From NCBI GenBank assembly GCA_013002165.1, contig JABDKO010000231.1, forward strand, positions 1 through 47,630: a stretch of DNA of 47,630 bases, written 5' to 3'. This DNA is from Rhodothermales bacterium (lineage in GTDB: Bacteria > Bacteroidota > Rhodothermia > Rhodothermales > JABDKH01). Below the pieces are notes generated by a model, which saw only the letters and a program-made list of their open reading frames with translations, had not been told where the DNA came from and did no database searches. Below, piece by piece: positions 1 through 47,630 of the stretch; position 1 is the first letter of the stretch; the number at the start of each line of letters is the position of its first letter. Made by a program: the position numbers and the translations under genes.

Positions 1-77
1 AAGTAGAGAAACAGGATCAGACCGAGAGTCACCAGAACGATTATCAGGAGACCCGGCGCCAGCAAAATATCTTCCAT
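1..77 (-). CDS. N-terminal fragment of a membrane protein (cut by window edge)
   Basis: An ATG at 77 on the minus strand opens a frame that runs off the window after 25 codons. It begins MEDILLAPG and continues as an almost uninterrupted hydrophobic stretch rich in Leu, Ile and Val, which looks like a first transmembrane helix or an uncleaved signal anchor. It starts 15 bases after the moaC stop, so it probably belongs to the same transcript. No Shine-Dalgarno sequence is visible, as for most genes here. The family cannot be named from 25 residues. Confidence 0.5.
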   Translation of the reverse strand, partial: MEDILLAPGLLIIVLVTLGLILFLY

Positions 78-91
78 TAATGTATACCGCT

Positions 92-583
92 TTAGTTATC
101 AGAGCGCAGATAGTCACCGCTCTGACCACCCGTTTTTGCTCGAAGGTGTATGTTCGTTATCTCTATCTGCTTCGACACCGATTTGCACATATCGTAAACC
201 GTCAACGCTGCAATCGAAACTGCAGTCAGTGCTTCCATTTCGACACCAGTCGGACCAACACTTTTGGCAAACGCCCGGATGTCTACAGAAAATAGAGATT
301 CATCGAGGGATAGTTCAACATCAACACCCTTCAATGAAACATCATGGCAAAGCGGAATCAGTTTACTGGTATGCTTTGCACCGATGATGCCTGCAATCTG
401 GGCAATCGAAAGAACATCGCCCTTTGCGATGTCATTCTCCTCAATCAGGCGAAACGCTTTCTCGCCGACAAGGACGCTTCCGGCAGCAACTGCCGTGCGG
501 ATTGTGCTTGGCTTGCCTGATACGTCTACCATTTTCACGCCTCCCTCGGGAGCAACGTGAGTCAAAAAAGAACCTTCATCCAT
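92..583 (-). CDS. moaC: Cyclic pyranopterin monophosphate synthase MoaC
   Basis: MoaC converts the MoaA product (3',8-cyclo-7,8-dihydro-GTP) into cyclic pyranopterin monophosphate in molybdenum cofactor synthesis in the cytoplasm. The protein is about 163 residues, normal for the family. It shows the family landmarks MVDVSGK near the start, LIPLCHDV in the middle, GVEMEALTAVSIAALTVYDM, and a C-terminal KTGGQSGD. I take the ATG at 583; a GTG one codon upstream is also possible. It lies 121 bases downstream of moaA on the same strand, so the two early cofactor steps are probably co-transcribed. No later moa or moe gene is in the window. Confidence 0.95.
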   Translation of the reverse strand: MDEGSFLTHVAPEGGVKMVDVSGKPSTIRTAVAAGSVLVGEKAFRLIEENDIAKGDVLSIAQIAGIIGAKHTSKLIPLCHDVSLKGVDVELSLDESLFSVDIRAFAKSVGPTGVEMEALTAVSIAALTVYDMCKSVSKQIEITNIHLRAKTGGQSGDYLRSDN

Positions 584-704
584 CACAGATCAATATCACT
601 TGTTTTGTTAAACCAATTGTTACTAGATACCATTGAAAGATAGTCGGAGTACTGCCATTCGGCAAGCCTTATGCACCGCCTCCTCAAACGCTGCTTCTTG
701 AACT

Positions 705-1685
705 TTACCCTCCAATCAAAATCATCGGGCGATTCTCCTCGTTGGCAATATTATACATCCCATTGTGTGAAGCTTTTTTGCGGGAAACTGCCGACTGAAT
801 GGCTTCAGTAATGTCATCATCGGAGGCTCCGGCTCGCATCATGTCCCGCAAGCTGACCTCTGCGTTTCCAAATAAGCACACTTTCAAGTTACCATCCGCT
901 GTCAGGCGTACTCTGTTGCAACTGCTGCAAAAATGCTCACTCATGGAGGAGATAAAACCGACCGTACCGAGGCCGCCGTTCACGCGGTAGTGCTTGGTCG
1001 TGTCGTTGGCCTCGTCGACTTCACGCGTGAGATCGAGCCCGTCGTTTTCCAGAATCTGTAGCATATCAGAGTAGGGAAGAAATCGATTGTCATTCCAGCC
1101 GTTGCCCTGAAACGGCATATACTCAATGAAGCGGACATGGACAGGCCGTGTGAGCGTGAGACGGGCAAAGTCACCCAACTCATCGTCGTTTACTCCGCGG
1201 AGAACAACAGCGTTAATCTTCACCGGGTTGAAGCCGAACTGAAGTGCGAGGTCGATGGCATTAAGCGCTTTCGCCAGACCTTTCCGACGGGTTATCTCTT
1301 CGAATCGATCTTCCCTCAGCGTATCGAGACTGATGTTGACAGCAGTCAATCCAGCATCATTGAGTGCTTCAACATGTCGATCAAAAAGCATCCCGTTCGT
1401 TGTCATCGACAACTGCTCGATTCCTTGTATTCGAGACAACATGTCGACAAGGGCCGGGAGTTCGCGACGAACAAGTGGTTCTCCACCGGTAAGCCTCACC
1501 TTATTGACGCCACCGGCGGCAAAAATCCCTGCGAGACGGCGAATTTCCTCAAACGTCAAGATTTCGTCCCTGGGCGTAAGGGGCACACCGTTCGCCGGCA
1601 TACAGTACCGACAGCGCAAATCGCACCGTTCGGTGACCGATATTCTCAGATAAGAGTGTGACCGTCCGAATGTGTCCGTAAACAC
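705..1685 (-). CDS. moaA: GTP 3',8-cyclase MoaA (radical SAM)
   Basis: MoaA is the radical-SAM enzyme that starts molybdenum cofactor synthesis by cyclising GTP. The 326-residue protein has the SAM-cluster cysteines C21, C25 and C28 in CDLRCRYC. The second [4Fe-4S] cluster cysteines near the C-terminus are C253, C256 and C270. It ends in the conserved Gly-Gly (ILIGG), the tail the family inserts into its active site. The start is GTG at 1685, giving the usual opening FTDTFGRSHSYLRISVTERC. moaC follows downstream on the same strand. All expected key residues are present. Confidence 0.96.
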   Translation of the reverse strand: MFTDTFGRSHSYLRISVTERCDLRCRYCMPANGVPLTPRDEILTFEEIRRLAGIFAAGGVNKVRLTGGEPLVRRELPALVDMLSRIQGIEQLSMTTNGMLFDRHVEALNDAGLTAVNISLDTLREDRFEEITRRKGLAKALNAIDLALQFGFNPVKINAVVLRGVNDDELGDFARLTLTRPVHVRFIEYMPFQGNGWNDNRFLPYSDMLQILENDGLDLTREVDEANDTTKHYRVNGGLGTVGFISSMSEHFCSSCNRVRLTADGNLKVCLFGNAEVSLRDMMRAGASDDDITEAIQSAVSRKKASHNGMYNIANEENRPMILIGG

Positions 1686-1756
1686 GTGTTGTACTTCTTG
1701 ATGTTCAAAAAAGGATCAGGGAGATAGACAACGACTGCCGGTCTTTATGGTTCTTC

Positions 1757-2212
1757 TCAACGACCACCTCCCGTTCTTTCTATTGAGAGCGTCACCGGGC
1801 CGTCGTTGACGAGTTCCACATCCATCATGGCACCAAATACGCCGGTTTGTACAGGCACACCCGAGATTTCCGCCAACATCTCAACAAATTGATTGTATAG
1901 CGGCTCCGCAAGTTCGGGTCTTCCCGACTGCTCAAATGAAGGCCGGTTGCCGCGCTCCACCGAACCATAAAGGGTAAACTGAGAGACGACAAGGATTTCA
2001 CCTCGAACATCCATGATTGACCGATTCATCTTCATGTCATCGTCGGGGAAGATGCGGAGCGCCGCGCACTTTCGGACAAGCCATTGAAGTTCGTCCTCGG
2101 TATCGCTCTTGTGTACACCGAACAGGATTAACATACCAGGTCCGATTTGACCGACAACAGCGCCATCGACGGTGACGGACGCTCGCTTGACGCGCTGGAC
2201 AAGGGCTTTCAT
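1757..2212 (-). CDS. dtd: D-aminoacyl-tRNA deacylase
   Basis: Dtd hydrolyses D-amino acids (and glycine mischarged on tRNA-Ala) from tRNA, protecting translation. The protein is 151 residues, close to the roughly 145-150 of the family. The two signature motifs are SQFTL at residues 77-81 and NDGPVT at 136-141; the family's active site lies between them at the dimer interface. The gene overlaps the upstream rdgB stop by four bases (ATGA), so translation is coupled. Both products remove faulty building blocks, one from tRNA and one from the nucleotide pool. Confidence 0.96.
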   Translation of the reverse strand: MKALVQRVKRASVTVDGAVVGQIGPGMLILFGVHKSDTEDELQWLVRKCAALRIFPDDDMKMNRSIMDVRGEILVVSQFTLYGSVERGNRPSFEQSGRPELAEPLYNQFVEMLAEISGVPVQTGVFGAMMDVELVNDGPVTLSIERTGGGR

Positions 2213-2820
2213 CGCATCCTTTTGTCTAGAAACTCGAGAAAGCGCGCAAGGGCGCGCGCTCGATGACTTATCACATTTTTTTGATCTATCGTCATCTCTG
2301 CAAATGTCGTTTCGAAGCCGGCAGGAATGAACAGCGGGTCGTATCCGAATCCGGCATTCCCACGTTCACCCCGGGCGATATATCCTTCGCATGTCCCTTC
2401 AAATATGTGTGTCCCTTCTCCATCGACAAACGCAACCACCGTTCGAAAGCGGGCGGATCGGTCTGCGTGTCCCATTAGCTCGTTGAGCAGCTTGACACGA
2501 TTGCTCTTCGCATCCCCTGCAGGACCTGCGTATCTAGCAGAATGAACCCCAGGTCTCCCGCCGAGTGCCGATACCTCCAGCCCCGTGTCATCAGCCAGGC
2601 ATGGCAGACCGGTTAGATCGTTCAGTTCCGTTGCCTTCTTGACCGCGTTGCCCTCTAGCGTATCCTTATCCTCCTCTATATCAATATCTATGTCGACGTC
2701 AGACGGTTGAAGGATCATAATTCCTTTTCCTTCTACCAGTCGCCTGATTTCGGCAATTTTGCCCTGATTAGACGTCGCAAGGAGTATTTTCGTCGCTGAA
2801 GGGCGGTCTCGCGTCGTCAT
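2209..2820 (-). CDS. rdgB: XTP/dITP diphosphatase (RdgB/HAM1 family)
   Basis: This enzyme hydrolyses non-canonical purine triphosphates (dITP, XTP, ITP) to monophosphates and pyrophosphate, keeping them out of DNA and RNA. At 203 residues it has normal length. Visible motifs are TSNQGK (16-21), LADDTGLEV (75-83, with the acidic metal and catalytic residues), GFGYDP (157-162) and SHRARA (185-190). It is the first gene of a two-gene unit with dtd. A run of alternating Asp and Ile at residues 42-50 is slightly unusual but lies in a variable part of the family. Confidence 0.95.
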   Translation of the reverse strand: MTTRDRPSATKILLATSNQGKIAEIRRLVEGKGIMILQPSDVDIDIDIEEDKDTLEGNAVKKATELNDLTGLPCLADDTGLEVSALGGRPGVHSARYAGPAGDAKSNRVKLLNELMGHADRSARFRTVVAFVDGEGTHIFEGTCEGYIARGERGNAGFGYDPLFIPAGFETTFAEMTIDQKNVISHRARALARFLEFLDKRMR

Positions 2821-2865
2821 AGCGCGCCGTTTCGATGTAAATATTTCATTTAGTTAGTTACTTTC

Positions 2866-2895
2866 TTGAAAATTCAGGTCTACTGACCGTATATT
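2866..2895 (+). promoter_or_regulatory. Candidate rpsU promoter
   Basis: TTGAAA at 2866-2871 and TATATT at 2890-2895 are separated by 18 bases, which fits a general sigma-70 promoter. It also fits the Bacteroidota pattern, with TTG followed 21 bases later by TATATTTC, close to TAnnTTTG. The spacer holds a small dyad, GGTC-TACT-GACC, at 2877-2888. The rpsU start codon lies about 35 bases downstream. The signal is read by eye and has not been tested. Confidence 0.45.
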
Positions 2896-2929
2896 TCCAT
2901 GCTACAACAAATTTTGAATGAGGTAAATC

Positions 2930-3124
2930 TTGTCAGTAGGCGTAAAAGTAAGGGATAACGAGTCAATTGACCGTGCATTGCGACGCTTTAAAAGAGCGGT
3001 AAACCGCAGTCGGGTACTTCGTATTTACAGAGGCAACATGGCCTATACCAAGCCTTCTGAAGAACGTCGGCTTGCGCGACAGAAAGCTGCTCGAAATTCT
3101 CACAAGAGATCCCGAATGTACTAA
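2930..3124 (+). CDS. rpsU: 30S ribosomal protein S21
   Basis: S21 is a small basic protein of the 30S platform near the anti-Shine-Dalgarno end of 16S rRNA. The 64-residue product has the family pattern VKVRDNESIDRALRRFKR followed by a Lys/Arg-rich tail. The start appears to be TTG at 2930, preceded by GAGG seven bases upstream. No in-frame ATG lies before the conserved region. It is monocistronic, with a promoter candidate at 2866 and a strong terminator at 3152. Its 3' end converges with the 2-oxoglutarate dehydrogenase gene. Confidence 0.93.
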   Translation: MSVGVKVRDNESIDRALRRFKRAVNRSRVLRIYRGNMAYTKPSEERRLARQKAARNSHKRSRMY

Positions 3125-3151
3125 GCCTGACAGATCCTCTGTCTTTATAGC

Positions 3152-3185
3152 AAGCCTCTCCCTCAGGGAGGGGCTTTCTTGTTTT
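3152..3185 (+). terminator. Intrinsic terminator after rpsU
   Basis: An 11-base-pair stem (AAGCCTCTCCC, loop TCA, GGGAGGGGCTT, with one G-U pair) is followed by TCTTGTTTT. It begins 28 bases after the rpsU stop and ends a few bases before the end of the convergent gene. The minus-strand side lacks a T-run, so it acts mainly in the plus direction. Confidence 0.85.
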
Positions 3186-3188
3186 AGA

Positions 3189-6100
3189 TCAGGTTGCGGC
3201 AATCGCCGTTTTGACAATCCTCTCCTGCTCGAGCTGGTGCACTTTTGCACTTCCGTTTGAAGGACTCGCTGCCTCTCGTCTCCCGTGATATACAACGTCG
3301 GCACATTCCTCTCCCCTGACGTCTGCAAGCAAATCGTCGAGGAGCGGACGGATGAAATTCCATGCCCCCATATTTGCCGGTTCCTCCTGAACCCAGGCTA
3401 CCTCGCTGACGCCGGAGTACCTGTCCAGTTCAGCGCGTACCGCGTCTTCCGGAAACGGATAGTACTGTTCGACGCGAGTGATCGCTACCCGCCCCTGTGC
3501 GGACTCATCCTCTGATACCGCCGCGATCAGATCAAAGTATATCTTTCCACTGCAGAACAACAATTTGGTCGCGGTTGAAGCATCAGCTGTTGCCGGAATG
3601 ATCTCTTGAACCGTCCCATGCGTGAAGTCGTCACGCGTCGACACTACACCGGGATGCCGGAGGAGACTTTTGGGTGACATCACTATCAGCGGTGATTTAT
3701 GCGTCCGCTTTACCTGCCGGCGCAATGCGTGAAACAGATTGGCAGGCGTGGTGAAGTTGCAGACGTTCATATTATTTTCTGCGCACAGCTGCAGGAAACG
3801 CTCGAGGCGCGCTGAAGAGTGTTCCGGTCCCTGACCCTCATACCCGTGCGGAAGAAGCAAGACCAGGCTGCTGCTGCGTCCCCACTTCTCCTTGGCGGAA
3901 GACAGAAACTGATCAAAGACAATCTGCGCGCCGTTGGCGAAGTCGCCGAACTGTGCCTCCCAGATTACAAGTGCTGATTTGTCGGCTTCAGAGTACCCGT
4001 ATTCAAACCCGACTGCGGCGTATTCCGACAACAACGAATCGTATGCCATGAAGTATCCCTGCGAATCCGAAAGATTTCGAAGTGGCAGATACTCATCTCC
4101 GTTTGACTGGTCGACAATTGCAGCATGTCTGTGACTGAATGTACCCCGTCGCGAATCTTGCCCTGCGAGCCTCACATTTGTGCCCTCAAGTAAAAGGGTA
4201 CCGAAGGCAAGTGCCTCTCCAAATCCCCAGTCCACCTTGTCCTCATCGAACGCAGCAGCTCTCCGCTGAAACTGACGAAGTAGTTTGGGATGAGTCTCGA
4301 AACCCTCCGGTTGATGCAGAATAGCCTGCTTTACATTTTCGATGGCTTCCATCGGAGCACCGGTGTCAACGACCTCCAATGGCGGTTCTTCTTCGTCTTC
4401 TGCGAGTACGACCTCACGCGCAGCATCGCGTTCGGCAATTTCTTTTGTTGCATCGAATGCCTCCTGCATTCGCGATCGATAGTCCGCCAGCATCTGCTCA
4501 GCCTCTTCCGGCTCCATCTCACCGCGACCGAGTAGTGCTTCGGTGTACAGTTTCCGGACAGACCGTTTCGCTTCGATCTTCTTGTACAACAATGGCTGCG
4601 TGTACGTCGGCTCGTCTCCCTCATTGTGACCATGGACACGGTAGCACAACATGTCCACTACGACATCCTTGTTGTACTTCTGCCGATACTCCAGTGCCAA
4701 CTTGACTACACGCACACATGCTTCCGGGTCATCGCCGTTCACGTGTATAATCGGTGCCTGTATCATGCGAGCGATGTCCGTTGCGTAGGTAGAGCTACGA
4801 GCCATCTGAGGAGTCGTCGTAAATCCAATCTGGTTGTTTATGACGAAGTGAATCGTACCGCCGGTGTGGTAGCCCGGAAGTTGACTCAGGTTAAGCGTCT
4901 CGGCAATAACGCCCTGACCCGCGAACGCAGCGTCTCCGTGAATAAGCACGGGAATGACCGCATCGACATACTCCATATTTGATTCGCCACCTTCTTCGAG
5001 CAGCAACTGTGTCTGCTTGGCCCGGACCATCCCCTCGACTACCGGATCGACAGCTTCGAGGTGACTTGGATTCGACGCAAGGGTCAGATCAACACCGTTT
5101 CCTGCAGGCGACTTATGTTCGCCGCTGAAACCAAGGTGATACTTAACGTCACCAGAACCCTGAGTGGTGTTCGGGTCGATGTTGCCTTCAAACTCGGAGA
5201 ATATTACCTCATATGGCTTTTGTAGAATATTGGCCAGCACATTGAGTCGCCCTCGATGGGCCATCCCGATGACCACCTCACGAACGCCGGTGTCCGACGC
5301 GTCGTTGAGCATGGCGTCGAGCATAGGAATAATAGTCTCTGATCCTTCCAGCGAGAACCGTTTGTGCCCGATATATTTTGTGTGCAAGAACCTCTCGAAT
5401 GCTTCCGCTGCATTTAACTTGGATAGAATTCGTCGCTTGTTTTCTGACGTCAGTCCCTGCTCTTCCGTCACTGGTTCAAGGCGATCCTGTATCCATTTCT
5501 TTTCACCAGGATCAGAGATATGCATATACTCAACGCCGACTTTGTGCGCATAGGTCTTGCGAAGAATATCAAGAATTGTCCGTAATGGAAGTACATCCTG
5601 GCCACCAAGGTCTCCAGTGACAAATCGTCGATCGAGATCCCAGATTGTCAGGCCATAGGTGGCAGGATCCAGTTCCGGGTGATAAACCCAGTCATATCCC
5701 AGCGGGTTGATGTCTGCCTGGAGGTGACCCCGAACCCGATATGCTCGTATCAACTGAAGTACACGCGCTTGCTTGCGCGTCATCTCCATCTCATCGTACA
5801 GGGAGCCTACCCGCGGCGTAGTATCATTTGCCAGATGATACGGTGCATACGGTACACCTAGCTCGGCAAATATTGTGTCGAAGAAAGTGTCTTCTCCCTG
5901 CAGGAGCTTTGCAATGTATGCGAGGAAGCCGCCACTCTCGGCACCCTGTATTACGCGATGATCATACGTCGATGTAATAGTCATCACCTGCGATATTCCT
6001 GTCCTGCTGACAATCTCCGGCGCAAATGCGTGATAGCTTTCCGGGTAACCGATGGAACCAACTCCAACGATTACTCCCTGCCCCTGCATCAGACGGGGTA

Positions 6101-6872
6101 CGCTCAGGGAGGTGCCGATCATTCCCGGGTTGGTTAGTGTCGCCGTGGTGCCGGCAAAGTCAGAAATCTCCAGCTTGCCATCCCGGGCACGTTTGACGAG
6201 GTCGTTGTAGATCCCCAGGAACTGAGGAAAGTTCATTGATCCCGTGTCTTTTACGTTCGGGACCATCAGGGTGCGCCTGCCTCTACGTTCAATATCAATC
6301 GCGAGGCCGAGATTTATTTTTGCCGGAATGACGTGCTGCGGCTGACCATTTTCGACCCTGTAGATCGAGTTCATCGCCGGAAACTTCGACATGGCCTTTA
6401 CGATCGCCCATCCGATCAGGTGGGTGAACGATACCTTCTCGCCGCCGACAGTTTTCTGGTATGCGTTGATGAGTCCACGATTCTCGGCCATCAGCTTGAC
6501 CGGGAAGGTACGTACCGAGGTTGCGGTCGGAACGGAAAGGCTGGCCTCCATATTCTCGGCGATCTTCGCCGATGGTCCTCTAAGCGGAATGATCTCCGCA
6601 TCGTCGGGGACCGGAATAGAACTTACCTCGGGTTCGGCTACCGCGCCATCGCCTCCCTCGGCTCCCGTTCCACGCGCGACAGTGGCAACCTGCTCGTCGC
6701 CGCCCCCTGAAGCCTGAAGGATCGCCTCATTGCGGGCAGCTGTAGCCGCCTGGAAAGCTTCACTTGGAGTATAGTCTGCAAAAAACTCCTGCCAGTCTTC
6801 ACTGACACTACCGGGATCCTCGAGAAACTGTTTGTAAAGCTCTTCAATGTAACCGGTATTGAATCCTAACAT
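3189..6872 (-). CDS. kgd: Fused E2-E1 2-oxoglutarate dehydrogenase (Kgd/OdhA type)
   Basis: This 1227-residue protein carries two parts of the TCA-cycle 2-oxoglutarate dehydrogenase complex. Residues 4-31 are the E1 N-terminal arm (NTGYIEELYKQFLEDPGSV). Residues about 95-330 form an E2 acyltransferase domain with DHRVIQG at 304-310. Residues about 350-1220 form the thiamine-diphosphate E1 with GMAHRGRLN (536-544), SNPSHLEAV (600-608), GDAAFAGQG (646-654) and NNQIGFTT (679-686). No lipoyl domain is present, as in actinobacterial Kgd/OdhA, so a lipoyl-bearing E2 elsewhere must carry the acyl group. The start is ATG at 6872. It appears monocistronic, with no partner genes adjacent. The fusion is best known from Actinobacteria. 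Confidence 0.93.
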   Translation of the reverse strand: MLGFNTGYIEELYKQFLEDPGSVSEDWQEFFADYTPSEAFQAATAARNEAILQASGGGDEQVATVARGTGAEGGDGAVAEPEVSSIPVPDDAEIIPLRGPSAKIAENMEASLSVPTATSVRTFPVKLMAENRGLINAYQKTVGGEKVSFTHLIGWAIVKAMSKFPAMNSIYRVENGQPQHVIPAKINLGLAIDIERRGRRTLMVPNVKDTGSMNFPQFLGIYNDLVKRARDGKLEISDFAGTTATLTNPGMIGTSLSVPRLMQGQGVIVGVGSIGYPESYHAFAPEIVSRTGISQVMTITSTYDHRVIQGAESGGFLAYIAKLLQGEDTFFDTIFAELGVPYAPYHLANDTTPRVGSLYDEMEMTRKQARVLQLIRAYRVRGHLQADINPLGYDWVYHPELDPATYGLTIWDLDRRFVTGDLGGQDVLPLRTILDILRKTYAHKVGVEYMHISDPGEKKWIQDRLEPVTEEQGLTSENKRRILSKLNAAEAFERFLHTKYIGHKRFSLEGSETIIPMLDAMLNDASDTGVREVVIGMAHRGRLNVLANILQKPYEVIFSEFEGNIDPNTTQGSGDVKYHLGFSGEHKSPAGNGVDLTLASNPSHLEAVDPVVEGMVRAKQTQLLLEEGGESNMEYVDAVIPVLIHGDAAFAGQGVIAETLNLSQLPGYHTGGTIHFVINNQIGFTTTPQMARSSTYATDIARMIQAPIIHVNGDDPEACVRVVKLALEYRQKYNKDVVVDMLCYRVHGHNEGDEPTYTQPLLYKKIEAKRSVRKLYTEALLGRGEMEPEEAEQMLADYRSRMQEAFDATKEIAERDAAREVVLAEDEEEPPLEVVDTGAPMEAIENVKQAILHQPEGFETHPKLLRQFQRRAAAFDEDKVDWGFGEALAFGTLLLEGTNVRLAGQDSRRGTFSHRHAAIVDQSNGDEYLPLRNLSDSQGYFMAYDSLLSEYAAVGFEYGYSEADKSALVIWEAQFGDFANGAQIVFDQFLSSAKEKWGRSSSLVLLLPHGYEGQGPEHSSARLERFLQLCAENNMNVCNFTTPANLFHALRRQVKRTHKSPLIVMSPKSLLRHPGVVSTRDDFTHGTVQEIIPATADASTATKLLFCSGKIYFDLIAAVSEDESAQGRVAITRVEQYYPFPEDAVRAELDRYSGVSEVAWVQEEPANMGAWNFIRPLLDDLLADVRGEECADVVYHGRREAASPSNGSAKVHQLEQERIVKTAIAAT

Positions 6873-7096
6873 GCCGAACGGTCAAAATAAAGTGACTGGG
6901 AACCTAGAATAACGATGCAAGATAGTGCTTGATCCGTTTCTGCGTTGACCACTTTTTTGAGTAAAGGGTAAATCTGTACGCGAGAGCCCGGCATAGTTAC
7001 GATTTGGCTCTTCAGCATACGGTTGTTGGCGGGTTAACGGGAACCTGGATGCATTCGCGCCACATGCTCGGGAACGTCTCTACATAACCACTGAGC

Positions 7097-8092
7097 CTAC
7101 AACCAGCCTTGCTGCCGATACCACTCTACGGTTTCAACCAGTCCCGCGTCCAGAGTCGTTTTCTGGTGATAGCCAAAATCTTGGGCAGCCCGTGCACTGC
7201 TACACATCTTGCACGCCTTCAGTATTTCGATTGCCTTCTCTTCATTGAGGGGAGGCAGTTTACCGAAAATGCGCCCTCCGAATTCCACAACGGAACCTAT
7301 GGTTGGGACGATCGATCGGGGGACCGGTATCGTGAGTGCTCGCTTTTTTCCCAGAGCTCGCTGCGTTGCCTGCTTGACATCTTTCCAGCTATACTGCTCC
7401 TCGCTTCCCATGAAATACGTCTTGCCTGCTGCCTCCGGACTCTCAGCGGCCAGAATCATTCCTTCGACAAGGTCGACTACATATACGAGGCTCAGTTCCG
7501 GCAGGGCACCGCTTCCGACCATGGGAGCTACACCAAGCGAAAGCATTCGAATGAACGTGAAGATGTCTTTTTCCCGTGGCCCATAGACTGCCGGCGGTCG
7601 CACAATTGTTACGGGCAGGTCGTTCCACGCACGGTCTTTTTGTAGAGCGGCGATCGCATCTTCCATTCGCGCCTTGCTGCGCCCATAGGCAGATATAGGT
7701 CTCAGCGGGCTGGCCTCTGTTGCAATAAGGCGTTCACTGAAACCAACGGCGGCAAGAGAGCTGGTAACCAAAACCCTTTCTACATTCGATGCGGAGCGTC
7801 GAATCGTTTTCAGTAAATCCACTGTACCTGTAACGTTGGCATGCAGCAGCATTGCTTCATTTGCAGCACGTGTCAGTCCGGCTACATGGTACACATGCGT
7901 CACATCCTCAAGTGCACGCTCCAGAGACGCCGTAGACGAAAGATCACCTCGGATAAAGTCTACCGGGAGTCCTTGCAGCCACTTCGGATGATTGCGTACG
8001 AGACACGCAACGGAATAACCACGCGAAAGAAGAGCTTCCACGAGATGACTACCAACAAATCCTGTACCTCCAGTTACAAATGCTCTCTTCAT
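7097..8092 (-). CDS. NAD(P)-dependent epimerase/dehydratase (extended SDR)
   Basis: A 331-residue Rossmann-fold enzyme of the extended short-chain dehydrogenase family. The cofactor loop GGTGFVG is at residues 8-14. The catalytic Tyr and Lys are in SAYGRSK (Y136, K140), and VRPPAVYGP follows. The overall pattern is closest to the dihydroflavonol-reductase/HpnA-like branch, acting on a sugar or a steroid/terpenoid-like substrate; the exact substrate cannot be told. I choose ATG at 8092 because the frame further upstream runs into rlmD and lacks SDR features. This ATG overlaps the rlmD stop as ATGA. It is the last gene of the 12573-7097 minus-strand cluster. Confidence 0.88.
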   Translation of the reverse strand: MKRAFVTGGTGFVGSHLVEALLSRGYSVACLVRNHPKWLQGLPVDFIRGDLSSTASLERALEDVTHVYHVAGLTRAANEAMLLHANVTGTVDLLKTIRRSASNVERVLVTSSLAAVGFSERLIATEASPLRPISAYGRSKARMEDAIAALQKDRAWNDLPVTIVRPPAVYGPREKDIFTFIRMLSLGVAPMVGSGALPELSLVYVVDLVEGMILAAESPEAAGKTYFMGSEEQYSWKDVKQATQRALGKKRALTIPVPRSIVPTIGSVVEFGGRIFGKLPPLNEEKAIEILKACKMCSSARAAQDFGYHQKTTLDAGLVETVEWYRQQGWL

Positions 8093-9492
8093 GTAGAGTC
8101 GGGGGTCAACAACATGACATTCTCGACATGGTGCGTGTGTGGAAACATATCTACCGGATGAGATGGTCCGGTGGTCCAACCACTTCCGAGAAGTTCGATA
8201 TCACGAGCCTGTGTCCTCGGGTTGCAGCTTACGTATACCAGTTTCTCAGGGCGCAAAGCGCTGAGGCGCTCAACAACCCGGGGATGCATACCGGATCGAG
8301 GCGGATCGACAACTATGACATCAGGGCGGCCGTGACGACTTACGAAATCATCATTCAGAACCTTCAGCATATCACCCTGCACAAAGGTGCAATTGTCAAC
8401 ACCATTTCGTGTTGCATTGGCTCTGGCATTCTCGATCGCGGAAGCGATAACTTCGATCCCGGTAATTCGCTCAACGTACTCGGAAAGGTACAGAGAGATT
8501 GAACCGGCACCGCAATACAGATCATACACGTGATCGCCGGGTGCAAATTGTCCCACACCAAGGACAACCTCGTATAATCGCCCAGCTTGCTTTGTGTTGG
8601 TCTGGAAAAATGCCTGTGGTGAAATTTCAAACTCGTATTTACCGATTCGGTCGACGATATTCCCCGGACCGAAGACAACGTTAGCATCTCCATACGCGGT
8701 TTGCGCTACGCCCGTGTTGCTGGTATTTACAAATGTCGAGACCCGTGGAAAGTGCTCCTGTAGCAAGGAGGTTACTTCAGATATTTTGTCGTCGTCGAAG
8801 CCGGTAGTAACGAGATTGACAAGAACATCGTCGGAGGCTGTAGTTGTCCGAACAACGAGGTAACGGAGATATCCTGTCGTTGTACGAACATCCCAGGCGG
8901 ACCAGCCTTTCCGCCGCGCATGGGATCTTATGGCCTCAAGCAGTTCATATGAGATGGGGTCCTGCAAGTGACATTGACTGATATCCAGGACTTTCGAGTA
9001 GTTTCCAGAAACGTGAAATCCTCCGTATACGGAGTCCTCAAACTTGATATCTGTACCAATCTCTGCTCGTGTAAGCCATCGCTTGCTACCAAAAGAATAC
9101 TCCATCTTGTTTCGGTAGTAGTAGATCTCATCGGCACCGACAGATTCCTCGACGACGGCGTCAGGAATCATTGCAATTCTCTGCATTGCATCGCGAACAC
9201 TGTCCCGCTTGGCTTGAAGCTGCGATTCGTACTTCACGTGCTGCCATTTGCAGCCGCCGCATACTCCGAAATGCGCGCACTTCGCCTCTGTTCTGAGAGG
9301 ACTCGGGGTCAACACTTCAACAATTTCTGCCTCGGCATATCTGCGTTTCTTCCTTACGATCCGAACCTTCAGACGATCTCCCGGAACGCCGCCAGTCACC
9401 ATTATCGTAAAACCGTCGAGGTGCGCAATTGATTTGCCCCGGTCGCCAAACCTTTCGATCGAAACATCCAAAATTGACTGGCGCTGAAGCAT
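8089..9492 (-). CDS. rlmD: 23S rRNA (uracil-C5)-methyltransferase, RlmD/RumA family
   Basis: This SAM-dependent enzyme is likely to make m5U in 23S rRNA. The N-terminal ~65 residues are a TRAM RNA-binding domain. A cluster-binding Cys motif follows (C72, C78, C81 in CAHFGVCGGCKWQH). The methyltransferase domain has DLYCGAGSISLYLSEY (SAM site), DPPRSGMHP and VYVSCNPRTQARD with the catalytic Cys. The length of 467 residues is normal. Members differ in target uridine (U747, U1939 or tRNA U54), and sequence reading alone does not settle which one. It sits 27 bases after the cNMP-fold gene and overlaps the epimerase by four bases. Confidence 0.9.
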   Translation of the reverse strand: MLQRQSILDVSIERFGDRGKSIAHLDGFTIMVTGGVPGDRLKVRIVRKKRRYAEAEIVEVLTPSPLRTEAKCAHFGVCGGCKWQHVKYESQLQAKRDSVRDAMQRIAMIPDAVVEESVGADEIYYYRNKMEYSFGSKRWLTRAEIGTDIKFEDSVYGGFHVSGNYSKVLDISQCHLQDPISYELLEAIRSHARRKGWSAWDVRTTTGYLRYLVVRTTTASDDVLVNLVTTGFDDDKISEVTSLLQEHFPRVSTFVNTSNTGVAQTAYGDANVVFGPGNIVDRIGKYEFEISPQAFFQTNTKQAGRLYEVVLGVGQFAPGDHVYDLYCGAGSISLYLSEYVERITGIEVIASAIENARANATRNGVDNCTFVQGDMLKVLNDDFVSRHGRPDVIVVDPPRSGMHPRVVERLSALRPEKLVYVSCNPRTQARDIELLGSGWTTGPSHPVDMFPHTHHVENVMLLTPDST

Positions 9493-9519
9493 TTGATTTA
9501 AACCGGTAGGTGGAACTAG

Positions 9520-10107
9520 CTACTGTGATTCAGTCACAATGGCTGCAGGTGTATCGGATGAGCCTTGTGCGCTAATAGAGGCAGCAAGGGACCGATAGTC
9601 TCGAGAGTTGTTAACAGCAGTTTCTGCAAGGTACTCTGCAAGCACCATGAGTAGTGCAGATCCGACCGCCGGGTTACGGCGCACGAGGGATTTGAGTTCA
9701 GGTGAAAAAAGACCAAGGAGGGATGTCTGTTGTGTTGCCCTGGCAGTCTCTTCTCGCCTGACATCACCAAACATTGATGCTACTCCAAACACCTGGTTCG
9801 AACCAAGTATAGAGGGGCTCGAATCTGAGGGAGGCGAGGAACTGACCAGATCTACGGTACCATCTTCGACGATGTAGAGTCCAAGGCCGGGATCACCTTC
9901 GTAGTAAATGATCTCGTCACGTTTGTAGTGTCGTCTGTGCAGTGAACTGGCGATGTGGAACAATTGTCTGCGGGTCAGCGCGCTAAGCAGGTTAACCTCC
10001 CGAAGCACAGCTACCACATCAGCCTTGGAGTTGTCCTCCCGAGCAGCGAACATGCGCGATACTCCACTTCGCACAATGGCAAGAATCTTTTTTATCCAGG
10101 CTTGCAT
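9520..10107 (-). CDS. Cyclic-nucleotide-binding-fold protein without output domain
   Basis: A 195-residue soluble protein. Residues about 35-150 match the cNMP-binding beta-roll, with pattern FHIASSLHRRHYKRDEIIYYEGDPG, then GLYIVEDGTVDL, then a segment where the phosphate-binding cassette would lie. No helix-turn-helix follows, so it is not a CRP-type transcription factor. The N-terminal stretch (1-22) is a basic amphipathic helix that could touch the membrane. The cassette lacks a clear FGE-x-A-L-x-x-x-x-R-x-A signature (it reads FGVASMFGDVRREETARA), so ligand binding is doubtful. It lies between an Omp85 gene (15-base gap) and rlmD (27-base gap). Confidence 0.8.
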   Translation of the reverse strand: MQAWIKKILAIVRSGVSRMFAAREDNSKADVVAVLREVNLLSALTRRQLFHIASSLHRRHYKRDEIIYYEGDPGLGLYIVEDGTVDLVSSSPPSDSSPSILGSNQVFGVASMFGDVRREETARATQQTSLLGLFSPELKSLVRRNPAVGSALLMVLAEYLAETAVNNSRDYRSLAASISAQGSSDTPAAIVTESQ

Positions 10108-10122
10108 GGTTAAAAGGAAATA

Positions 10123-12573
10123 TTAAAACGTATGACCAATTCCAAAATGTAGTACTGGATCGGAAAATCCATCCGGATAGAAGCCACGTACCGATCTGGA
10201 TGGGTCGTACACTTTGTATCCGATATCAATACGCGCAATAAAATACTCCCAGGCAATACGTATACCTAATCCCGACCCGACACCAATCTCCTTGTAGACA
10301 GATCCCAACCGGAATTGGCCATCGACATCATCGTCATCGGTCTCAATTCCGGGGTTTCTTGGTCCGAACCAGATATTACCTGCATCACCAAATAGCGCGA
10401 ATATCCAATCCGCTGCCAGTACGTTTGTAAACATTGTTGTGCGCATCTCAACGCTGGACTCCAGTTTGATGTCGCCGCCAAGAATATTTGTAGTTTCTGT
10501 AGACGAAGTAGATCCAGTTGAACCGAGTTCAGCCGCACCCGGACCAAGTTCGCCAAGTTGCCATCCACGGACACTGAAGGCTCCCCCGCTGAAGAACCGT
10601 TTATCGAATGGAGCAACAGGTGAGCCACCGGTCGGATGTACGACGCCACCCAGTGCACGAAAAGCAACCACCGTTACACGATTCATTCGTCGATACTGAC
10701 GAAGGTCTGTGACAAAGCGAACGTAAGGTCGATAGATCAGTCGTGGGTCCGTTTCACTCGACCCGAAGAACGGCAAGGCTGGCAGACTGCCTTCAACAGA
10801 ATCCGGTGTAAATACATATCGATCGAGAAATGATGGAAGTGTCCCTCCTACTTCACCGGACAGATCATAAGAATAACCTTCCTCACGGCGCAAAGGATTG
10901 ACGTTCGTCGACCGGAATGTGTACCTGAGAGCGTTGTTAACCTGGGGACTTGTGTAGTCCTCCAGAATCCTTGCCCTCTGTAATGGATCATCACCGATTG
11001 ATGCCAGAAGAGGTTCCAGAAACTCTTCATTGAATCCGCGAATCGTGTCAGGATTGCTAACACTCAGATCGATAACATCAACGAGAGATGCAATAGTCGG
11101 GGTGTGCTGCAGCTCGAGTCTGAACCTCATATTTCCGCGACCCCTGATGACAAGCTTCAACTGATCCCGCCGGGCAGCAAGCAAAGTCACGCTGAAGCGT
11201 GATCGGGAGTCAAACAACGATATACGATTGTCAATCCCGCGAAACGGAAAAATCAAATAGGGGTACAGTATCGTCGCTGAAACTTCTCCCTGAGTCGAGG
11301 TAAACAAGCGGAAGTCACTGTCGGCGGCGATTGACCCTGAAGCACGCAGTCTGAAATTCTCGCCTCCTCCAAGTGTGTTGAGATTCCTGTAGGACATACC
11401 GATTCCAGTACCAAGTTCCGTATCGGCACCTCCCAACACGCCTCCCCGCTGAAGCATGAATGTTTCCAGGCGGATCTGGTGTCTCCTGCGAGTTCGAAGC
11501 TCGATTTCAGTAGGTAATGCGGGTGATCCCGAAAGCGTGTCGACGATCGATTCAGATTGAATATTTGTATAGGTGAATATTCCACTGGCTTCGAGGCGCT
11601 GCTTCGTCGCGGTGAGCTGACTTTGGTCGAACCATTCACCGGGCCGGAACCGGAGAGATCTTCGCAAAAGAGATGATTCAAGTTGACTCTCATACTGATA
11701 ATCTGCTGTCACGAATGCAAGCGATTCTCCATCGTCAACAACAATTGTTCTGAGCGTGTCAGAACGTGCTTTCTCGGATTGCTCAGGGCCCTGAACAGCA
11801 ATGGCAACATCGCTAAAGCGATATCTTTCTCCGGCACCGATGGTCAGCGTGACATCGAACGAGTCCGGGGAGAACGGGAATACGATAGCACGTATCGAAT
11901 CTCGCGTCACCGTAGCATAGCCAGAGTTTCGCAGGACATTTACAATGCGGGTACGTTCCTCAATAAGTAGCGGCTCCGAGTAACGATTAGGTGACCGTGC
12001 CACATCATCGGCATCTGCGATCAGCGATTCGGTCGAGATTCTGGACCGCACCTGACCACTAATTGCATCCACTCCCGTAAACTCAAGCTTCCGAATGTAT
12101 GTCGGAGGACCCTTTTCGATAACGAATCGCACTGTAACCCATGGTGACTTGTCGTGGGCAACAACCTCGGCGTTGACATCTACTCGCCTGAAGCCTTCCT
12201 GCAGGTAGAACAACCTGAGTCGTTCAATGTCTGCGTCGACGATTTCTTGTTGATAGGCCGCAGGCGGCTCACCTGTCGACATAAGTGCGCGACCAAAAAT
12301 CGTCTTGCCCGGAGCCCCAAGCTGATAGAGCCACAGCCACCAGCGAAATCCGGGAATCTGTAGAAACTCCCTGTTGGCTTTAGTGCGTGTTAGAGTCTGA
12401 AGCTGGAAGTCCGTGAACAGCGTGTTTCCCGCGAACTGTACGCTTGCAATCCGCTGGTCCGGCGGTTCTGGTTCGGAAACGTCCTGCGCGGAAGTAGAGG
12501 ATATCAGGAAAACGTGCGCCACGAAAAGCACGGAAAGGCGCAGACAGATATTGGGATTACTTGGGCTAATCAC
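10123..12573 (-). CDS. Omp85-family outer membrane protein (BamA/TamA-like)
   Basis: An 816-residue secreted protein with a signal peptide of about 29 residues ending STSAQ. POTRA-like periplasmic repeats follow; one recognisable stretch is VRFVIEKGPPTYIRKLEF. The C-terminal half is a 16-strand-type barrel carrying the lid-loop motif SVRGW (VRGW at 668-671), and the protein ends in HFGIGHTF with terminal Phe, the beta-signal. It is likely to insert or export outer membrane or surface proteins. It is shorter than a canonical five-POTRA BamA, so TamA-like or accessory BamA is as likely as the essential BamA. The start appears to be GTG at 12573. It heads a four-gene cluster. Confidence 0.87.
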   Translation of the reverse strand: MISPSNPNICLRLSVLFVAHVFLISSTSAQDVSEPEPPDQRIASVQFAGNTLFTDFQLQTLTRTKANREFLQIPGFRWWLWLYQLGAPGKTIFGRALMSTGEPPAAYQQEIVDADIERLRLFYLQEGFRRVDVNAEVVAHDKSPWVTVRFVIEKGPPTYIRKLEFTGVDAISGQVRSRISTESLIADADDVARSPNRYSEPLLIEERTRIVNVLRNSGYATVTRDSIRAIVFPFSPDSFDVTLTIGAGERYRFSDVAIAVQGPEQSEKARSDTLRTIVVDDGESLAFVTADYQYESQLESSLLRRSLRFRPGEWFDQSQLTATKQRLEASGIFTYTNIQSESIVDTLSGSPALPTEIELRTRRRHQIRLETFMLQRGGVLGGADTELGTGIGMSYRNLNTLGGGENFRLRASGSIAADSDFRLFTSTQGEVSATILYPYLIFPFRGIDNRISLFDSRSRFSVTLLAARRDQLKLVIRGRGNMRFRLELQHTPTIASLVDVIDLSVSNPDTIRGFNEEFLEPLLASIGDDPLQRARILEDYTSPQVNNALRYTFRSTNVNPLRREEGYSYDLSGEVGGTLPSFLDRYVFTPDSVEGSLPALPFFGSSETDPRLIYRPYVRFVTDLRQYRRMNRVTVVAFRALGGVVHPTGGSPVAPFDKRFFSGGAFSVRGWQLGELGPGAAELGSTGSTSSTETTNILGGDIKLESSVEMRTTMFTNVLAADWIFALFGDAGNIWFGPRNPGIETDDDDVDGQFRLGSVYKEIGVGSGLGIRIAWEYFIARIDIGYKVYDPSRSVRGFYPDGFSDPVLHFGIGHTF

Positions 12574-12664
12574 GCGGTGCGAAATGCTAACGATTCAATA
12601 AGATCGGGACTCGCAATGGACCTGACTGTAACCGTTGGCGGCACCTTATTGTTGCGCCGGAGCT

Positions 12665-12883
12665 CTATTCGTCTTCGTAGTAGAAATCATCGTCTGCCGT
12701 GGGGAAATCAGGCCAGACTTCTTCGATACTCTCATACGGCTCACCGTCATCTTCCATTGCCATCAGATTGTCGATCACTTCGAGAGGAGTTCCGGTGCGA
12801 TCAGCGTAATCGATAAGCTCATCTTTTGTCGCGGGCCATGGTGCGTCTTCCAGGTAAGAGGCAAGTTCGAGTGTCCAGTACAT
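12665..12883 (-). CDS. DUF2795 family protein
   Basis: A 72-residue acidic protein starting MYWTLELASYLEDAPWPATKDELIDYADR. The W/FPATKDELIDYA pattern followed by V-x-x-L and Y-x-S-I-E-E-V-W is the DUF2795 signature, a small helical domain found in Bacteroidota, Actinobacteria and others with no established function. I use the ATG at 12883; a TTG at 12904 would add seven residues but has no ribosome binding site. The Asp/Glu-rich tail DDDFYYEDE is notable. The Omp85 gene begins 91 bases downstream on the same strand. Confidence 0.85.
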   Translation of the reverse strand: MYWTLELASYLEDAPWPATKDELIDYADRTGTPLEVIDNLMAMEDDGEPYESIEEVWPDFPTADDDFYYEDE

Positions 12884-13057
12884 GGTATTCAGACGCAGAC
12901 TCAACTGCAGAGTTGTCGTATTTTTATTAGATAGAGCCCAGAATTCGACTCACAATAGAAAGCCACGGCTAAAAAAGCAAGTAATTCGCACGGGTTCTGC
13001 AAGCGTCACAATTTGACCGGATCGGCAGGAATATGCCGGAGACAGGCACTCAGGGGA

Positions 13058-14035
13058 TTAGTCGAGCGAAGATTGATCTTTCTGGGAATCTTCAAGCAGC
13101 GTCTTGTACGCTTGCGGAGAAAGATTCGGTGCAAAGAAATAAATCGGATTTACCGGTTTACCTTTGAGGTCTCGAACTTCATAGTGGAGATGCGGGGCTT
13201 TGGACAGGCCCGTGTTGCCACTCAAACCGATTACGTCGCCGCGGGATACGGTTACGCCGCGTTTGATGTTTGTTGGGATAGACGACAGGTGCGCGAACGT
13301 TGTCACGTAACCAACTGTCGGATGTTTAATGCGAACATAGTTCCCGAGGCCACCGCCTCTACCTGCCTGCACAACGACACCATCGCCGGGTGCAACGACC
13401 TTTGTACCGGTCGAGACAAGAATGTCTATCCCGTTGTGAGGTCTGTAGATATTCAGTATCGGATGCAGTCTGCGACCAAACCCTGAGACGACTGGTCCGT
13501 CTGAAGGAACGAGAGCCGGCATCTCAGCCATCTGCACGTTGTGTTCGCGAGCCAGCGAACTGAGCTCACGATAACTCGTGTTCTGCAAGTTTATCTGGCG
13601 CTCGAGACGATCAAGTGAGGCTGCTGTACTCCTCAAAAGTGTAGCGGTACTTTCTGAATACCCGTCATATTGAGCATACGGATCCGATCCACCAACACCA
13701 ACCTGGAGAACGTCGTCGGAGATAGGCTCCGTCTGCAGAAGGGTTCGGTAGAGATTTTGATCGACATCAGAAAGGTGCCCCAGTTTCCCTTCGACCTCGG
13801 CCATGCGATCACCCACGTCAAGCAGGTGGTTTTGAAGGACGGCATTCTCACTGATGAGTGCCATCTCTTCAGGGGTTTTGACGAACTTGTCAAGACCAAT
13901 TGTTAGAAGTACTCCGAGGATAATGGCGACCGACCCGATGTGTAGCCACATCTTGTACCTGTCCCGTTTGTCCTCGACGAGCTCTACGAACTGGCAGAGC
14001 TCCTTATCATAGTAATACTTCTTCAATTGTGACAT
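13058..14035 (-). CDS. M23 family (LytM) metallopeptidase, membrane anchored
   Basis: A 325-residue single-pass inner membrane protein likely to cut peptidoglycan cross-links or act as an amidase activator. Residues 1-30 are cytoplasmic, 31-48 the membrane helix, and about 60-170 a helical region. The M23 domain from 180 has H200-x-x-x-D204 (HNGID) and the H282-x-H284 pair (HLHYE), with H249 in between, so the zinc site looks intact and the enzyme should be active. This architecture is the common Bacteroidota M23 form with a short N-terminal cytosolic segment. A 371-base non-coding stretch precedes it. Confidence 0.93.
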   Translation of the reverse strand: MSQLKKYYYDKELCQFVELVEDKRDRYKMWLHIGSVAIILGVLLTIGLDKFVKTPEEMALISENAVLQNHLLDVGDRMAEVEGKLGHLSDVDQNLYRTLLQTEPISDDVLQVGVGGSDPYAQYDGYSESTATLLRSTAASLDRLERQINLQNTSYRELSSLAREHNVQMAEMPALVPSDGPVVSGFGRRLHPILNIYRPHNGIDILVSTGTKVVAPGDGVVVQAGRGGGLGNYVRIKHPTVGYVTTFAHLSSIPTNIKRGVTVSRGDVIGLSGNTGLSKAPHLHYEVRDLKGKPVNPIYFFAPNLSPQAYKTLLEDSQKDQSSLD

Positions 14036-14406
14036 CTATTACAAAGTCTTGGCGTTGAGGGCCAACTCACATCCTGGCACTTGCCATCGCCCTTTCGCGT
14101 CGACCGTTTCGCCGAGAGGTTTTCCAACCGCGCGCTGAGGTGCATAAAGTGAGCCAATATATGCGAAATTGGTGCCTTGTGTCAACCGAACCAGCCCTGA
14201 ACCACTGTCCTATTTCCGCTTTTTGTCAAAGATTTCAGAGTCACAACGGCCACTTGTCTCACTGCCAGACCCGTTTCAGGAGTATGATATACCTATCGGA
14301 TAGCCCTGGGATGATATTAAACGATGACCGCCAATCTTCTTCTGACATCAACAAATTGATATTAATACACTTAAGTGTACCGTACTGGGGCTGGAAAGGA
14401 CTAGAC
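14036..14406. other. Non-coding gap with one perfect palindrome
   Basis: A 371-base stretch between the M23 peptidase start and the stop of the 134-residue gene, both on the minus strand. I see no convincing gene in it. It should hold the M23 promoter, but no clear -33/-7 pair stands out. A 14-base perfect palindrome lies at 14366-14379 and is listed separately. Confidence 0.6.
14366..14379. promoter_or_regulatory. 14-base perfect palindrome
   Basis: TACACTTAAGTGTA is its own reverse complement. It lies 28 bases past the stop of the 134-residue gene and about 330 bases upstream of the M23 gene. It has no loop and no T-run, so it looks more like a binding site for a dimeric regulator than a terminator. 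The function is unknown. Confidence 0.3.
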
Positions 14407-14811
14407 CTACCCGGAGATCACAAGTTGGTCCGGCAGGTCATTGCGCTGGGGATTAGGATTCAGAAGGGGCCCGGTTAGCGGAAGCTCGAAGGCGGTTACG
14501 AAATGGGCCAGCGTTGCGAAAAAGAACTCTTGCTGGAATTCCACAAAGTCCGAGTCAAAGCCGTGCTTGTCATCCTCATGGCCCTCAATCTCCAGAAAAA
14601 AACTCCTGGGCCAATCGGGATATTGCGTCTGAGACTGCTTGATCAGGTCAAAGCAATTTGAAACCGCATCCTCAAATGTGTCTGTATCCCGGACAATATG
14701 CAGTATCGAGACTGTGTTGTCGAAGTTCATTGCAATGCCCGGAGCGTCCGGTTTCGAGTATTGAGGCACGAACTGTGGACCTTCGTCCTTTTCGAAATCA
14801 TCGATCATCAT
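14407..14811 (-). CDS. Hypothetical protein, translationally coupled to uvrA
   Basis: A 134-residue soluble acidic protein that I do not recognise. It opens with two ATG codons in a row (14811, 14808) inside the last 14 bases of uvrA, in another frame, so its translation is probably coupled to UvrA. The sequence is Phe- and Asp-rich with a helical C-terminal half (FVEFQQEFFFATLAHFVTAFELP). There is no signal peptide, membrane segment or metal motif. It looks like a real globular protein rather than a shadow, since no gene lies opposite. Confidence 0.6.
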   Translation of the reverse strand: MMIDDFEKDEGPQFVPQYSKPDAPGIAMNFDNTVSILHIVRDTDTFEDAVSNCFDLIKQSQTQYPDWPRSFFLEIEGHEDDKHGFDSDFVEFQQEFFFATLAHFVTAFELPLTGPLLNPNPQRNDLPDQLVISG

Positions 14812-17773
14812 TCATCTCCATAACTTCCAGGTCTTCGTCTGACATTTCATCATCAACATCTTGATCGTCGTCATCTTCATTGTCATCCTGACTGCCGGAC
14901 ACGCTTCCTATCTCTCCGAGGTCAAATGAGTCCTCGACCCCGATAACACTATTGGCCAGTTCACCTGATAAAAACCGACCCGTATGCGTGTCGATTGCGG
15001 CCATTTCCTCCGGAGTTCCTACGGCGACGATACACCCTCCCGATTCCCCGCCTTCAGGCCCGAGATCAATAATGTGGTCAGCCACTTTCACGACATCCAG
15101 GTTGTGCTCGATCACAAGAACAGTATTCCCCCGCGCAACGAGAGCTTGTAAAACATCGAGGAGGTGTTTCACATCTTCGAAGTGGAGACCCGTCGTTGGT
15201 TCATCAAGAATGTATAACGTATTCCCGGTTCCGGGTCGGGACAGTTCCTTCGACAATTTGACCCTCTGGGCTTCGCCGCCGGACAGTGTCGTCGCCTGCT
15301 GGCCCAATCGAATATACCCCAGTCCCACCATATTCAATGTCCGCAGTTTCCTTGCGATACGCGGTATGTTCGCAAAGAACTCAAGGGCTTCCGAGACTGT
15401 CATCTCCAGGACGTCCGCAATCGTCTTTTCGCGAAAACGCACCTCCAATGTCTCCGCATTGTAGCGCCGGCCGTTGCACGTTTCGCACTCTACGTATACG
15501 TCAGGAAGGAAATTCATTTCGAGTTTGACAATTCCTGCCCCCTTGCACGCTTCACATCTTCCACCTTTGACGTTGAAAGAAAAACGACCGGGTTTGTAGG
15601 CCCGGATCTTCGACTCGGTTAGCTCTGCAAAGATGTCACGAATCAGGCTGAACAGTCCGGTGTACGTGGCAGGATTGGACCTGGGCGTTCTGCCGATCGG
15701 TCGTTGATCAATCTCTATGACTTTGTCTACGTAGTCGAGACCATCAATTTGTTCGTAAGGAAGCGGTTGTGTTCGGGCGTTATGATAGTGCGCCGACAGA
15801 ATCGGATAGAGAGTCTGATTGATGAGACTCGATTTCCCCGAGCCTGAAACCCCTGTGACCGCAATGAACCGACCCAGCGGAATCCTGAGGTCATTGCCTT
15901 TGAGATTGTGACCACGTGCACCTGTCAACACAAGCTCGTGACCATTGCCCGCCCGTCTCCTCGGAGGAACCAGAATATGCCGACTTCCCGTTATGTACTG
16001 GACCGTCATGCTCTCCTTGACCTTATTGATCTCGGCCGGCGTCCCTGCTGCCATTACCACACCACCGTGTTCGCCGGCACCGGGTCCAAGATCGACCACA
16101 TAGTCAGCAGCCTCGATCATCTCCCGATCGTGCTCAACGACGATGACCGAATTGCCCAGGTCCCTGAGTTTCTGGAGCGACGCAATCAATCGTACATTGT
16201 CCCGCGGATGCAGGCCTATACTTGGTTCGTCAAGAACGTACAGGACACCGACGAGCTGCGTCCCGATCTGGGTTGCCAGCCGGATCCGCTGACTTTCGCC
16301 GCCGGAGAGAGATCTTGCACTCCGGTCGAGACTCAGATAATCAATACCGACATCCAGTAGAAAGCCAAGCCTGTCAGTTATCTCTTTACGGATAGGCCTT
16401 GCGATGACTTCAGCGCGTCCATCCAGCTCAAGGTGGGTGATGAACTCATGGAGTGACGCAACATCCATTGTCACGAGGTCCTTTATGTTCTTGTCAGCAA
16501 TGCGGTATGAAAGACTCTCCCTTTTCAGCCTCCCTCCTTCACATTCCGGACAGCGGACGCGGCTCAGGTATGACTCGGCCCAGCGCCTGTTCGAGGCAGA
16601 ATTTGTCTGCTGATACGTGTGCCATACGTGTCCGAAGATTCCGCCGAACCGGTGCTTGTAAACAACCTCACGATCCTTGTATTTGTAGACGATATCGAAC
16701 TGGCGATCTCCAAGGCCATCCAGCACGGCCGAACGCTGCTCTTCGTTCAGATCGCAGAACGGCGTATCGAAGTCAATCTCGTATTCGTCGGCGACTGCTC
16801 TGAGTTGGCTGAACACCCAGATGTCTCGCGGTTTACCTATCGGATGCAGTGCACCGTCATTAATGCTCAGCTCCGGATCCGGTACGACCAGGTCCTCAGC
16901 AACTACTCGTTTTACTCCCAATCCATTGCACGTCGGACAAGCTCCATACGGTGAGTTGAATGAGAAACTATTCGGTGATGGATCGTCATACGACAGCCCG
17001 TCCTTTGCTGAAAACAGGTGCCTGCTGAAGACATGATCTGTGCTGCCATCTTCGTCGTCGAGAACTGAGGTGATCAATACACCATTTCCCATTCCGAGCG
17101 CGGTGTCGACAGACTGTGCAATACGAGGACGTATTCCCTTCTTGATAATCACCCGATCGACCACAACCTCGATGTCATGCGTTTTATATCGATCGACCTT
17201 CAGTCCCTTTTTGAGTTCGATGACCTCGTTGTCTACACGGACGCGCTCGAATCCCTGCCTCGATATCTGTTCAAACAGTTCACGGTAGTGCCCTTTTCGG
17301 CCGCGGACCACCGGGCTGAGGATGAGCATTCGCGTCCCGTTGGGAAAGCCGGTGATGCCGTCGATTATTTCATCGTCGGACTGTCGCCGCATTTCGTCTC
17401 CGGAGATGTACGAATACGCTGTCGACGCACGGGCGTACAGGAGTCTGAGGAAGTCGTAAATTTCGGTAACGGTACCGACAGTCGACCGGGGATTGCTGCT
17501 GACGCTTTTTTGCTCGATCGAAATTACTGGAGACAGGCCGTCGATGAAGTCGACGTCGGGACGCTCCATCATTCCCAGAAACTGACGCGCATACGCGCTC
17601 AGGCTCTCCATGTATCGCCGCTGTCCTTCGGCATAAATCGTGTCGAAGGCCAGACTTGATTTCCCGCTACCGGACAAGCCGGTTACCACCACCAACTGAT
17701 TCCGCGGAATATTAAGATCGATGTTCTTCAGATTGTGCTCGCGTGCACCTCTGATGACGATCTCCTGATCCAT
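14798..17773 (-). CDS. uvrA: Excinuclease ABC subunit UvrA
   Basis: UvrA is the damage-recognition ATPase of nucleotide excision repair and loads UvrB. The protein is 991 residues from the ATG at 17773; a TTG 33 bases upstream is less likely. It has two ABC cassettes: Walker A GLSGSGKSS at 33-41 and a second GVSGSGKSSL after the midpoint, each with LSGGE signatures and YVLDEPS/YILDEPT Walker B motifs. Zinc-binding Cys pairs include CPTCNG, CPECEG, and CEACKG with CETCNG. The last ~45 residues are a very acidic tail rich in Asp and Glu, longer than usual. The next gene starts inside its last codons. Confidence 0.96.
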   Translation of the reverse strand: MDQEIVIRGAREHNLKNIDLNIPRNQLVVVTGLSGSGKSSLAFDTIYAEGQRRYMESLSAYARQFLGMMERPDVDFIDGLSPVISIEQKSVSSNPRSTVGTVTEIYDFLRLLYARASTAYSYISGDEMRRQSDDEIIDGITGFPNGTRMLILSPVVRGRKGHYRELFEQISRQGFERVRVDNEVIELKKGLKVDRYKTHDIEVVVDRVIIKKGIRPRIAQSVDTALGMGNGVLITSVLDDEDGSTDHVFSRHLFSAKDGLSYDDPSPNSFSFNSPYGACPTCNGLGVKRVVAEDLVVPDPELSINDGALHPIGKPRDIWVFSQLRAVADEYEIDFDTPFCDLNEEQRSAVLDGLGDRQFDIVYKYKDREVVYKHRFGGIFGHVWHTYQQTNSASNRRWAESYLSRVRCPECEGGRLKRESLSYRIADKNIKDLVTMDVASLHEFITHLELDGRAEVIARPIRKEITDRLGFLLDVGIDYLSLDRSARSLSGGESQRIRLATQIGTQLVGVLYVLDEPSIGLHPRDNVRLIASLQKLRDLGNSVIVVEHDREMIEAADYVVDLGPGAGEHGGVVMAAGTPAEINKVKESMTVQYITGSRHILVPPRRRAGNGHELVLTGARGHNLKGNDLRIPLGRFIAVTGVSGSGKSSLINQTLYPILSAHYHNARTQPLPYEQIDGLDYVDKVIEIDQRPIGRTPRSNPATYTGLFSLIRDIFAELTESKIRAYKPGRFSFNVKGGRCEACKGAGIVKLEMNFLPDVYVECETCNGRRYNAETLEVRFREKTIADVLEMTVSEALEFFANIPRIARKLRTLNMVGLGYIRLGQQATTLSGGEAQRVKLSKELSRPGTGNTLYILDEPTTGLHFEDVKHLLDVLQALVARGNTVLVIEHNLDVVKVADHIIDLGPEGGESGGCIVAVGTPEEMAAIDTHTGRFLSGELANSVIGVEDSFDLGEIGSVSGSQDDNEDDDDQDVDDEMSDEDLEVMEMNDDR

Positions 17774-17868
17774 CCCGTCCAAGTCCCGTTTGTTCGTTGC
17801 AAACAATTGGATACCGTAATTATCAGGCTTCGTTCCACGATCGACGGATCATTCAGTCGGGTGAGCGC

Positions 17869-18393
17869 TTAGCCGGACGTTCCGGTTGGACGAAGTTTGC
17901 GGGTCTCGTTTACGACAAGGTATGGCTCGAGTCGTGTCGATCCGTCGCCTTCAAATCCCGGTTGGAAAGATGGCGGGATCGCCGGCTGCTTCAGAAATCG
18001 TCCCTTGTTATCGACGGGCTCCCAACGGGCGGGCATTCTATACAGGTACCTACCGATGCCCCACTGAACGGCAGCACGACGCATACTGGTTGTCAAGCCG
18101 CCTTTGACTGCCTCGATATCCGTATTGCTGGCGCCATCCCATTTCGTTATCCACTGGCCATCGACATAGATCGATATTCCGCAAAGGACACCACCATCCG
18201 GACCGACGTCATACTCGTTTCGCCAGTTCTCCGGTCCACAAACCTCATCGAGGCGATCCATTATCGCCCTGCTAGTCAGGTATGGAACGGCCATAGCGCG
18301 TGTCCTGTCCTTCGTGTATACAACAGGCTTCCATTCGACGTCCACGTGGGCAAAATATCGCTGAAGACGCTTAAAATCGATCGTTCGAGTCAT
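17869..18393 (-). CDS. Rad52/Rad22-like single-strand annealing protein
   Basis: A 174-residue protein with the Rad52 annealing-domain pattern: VEWKPVVYTKDRTRAMAVPYLTSRAIMDRLDEVCGPENW, then GGVLCGISIYVDGQW, then the helix GGLTTSMRRAAVQWGIGRYLYR. In the family these residues form rings that bind and anneal ssDNA. The start is ATG at 18393 because GGAGG lies seven bases upstream, the clearest ribosome binding site nearby; a longer reading would add a basic 22-residue extension. Such proteins are common in phages (Sak type) and occur in some bacterial chromosomes. No phage gene is nearby. It lies 95 bases upstream of uvrA. Confidence 0.85.
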   Translation of the reverse strand: MTRTIDFKRLQRYFAHVDVEWKPVVYTKDRTRAMAVPYLTSRAIMDRLDEVCGPENWRNEYDVGPDGGVLCGISIYVDGQWITKWDGASNTDIEAVKGGLTTSMRRAAVQWGIGRYLYRMPARWEPVDNKGRFLKQPAIPPSFQPGFEGDGSTRLEPYLVVNETRKLRPTGTSG

Positions 18394-18465
18394 CGTGTTC
18401 CTCCGTTGATTGAATCTCAATCGAAACGTACGACGGAGGGTGTGACATCTTTGTGTCACATGGTA

Positions 18466-19107
18466 TCAGATTCCTGAAACTTGATTTTTCTGCGGTCTCT
18501 TTTCCGACGATAGATAGCGCACCATTTCCTCCACATCGACAGCAGAGTAGCCGTCCGATGAATCGACTACGTAGTGCGCCTTCGGATTGAATTGACCCGT
18601 AAATTCAAACCACTCGGTGTACAACTCCGAAAGCATTTCGGGAGCCCTGTAAAGCTTGTGCATTCGGAAATAGCAGACCATCATCTTCATGAATTCTCCA
18701 GGCCTGATGAGGGTTCGAGCCATCATTTTCAACATCGGTCTCGCAGCGAACCTCTGCCGGAGTGTGTCTGTTGTAGTCAAAAGGGTTACGAACTCAAGAC
18801 TCTCACATTCTGCCAGCAAGTGAAGGGCCCGGTCTTTTGCGAACTGACCTCCTTGTCCACCGAACTTCCATATGCGCAGGATGTCATAGTGGAAGAAAGC
18901 TCGATCCAGCTCGGGCGGACACTCTGGCGGGAGCCAGCCAGGCGCGAATGCAAGCCAACTTTGCGGGTCAGTGATCCCGAGAATGGCCGACAACTGGGGA
19001 TTCTCTCCCTTTTGTAGCGCCCTCAAGGCAAACGTCTTTCCGGAACATGGTGGACCGGCAACACAAATGAGGCGTCGCACGTTTGGATATGTTGAGGAAT
19101 TGATCAT
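18466..19107 (-). CDS. P-loop NTPase of unknown function
   Basis: A protein of about 213 residues with a clear Walker A near the N-terminus (VAGPPCSGKT). After it come HYDILRIW and a helical C-terminal half rich in Met and aromatic residues. The size and the lack of an ABC or AAA signature suggest a small-molecule kinase or nucleotide-dependent switch, but I cannot assign a substrate. ATG codons at 19107 and 19122 are both possible; AGG lies four bases upstream of 19107. The Rad52-like gene starts 72 bases downstream on the same strand. The start faces the NfeD gene across a shared upstream region. Confidence 0.7.
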   Translation of the reverse strand: MINSSTYPNVRRLICVAGPPCSGKTFALRALQKGENPQLSAILGITDPQSWLAFAPGWLPPECPPELDRAFFHYDILRIWKFGGQGGQFAKDRALHLLAECESLEFVTLLTTTDTLRQRFAARPMLKMMARTLIRPGEFMKMMVCYFRMHKLYRAPEMLSELYTEWFEFTGQFNPKAHYVVDSSDGYSAVDVEEMVRYLSSEKRPQKNQVSGI

Positions 19108-19265
19108 ATTGCCTGAACGCATGGTCGGTATTTGGTACCGGAAAGGCCATGTTATTGAAACGGTAAGTCAATATTATCGAACTTTTGCACGGTGTGTCAA
19201 AAATTGACTCGGATTGTAACCGCTCTATGCGCCGGTTGCGTATCCTAACATTTTGAAGGAGAAGG

Positions 19266-19856
19266 ATGGGTACGGTCTACATAATCAGTCTGATTGTCGG
19301 TGGATTCTTTGTTTTGCTTTCCTTGTTGGGAGGAGACAGCGACTCGGACCTCGATTTGGATGGAGATTTCGACGCCGACTTCGATCTTGATGCAGATGGA
19401 GGGCTTGACCTGGATGCTGACGGCGGAGACATCGGGGCTGGAACAGGCCTGGTCGACTTGCTTTCGATCCGAACCCTGTTTCTCTTTGCCGCTTTTTTCG
19501 GATTAACGGGTGTACTGCTTGGACTCGCCGGCTCTTCCGAACCAGTCCGACTTGCGCTGTCGTTGATCACTGGAATCATCGCGGGCTTTGGTGGTAACTA
19601 TCTGATAAAGAAGGTCGGATATGCGACGGTTTCGAGCGACGTGTCCCAGAGGGACCTGAAAGGTTTGACGGGCCGGGTCTTGTTACCGTTTGATGGCAGC
19701 CAGAAAGGAAAAGTTGAGGTCATCGCGAGGGGGCAGCGCATGCAGCTAACCGCTCGATCGATTACCAATGACCGGAATAATACATTTGAGAAAGGTGACG
19801 AAATTGTGATCGTTAATCTTGACGGTCAGATCGCTACCGTAGTTAAACCTGATTGA
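19266..19856 (+). CDS. NfeD-like membrane protein with C-terminal OB fold
   Basis: A 196-residue inner membrane protein. TM1 is at residues about 3-21. An Asp-rich loop at 24-56 follows (alternating D with L, F, A or G). TM2 and TM3 lie at about 68-112, and the C-terminal ~70 residues form an OB-fold (GLTGRVLLPFDGSQKGKVEVIARGQRM). NfeD-like proteins are partners of flotillin, which follows directly. AAGGAG just before the ATG at 19266 is a strong ribosome binding site. The Asp-rich loop also occurs in YqiJ/DUF1449-type relatives and might bind cations. Confidence 0.88.
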   Translation: MGTVYIISLIVGGFFVLLSLLGGDSDSDLDLDGDFDADFDLDADGGLDLDADGGDIGAGTGLVDLLSIRTLFLFAAFFGLTGVLLGLAGSSEPVRLALSLITGIIAGFGGNYLIKKVGYATVSSDVSQRDLKGLTGRVLLPFDGSQKGKVEVIARGQRMQLTARSITNDRNNTFEKGDEIVIVNLDGQIATVVKPD

Positions 19857-19861
19857 TTGAT

Positions 19862-21100
19862 ATGGAATTATTTATTGTCCCTTTTGTACTGATAGTTGCG
19901 TTTATGACAGTGCTCGGAATCATCCGGGCCAATCTTAAGATCTGTCAGCCGAACGAAGTTCTGATCTTCAGTGGTCGAAAGCGTCAACTCCAGTCCGGCG
20001 AGGAAGTGGGGTACAGGGTAATCAAGGGTGGTCGAGGCTTTAGAATTCCAATCATAGAAAAAGTCGACCGGCTTGCACTCAACACTATTCCGATTGACCT
20101 CACAGTGACAAACTCGTACAGCAAGGGTGGTATTCCGCTGGCTGTTCGCGCCATAGCGAACGTAAAAATTGGTTCTCGTGAGGTAGAACTCAACAACGCC
20201 GTCGAGAGACTGCTTGGCAAAACGCTCGATGAGATACAGATGATTGCCAAAGAGACACTTGAAGGAAACCTGCGAGGGGTCCTTGCTTCGTTGACTCCAG
20301 AAGAGGTTAACGAGGATCGCCTGAAGTTCGCGCGCGAACTGCTCGATGAAGCGGATGGTGACCTGGGGCTGCTCGGGCTGCAATTGGATACGCTAAAAAT
20401 TCAGAGCGTTGAGGATGACCGTGGGTATCTCGATGCCATCGGACGTCAGAGTTCAGCAAATATCATTGCCGCCGCCGAAATTGTTGAAGCAGAAAAGCGG
20501 GAGGATGCAAAACTCGCCGAGGCGAAAGCTGACAAAGCTATTGCTGAGGCTGAAAATGAGGTGCGGATTGTCCGCGCCAAGCTAGCAGCTGAGGCAGAAG
20601 CTGAGGAAGCCAAAATCTCCGTAGCTGCTCTCGTTTCGGAAGCGATTGCGCAGCAGGAACTGGCAGAACAGGAGATCGCGCTGTCAGAAAAACGGCAGCG
20701 TGCTTCGGTCATTGTCGCGGCCGAGGCAGAGCGAAAAGCGAAAGAAGAGATCGCAAAGGGTGATGCGGCTCGCATCATTGAAGACGGGCTAGCAGAGGTC
20801 GACGTAATCGCCAAGAAACTCGAGCTCTGGAAGAGTGCCGGTAATGATGCCGAAAGGTTATTCCTGATTCAGATGCTGCCGGATATTCTCAGGCAGGTTG
20901 TCCAGACCGTGGATAACCTCAAGATCGACCAGCTTACTGTTGTGGACTCGGGTTCAGGAACCGGTGGTGGCGTGCCCGCTGTCTTTAATCAGATTGCTGG
21001 AGCGACTCCGGCGCTTCTTGAAAGCCTTAAAGCATCAACCGGCGTGGATATCGCAGGAATGCTGCAAAATGCTTCGAAGCCAACACGGGATGATACGTAA
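19862..21100 (+). CDS. floT: Flotillin-like SPFH-domain protein
   Basis: A 412-residue membrane scaffold protein of the flotillin family, which organises membrane microdomains. TM or hairpin is at residues about 2-22. The SPFH/band-7 domain spans about 25-200 (RVIKGGRGFRIPIIEKVDRLALNTIPIDL). A long Ala/Glu heptad coiled coil at about 200-310 drives oligomerisation. The C-terminal tail is Gly/Ser-containing. I choose ATG at 19862, five bases past the NfeD stop; a TTG at 19853 would overlap that gene. NfeD-flotillin is a conserved operon, and both products should act together in the inner membrane. Confidence 0.92.
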   Translation: MELFIVPFVLIVAFMTVLGIIRANLKICQPNEVLIFSGRKRQLQSGEEVGYRVIKGGRGFRIPIIEKVDRLALNTIPIDLTVTNSYSKGGIPLAVRAIANVKIGSREVELNNAVERLLGKTLDEIQMIAKETLEGNLRGVLASLTPEEVNEDRLKFARELLDEADGDLGLLGLQLDTLKIQSVEDDRGYLDAIGRQSSANIIAAAEIVEAEKREDAKLAEAKADKAIAEAENEVRIVRAKLAAEAEAEEAKISVAALVSEAIAQQELAEQEIALSEKRQRASVIVAAEAERKAKEEIAKGDAARIIEDGLAEVDVIAKKLELWKSAGNDAERLFLIQMLPDILRQVVQTVDNLKIDQLTVVDSGSGTGGGVPAVFNQIAGATPALLESLKASTGVDIAGMLQNASKPTRDDT

Positions 21101-21204
21101 GTGACGCCACGTTGGGTGGTCATTATTCTAACCGACGTGGGTGGCGCACAGCGACCCGGTAAACCTCTACCCGCACCCGGAGGTATTTTACACACAGTCG
21201 GGGC

Positions 21205-21816
21205 TCATGCCGCACGACCGGTCACAGGTTTACCGCTATCGAGTCGATGAATCGAGGTCTCACGAGCGATGTCGAGGTCAACCTGGTGACGCATCGCATA
21301 TGCGATGGATAGCGAGCCCGATGTCCATCCGTGGGCAATCTTGCGAACAGTTTGTGATGCCCGGTTTTTTAGAATCTGACTCGCACCCGATATGAAGAGC
21401 GATGGGTTGGCAGTCACGAGCAGGTACGCCAGATCATCCAAATGGAAAAAAAGTGTCACCGCCGGTACAGTGTAGACCTCCGTCAACAAACCCATTGGAT
21501 AACGAGGATTCCAGTCGCTCCCATCCCCAAAACTGGCATCAGCGGTGAAAGCCACCGTTTCGTACTCTCCAACGAGGAGAACATCGACGTGCCGATCGAG
21601 CAATGCTCCGCCTGATTCTACACCGGGTATGTGAATATCAGTTTCGACTATTACAGTTTCGTTTATCAATGGTCGAAGCACTGCAAGAAGCGTTTCTGCG
21701 GCTGGACTGCTATAGGATGCTTTCATGATACCGGGAGGTTTCGTTGCTGATTTCCAATAATACTCAAGACCCTGTGACAACATTATGTCATAGGCCTCGC
21801 CATGAATTTGGTCCAT
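21205..21816 (-). CDS. Hypothetical protein
   Basis: A frame of 203 residues starting MDQIHGEAYDIMLSQGLEYYW that occupies an otherwise empty interval between two plus-strand genes. I do not recognise it. It is soluble, mixed alpha/beta in look, with strand-like stretches (TVIVETDIHIPG, HVDVLLVGEYETVAF) and a hydrophobic middle (VPAVTLFFHLDDLAYLLV) too polar for a membrane helix. The E-x-D...D-V-L-L-x-x-x-E spacing loosely recalls PD-(D/E)XK nucleases, but this is speculative. ATG at 21816 is preferred over TTG at 21837. Confidence 0.5.
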   Translation of the reverse strand: MDQIHGEAYDIMLSQGLEYYWKSATKPPGIMKASYSSPAAETLLAVLRPLINETVIVETDIHIPGVESGGALLDRHVDVLLVGEYETVAFTADASFGDGSDWNPRYPMGLLTEVYTVPAVTLFFHLDDLAYLLVTANPSLFISGASQILKNRASQTVRKIAHGWTSGSLSIAYAMRHQVDLDIARETSIHRLDSGKPVTGRAA

Positions 21817-21898
21817 TCTGGATACCCACGTGCCCAACTGTGGGAACCGGCCGATAACCGCGGTTTACTTACTGATGTAAAAACACTCGCGAACTGCG

Positions 21899-24841
21899 AT
21901 GACCCTGTTGAATCTGAAATCATATCTCATAGCGCTCACTGTCCTTGTCTGCACGGCATTGACAAGTGTTGGTTATGGTCAGGGATTCAGCGGTTTCAAC
22001 GGTAGGAATCATCCGGAATTGGACTGGCTGGCAGCGGAGACCCAACATTTCGTTGTTGTTTATCCCGACCATCTCGCCGGAATTGAATTCGAGGTCGGTT
22101 CTATTGCGGAAGAGTCATATCGTGTGCTGGAGCAAAATCTTGGAGTCAGTTTTGATCGCAAGATTCGAGTCTATGTGTCGGACGAGGATGAAATCGCCAA
22201 TGGTTTTGCAATGGATGTCGGCAATGGCCACACGAACATCTGGGTTCATGTCAATGACATTGCTGAAACGTGGACCGGCCGAGAAAAATGGCTACGCAAA
22301 GTCATTGCGCATGAACTTGCTCATATTTTCCATTATCGGACTGTTCGTTCCAGGTGGCGACCGTTCGACCGGCTTGCTGGAAACGCGCTGCCGCGGTTCT
22401 GGACAGAGGGACTTGCGCAATATCAAACGGAGCGATGGGATACATTCAGAGGCGAGCGCTGGCTTCGAACGGCAGTTCTTGATGATCGCCTGTCGTATAA
22501 CGATGGTCGTTCTATCTGGAATGGCCACCTACTTTATGCCGTGGGCAACTCCCAGGTCCGGTATTTTGCCGAGCAGTATGGTGACTCGACACTGAGTACG
22601 ATGCTAACTGTTCGAAGGCCGATTTTCTTTGGACTGGCCAAGGTGCACGATTTCGAGCACGCTTTTAAAGTCGCGACTGGAGACAGTTATTCCGAGTTCA
22701 GGGACGACTGGCGGAGGCACATCAATATTCAGTACAATACTCTTGCCTCAACAATGGAGAACGTCGACTCGCTCGGTCAGGAACTCGTACATCTTCCCGG
22801 ACAATACGTGTACGACATACGATACGACAAAGGCTCCGACGAGTTTATTGCTTCTCTTCTGGAATCAATCGAGAGACCGGTCAATAGACTTGTCGCAACT
22901 AACCGACTAAATAGTCATAGTCGCATTCTTGAAGAAGGCTCAATCGGTCCCCAGGTTTCTGTTGCAGGAGATCGTACCGCCTTTAGCATGCGTAATCGTG
23001 GATCGGCAGGTTCAATTGTCAATGATGTTTTCGTAACACGTCATAATTCGGTTGAGCCAGAGAAACTCACGACCGATCGAAGGGCCTCGTTCCCCGATCT
23101 CTCCTCCGACCAGTCGATGGTTGCATTCGTAGCGACAGATGCTGGAACAGCCAACATTGTCGTCAGGAATCTGGAAAGCGAGTCTGAACGTCGGCTGACA
23201 ACTTTCCAAGGCGATCACCAGATTGGTAGACTCAGGTGGAGTCCCGACGACCGATCAATTGCTTTCTCCTCGTTCGATACGGTCGGTGATCGAACAATCG
23301 AAATCGTTGATGTAGAAAACGGTGAGCATCTCCGGCTAACTGACGGCCGCTTTGATGACAGAGGACCTGTCTGGTCTCCGGACGGTCGAAGAGTTGCGTT
23401 TACATCGCTGCGTGACGGCGTCCCGAATGTGTTTATCGCAAACGTCAGAACCGGAACGATCAGAAGAGTCACCAACGTAGTAACCGGCACAGCGGTGCAC
23501 GACTGGATTGTTACGACGAAACCGGATTCAACGACTGTCGAGAGACTTGTCGTAGTGAGTGCCAGATCGAAATCGAGCGACGTGGTCAATCTTGTCGACC
23601 CGTCCCGGACACCACATGTGACGCACCGCGAACAGTCGGCAGAATTGTGGCGATGGACCGAGCGTCGACCTCCAAATGTAGTACCCGAGCAGATACCGAT
23701 CGATCAAGACGTGATAGTCGACAGGTTACGCTATAACTCTCTGTCGAACCTTACGCACACATTCAGTCTTGCATCCCCGTACTACAATTCAGGCACAGAC
23801 TGGGGTTTGTTTGGTATGACGGCATGGATGGAACCACTGGGCAAGCATCTTATTTTCGCTACCGGTGGACTTTCTATTCCATCGTTCAGTGCATCCTCCT
23901 TTCTATCTCTTTCATATGTAAACAGGCAGTTTCGTCCCACCGTACAAACCAGCCTGTACCATCTACCGACTTCGGTTCGACCGTACGGTAATACTGTGAT
24001 TGAAGAAAGGGCTACCGGCACAACATTGTCCGCCTTCCTGCCAATCGATCGTTTTGCGAAACCGTACTCTTCTTCGACGGCGTTTGCCAGATTCAGATTC
24101 ATGTCGGTCGAGCCCGTCAATCCCGAATCTATACCGGTATTTGAAAATCTACTTCCACCTGAGTCCGGATCGCAGGTAGATCTGAGACTGGGAGTAGTCA
24201 CCCGGAAGTTACTCCCGTACAGGCACAACCTTGTCCACCCTCTGGATGGCCATGGTGTTCGTCTGCGCGGAACCATTGGAGTGCGAAATAGCGACATCGA
24301 CAAACCGTTTGTCATCGGAGATATTGCTGCGTACAAGATTCTTCGCGCTCCGGGTATGTCACGATTCATGCTGTACGGTCGCATTCAGGCTCAGGAAGGC
24401 ACTGCTCTGGCACAAAACTATATGGGCCTTTCACGCTACGATGAGCTACGGATATCTTCCCCGAATTTGTTTGAGATTACATTTTCGGATGTTGAACGAG
24501 TTCGCGGCTACCGGTCGTTTGTTGTCGGAAACCGTCTCGCTTTCGCAACTGCCGAATACAGAGTACCGGTCGCGCCCAGCCTTCAAACTAGAATACTTGG
24601 TGTGCTGTCTTTCGGCAAAACAACAGCCTCCCTGTTTGCGGACGGGGCAATTGTTTTCACTGACCAGGACTTTGCCGGCAGAGATGCACGACTTGGTGCC
24701 GGGATCGAACTCAAGAATGCGCTTACGATCGGAAATGCGATCACTTTTATGCATGCTTTAGGGGCTGCATGGCCTCAGGATGATTTCTCTGTGGGAAAGT
24801 ATGAGATCTACTATCGCATTCGGACTTCACTTCCATTCTGA
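21899..24841 (+). CDS. Secreted gluzincin protease with PD40 propeller and Omp85-like barrel
   Basis: A 980-residue secreted protein. Residues 1-28 are a signal peptide ending SVGYGQ. Residues about 40-280 form a zinc protease domain with HELAH at 138-142 and the third ligand E170 in WTEGLAQYQ, a gluzincin (peptidase MA-like) arrangement. Residues about 330-570 hold TolB/PD40 repeats (LRWSPDDRSIAFSS, PVWSPDGRRVAFTS). The last ~350 residues are strand-rich, with the Omp85 lid motif VRGY (868-871) and terminal Phe (RIRTSLPF). The protein is therefore probably anchored in the outer membrane. The substrate is unknown. A related gene begins at 47204. Confidence 0.8.
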   Translation: MTLLNLKSYLIALTVLVCTALTSVGYGQGFSGFNGRNHPELDWLAAETQHFVVVYPDHLAGIEFEVGSIAEESYRVLEQNLGVSFDRKIRVYVSDEDEIANGFAMDVGNGHTNIWVHVNDIAETWTGREKWLRKVIAHELAHIFHYRTVRSRWRPFDRLAGNALPRFWTEGLAQYQTERWDTFRGERWLRTAVLDDRLSYNDGRSIWNGHLLYAVGNSQVRYFAEQYGDSTLSTMLTVRRPIFFGLAKVHDFEHAFKVATGDSYSEFRDDWRRHINIQYNTLASTMENVDSLGQELVHLPGQYVYDIRYDKGSDEFIASLLESIERPVNRLVATNRLNSHSRILEEGSIGPQVSVAGDRTAFSMRNRGSAGSIVNDVFVTRHNSVEPEKLTTDRRASFPDLSSDQSMVAFVATDAGTANIVVRNLESESERRLTTFQGDHQIGRLRWSPDDRSIAFSSFDTVGDRTIEIVDVENGEHLRLTDGRFDDRGPVWSPDGRRVAFTSLRDGVPNVFIANVRTGTIRRVTNVVTGTAVHDWIVTTKPDSTTVERLVVVSARSKSSDVVNLVDPSRTPHVTHREQSAELWRWTERRPPNVVPEQIPIDQDVIVDRLRYNSLSNLTHTFSLASPYYNSGTDWGLFGMTAWMEPLGKHLIFATGGLSIPSFSASSFLSLSYVNRQFRPTVQTSLYHLPTSVRPYGNTVIEERATGTTLSAFLPIDRFAKPYSSSTAFARFRFMSVEPVNPESIPVFENLLPPESGSQVDLRLGVVTRKLLPYRHNLVHPLDGHGVRLRGTIGVRNSDIDKPFVIGDIAAYKILRAPGMSRFMLYGRIQAQEGTALAQNYMGLSRYDELRISSPNLFEITFSDVERVRGYRSFVVGNRLAFATAEYRVPVAPSLQTRILGVLSFGKTTASLFADGAIVFTDQDFAGRDARLGAGIELKNALTIGNAITFMHALGAAWPQDDFSVGKYEIYYRIRTSLPF

Positions 24842-24861
24842 TCCGGCGTCGGGACGTTACG

Positions 24862-24888
24862 TTGTCTGACAGATTATTTGTTACTTTG
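24862..24888 (+). promoter_or_regulatory. Weak promoter candidate before the MscS gene
   Basis: TTG at 24862-24864 and TACTTTG at 24882-24888 are 17 bases apart. This resembles the Bacteroidota TTG/TAnnTTTG promoter but is one base short in the second element. It sits 36 bases before the start codon. It was read by eye only. Confidence 0.25.
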
Positions 24889-24924
24889 GGATAATTCGTT
24901 GCGCATCTGCCATTCGTTGCCCCT

Positions 24925-26073
24925 ATGCAATCCACTTTCCGGTCTTGTTTCATTATGCTAGCTGGCCTGCTCCTGTTCGGAGCATGCGGCAACAGCGAGC
25001 CCCCGGAGCCCGTGACCGGTGTCCCGCTCGAGAGCTCACTTGAAGATGTCATGCCGAGCGATACAGTTCGTACTGTTGTCGAACCTCCGGACTCCAGTCA
25101 GGCAGCGCTTGTCGATTCGTCTGATCTTGCCAGGCGTCTTTCTTCTATCGAGGATAAACTCGCTGCTATCGAAAAAGCGATTTCCCAGACGGAGCCTCCC
25201 TCAAGCCGGGCATCTACTGACACGATTTCAACTGCTTCGCCGCGAGACGCACTTGGCAGCGCCGCCGACAATCTGGGCAACTTCGGCCTGAAGATCTTCT
25301 TCTCCATAATCCTGCTCTTCTTGATGTACTTCTTCATCAAGATAGTCGTCTGGATACTGGACACCGCTTCAGAACGGAGTGCAAGCCGACGGCTCTTTTT
25401 CAAGAAGCTCATCCCAATCGTACGTATCGTTTTCTGGTCGTTCGTTATCTATCTGATTATTGCCAAGGTCTTTAACGTAGACCGCCAGGGCTTGCTTGCA
25501 GCGGGTGCCGCTCTCGGTGTCGCAGTCGGTTTCGCCGCACAGGATGTCCTCAAGAATATCTTTGGTGGGATACTGATCATCCTTGACCAACCTTTTCAAG
25601 TCGGCGACAAAATTAACGTCGGCGGTACGTATGGCGAGGTTGTCTCAATCGGTCTGCGCTCGACACGCATAGTGACTCCGGATGACAATCTTGTTTCGGT
25701 ACCTAATACCCAGGTTGTCGATGGCCAGGTGGCAAATGCGAATGCTGGAGCACTGCATTGTCAGGTCGTGACAACATTGTATTTGCCGGGTGATACAGAT
25801 GTCGCAAAGGCGCGCAAGATCGCGTACGAGGCTGCTGCCAATTCGAAGTATGTTTATCTGGACAAGCCTATTGTAGTCCTGGTAAAGGACTTTTATGAGT
25901 ACCGGTTTTTGACAAAAATCCTGGTCAAAGCATACGTGCTGGATACTCGATACGAGTTTGCCTTTGCATCTGAGATCACTGAAACTGCCAAGGCAGAATT
26001 CTTGAAAGCGGGTTTGCTTACGACCGACCAGGATGTAGCTGCTTTTGATCATCAAACGGCGTCACGAAACTGA
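24925..26073 (+). CDS. MscS-family mechanosensitive channel with N-terminal extension
   Basis: A 382-residue channel of the MscS family, which opens under membrane tension to release solutes. The N-terminus has a lipoprotein-like signal (LLLFGAC, Cys21), then an acidic Pro/Ser linker and a short coiled coil at about 68-90. Membrane helices lie at about 122-145 and 162-183, and the pore helix TM3 at about 188-220 has the Ala/Gly pattern GAALGVAVGFAAQDVLKNIFGG. The beta domain follows (VGDKINVGGTYGEVVSIGLRSTRI, VPNTQVVDGQV). Its stop overlaps the next gene start as TGATG, so the two are translationally coupled. Confidence 0.9.
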   Translation: MQSTFRSCFIMLAGLLLFGACGNSEPPEPVTGVPLESSLEDVMPSDTVRTVVEPPDSSQAALVDSSDLARRLSSIEDKLAAIEKAISQTEPPSSRASTDTISTASPRDALGSAADNLGNFGLKIFFSIILLFLMYFFIKIVVWILDTASERSASRRLFFKKLIPIVRIVFWSFVIYLIIAKVFNVDRQGLLAAGAALGVAVGFAAQDVLKNIFGGILIILDQPFQVGDKINVGGTYGEVVSIGLRSTRIVTPDDNLVSVPNTQVVDGQVANANAGALHCQVVTTLYLPGDTDVAKARKIAYEAAANSKYVYLDKPIVVLVKDFYEYRFLTKILVKAYVLDTRYEFAFASEITETAKAEFLKAGLLTTDQDVAAFDHQTASRN

Positions 26074-29000
26074 TGGATTCACGAGCAGAGATGGAGAATC
26101 TTGTTGACATACCGACGCCGATTCAAAACGATGAGGCTCCAGCAGATGAACTGCAGATAGTTTATGAGACTGTAAAGTCGTTTACCGACGCTGAGTACGA
26201 ACGTTTTAAAAGCCGCGTACGAGCATCGATATTTGAACCGTTGACCAACCTCAGAGTGGAGTTGGCGGACGCACACAGATCAATTCTCGAAAGTCTTGAG
26301 AGCGCGGTGACGAGAAAATCGTTGTGGCAATTTCAACGAGACTATCGCGAGGATGTAGAGCACGCGGTCATCGAAAGGCTACAGTCATTCCTCGACAAGG
26401 CTCAGCCGGCGCAGGTACTCAACGATCAGTACGATACGTTTCTCGCTGCACTTTCGGATCACACAGTAACATTCCCCGAGATTGTAGAAGTACCATTCGA
26501 CGCAAACATCTTCCAGCCGCATCCCGATGATTCTTCAGGGATAACTGCCAGAAAACTCGCAAAGCGCCTGTCGCTCCGCAGCAAGCACATGTTGTCCACT
26601 GTCCGAAGTGATGATGTTGAGTCTGAACCGGTTCAGAGCGTACCGGTACGCGATCTTGTTACGTATCAGCTTAAACGCAGAGTCCCGGCCGCAGCGGTAG
26701 ACGAATACAAACAAGCGCATGTTGAGCTGGCATCAGTCGTTAGTTCACTTGAACGCGGATTGTCGGTCTGGTTTTCGAGTGTGTTGCTGGTAGACCGGAA
26801 GCTCGGCAGATCCACCGGCGAGGATCAGCTCCAGGATAGTGTGTCCGAAGAGGACTCAAAGCTATTCGATCGCGTAATCGAGGCCGCCCGCAAATTGCAG
26901 GATGCACTTGAGGATGAGGCAGCTACAGAAGTCGTGTCATCGCATGACAGTATGTACTCGTACTCGTGGGAACTCTTTCGTCTGGGACTTGAAGGGCGCG
27001 GCACGTTCCTGTCCGCTCTACCAATACCCGTTAGTCAACTAGGGTCGCCCCGGATTGTGGGCGGTGCTGAGGATGCCGGGGCGGAATGGATTTCGTGGCA
27101 TAAGCAGGTTGATGACCGACTTACGATGATCAACTCGCTGATTGATCTCCGCGACGAAATGCTTTCGATTGAAGGTAGAATGATTGAGCGGATCCGAACC
27201 GCCACCGTGGATTCGTTTGTCAGCGCTTTCGGTAAACTAGCTTCCCAACTAGAAAAGTCAAGATTACTGGTTGCCGATTCCGGTCAGTCAATTGACTCGG
27301 TCGAGGACTTACCTGCATATACGACATTGCTCAAGAGTATTCGAAAGGAAGTTCTGGGCACGACCTCCTGGCTATCATCGTTGCCGGGTTTCCTTGCCAC
27401 CGATGCAGCTCTTGATGATGCCGGGTCGACATCGTGGAAAGAGCTGCAGGCATTCGTCGATAAAATGCCACAGGGATTAGTCATTCACCCGCTTGAAGAG
27501 AATGGAACTGTCGATCCACGGGTTGTATCGCGGCAGATTGAAATGCGCGAAACTATTCGGCAGGCACTTCACACCGACCTGCAGACCAGATTGAAAGAAA
27601 TTGTCCAGCCGGTCAAGCAAGAACTCGTATCTGCATGGACATCTGCCGAGAGAATCGAGAGTATCGTCACATACAACATTGACGCAGCAGTGGACGAAAT
27701 CCAGACGTTCGTTGCTGCGGAAGATGAGGACGACGAACGTACAATCGAAGACGTCCGGAACACTTGCGCAGAGCTTGCGGGGGATGGTCTCCAGCGTGCT
27801 CAGGCAAGCATCGAGGAGGCTGAACAATCAGTCGCCAGGGTAACCGACTCATTTGTCAGGAAGGTCGGTGACGAGTTGCTTAATGACTGGACTGTAATAC
27901 ACAAGATGATCCGACTCAGCGATGCTGCCGCCGAGAGATGGGTAGAAGTCTGGTCGCGATCTGTGCAACGACTCGAATCTGCCCGCTTTGTACTGGTCGA
28001 GCATGCTAAAACTGCGAATCATAGCCTTCGGCAATGGATTCGGTTGGGAGAGCGCCGTGCGCGTGGTTTAATCAAGAAAGGGCAAACGGTTGTAGGAGTC
28101 CTCGATCAGAGTGATGAAAAACGGGCTCAAACGGTATCAGCATTTGCCGACATTGCAGCGTTCAAACATGAGCTTCCGGTAGTCTATCGAAGGCTGTTCG
28201 GTTTTGACTCGCTTGCAACACCCACGCTGCTGGAGGGACGCTCGCGTGACCTCGTTTGGGTGCGAAATTTCGCAAGTCAGTGGAAAAACGACAGAGGCGG
28301 TGGGGTCGCGATAGTAATCGGAGCACTGGGTTCGGGCAGGACAAGCTTTCTCCATGTCCTTGACCAAACTGCGCTGAAAGGCATAAAGACGGTTTCACTC
28401 CAGTTCCATTCACGCATTACTGAGGAAGCGGAACTGGTCAAAGTGCTCGCATCGTCATTGTCCCTGACTGGTGGCTCGTCAACATTACTCGAGCTGGAAG
28501 AAGAAATGGCCGGCACTCCCGATCGCCTGTGCGTCCTCGTCGATGACACAGAACATCTTTTTCTTCAAACCTCATACGGACGAGAGCTTTTCGAACGGTT
28601 CATGTTGTTCGTGTCCCGGAATGACAAAAAGTTTTGCTGGATACTTACAATCGGCAAGCCGGCATGGCGATACCTGTCGAGTACAAACCTCCGCAAAGTG
28701 GGCTTCGCCGCATCCAGAGAGCTTAGTTCGGTCGACCGGACCGTATACGACTCAATTATTTTCAGCCGCCACCGTCGAAGCGGCATGCCGGTAGTATTTG
28801 AAGAAGCGAATACGGCGAAGAACGCATTGGCGGATCAGTTTTCGCGCAAGAGAAGTCCTGAAGAAGTACAAAAAACCCTCAGAGAATCATACTTCGAATC
28901 GCTGCGAAAAGCGAGCGGACAGAATATCATGCTTGCTCTGTTGTATTGGACGCGCTCTGTTGACTTTCTTGAGTCGGGAGACCTCCTGGTCAAACCTGTA

Positions 29001-29306
29001 AAACCGCTGTCGTTCGAATTCCTCAGTCGGTATGATTCAGGGCTTGCGTTCAGTTTGCGGTCTTTAATGGTCCACAAGACGTTGAGCGTTGAGGAACACA
29101 ACACGGTGTTCAATATCTCAAGTGACGAGACTGCGTTTATCCTTGAGCGGCTTGTCAACGACAGGGTTATCTGCATTGCTAATGCTGACCCTGACGAGGA
29201 GATTGAACAACCTGAACGATACTCACCCGACATGAGGTTCAGAGTTCATCCTCTGGCTCTGCACCCGGTAGGTCAGATGCTTTCCGGAAGCAATCTTTTG
29301 CACTAG
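26073..29306 (+). CDS. Large P-loop ATPase with long helical N-terminal region
   Basis: A 1077-residue soluble protein that I do not recognise. Residues 1-700 are highly charged and mostly helical with coiled-coil-like stretches. From about 700 there is an AAA/STAND-like ATPase: Walker A GALGSGRTS (750-758), Walker B LCVLVDD with D824-D825, a sensor-like strand FCWILTIGKPAWRYL, and a C-terminal part that looks like a winged helix (about 980-1077, ending FRVHPLALHPVGQML). There is no signal peptide or membrane segment. Its ATG overlaps the MscS stop by one base, so equal production and joint function are likely. It could sense a signal and control the channel, or be a scaffold. Confidence 0.75.
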   Translation: MDSRAEMENLVDIPTPIQNDEAPADELQIVYETVKSFTDAEYERFKSRVRASIFEPLTNLRVELADAHRSILESLESAVTRKSLWQFQRDYREDVEHAVIERLQSFLDKAQPAQVLNDQYDTFLAALSDHTVTFPEIVEVPFDANIFQPHPDDSSGITARKLAKRLSLRSKHMLSTVRSDDVESEPVQSVPVRDLVTYQLKRRVPAAAVDEYKQAHVELASVVSSLERGLSVWFSSVLLVDRKLGRSTGEDQLQDSVSEEDSKLFDRVIEAARKLQDALEDEAATEVVSSHDSMYSYSWELFRLGLEGRGTFLSALPIPVSQLGSPRIVGGAEDAGAEWISWHKQVDDRLTMINSLIDLRDEMLSIEGRMIERIRTATVDSFVSAFGKLASQLEKSRLLVADSGQSIDSVEDLPAYTTLLKSIRKEVLGTTSWLSSLPGFLATDAALDDAGSTSWKELQAFVDKMPQGLVIHPLEENGTVDPRVVSRQIEMRETIRQALHTDLQTRLKEIVQPVKQELVSAWTSAERIESIVTYNIDAAVDEIQTFVAAEDEDDERTIEDVRNTCAELAGDGLQRAQASIEEAEQSVARVTDSFVRKVGDELLNDWTVIHKMIRLSDAAAERWVEVWSRSVQRLESARFVLVEHAKTANHSLRQWIRLGERRARGLIKKGQTVVGVLDQSDEKRAQTVSAFADIAAFKHELPVVYRRLFGFDSLATPTLLEGRSRDLVWVRNFASQWKNDRGGGVAIVIGALGSGRTSFLHVLDQTALKGIKTVSLQFHSRITEEAELVKVLASSLSLTGGSSTLLELEEEMAGTPDRLCVLVDDTEHLFLQTSYGRELFERFMLFVSRNDKKFCWILTIGKPAWRYLSSTNLRKVGFAASRELSSVDRTVYDSIIFSRHRRSGMPVVFEEANTAKNALADQFSRKRSPEEVQKTLRESYFESLRKASGQNIMLALLYWTRSVDFLESGDLLVKPVKPLSFEFLSRYDSGLAFSLRSLMVHKTLSVEEHNTVFNISSDETAFILERLVNDRVICIANADPDEEIEQPERYSPDMRFRVHPLALHPVGQMLSGSNLLH

Positions 29307-29314
29307 GGTATAGG

Positions 29315-29349
29315 AACTAGGAACTAGCAACCAGCAACTAGCAACCATT
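29315..29349 (+). repeat. Five tandem 7-base repeats
   Basis: Units read AACTAGG, AACTAGC, AACCAGC, AACTAGC and AACCATT, directly after the ATPase stop codon and just before the terminator of rpoD. Each unit differs from the consensus AACTAGC by zero to three bases. It looks like a short slipped-strand array in the space between two convergent genes. Confidence 0.8.
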
Positions 29350-29386
29350 AAAAAAGGGCCACCGAAACCGATGACCCTTCTTTTTA
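29349..29386 (-). terminator. Intrinsic terminator of the sigma factor gene (possibly bidirectional)
   Basis: On the minus strand the arms GGGTCATCG and CGGTGGCCC pair fully using two G-U pairs around a GTTT loop, followed by six T. The A-rich upstream arm overlaps the sigma factor stop codon. On the plus strand the same hairpin has two C-A mismatches but is also followed by CTTCTTTTT, so it may stop transcription of the ATPase gene too. Confidence 0.8.
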
Positions 29387-30223
29387 TCCAATGTGCATTT
29401 GGAGTTCTTCGCGACGATGTTTCTGACGGAGTTTTCGTAGCGCCTTTTCTTTAATCTGACGCACTCTCTCTCGCGTCAGCCCGAAACGCTGTCCGATTTC
29501 TTCAAGTGTAAGCGGGTGTTCGCGTCCGATACCGAAATACAGTCTCGTAATTTCAGCTTCGCGAGGATGAAGCAGACTGAGTGCACGCTCGATATCAATC
29601 TTCAGCGACTCATCCATGAGGGTGTCGTCTGGAGAAAGGTCTTCGTCGTTTGGAAGTACGTCGAGCAGCGAGTTATCATCGTCCTCGTTAAACGGCGCAT
29701 CCATTGACAGGTGTCGACCTGTATGCTGCATCGCTTCCCGCACCTTCTCGACATCGACTTCGAGTTCTTTCGCAAGCTCCTCAATATTCGGCTGGCGCTC
29801 GTGTACCTGTGCAAGCTTCGCGCTCGTTTTGCGAATCTTCGAGATTGTCCCAATCCGGTTGAGGGGCAAACGCACTACACGAGACTGCTCGGCAAGAGCC
29901 TGTAGAATTGCCTGGCGAATCCACCAGACAGCATAGGAGATAAATTTAAAACCGCGGGTTTCATCGAAACGCTGCGCAGCCTTGATGAGTCCGTAGTTGC
30001 CTTCGTTGATCAAGTCAGCGAGCGTGAGCCCCTGTCCCTGATACTTCTTGGCGACGGATACAACAAATCGCAAATTGGCGCGGGTTAGTCGATGCAACGC
30101 TTCCTGGTCATTCTGCTTGATTCGCCGAGCAAGGTCTACTTCTTCTGCTGGCGTCAAGAGAGGAATTTGACCAATTTCCTGAAGATACTGGTCCAGCATT
30201 CGTTGCTGTCGAGGGACGTACAT
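29384..30223 (-). CDS. rpoD: Primary sigma factor (RpoD/SigA, Bacteroidota type)
   Basis: A 279-residue sigma-70 factor. It lacks region 1.1, as in Bacteroidota. Region 1.2 is [18 protein letters not shown]. Region 2 has the core-binding and -10-melting stretch [28 protein letters not shown]. Region 3 spans roughly 135-200. Region 4 ends with the helix-turn-helix [28 protein letters not shown]. This set marks the housekeeping sigma factor rather than a specialised one. The start is ATG at 30223. It is monocistronic, with a strong terminator. Confidence 0.95.
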
Positions 30224-30426
30224 AGGCGTGTGGCGGTTAAGCAGTCGTAGCGTTATTAGGAATAATAAATCTTCTCCGTTGTTCCAGTTAAAACAATGGT
30301 TTGGAGTGGATGGCTACCGGTCTGGATTGTTTCTGCGGGGCGTTCGTCCACGCATTGTTGGTCGTGTTGTTCCCAATTTGACACTAATTTGCGCATTTAG
30401 AACAAGTTAAAGCATCGAGTTTGTCA

Positions 30427-31980
30427 TCAGGAAGCTGCAATTCCAGCAGTCTCAAGTACGCTATCAGCTATCTGTCGTTCCTCGCTCATTCTTGGAACCT
30501 TGCTCTGGGCACTTACCCTCGTCTTGGTCTTCTTGAGCCACTTGAAATAAGTCCCCGGTGGAAGACTTACAATTTGAGGTGGACCGAACGCCTGCGCCTC
30601 CCTTCTGATCATGTAGTGCCGATTAATCTCCTGTAGGTATTCATCCATAACGGAAGACATGGTATCCAGATCCGCCGGAGGGGTGTCAAATTCAACCAGC
30701 CATTGATGGGCCGGCATTCGATCTACATCCGGCGGCGAAGGAGCCACATGATAATCAACGACAGCATACCCGAATTTTGCGCAGGCATACTCCAAAGTTT
30801 TACGTGCTTCATCTGCAAAGACAGCCTCACCATACTTGTCTATCATTTCACTGGTACGGCCTGCAACAACAATGCGGTGAGGATACAGTTGCGTAAACTT
30901 CACAACATCGTGAACGGGAAAGCTCCAGAGTCCGCTGACTGTTGATACGTATAGAGCGTACCGGATGTCGGTCTCGACCTCGCCGATTGTATATCTCCGG
31001 GCACCCGGTTTGTTGAACTCATCCATCCTGACAAACTGGTAGTGAACACCATTGTCGAGGTGAAGCAGCATATCGGGACGATCCGGATCATCCTGAAAAG
31101 AAAAGTAGCCCTCGGAAGCTCCATAGGTCTCGAGCAGGGCAACTGACGGCTTGCCGATCTGATCCATCAAGACTCTGCGATAAGAGCTCAGTGCAACGCC
31201 ACCAGTGAAGATGGTCTGCAAATTGGGCCAGATCTCTGCGATTGAATTCACCTTCCTGTCGCCTTTATCGTTCACGTGGTCGATCAGACGCGTAAAAAGA
31301 ATCATAGCCCATGTTGGTACAGTAGCTATCGCGCGGATATCCATTTTAGCGACATGCTCAACAACTGCATCCAACTTCTTTTCCCAGTTGCCGATAAACA
31401 AAATGTCGTTCGGAACTGCCTGGTAGTACTTCGCAATAATGGTTGGTGCATATCTTGCCTGAAGCCCTGAGACCTCCCCGATAAAGTTGCCGGGGTATTT
31501 TTCGTCGGGGTGCATTTGACCGGGGAGGCTCAGGAATCTTCCGAACCAGAAACCGGCTTGTCCGGAGGTCGCACTGTAGTTGATGGCGCTCCCGAGACTG
31601 AAACGCATATTCTTCTTCATGGTCTCAGGACTGATCGGAATGATCTTGCCCTTTGAAACGGTGCCACTCGACACCGCGAAGTCATAAAACCGGCCGGGCC
31701 AGATGATATCCGGGTGTCCTTCTCGAATGCGGCGAACATCCTCTTCATAGTCGTCATACGAATGAATAGGAACTGCATCCAGATAGGTGGACACTGCATC
31801 TTCAGACCGGCTAATCTGGTTGAAATTGTACCGTCGGCCCCACTCTGTGTCGGCGGCTCGCTTCAGCATTGATATCAGCAAACGATTTTGCACCCCTACC
31901 GGATCAGCACTAAACTGACGTATGGCATGCAAAGAAGTCCCTGGAATCGCCCGGATGATACTGCCGATAAATCTGGACAT
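30427..31980 (-). CDS. GH3 family acyl-adenylating protein
   Basis: A 517-residue member of the GH3 (auxin-responsive promoter) family, part of the ANL adenylating superfamily. In plants GH3 enzymes join amino acids to acyl substrates; the bacterial role is not established. Family landmarks are AVSSGTVSKGKIIPIS (phosphate-binding loop), TIFTGGVALSSYRRVL, LETYGASEGYFSFQ and a C-terminal domain with GRTSEMIDKYGEAVF. No signal peptide or carrier protein gene is seen. It stands alone between rpoD and the divergent folP gene, so the context does not reveal the substrate. Length and motifs look complete. Confidence 0.9.
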   Translation of the reverse strand: MSRFIGSIIRAIPGTSLHAIRQFSADPVGVQNRLLISMLKRAADTEWGRRYNFNQISRSEDAVSTYLDAVPIHSYDDYEEDVRRIREGHPDIIWPGRFYDFAVSSGTVSKGKIIPISPETMKKNMRFSLGSAINYSATSGQAGFWFGRFLSLPGQMHPDEKYPGNFIGEVSGLQARYAPTIIAKYYQAVPNDILFIGNWEKKLDAVVEHVAKMDIRAIATVPTWAMILFTRLIDHVNDKGDRKVNSIAEIWPNLQTIFTGGVALSSYRRVLMDQIGKPSVALLETYGASEGYFSFQDDPDRPDMLLHLDNGVHYQFVRMDEFNKPGARRYTIGEVETDIRYALYVSTVSGLWSFPVHDVVKFTQLYPHRIVVAGRTSEMIDKYGEAVFADEARKTLEYACAKFGYAVVDYHVAPSPPDVDRMPAHQWLVEFDTPPADLDTMSSVMDEYLQEINRHYMIRREAQAFGPPQIVSLPPGTYFKWLKKTKTRVSAQSKVPRMSEERQIADSVLETAGIAAS

Positions 31981-32036
31981 GCTTACCTTGTCTCAACAAT
32001 CCGTAATCAACACGGCGTAATATAGCACGCATTTGT

Positions 32037-32954
32037 TTGACGTCACTCGTTAATCCATCCCGGTTTCAATTCGATCTGAACTGCAGGCACAAACGCCTGG
32101 TGCTTGGCAGAACTCCGCAACATGCGGTTGTCATGGGGATCTTGAACGTAACGCCGGACTCATTTTCCGATGGCGGCTCGTATTTCTCAGTTGAAGATGC
32201 GGTTGAAAGGGCGTCCACTATGATAGGGGAAGGAGCGTCGATAATTGATGTCGGCGGAGCGTCTTCACGACCTGCCGGGAAATCGTATGGCGCGGGTGCC
32301 GGCCGCGTGTCCGTCGATGAGGAAATCAAGCGGATTGAACCGGTCATCTCCCAAATCAACAAGTCCTTCCCGGACATCATCATATCGGTAGACACATTTG
32401 AGCCGGAAGTTGCTCAGATCGCGGTAGCATCGGGCGCAGACATGGTCAACGACATTACAGGGATGCACTACTCGCGAAGTATGGCTCAAGTTGTTGCAGA
32501 TTCCGGGGCTGCCATTGTCCTCATGCATTCGCACGGTACGCCCGGCCAGATGCCTCACGAGCAGAACCATGATGATGTCCTCGAGGACGTCAGGGAAGGC
32601 TTGATCTCGTCACTGTCAATTGCTTATGACCACGACATCCACAATATCTGCATCGATCCGGGTTTTGGTTTCGGGAAAACAATGGATGAAAACTTTAGCC
32701 TGCTGAATCGACTTGGTGAGCTGCTTGGATTTGGTCTTCCACTACTGGCAGGCATCTCCCGGAAAACCATGATTGGCGCTGCCGTAGGGACAGCTGATGA
32801 GCCTCTCCCGCACGAGGACCGGGTCGTCGGATCCGTAGTGGCCGCTGCTGCGGCTGTTCTGGCCGGGGCGTCGATCATCAGAACTCACGACGTGGTCGAA
32901 ACGATCCAGATGTTGAAAGTGTTGACGGCGACCGAAACGGAACGGCTCGTTTGA
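32037..32954 (+). CDS. folP: Dihydropteroate synthase
   Basis: FolP joins p-aminobenzoate to 6-hydroxymethyl-7,8-dihydropterin pyrophosphate in folate synthesis. The 305-residue TIM-barrel protein has MGILNVTPDSFSDGG (33-47), IIDVGGASSRP (with the usual E of GGxSTRP changed to A), ISVDTF, VNDITG, ICIDPGFGFGKT and LAGISRKTMIG. The start looks like TTG at 32037; no in-frame ATG lies before the conserved motif. cdaA follows 66 bases downstream. The folP-cdaA pairing is frequent in Bacteroidota. Confidence 0.94.
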   Translation: MTSLVNPSRFQFDLNCRHKRLVLGRTPQHAVVMGILNVTPDSFSDGGSYFSVEDAVERASTMIGEGASIIDVGGASSRPAGKSYGAGAGRVSVDEEIKRIEPVISQINKSFPDIIISVDTFEPEVAQIAVASGADMVNDITGMHYSRSMAQVVADSGAAIVLMHSHGTPGQMPHEQNHDDVLEDVREGLISSLSIAYDHDIHNICIDPGFGFGKTMDENFSLLNRLGELLGFGLPLLAGISRKTMIGAAVGTADEPLPHEDRVVGSVVAAAAAVLAGASIIRTHDVVETIQMLKVLTATETERLV

Positions 32955-33020
32955 GGTTATATTGATGCCGTTGCGTTCGATACCAATGTCTGTAGTCACC
33001 GATAACATGCGTACCTCTCT

Positions 33021-33821
33021 TTGACGCTCTTCCAGTGGGTCATACCAATAAGGCTTATCGATATAGTGGAGATCCTCATCTTCGCCTATATCCTGTACAA
33101 GCTGTATGTACTCATGCGGGGTACGATTGCGGTCCAGATTTTCATCGGTGTTCTGGCCCTTTTTCTGGTGCAGTTCCTGGTCACACTGTTGAATATGCGA
33201 ATGCTTGGCTCACTGTTCGGGCTACTTAGCGAAGTTTTTGTGCTGGCTGTCATCATCCTCTTCCAACCGGAAATCCGCAGACTCTTGCTTGCCCTTGGAC
33301 AAAATCCACTTGTCCGACGTCTTGTCAGAATGCCTGAGCACGAAGCACTCGTCTCAGAAGTTGTCGATGCTGTTTCATTGCTGAGTCGCCAGCGAGTCGG
33401 ATGCCTTGTCGCTTTCGAAAGGGGAACGGGATTGAGAAGCTACATTGAGACTGGAACACCGCTGCAGGCCAAGGTTACCAGCGACCTGATAGTCACTATC
33501 TTCTTTGCGCAGAACCCCTTGCATGACGGGGCAGTCATTATTAAAGATCGAAAGATCGAGGCTGCCCGCTGCATTCTTCCAGTGTCGACAAGTATGAAAT
33601 TGTCGCCACACCTTGGTTTGAGACACCGTGCTGCCGTAGGATTGACAGAGCTGACCGATGCGTTTGTTATTGTCGTATCTGAAGAGACAGGTCGGATCTC
33701 ATTTTCTACCGATGGTCATTTGGAAACAAATGTTTCGATTGAGGAGCTGCACGGGTACCTTGGAAGCATCCTCTTGCAACAGGCATCCGAGTCGCGTGAG
33801 CTTGAAGTTGCCGAGGTATAG
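33021..33821 (+). CDS. cdaA: Diadenylate cyclase CdaA (DisA_N domain)
   Basis: This membrane enzyme makes cyclic di-AMP from two ATP. In other bacteria c-di-AMP controls potassium and osmolyte transport and cell-wall balance. The 266-residue protein has three N-terminal transmembrane helices (about 10-90). The DAC domain carries DGA at 169-171 (PLHDGAVII) and RHR at 201-203 (GLRHRAAVG), both required for activity. TTG at 33021 is the only possible start: an in-frame stop lies 18 bases upstream and no ATG lies between. pcm follows after 13 bases. Confidence 0.95.
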   Translation: MTLFQWVIPIRLIDIVEILIFAYILYKLYVLMRGTIAVQIFIGVLALFLVQFLVTLLNMRMLGSLFGLLSEVFVLAVIILFQPEIRRLLLALGQNPLVRRLVRMPEHEALVSEVVDAVSLLSRQRVGCLVAFERGTGLRSYIETGTPLQAKVTSDLIVTIFFAQNPLHDGAVIIKDRKIEAARCILPVSTSMKLSPHLGLRHRAAVGLTELTDAFVIVVSEETGRISFSTDGHLETNVSIEELHGYLGSILLQQASESRELEVAEV

Positions 33822-33834
33822 ACAAAACGATTGA

Positions 33835-34497
33835 ATGGAACCCGACACCTGGAAGTATCAACGCAGGAGAGCCCGACTCGTCGAATCCCTGCGGGTGAAG
33901 GGAATCACTGACGAAGGTGTCCTGGAAGCGATCAATCGGGTCCCGCGACATCGGTTTGTTGATCCGGCACTCGTCGCGCGAGCATACGAGGATGAAGCCC
34001 TTCCAATCGGCTTGAAGCAGACGATCTCCCAACCATTTACTGTCGCCTATCAAACAGAACTCCTGGGAGCAAAGGCAGGTGACCGGATTCTTGAGATTGG
34101 TACCGGAAGTGGTTACCAGGCGGCCGTATTGTGCGAATTGGGATGCACTGTCTACTCCATCGAAAGACTTCAACCCCTCTACGAAAGAACACGAACACTT
34201 CTAAATGAACTCGGATACCGGGTCATTACCACGCTTGCCGACGGAACCGACGGTTGGGCGACGTTTGCTCCGTTTGACGGAATTGTTGTTACTGCCGGTG
34301 CCTCAAATGTCCCGGATGCACTTCTCGAACAATTGGCGCTGCCGGAAGGAGATGATCCCGGTGGGACTCTAATCATTCCTGTCGGAGGCGACGCCGGGCA
34401 AACGATGTATCGAATTACCCGTACCGGAGAAAAAACCTTCTCGCGCGAAAAGTCTGAAGACTTCCTCTTCGTGCCGCTTGTCCGCGAAAACGGTTAA
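33835..34497 (+). CDS. pcm: Protein-L-isoaspartate O-methyltransferase
   Basis: Pcm methylates isoaspartyl residues that form in ageing proteins so they can revert to aspartate. The 220-residue protein has the active-site segment QTISQPFTVAYQTELL, the SAM-binding motif ILEIGTGSGYQAAVL (EIGTGSGY 87-94), and FDGIVVTAGA with the C-terminal VPLVRENG. It begins 13 bases after cdaA, probably in one transcript with folP-cdaA. Its TAA stop lies in the palindrome CGGTTAACCG that also provides the stop of the opposite gene. Confidence 0.94.
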   Translation: MEPDTWKYQRRRARLVESLRVKGITDEGVLEAINRVPRHRFVDPALVARAYEDEALPIGLKQTISQPFTVAYQTELLGAKAGDRILEIGTGSGYQAAVLCELGCTVYSIERLQPLYERTRTLLNELGYRVITTLADGTDGWATFAPFDGIVVTAGASNVPDALLEQLALPEGDDPGGTLIIPVGGDAGQTMYRITRTGEKTFSREKSEDFLFVPLVRENG

Positions 34498-34805
34498 CCG
34501 GATTCTGGCGTCAACCGGGCATTCGATGACCACGTCCAGGCGACATTGTCAATCGACTCTACGATACCAACAACGGTGGCATCCGTTGGCGTCAGTCCGG
34601 GTTTAAACGGAACAGCGGCTTCGGCTGACGTCGCGTACATTACCACGTCTCCAACTCCGGCATCGACAGTATCAAGTGCCACCATCGGTGTCCCGTCAGG
34701 GGTGCCAGTAAACCTGAGCGGTTGGACAAGCAGCAATCGTTGCCCGTTCAGGCGAGGCAGCTTCTTTGTTGCCCAGATATTTCCGATGACCTGCCCGAGT
34801 TTCAC
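34494..34805 (-). CDS. EutN/CcmL-family pentamer protein (second of pair)
   Basis: A 103-residue protein of the EutN/CcmL (BMC-P) family, whose members form pentamers that cap the vertices of bacterial microcompartments. The family pattern is plain: MKLGQVIGNIWATKK at the start, RLLLVQPL, then VALDTVDAGVGDVVMY and VVGIVESIDNV. Its start overlaps the stop of the next copy by four bases (ATGA), so the two are made together. No hexameric shell (BMC-H) gene or encapsulated enzyme lies in the window. The role may be a vertex supplied from a satellite locus or something unrelated to shells. Confidence 0.85.
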   Translation of the reverse strand: MKLGQVIGNIWATKKLPRLNGQRLLLVQPLRFTGTPDGTPMVALDTVDAGVGDVVMYATSAEAAVPFKPGLTPTDATVVGIVESIDNVAWTWSSNARLTPESG

Positions 34806-35098
34806 AGCTGCCCTTCCCGGATGTCGACGGTTTCTGATACATCAAGCTTGTCAACGATCGCTGTGATTACCGCATCAACGGGTTTGTTGTGCGTCTGCTC
34901 AGTCTGACGTGCACTCGATCCTTGAGCTACCAGCACCACTTCGCCCACGCCAGCGCCGACACTATCCACAGCCACAACAAACTTGGACTTCAGTTTGTAG
35001 TCTAAATCCACTTCCTGGACAATCTGAAATTTCATACCCACAAGCTGACTGTCCTTGCGAGTAGCCCAAACGGTGCCGACGACTCTGCCGAGTATCAT
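34802..35098 (-). CDS. EutN/CcmL-family pentamer protein (first of pair)
   Basis: A 98-residue protein starting MILGRVVGTVWATRKDSQLV, the typical BMC-P opening. KFVVAVDSVGAGVGEVVLVAQGSSARQ and PVDAVITAIVDKLDV follow. The QGSSAR segment, part of the conserved pore-facing loop of the family, is kept here but is altered in the second copy (ATSAEAA). The ATG at 35098 is chosen; a TTG at 35179 would add 27 unrelated residues. It is divergent from the dipeptidase gene and first in a two-gene unit. Confidence 0.86.
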   Translation of the reverse strand: MILGRVVGTVWATRKDSQLVGMKFQIVQEVDLDYKLKSKFVVAVDSVGAGVGEVVLVAQGSSARQTEQTHNKPVDAVITAIVDKLDVSETVDIREGQL

Positions 35099-35233
35099 AT
35101 CATAGTGGGTTTTTTTGCGATCAGCCTCAATATAATCACCTGCCGGTGCAAATAAACCTGCCTGATTCGACTCTGACAATTGTTGTATCTTTAAGGCTCT
35201 AATAACGCTCCAATCCCGATTGAAACTACCGAT

Positions 35234-36526
35234 ATGGCTGATTCACTATTCCGAACCGCATCGCTGCTGACTGTGTTTTTGTTGTTCACTGCTACTCTGT
35301 TCGTGGGCTGCGACAAGCCGGCTGAATACGAAAACATGTCTGACGCCGACCTCGACGCACTGGCCGAAGAAATCCATGAAGAGGTCATCACTGTCGATAC
35401 GCACATCGATATCCCGACGACCTACGCTACAGACGAGGTTGATCCTGGCGTTCGAGGAGACTACCAGGTAGATCTTCCCAAGATGGAAGAAGGAAAGCTT
35501 GATGTCGGATTCTTTATTGTCTACGTCGGCCAGACCGAGCGCACCGAAGAGAACTACGCTATTGCCAAGGAAATGGCGATGACAAAGTTCAATGCCATTC
35601 ATCGCATGACTACCGACATGTATCCTGAGCAGATCGGGCTCGCCCACTCCGTGGATGAGGCAATAGAAATCCACAACAGCGGTCGTAAAGTCGCAATGAT
35701 CGGCATCGAGAATGGGTACGTGATCGGAAAAGACCTGTCACTGCTTGAAAAATACTATGATCTCGGTGCCCGTTATATAACGCTTGCCCATGGGGGACAT
35801 AACGATATTTCAGACTCGTCAACCCCGAGAGATTATCTCGGCGACGGTGGGGAAGAGCACGGCGGAATCAGTGAGTTCGGGAAAGAAGTGATCAAGGAGA
35901 TGAACCGACTTGGCATCATGGTTGATGTTTCGCATATCTCGAAGAACGCCATGATACAGGCGGCCGGGCTAAGCTCTGCTCCTGTCGTTGCTTCGCATTC
36001 GAGTGCCTCGGCCATCTGCGATCACGCCCGCAACATGGACGACGAAATGCTGATAGCTCTCAAGGAGAATAACGGCGTTGTTCAAACCGTCGCACTTGGC
36101 GCTTATGTAAAGTGTGTTCCCCAGGAGAAATCGGATGCTCTGGATTCCCTTCGACAGGAGTTCGGACTGACAAGTCGCGAGGCGTTCGCAGCTATGTCGG
36201 ACGATGACCGGATGTCCTACGACGAGAAGCGAGCTGCGCTTGACGAGCAGTGGCCACCTGCGACCGTTAGTGACTTTGTTGACCACATCGACTATATGGT
36301 CAATCTTATTGGAATCGATCATGTCGGAATTGCATCCGACTTCGATGGCGGCGGCGGAATCACAGGTTGGGAAGATGCGAGCGAGACCCTCAATGTTACA
36401 CGTGAACTGGTCGCTCGAGGCTACTCGAAAGAGGATATTGGCAAGATCTGGGGACAGAACCTGTTTCGCGTCCTGAAAGCGAATGAGGACGTTGCGCGTC
36501 AAATGCAGTCAGATGCGACACACTAG
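35234..36526 (+). CDS. Membrane dipeptidase (peptidase M19), lipoprotein
   Basis: A 430-residue zinc dipeptidase. The N-terminus is a lipoprotein signal with Cys26 (TLFVGC), so the enzyme is probably tethered to a membrane outside the cytoplasm. Metal and active-site residues of the M19 family are visible: H57 and D59 in VDTHIDI, the bridging Glu in IGIENGY, His in LAHGGHND, MVDVSHIS, VASHSSASA and Asp in IASDFDGGGG. It hydrolyses dipeptides, often including D-residues, so it may recycle peptidoglycan or dietary peptides. It stops nine bases before the convergent deoB. Confidence 0.92.
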   Translation: MADSLFRTASLLTVFLLFTATLFVGCDKPAEYENMSDADLDALAEEIHEEVITVDTHIDIPTTYATDEVDPGVRGDYQVDLPKMEEGKLDVGFFIVYVGQTERTEENYAIAKEMAMTKFNAIHRMTTDMYPEQIGLAHSVDEAIEIHNSGRKVAMIGIENGYVIGKDLSLLEKYYDLGARYITLAHGGHNDISDSSTPRDYLGDGGEEHGGISEFGKEVIKEMNRLGIMVDVSHISKNAMIQAAGLSSAPVVASHSSASAICDHARNMDDEMLIALKENNGVVQTVALGAYVKCVPQEKSDALDSLRQEFGLTSREAFAAMSDDDRMSYDEKRAALDEQWPPATVSDFVDHIDYMVNLIGIDHVGIASDFDGGGGITGWEDASETLNVTRELVARGYSKEDIGKIWGQNLFRVLKANEDVARQMQSDATH

Positions 36527-36535
36527 TCCGCGTAG

Positions 36536-37714
36536 CTAGAGAAAACTGGTCCCGTTTACCGGGCTGACCGGCAGGTTGAAATAGTCGAGGACTGTTGCAG
36601 CATGATCCGCGAAAGTCGATCGTCGACCCAGATTACGACCAGGTTTTCCGCCATACAAAAGCACGGGGACATGTTCGCGTGTATGATCTGTTCCCGGGAA
36701 TGTTGGATCGTTTCCGTGATCTGCTGTCAGGATCATTCGTCCGTCAGCCGGTAAAGATGCGATAAGGTCGGGCAGGGCTCGATCAAATTCTTCAAGTGCG
36801 TCAGCAAATCCTGCGGGATCATTCCTATGACCGAACTCCTGGTCAAAGTCGACCAGGTTGACCCACACGAAGACCGGGTGAGAATGTGGGACCGACATTA
36901 CATCGAGAACGGCTTGAATCCCGTCAGCATTCGATGCTGTTTTAATCTTTTCATCGAATCCGACGCCCCCAAACAAATCACTGACCTTACCGATGGATAC
37001 GGTTCGGACTCCCTGTTTTTGCAGCAGCTGCTGAACCGGTGGCGTTGTCGGGAGAAATGAAAAATCACGCCTCTCACTCGATACCCTTTCATACGCTCCT
37101 GACGACCCGACAAACGGTCTGGCAATAACTCGACCTACAGCGTGTTCTCCGACGCAAATCGAGCTACGTACAATCTCACAAAGGTCGTACAATTTCGGTA
37201 GTGGAATGATATCCTTGTGGGCGGCTATCTGGAAAACGCTATCGGCGGACGTGTACACAATTGGCCAGCCAGTCTCAACGTGCTGGTCACCAAGCTCATC
37301 AATTATCGCCGTACCGGATGCAGCCTTATTGCCCAATGCTGACGAGTACCCGGTCCGTGATACGAACTTCTCGATGACTTCCGATGGGAATCCGTCAGGA
37401 TAGGTTGGAAAGGGTCTCTCAAGATGAATGCCGCCGAGCTCCCAGTGCCCGGTTGTTGAGTCCTTGCCGGCGGACACTTCGATCATGCTGCCGAACGATG
37501 CGCTCGCTTCATCGGCACACGGAATGGCTGGAGAGTTTAAGAGACAGCCGATACCTGCCTGTTGAAGATTAGGAAGTGCAGGCATCTGGCGTTCAATGAC
37601 ATGCAGGAGCGTATTTGCGCCCACGTCACCGTATGTATCTGCATCGGCTTGGGAGCCGATTCCAACTCCATCGAGGACAATGGTAATAAAGAAAGGCAAG
37701 TTCGGTCCGGTCAC
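36536..37714 (-). CDS. deoB: Phosphopentomutase
   Basis: DeoB interconverts (deoxy)ribose 1- and 5-phosphate, linking nucleoside salvage to the pentose phosphate pathway. The 392-residue protein belongs to the alkaline phosphatase superfamily. Metal-binding motifs are VLDGVGIGSQADA near the N-terminus, the phospho-acceptor Thr in GKDSTTGHWE, and VDFDQEFGHRND and TADHGNDPTFPGTDHTREHVP near the C-terminus. The start is GTG at 37714, overlapping the upstream gene by four bases (GTGA). No other nucleoside-salvage gene is adjacent, so its coupling to the GGDEF-like gene is unexplained. Confidence 0.95.
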   Translation of the reverse strand: MTGPNLPFFITIVLDGVGIGSQADADTYGDVGANTLLHVIERQMPALPNLQQAGIGCLLNSPAIPCADEASASFGSMIEVSAGKDSTTGHWELGGIHLERPFPTYPDGFPSEVIEKFVSRTGYSSALGNKAASGTAIIDELGDQHVETGWPIVYTSADSVFQIAAHKDIIPLPKLYDLCEIVRSSICVGEHAVGRVIARPFVGSSGAYERVSSERRDFSFLPTTPPVQQLLQKQGVRTVSIGKVSDLFGGVGFDEKIKTASNADGIQAVLDVMSVPHSHPVFVWVNLVDFDQEFGHRNDPAGFADALEEFDRALPDLIASLPADGRMILTADHGNDPTFPGTDHTREHVPVLLYGGKPGRNLGRRSTFADHAATVLDYFNLPVSPVNGTSFL

Positions 37715-39192
37715 TCAAGGATTGTGCAGGCACCTGTCTCAAGAGCCTCTTCAAGAGCCGTTGACGCATCTGAACGAAGTTCATCCGGACCCTGATGGCG
37801 TTCTGTCAGCATAGCAACACCAACGCTGACGCCTACGGACAGACCGTTGCCGGACCGTGTCGCCTCGTTTTGAATACGTATCGCCCATCGCTCTACGTCA
37901 TTTACATTGCCTCGGTACAGGACGCCGAACGTGAGCTCGCCGAAGTGTTCAACACGACCCTTATCGGTAGATCTCCGGAGCAGTTTATCCAGCTGTTCTT
38001 CGAGGTAATCAATTTCTGACCTGCTTTTCTCTGAAGCATCTTCGGCATCGTTCAAATAGACCAGTGCAAGCGCAAGGTCCTTGCTTGCCGCCCGGGCATT
38101 GGAAATCTCGTCGGCAATAATTTCGCGGCGCGGACGAGAGCCGGTCGAGTCGTCAGTAGTAGTCCCGTAGTGCATATCCAGCATCGGTCCGATAACCTGT
38201 GCGTAGCGATCAAACATCCGGCAGGCTGTTTCATCGCTTACAAACGACTCATCAAAGGAGTCTGCAAGCAGAAGGAATCTTTTCGATTCAGCCGTAGCAT
38301 AGATCCTGGCCGTAGCCACAGAGCGAACAGCAATGTTCTCTCGATAATAGCCTATTGCATCCTCGAGCAACCCGTCCGGACCGATTGAAGTGACTTCGAC
38401 TGTATTTCGACTTTTCGTAGATGAAACGAGCGGTACCGGACTAATGAACGAGCCCGACGTCCGAGCATATCCATTCTTACTCACGATACCAACGATCGAG
38501 TACTTGGTCGTATCAAGCTTGTACGACAGGACGCAAACCGTGTGAGCGTTAACGGCAGCCCGAAGCGAAACAAGGCATGGGACAAGCACCTGCGCCAGCT
38601 GTTCATCTTCTGCTTCCTGAACTGCAATATAGTTCTCGCCCGCTCGTGGCTTGGCCTTGATTTCGTTTGATGAACTGCTGCGACCAGAGGTACGCACATC
38701 CCCTTTTCTGTTCTTCTTGCCACTTGAGTCTCTCTTTTTCGGCTTGACGGGCCTTGCCGATGAGACATCCTGGCCCGGAGCAAAGTCGGCCGTGGCATCA
38801 TCGGCCCCGGCAAAGAGGTCGTGTGACTTCGGAGGCCGAGTCGCCGAAACCGATTTTGAGGATCCACTTGGAGTTGACTGCGCTGCGGCAACAGGTTCGT
38901 GCGCTGTTTCCTGGGGTTCATCAGTCGGCGTCGAATCGCTTGCAGTGGATTTCTTTTCTCGCGGCTTGATCTCCATGATTCCCAGTGATCGAAGATCGTC
39001 GTCAGCCGCAACAGGAAGCGAGGATGATGACTTGCTACCAGCGGGAAAGAATTCGTTTCGTTTCTGGTAGAGATAGTGCACCACTGCGAGGCCGAAGAGC
39101 AATATGGCCAGTGCATATAACAGTGACATGCTGAATACGAAAGCAAGCAGCAGTGACAGGACAGCGAGGGTTACTAAAAGAATTCGGGACAT
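37711..39192 (-). CDS. Membrane protein with GAF-like and degenerate GGDEF domains
   Basis: A 493-residue protein. Two membrane helices are at about 3-40. A low-complexity Ser/Pro/Lys linker runs from about 50 to 185. A GAF-like region lies at about 195-345. A GGDEF-fold region at about 355-490 is recognised from LALALVYLNDAED and LSVGVSVGVA plus the final DASTALEEALETG. At the place of the catalytic GG(D/E)EF motif it reads EHFGEL (415-420), and the expected metal-binding Asp/Glu are not in order, so it should not make c-di-GMP. It may bind a ligand or serve as scaffold. It is coupled to deoB. Confidence 0.7.
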   Translation of the reverse strand: MSRILLVTLAVLSLLLAFVFSMSLLYALAILLFGLAVVHYLYQKRNEFFPAGSKSSSSLPVAADDDLRSLGIMEIKPREKKSTASDSTPTDEPQETAHEPVAAAQSTPSGSSKSVSATRPPKSHDLFAGADDATADFAPGQDVSSARPVKPKKRDSSGKKNRKGDVRTSGRSSSSNEIKAKPRAGENYIAVQEAEDEQLAQVLVPCLVSLRAAVNAHTVCVLSYKLDTTKYSIVGIVSKNGYARTSGSFISPVPLVSSTKSRNTVEVTSIGPDGLLEDAIGYYRENIAVRSVATARIYATAESKRFLLLADSFDESFVSDETACRMFDRYAQVIGPMLDMHYGTTTDDSTGSRPRREIIADEISNARAASKDLALALVYLNDAEDASEKSRSEIDYLEEQLDKLLRRSTDKGRVEHFGELTFGVLYRGNVNDVERWAIRIQNEATRSGNGLSVGVSVGVAMLTERHQGPDELRSDASTALEEALETGACTILE

Positions 39193-39378
39193 TCGGCTGA
39201 CTTACACGCCAAAATTATTCCAGCCGCGCTTGGTGGTTGCGTTGAAGATAGTTAACGAAGTTGTAACTGAAAAGAAATGATATGGTTCAACTTTGTGGCT
39301 TCCTCGCCGGGAAGCAGGCGGAATCCAATTATTCTGGTTACGTACGACCGCCAGTCTCAGAACTCCGATGCAGAGATG

Positions 39379-40263
39379 CTAGTGTAGATAGACGTCCTTA
39401 ATGAACCGCCGCACGGCAAAAAACGACCCGGACCAGCCGAGAAACGCCCCGAGTACCAGCATAATGATTACCAGCAGAGCAGCGAGGTCAATTCCGGATG
39501 TAGTACCAAACTGAGGTACAAATCCACGCAGGAGAGAGTACAGAATAATCAATACGGTCGATGCAAGAATCGAAGCAACGAGTCCCTGCATGATTCCTTC
39601 TACCAGGAACGGTCGGCGAATGAACGAATCCGTTGCTCCGACCAGCTTCATCGTCCTGATCAGAAGTCTCCGACCAAAAATCGACAGTCGAATGGTATTG
39701 GCAACAAGGAAGATCGACGCGATAACGACGAGCAGACCAAGCCAACCTCCGATGCGCTGCAATGCCTGCATGTTGCGCATCACCTTGTCGAGCAAAGACT
39801 CATTGTACACTACGTCAGAAATCCGATTCCAAGCAGAGAAGTACGAAGTAAGGGATGCAAGGCTGTCTTTGTTGGCGTACTGCGGAGTGACCCGCACCTT
39901 GACCGATGCCGGTAGAAATGGTTCGTCGTAGAAGACGTCTCCATCCTCTCCGAATTCTCGCTTGAATATTTGTACCGCCTCGGCTTTCGAAACATATTCG
40001 GCCGATTCTATTCCGGGCGTCACCAGGGCCCTGTTGTAGATCGCGTTTCCAAGCTGATCATCGGCTGACTCGTCCAGAAAAAGCTCGAGTTCTCCAACTC
40101 TCTGACGAAGCCAATCGGAGACAGATCGAGCTTCATAGGTCATCAGAATAAATATGCCTATCAGAACCAGAGCGACTGCCATAGAACCCGTTGTCGCTAT
40201 AGATGCAAACTTTGCCCGGGAGAAACCGGCGAGACCTTCCTTGATGCTGTACGTGAGTGACAC
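39379..40263 (-). CDS. ftsX: Cell division protein FtsX
   Basis: FtsX is the membrane half of FtsEX, which activates peptidoglycan hydrolases at the septum. The 294-residue protein has TM1 at about 22-44, a periplasmic domain at about 50-165 and three C-terminal helices (about 172-195, 222-248 and 262-285), the standard layout. Typical stretches are FLDESADDQL, LLDKVMRNMQALQRIGGWLG and MKLVGATDSFIRRPFLVEGIMQG. The start is GTG at 40263. ftsE is not adjacent. pheA and argS lie upstream on the same strand. Confidence 0.93.
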   Translation of the reverse strand: MSLTYSIKEGLAGFSRAKFASIATTGSMAVALVLIGIFILMTYEARSVSDWLRQRVGELELFLDESADDQLGNAIYNRALVTPGIESAEYVSKAEAVQIFKREFGEDGDVFYDEPFLPASVKVRVTPQYANKDSLASLTSYFSAWNRISDVVYNESLLDKVMRNMQALQRIGGWLGLLVVIASIFLVANTIRLSIFGRRLLIRTMKLVGATDSFIRRPFLVEGIMQGLVASILASTVLIILYSLLRGFVPQFGTTSGIDLAALLVIIMLVLGAFLGWSGSFFAVRRFIKDVYLH

Positions 40264-40309
40264 TTTGTATCCCGAAAAAAGATGATTTGGAGGACGAACG
40301 TTTTACCCG

Positions 40310-41155
40310 TCACTCAACTACTGTTCCAATCGGATAGGAACCCAGTATTTTAAGATCATCGGCAAGTTCGGTCAGATGATCAAGCGCACGCACAACGTGG
40401 TCGTCATCAGTTGAACCGCCTATGTCGAAGTAAAACACGTATCTACCGGGACTTCCAACCAGCGGGCGGCTTTCGATTTTGAACAGATCAATATCACGCA
40501 GTGCAAACACGGCAAGAGATTTGAACAGCGCGCCGGGCACATTATCCTTCAGCTTGTACACGACTGAGGTCTTGTACAACCCATTCGTCGGGGCCGACAG
40601 AGAGATGTCTCGGTCCTTTCGAGTAAGCGCGAGGAAGCGTGTATAGTTATGATGGTTCGTTTCAATGTCCGCAGCGACGATCTCCAGTCCGTACTCCTCG
40701 GCTGCCTGACGACTCGCGATTGCTCCGGTTCGCTCGAGTTGTTGCTCTGCAACGAGCTTGGCAGCACCCGCAGTGTCGTACGCGGGTACGAGGACAGCAT
40801 CGGGATGCGTGGATCGTAAGAATGCCTTGCATTGACCCAGTGCCTGCGGGTGCGACAGTATTTTTTCAAGGCTACCGGAATCTGAGCCAGCCAGTCGCAT
40901 GAGATTGTGACGGATGCGCAAGCTGATTTCCGATCGGATAATCAGGTCGTGCTCCAGCAGCAGGTCGTAGTTTGTATGCACACTACCGAATAAAGAATTC
41001 TCGATAGGAATCACGCCGATGTCGCAGCGGGAACTGGCAACGTTTTCGAAAACATCGTCGAAGCTTGCGAGTGGAACGAGCTCACTATCAGCAAACAGGC
41101 TCCTCGCTGCGTGCTCGGAGTACGCTCCAACCTCTCCTTGAAAACAAACATTCAT
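40310..41155 (-). CDS. pheA: Prephenate dehydratase with ACT domain
   Basis: PheA converts prephenate to phenylpyruvate in phenylalanine synthesis. This 281-residue form has the catalytic domain (FQGEVGAYSEHA at 5-16; GVIPIENSLFGSVHTNYDLL; the TRFLAL motif) and a C-terminal ACT regulatory domain with ESRPL, the phenylalanine-binding motif, so feedback inhibition is expected. There is no chorismate mutase domain. The start is ATG at 41155, nine bases after argS. It lies between argS and ftsX in one direction, an arrangement with no obvious pathway logic. Confidence 0.95.
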   Translation of the reverse strand: MNVCFQGEVGAYSEHAARSLFADSELVPLASFDDVFENVASSRCDIGVIPIENSLFGSVHTNYDLLLEHDLIIRSEISLRIRHNLMRLAGSDSGSLEKILSHPQALGQCKAFLRSTHPDAVLVPAYDTAGAAKLVAEQQLERTGAIASRQAAEEYGLEIVAADIETNHHNYTRFLALTRKDRDISLSAPTNGLYKTSVVYKLKDNVPGALFKSLAVFALRDIDLFKIESRPLVGSPGRYVFYFDIGGSTDDDHVVRALDHLTELADDLKILGSYPIGTVVE

Positions 41156-41164
41156 CGTCGTAGC

Positions 41165-42859
41165 CTACATCCTGTCGGGCGCGCTGATACCCAGCACAGA
41201 CAGCCCGTTAGCGAGCCCGATTCGCGCGGCCCTCGCGAGCGCAAGACGAGCGCTCGCAATGCCGTCTTCCTCACCGATGATTCGACAGTTGCCGTAAAAA
41301 TCGGTGAAAGCAACCGCGAGTTCGCGCAGATACGTAGCGATTCGGTGTGGCTCGAGGCTCGAACTGGCATCTTCGACCACTGCCGGAAACTGTGCCAGTG
41401 ATTTTATCAGGTTGATCTCCGAGGCATGAACCAGCTGACCAAGATCAGGCTCAGCAACGGTCGAACCGGCACCTACCTCATCTGCCTTTCGGAGAATCGA
41501 ACAAATCCGTGCATGGGCGTACTGCAGATAAAATACTGGATTCTTGTCGCTCGCTTCGCGCGCAAGGTCAAGATCAAATTCAAGATGAGTGTTGGCGGAG
41601 CGCATCAGGAAGAAAAATCGAACCACGTCCGCGCCAACCTCGTCGATTAGATCATCGAGCGTCTCGTAAGTGGCTTTTCGCGTGCTCATCTTTACAGGTT
41701 TGCCGCTGCGCACCAGCGTGACGAACTGATAAATGACTACATCGATTCCGCTGACGTCATATCCGAGAAGTTCGACACCTTTCAATACATCCGGAACCGT
41801 TGCGATGTGGTCGGCGCCGAAAATGTCGACTATCCTGTCGTAGGATCGTTCGACCTTGTCCACATGATAGGCTATGTCAGGTAATCGATATGTAGGCTCT
41901 CCGGAGCTTTTGACAAGAACTGTATCCTTCTCTTTGCCGAACTCTGTCGTCTTGAACCAGACGGCACCTTCACTATCGTATACGAGCCCTTCCTTGCGAA
42001 GCCCGTCAACGACGTTCCAGATCTTGCCAGTGTCATAGAGGGTCCGCTCGTTGAAATATTCGTCCTGCCGAATCCCGATCCTTCCAAGGGTCGCTTCAAT
42101 GTCGGCAAAGATGACCTTCTCGGCTGCATCCTTGAAAAAGCCTTCTGCATCTTCCGCTTTCTTTGTATCGCCATGTTCGGACGCAATCGATCGGGCGATA
42201 TCAATGATGTACTCGCCGAGGTATCCATCTTCCGGAAAATCTTCGGGAACGACCACATCACCTGATCCCCCTTCGACAGTTTTTGTCTCCCGAGACGGGT
42301 TCAGGATTGAGAGGTACTGCGACCGGACCGATTCACCAAGAACCCGCATCTGGCGACCCGCATCGTTGAAGTAGTATTCCCGCGTTACGTCATAACCCGA
42401 CCAGTCAAGCACGTTTGCGATCGTGTCTCCAAGAACGGCGTTCCTGCCGTGCCCGACGGTAAGCGGTCCAGTCGGATTTGCACTGACATATTCAACAAGT
42501 GCCTTCTTGCCATCTCCCGATGATCCGCGACCATATCGGCTTTCCAGTTCCAGGATTCTGCCGAGGAGCTGCCACCAGTATGCATTGGCCACTCTGAAGT
42601 TGATGAATCCAGCACCGGCCACGTCGGCCGAGGTTATCAGCTCCGGTGAAAACACGTCGCTCAGTCTGGCGACCATTTCTTCTGCAATTTCGCGCGGAGC
42701 CTTGCGAAGATATCGAGCCAGTTTCAGGGCTGCATTGGTAGACCAGTCACCATGCTCGGGATTATTGGGGATCTCGAGTTCGACTACAAAATCATCCGGT
42801 ACTGCTTCGTAGGACCCGAGAACTTTCGCGATTGCGCTATTGAGGTAATCTTTGACCAC
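41165..42859 (-). CDS. argS: Arginyl-tRNA synthetase
   Basis: ArgS charges tRNA-Arg. The 564-residue class I synthetase has an N-terminal additional domain (about 1-110), the HIGH-type motif in SANPTGPLTVGHGRN (137-140), FGADHIATVP, the KMSKS-type loop KMSTRK, and an all-helical anticodon-binding domain ending ISAPDRM. The start seems to be GTG at 42859. It heads the argS-pheA-ftsX run and is divergent from the bactofilin gene, with 189 bases between. Confidence 0.96.
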   Translation of the reverse strand: MVKDYLNSAIAKVLGSYEAVPDDFVVELEIPNNPEHGDWSTNAALKLARYLRKAPREIAEEMVARLSDVFSPELITSADVAGAGFINFRVANAYWWQLLGRILELESRYGRGSSGDGKKALVEYVSANPTGPLTVGHGRNAVLGDTIANVLDWSGYDVTREYYFNDAGRQMRVLGESVRSQYLSILNPSRETKTVEGGSGDVVVPEDFPEDGYLGEYIIDIARSIASEHGDTKKAEDAEGFFKDAAEKVIFADIEATLGRIGIRQDEYFNERTLYDTGKIWNVVDGLRKEGLVYDSEGAVWFKTTEFGKEKDTVLVKSSGEPTYRLPDIAYHVDKVERSYDRIVDIFGADHIATVPDVLKGVELLGYDVSGIDVVIYQFVTLVRSGKPVKMSTRKATYETLDDLIDEVGADVVRFFFLMRSANTHLEFDLDLAREASDKNPVFYLQYAHARICSILRKADEVGAGSTVAEPDLGQLVHASEINLIKSLAQFPAVVEDASSSLEPHRIATYLRELAVAFTDFYGNCRIIGEEDGIASARLALARAARIGLANGLSVLGISAPDRM

Positions 42860-43048
42860 GATCCGATTTCTGATGAGAGGATTCGAAGTTTACGAAAAAT
42901 GGCGTCGTTGCGACTGATCCGATCCTCAAATGAGTGCGAATCTTTGTCGGAATATCCGACGAAGCCGGGATTCGAAACTCGTTCTTAATTCCCGGGCACG
43001 AAACATGCAACGGGGATCTCAAATCAATCGCATAATGCGAGGTTTACT

Positions 43049-43747
43049 ATGTCTATCTTCATTATTCTCATAGTGATAGCATGGGCCCTGTTGGCTTTTG
43101 CTCCAACCTGGCTGGAGGCAATCCGGCCGAAGGAATGTCCGACCGACGGAGAAAATATTTCCGATTCCGACACCTATATGGTTCCGGCATTTGGCAGCAA
43201 ATCCTTGATCAGCCCCGGGGGACCGGCCTTCGCCACAATATTCGATTCAGAGTCCGACGCCGCTCATCAGACGGGATCGGCACGTCGTTCGCACAGGCCA
43301 TCTTCCCAAATTTCTATCGTCCCGGCGACAGAGTTGGCTGATCGGCGACTGGCGGATCTAACCATTGTAGACAAGGACTTCACTTTAAGATCGGGTTCAC
43401 GATTCTCGGGCAACATCTCGGTGAATGGTACCATCCGTATTGAATCGGATGCATCCTTTACTGGAAATATTACCGGATCGAAGTCGGTAATTGTCTGCCA
43501 GGCCGCGACCGTTGATGGTGATATTGACACTGTCGGGGATATCCGTGTAGAATCGGACGCCCGAATCACAGGATCGATATTGTCGAACAGCGATATCTGG
43601 GTTTACGAGAATGCACGAATCGGTTCAACCGATCATCCGGTAAATGTGCGTGCGAATGAAGTTATCGTTGCTCCTACTGCACGCATCTACGGATCAATCT
43701 GGGCCCGAAAGAATGGCGTCCGATTCCCTCAGACACAGGCGGCGTAA
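43049..43747 (+). CDS. Membrane-anchored bactofilin-like protein
   Basis: A 232-residue protein. An N-terminal membrane helix lies at 1-20, then a disordered linker to about 105, then a right-handed beta-helix of short hydrophobic repeats (FSGNISVNGTIRIESDASFT, DGDIDTVGDIRVESDARITG, GSILSNSDIWVYENARIGS) as in bactofilins. Bactofilins polymerise without nucleotide and recruit envelope enzymes. A GAGG site precedes the ATG at 43049. The stop lies two bases from the end of the convergent rodA, so the location next to cell-shape genes supports a role in morphology. An N-terminal membrane helix is less common than cytosolic forms. Confidence 0.8.
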   Translation: MSIFIILIVIAWALLAFAPTWLEAIRPKECPTDGENISDSDTYMVPAFGSKSLISPGGPAFATIFDSESDAAHQTGSARRSHRPSSQISIVPATELADRRLADLTIVDKDFTLRSGSRFSGNISVNGTIRIESDASFTGNITGSKSVIVCQAATVDGDIDTVGDIRVESDARITGSILSNSDIWVYENARIGSTDHPVNVRANEVIVAPTARIYGSIWARKNGVRFPQTQAA

Positions 43748-43749
43748 CA

Positions 43750-45009
43750 TCAGTAGCCGTAAATGGAGAAGTCGTCTTTTCTAAGATGAAGTGACAGGAG
43801 AATAGCGAGCATTGCCGTGTGAGCGAGCAGTGCAGATCCCCCGTACGATATGAAGGGAAGCGGGATGCCGATTACGGGTAAAAGGCCGGTAGCCATTCCA
43901 ATGTTCACAAATATGTGAATCAGGTACACACCGACTGTACCTGCTGCAACCATCAATCCAAACGGATGCTTCATTTGCACGCCGAGCGAGATCAGCCGCA
44001 GCAGTAGTATCGTGAAGAGTGTCAGTACGATGACGGAGCCGATGAAGCCAAACTCTTCTCCGATCACAGAGAATACGAAGTCCGTTGATTGTTCGGGCAC
44101 ATAGGCACCCTGAGTCTGTGTCCCCTCCATAAATCCCTTACCGGTCAGTCCTCCAGACCCTATCGCTGCCTTTGACTGAACGAGGTGAAAGCCAACGTTG
44201 TCTCGAAATTCAGCGGATCCTGGATTGGTAAAAGATAGTAGTCGCGCTACCTGGTGAGGCTGTAACAGCTTGGGCAGAGCCTGTGATACAAGGAGCGTGG
44301 TACCAAGTGTAAAAAGCCCCGCCATCGCTCCAATGCGGAATTCCCGAGTCTGATAGTAGACGAGAAGGGTAAACGCGATCGCAAAAACGAATGCGGCCGG
44401 CAGATACACGATGGACAGATATGCGGCAACCGCGGGCGAGACTATGAGCATGAGGTTTATCAGCGGAAGGCCACTCCAGAACAACATGATCGGGACAAGC
44501 GCAAAGAAGACCAACGCCGTCCCGGTATCATTCTGAAGGACAATCAACAGACCCGGAATGGTAATGACTATTGCTGTATACAGCGCGTATCTGACCGTAT
44601 CGATGCGGGCTCGTTTGGCGGAGAGAAGTTGAGCAACGGCAAGGATTGTCCCTACTTTCGCCAGCTCCGAAACCTGAAGTTGCAGCGGACCGATGCGTAT
44701 CCAGGAGCGCGCGCCGTTGATTTCCGTTCCGACTACGAGAGCAGCTACTAGCAGCAGAAGTGTGATTACATATGCCGGCCATGCGGCGTTCTGGAAGAAT
44801 CGCACGGGCAACATAAACGCAAACCCGATGCCCGCCGAACAGATGAGAGCCCACATGGATTGTCGGAAAAAGTTGTGGCGGACGCTTTCCAACAGAAATT
44901 CTGAAGCGGGACCATTTGTCGTGGAGTATATAGCAATCAGGCCGACGCAAACGAGGGCTGCCCAAACAAGCACGACATCAAAACTGAAGTTTCGGTACCA
45001 GACTCTCAT
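43750..45009 (-). CDS. rodA: Rod shape-determining protein RodA (SEDS glycosyltransferase)
   Basis: RodA polymerises peptidoglycan glycan strands from lipid II in the elongasome together with PBP2. The 419-residue protein has about ten transmembrane helices. SEDS motifs are GARSWIRIGPLQLQVSELAKVG, LQNDTGTALVF, the large loop with STDFVFSVIGEEFGFIGS, and the terminal IGIPLPFISYGGSALL. It overlaps the mrdA stop by four bases (ATGA), so the two partners are produced together. The mreBCD genes that often precede this pair are absent. Confidence 0.96.
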   Translation of the reverse strand: MRVWYRNFSFDVVLVWAALVCVGLIAIYSTTNGPASEFLLESVRHNFFRQSMWALICSAGIGFAFMLPVRFFQNAAWPAYVITLLLLVAALVVGTEINGARSWIRIGPLQLQVSELAKVGTILAVAQLLSAKRARIDTVRYALYTAIVITIPGLLIVLQNDTGTALVFFALVPIMLFWSGLPLINLMLIVSPAVAAYLSIVYLPAAFVFAIAFTLLVYYQTREFRIGAMAGLFTLGTTLLVSQALPKLLQPHQVARLLSFTNPGSAEFRDNVGFHLVQSKAAIGSGGLTGKGFMEGTQTQGAYVPEQSTDFVFSVIGEEFGFIGSVIVLTLFTILLLRLISLGVQMKHPFGLMVAAGTVGVYLIHIFVNIGMATGLLPVIGIPLPFISYGGSALLAHTAMLAILLSLHLRKDDFSIYGY

Positions 45010-46835
45010 TGCTTCTCGTCAAGGGGCTGACTGACAAGTGTAGCGACCTGGTTCCGTCGCCATTTGCCGGTGGGGCTCAAGGATCCGTTAAGGTATGTCT
45101 CGACCACGACGCTGGCTATAGGTGCAGCCTGGGTCGCTCCATATCCTCCGTTCTCGACCATCACAGCAATGGCGATCTCTGGGTCGTCAAACGGGGCAAA
45201 CATGACGAAGACTGAATGGTCGTCGCGATCTCCCGGTGCCTGTGCAGTACCTGTCTTGCCCCCACTTTCAACTCCCGGGATCTGCGCCCATCGACCACTT
45301 CCATTGGTCATTACCATCCTCATTCCTTCCCGAACGATATCGAAGTTCTTCTGATCTATCGGAACTATCTCATCTTCGGGTAGCTGCAGTTCTGCGTTTT
45401 CTTTTGTCTCGGGATGCCGAATCTCACGAACAAGATGAGGCGACTTCATGACACCGTTGTTTGCAACTGTCGCGGTGTATCGAGCAAGCTGCATTGGAGT
45501 CACAAGCATATCGCCCTGCCCGATTCCCAGATTAATTGAGAATCCAGCGGTCCAGCCTTCCGGATAAACTCTGTTGTAGTAGCTGGAATCAGGAATAAGA
45601 CCCTGATTCTGCTCGGCTATATCGAGAGGGAAGGTCTTCCCAAACCCGAAGTACGTTGCCCATCTGTGGAATTCGTTTACATCGATCTGCATCATCAGAT
45701 TGAAGAAGAACGAGTTACAGGATTCTTGCAGTGCCCTCTTCACCGTGATGTTGCCGTGGACTCTACCCTGGTGATCCTTGAATAACCTGTTGCCCAGACG
45801 ATAGCCTCCACGACAACGATAGACTGTGTCTTCCGTGATGATCCCTTTCTGCAAACCTACGAGTGCCATGAAGGGCTTCCACGTCGAACCGGGCGGAATA
45901 CCACTCATCGTTGCACGGTTAAATAGCGGATCCTCCGGTGTACTTACCATCGCGGACCATTCCTCCGCGGTTACCGGTCGCGAGAATATGCGAGGATTGA
46001 TATCGGGCTTTGACACAAACGCGAGTATCTCTCCTGATGATGGCTCCAGGGCGACGAGAGATCCTCGCTTGCCTACAAATAATGACTCGGCGAGAGCTTG
46101 AATCCTGCTGTCAATCGTCAGGTGCAGATCATATCCACTGACCGGCGTTTCATCTTCGGCACCGTCCCGGTACTCTTTGACTTCCCGGCCATGGATGTTG
46201 ACCATCTTGAACTCGCTTCCCACTTCACCACGCAGGTACGGTTCATATGTCTTTTCCAGGCCGGCAATGCCTACGAGATCACCGGGGCGATATCCGTCGA
46301 CACGACGCTCTTCCAGTTCGCGTCGGGAGATCTCACGTACGTAGCCGAGGCCGTGTCCAATGTGTCCGTCACTCAAGTAGCGTCTTCGCTGGGTGGTCGC
46401 GTACGTGACTCCCGGTAACCGGTACCGGTTCTCCTCAACTCTGCTGATAATGTCGAGAGCCACATTTGAAAATGCTACGGAGGGCTGAAACGGACTCCAC
46501 TCCTTTGCCTCCTGAAGCTTCCGGACCACAATAGAATCCTCCACTTCCGCAAGATTGGCCAGAAGCCCGATTCGCTCTTCATTGAAATAGCGGGGCGTCA
46601 GCATAATGGTGTACGTGGGCTCATTGTCGACCATGAGAACACCATTTCTGTCGTAAATAACACCTCGTGCCGGAACTACGCGTTTTTCCCGGACTGCGTT
46701 ATTGCGTGATTCACCGGAATAATCCTTGGTGTCCACGATCTGCAGCTGCGCTAAACGAAGTCCAAGTACTGTAACGACCAGCAGTACCAGAACCACGAAT
46801 ATTTTGAGTCGGGGTTTAGGGTCGTAGAGACTCAT
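45006..46835 (-). CDS. mrdA: Penicillin-binding protein 2
   Basis: This transpeptidase cross-links peptidoglycan during elongation, working with RodA. The 609-residue class B PBP has an N-terminal membrane helix (about 9-28), a pedestal domain (about 45-240, with VREKRVVPARGVIYDRNG), and a transpeptidase domain with S317-T-W-K320 (catalytic Ser), S372-C-N374 and K527-T-G529. All catalytic motifs are present. The start is ATG at 46835. It is the first gene of the mrdA-rodA unit. Confidence 0.96.
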   Translation of the reverse strand: MSLYDPKPRLKIFVVLVLLVVTVLGLRLAQLQIVDTKDYSGESRNNAVREKRVVPARGVIYDRNGVLMVDNEPTYTIMLTPRYFNEERIGLLANLAEVEDSIVVRKLQEAKEWSPFQPSVAFSNVALDIISRVEENRYRLPGVTYATTQRRRYLSDGHIGHGLGYVREISRRELEERRVDGYRPGDLVGIAGLEKTYEPYLRGEVGSEFKMVNIHGREVKEYRDGAEDETPVSGYDLHLTIDSRIQALAESLFVGKRGSLVALEPSSGEILAFVSKPDINPRIFSRPVTAEEWSAMVSTPEDPLFNRATMSGIPPGSTWKPFMALVGLQKGIITEDTVYRCRGGYRLGNRLFKDHQGRVHGNITVKRALQESCNSFFFNLMMQIDVNEFHRWATYFGFGKTFPLDIAEQNQGLIPDSSYYNRVYPEGWTAGFSINLGIGQGDMLVTPMQLARYTATVANNGVMKSPHLVREIRHPETKENAELQLPEDEIVPIDQKNFDIVREGMRMVMTNGSGRWAQIPGVESGGKTGTAQAPGDRDDHSVFVMFAPFDDPEIAIAVMVENGGYGATQAAPIASVVVETYLNGSLSPTGKWRRNQVATLVSQPLDEKQ

Positions 46836-47203
46836 CGGTGGGTGTATGCGTTGACAGACAGGTTTGTCTCAAATCGAGACCAGTAAATCACTTGATTGGG
46901 GGTATTCTGCCATGATCGGCGAAATCTGTCTACCGGTCGGAGCGTCTATGGATCCGATCGGATGATGTATTGACCTGATTAAACTAATTGTCTGTGATAC
47001 TGGATTAATTTTTGCTATTTATTTGTTGAGTCAAAAGTAAGAAGAACAGTCCGGTGGGTTCGATTTCACGCTTTAATGACGTCTGCTCCAGACCCGGGAC
47101 CGCGCTGAATCCTGTATATTTATCAGTTAAGTAAACACTGCGGGCCCTGCCGCATTCGAAAGAGATCGGCAAATTGCCCAGTTTGTGATTAATCGTAGAG
47201 CAT
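46836..47203. other. Non-coding gap between divergent mrdA and the partial protease gene
   Basis: A 368-base interval that should hold promoters in both directions. I see no convincing gene. AT-rich patches occur at about 46975-47035 and 47113-47135, the latter containing TATATTTA roughly 85 bases before the protease start, but no matching upstream element is evident. Confidence 0.6.
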
Positions 47204-47630
47204 ATGTTTAAAGTTTCCAGTGTATCGCGTGTTGTAAGCCTGTTGCTGCTGTTTGGAGTCGCTGCACCTCCGGCTCTGGCCCAATATTTTGGTCGCAACA
47301 AGGTTCAGTACGATAAATTCGACTTTTCGGTACTGGATACTGAACGATTCGATATCTATTTCTACGATGAAGAGGAGACTGCCGTTCGTGACGCGGCACG
47401 AATGGCCGAACGGTGGTATCGTCGCCACTCACAGACCTATCTTCGAGAGTTCACCGAGAAGAAGCCAATCATCTTCTACGCGAACGACGCGGATTTCCAG
47501 CAGACAAATGCCATCTCCGGAAGCATTGGGCAGGGTACCGGAGGCGTCACGGAGAGCCTTAAGGAACGTGTTATCATGCCATTGACGGGTCTTTACAAGG
47601 AGACCGATCACGTTCTGGGCCATGAACTCG
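47204..47630 (+). CDS. Secreted gluzincin protease, 5' part only (related to 21899 gene)
   Basis: ATG at 47204 opens a frame of 142 codons that continues beyond the window. A signal peptide of about 28 residues ends APPALAQ. After it come YFGRNKVQYDKFDFSVLDTERFDIYFYDEEE and a helical and strand region up to HVLGHEL, where the window stops inside a probable HExxH zinc motif. The layout (signal peptide, short lead, VLDTERFDIYF strand, HEL) parallels the protein at 21899, so the full gene probably also has propeller repeats and perhaps a barrel. That cannot be seen here. Confidence 0.75.
   Translation, partial: MFKVSSVSRVVSLLLLFGVAAPPALAQYFGRNKVQYDKFDFSVLDTERFDIYFYDEEETAVRDAARMAERWYRRHSQTYLREFTEKKPIIFYANDADFQQTNAISGSIGQGTGGVTESLKERVIMPLTGLYKETDHVLGHEL

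Follow-up and report, generated by a model that had tools for sequence, protein, structure and literature searches.

Why the gene of a mechanosensitive channel should overlap that of a large protein is the question raised by one locus in the window, a 47,630-nucleotide stretch of DNA of a Rhodothermales bacterium. MscS channels are usually regarded as gates that respond to tension without help from other proteins. The original prediction read this locus as an MscS channel translationally coupled to an unrecognised P-loop ATPase, which could act through the channel in osmotic stress or in defence. The first gene and its junction with the second comprise the following features:

24925..26073, forward strand: mscS, 382 aa; product with a signal peptide, a periplasmic linker, three TM helices and cytoplasmic beta and alpha/beta domains (Pfam, AlphaFold2 (AF2) model, orthologues)
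24925..24987, forward strand: signal peptide of MscS with a lipobox-like FGA-C end, Cys21 (sequence)
24988..25239, forward strand: variable periplasmic linker of MscS, with a short predicted helix at residues 65-88; residues 22-63 of low confidence or disordered in the AF2 model
25483..25587, forward strand: predicted pore helix TM3 of MscS, residues 187-221 (AF2 model; PF21088 sub-threshold)
25543..26016, forward strand: cytoplasmic beta and alpha/beta domains of MscS, residues 207-364, more conserved than usual among paired channels; proposed docking surface
26071..26075, forward strand: stop/start overlap TGATG between mscS and the partner gene, with one shared base

The product of the first gene matched PF00924 (MS_channel_2nd, the beta domain) with an E-value of 2.9e-20 and a score of 72.6 bits against a cut-off of 20.2. 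Its matches to the TM2/3 and C-terminal profiles fell slightly under their cut-offs, and TM helices were found as well; judged by its sequence, this protein is an MscS channel, as proposed. The N-terminal extension described earlier was also recovered, with its signal peptide and Cys21, disordered linker and short helix. The signal peptide is a probable lipoprotein signal. A lipobox was matched in 22 of 43 MscS relatives despite a crude choice of starts, and the Cys21 column reached at least 90% in an alignment of the relatives (A5), a figure that is biased by start choice. The lipobox-like signal is widespread among the relatives, some of which carry a non-lipoprotein signal of the AxA-Q type in its place. 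A channel of the MscS type lipidated at its N-terminus would be unusual. The window's channel shares its core and its beta and alpha/beta cytoplasmic domains with MscS and MscK, and differs from them in the lipoprotein-like signal, the variable periplasmic linker and the separate cytosolic partner to which it is consistently linked; the long periplasmic and multi-TM domain of MscK is absent from it. MscK also ties MscS-type gating to K+ (PMC9653487). The two open reading frames (24925-26073 and 26073-29306) overlap as TGATG, as noted in the original prediction, and overlaps (e.g. of 4 or 8 nt) occur in most relatives in which mscS comes first; this arrangement probably couples the translation of the two genes.

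Whether the pair stays together was followed across 114 Rhodothermales genomes, where close mscS orthologues scored at least 323.8 bits and the next paralogues at most 124. The partner was present in 42 genomes, in most of them as a single copy, and close mscS orthologues in 40, all 40 of which had both genes. At every locus that could be tested given the contig ends (35 of 35), the two genes were adjacent and on the same strand. In most cases the partner start lies 4-14 nt inside the end of mscS, and otherwise the two are 3-83 nt apart. The adjacent mscS orthologues are about 50-65% identical. Over the full length, identity to the window's proteins is 45-57% for MscS and only 20-29% for the partner, so the adjacency has outlasted deep divergence, and it is far beyond chance. 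The pair also occurs in Roseithermus sacchariphilus (L141), and is therefore amenable to testing. A gene of the sigma-70 family (window 29384-30223), 89-99% identical across the order, converges on the pair and is its frequent neighbour, and the gene at 21899-24841 (PD40-repeat, peptidase-like) often adjoins it too; with such conserved and recurrent neighbours, the pair lies in a stable part of the core genome region.

A search of genome contigs with the single partner protein returned no relatives, and those beyond the order were recovered by an alignment-based search of contigs. In the wider phylum, the window's class included, the partner profile matched 71 of 396 genomes; of 40 loci read, 39 had the partner gene first and mscS next to it in the same orientation, and the lone exception (L139) is a paralogue. 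Gemmatimonadota have the gene order of the window, with mscS first and overlaps of the ATGA/GTGA type, and in Myxococcota and their relatives the partner gene comes first and a divergent MscS follows directly. Homologues of the partner are thus found almost always beside mscS, not far from it, in both gene orders and in four lineages or more, the order being reversed outside Rhodothermales and Gemmatimonadota. That the two genes have stayed neighbours although their order was inverted argues strongly for functional coupling, and the linkage strongly supports the idea of a channel with a dedicated partner. When MscS cores were placed in a tree, the paired channels of the window's type clustered with good support. 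The reversed-order type joined this cluster, unpaired paralogues lay apart from it, and the channels beside long fusion proteins (described below) fell in two places, so the pairing may have had more than one origin.

The second gene has the following features:

26073..29306, forward strand: partner gene, 1077 aa; soluble helical protein with a predicted degenerate AAA+ and winged-helix domain
26142..28094, forward strand: long-helix region, residues 24-674 (AF2 model), missing from a form of 440-465 aa in related genera
28173..28199, forward strand: signature LPxVYRRLF, residues 701-709, immediately N-terminal of the AAA+ domain; the family's best conserved motif
28320..28346, forward strand: degenerate Walker A, GALGSGRTS, in which Arg756 replaces Lys
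28527..28547, forward strand: degenerate Walker B, residues 819-825, lacking the catalytic Glu
28767..28784, forward strand: RHRRSG motif in the predicted AAA+ lid, residues 899-904; R899, H900, S903 and G904 invariant
29016..29288, forward strand: predicted C-terminal winged helix, residues 982-1072 (AF2 model; matches to Orc1/Cdc6 AAA+ plus winged-helix proteins)

The partner is unrecognised, as had been stated: no accepted Pfam or NCBIfam family spanning it was found and none with an unrelated role, NCBIfam profiles gave no match at all, solved structures gave no meaningful match by sequence, and the Pfam profile AAA_22 aligned to residues 742-861 at E 5.8e-4, under its cut-off. No TM segment was predicted in its 1077 residues, in line with the soluble, largely helical protein that was expected. 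The AlphaFold2 model, made with 47 sequences (pLDDT 84.6, pTM 0.53), has long helices until residue 674, followed by an AAA+ domain and by the winged helix anticipated in the original prediction. With this model, Foldseek returned Orc1/Cdc6 as the best match (prob 1.0, E 5e-7, TM by target 0.47) and the AAA+ domain of Sir3 at E 2.5e-4. The C-terminal part is accordingly modelled as an Orc1/Cdc6-like AAA+ fold with a winged helix. The likeness to Orc1/Cdc6 proteins, including the degenerate Sir3, lies in this predicted domain fold; the partner differs from them in the loss of the P-loop Lys, the long N-terminal helices and the linkage to ion transport. An initiator role of the Orc1/Cdc6 kind was rejected, the context being consistently that of mscS or K+ transport, not of replication or DNA. 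Within LPxVYRRLF, residues P702, Y705, L708 and F709 are invariant among the aligned homologues, and this signature as the sole query recovered relatives across several phyla. The form of 440-465 aa, at loci L112, L113, L133 and L134, consists of the AAA+ domain and winged helix only and still adjoins mscS; therefore this core is the minimal partner, and the long-helix region cannot be essential everywhere.

The Walker motifs are at the positions first given, but the P-loop is not intact, both motifs being degenerate. The Walker A Lys is absent in all 32 aligned partner members of Rhodothermales and, in a second alignment, in all 46 members with mscS first, where R, I, V, L, H, A or T replaces it; the sole Walker A Lys in that alignment belongs to a reversed-order protein. 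Walker B reads DDTE in the window's partner and D/E-[NGSH]-h-E/Q/N in its relatives, and the catalytic Glu is missing family-wide. Because the P-loop is degenerate, the label of ATPase is probably wrong. An active AAA+/STAND ATPase, which would use ATP to remodel, assemble or localise the channel, would fit the predicted AAA+ plus winged-helix fold and the canonical GEKGSGKS/T that is intact in most reversed-order relatives, but the replaced Lys, the absent Glu and the GVGKAA of many Myxococcota homologues, with Ala where Ser/Thr is expected after the Lys, make this reading improbable, and the identity was not accepted for the window's partner. On these residues, ATP hydrolysis is unlikely in the window's partner, nor does the family as a whole require it, and the protein is probably an AAA+-derived, non-hydrolysing subunit. 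Since the Walker A Lys is lost, the domain should act as a nucleotide-binding or purely structural switch rather than as a motor.

The process that the partner may regulate can be seen from distant homologues. Many of these, in Myxococcota and some Bacteroidota-side families, are about 1500 aa long, and where Pfam detects a domain at their N-terminus it is Na_H_Exchanger (PF00999, E 8.7e-19 and 4.2e-26); the CPA2 profile TIGR00932 also matched (E 4.5e-9), and three further long members that were scanned have a hydrophobic N-terminus with no Pfam match. TrkH and TrkA flank the pair of fusion and mscS in 22 loci, ordered trkA-trkH-fusion-mscS or fusion-mscS-trkH-trkA, and no trk genes were seen at some fusion loci, such as L202 and loci interrupted by masking or by the end of a contig. 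The paralogue without an adjacent mscS (L139:6986-12079, G176:C6) encodes 1698 aa with a K-Cl-cotransporter-like N-terminus (TIGR00930, E 9.5e-117) followed by the same P-loop module, and is a bacterial CCC-type transporter with a possible regulatory domain. These fusions and the trkA/trkH context place the partner module in K+/osmotic transport and support the osmotic or ionic role originally suggested. The window's partner shares ancestry with a module that, elsewhere among bacteria, makes up the cytosolic C-terminal portion of CPA2 cation:proton antiporters encoded together with MscS and TrkAH. It was not itself assigned as a CPA2 antiporter, as it has no TM segment and the antiporter TM domain is found in relatives only. 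In Bacteroidota-side K+ operons, a hydrophobic gene of 414-422 aa (L114:11691-12956, L117:2727-3968, L132:2021-3262), whose product had no match in Pfam, overlaps the start of the antiporter fusion.

Gene coupling can also reflect a shared physiological task without contact, and the two proteins might be co-expressed for osmotic/K+ homeostasis while the partner acts in trans on an antiporter or Trk. The fusion of the module to antiporter and cotransporter domains elsewhere and its place beside trkAH are consistent with this, as is the single TrkH encoded in the window's genome away from the mscS-partner locus. However, only mscS stays linked in Rhodothermales, Gemmatimonadota and other non-fusion loci, with no TrkH or TrkA near any such locus searched, and even the short AAA+/winged-helix form keeps mscS as its neighbour, so that two proteins acting without contact appear unlikely. 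The near-constant adjacency to mscS, together with the antiporter-domain relatives in K+ uptake operons, indicates instead that the partner is probably a dedicated channel regulator.

The domains of the channel vary in a manner that is relevant to where such a regulator may sit. Mean pairwise identity among paired mscS-first channels is 0.82 in the beta domain, 0.70 in TM3 and 0.66 in the alpha/beta domain, against 0.36, 0.44 and 0.26, respectively, among unpaired MscS paralogues; in reversed-order paired channels the beta domain stands at 0.68 and the pore helix at 0.64. In paired channels, conservation is thus higher in the beta domain than in the pore helix, and in unpaired paralogues the ranking is opposite. 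This is suggestive of a partner on the cytoplasmic vestibule, in a comparison of groups that differ in overall divergence.

In our assessment, mscS and its partner are likely to make up a dedicated module of channel and regulator that serves K+/osmotic homeostasis, the partner being a cytosolic regulatory subunit of MscS. We infer that the partner binds MscS and sets its opening or adaptation according to ionic or metabolic state. The AAA+/winged-helix core might dock onto the cytoplasmic vestibule, and the long helices might respond to crowding, to ionic strength or to a further partner. Binding could raise or lower the tension threshold or speed adaptation, and solute efflux would thereby fit the K+ or energy state of the cell. 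A broader proposal, which we put forward tentatively and at a little short of an even chance, is that the partner is an obligate, catalytically dead AAA+/Orc-like gating subunit on MscS, and that its module is common to MscS, CPA2 antiporters and the K-Cl-cotransporter-like protein across several phyla, coupling osmotic release directly to K+ transport.

Soluble nucleotide-binding regulators that gate membrane transporters are known from TrkH-TrkA and KtrAB, with their RCK gating ring. The trk genes are operon partners of distant homologues of the window's partner, while the regulator fold is unrelated and the window's locus has no trk genes. We know of no AAA+/winged-helix fold that serves as a cytosolic regulator of K+ transport and osmotic release. 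The KefF and KefG proteins are cytosolic ancillary subunits whose genes overlap those of the K+ efflux system by a few bases and which are required for its full activity (PMC10224563). KefC-KefF and KefB-KefG resemble the present pair in having a cytosolic protein encoded in an operon with overlapping genes and a nucleotide-binding cytosolic regulatory domain (PMC10224563); here, in contrast, the membrane partner is MscS, not an antiporter, and the regulator has an AAA+/winged-helix domain plus long helices, not a quinone oxidoreductase (KefF) or KTN/RCK fold. A subunit of the KefF/KefG type, an oxidoreductase of about 20 kDa, was rejected for a partner of 1077 aa with no such Pfam domain, and only the operon logic is similar. 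The partner would belong with regulators of this cytosolic kind, which act on K+ transport and osmotic release, and what sets it apart is its fold and its pairing with MscS. In the open-access papers searched, no description was found of the MscS partner, of an MscS-antiporter-Trk operon or of bacterial KCC homologues, which is weak evidence of novelty. If the proposed role is true, some bacteria tie their emergency valve, MscS, to K+ homeostasis, a large unannotated protein family gains a testable role, and the partner shows an AAA+ domain put to new use in a regulatory role that is probably non-catalytic.

Membrane effectors are common in anti-phage defence, and a STAND-like sensor paired with a membrane channel effector was the other role considered at the outset, with weak nSTAND and AAA_16 similarity in partner relatives in its favour. 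However, PADLOC gave no match of note to the partner (only mad8, E 0.016, on the P-loop), the context is a housekeeping one and often syntenic, most genomes have one copy, and distant homologues are found with antiporter and Trk functions, all of which leaves a defence pair very improbable. A PADLOC match to mad3 (E 1.8e-95) at 14798-17806 of the window was a false lead, as Pfam gives UvrA domains there and the product is a UvrA-type ABC protein. Elsewhere in the window, the gene at 3189-6872 encodes 1227 aa in which E1 dehydrogenase, acyltransferase and 2-oxoglutarate dehydrogenase C-terminal domains are combined in a single chain.
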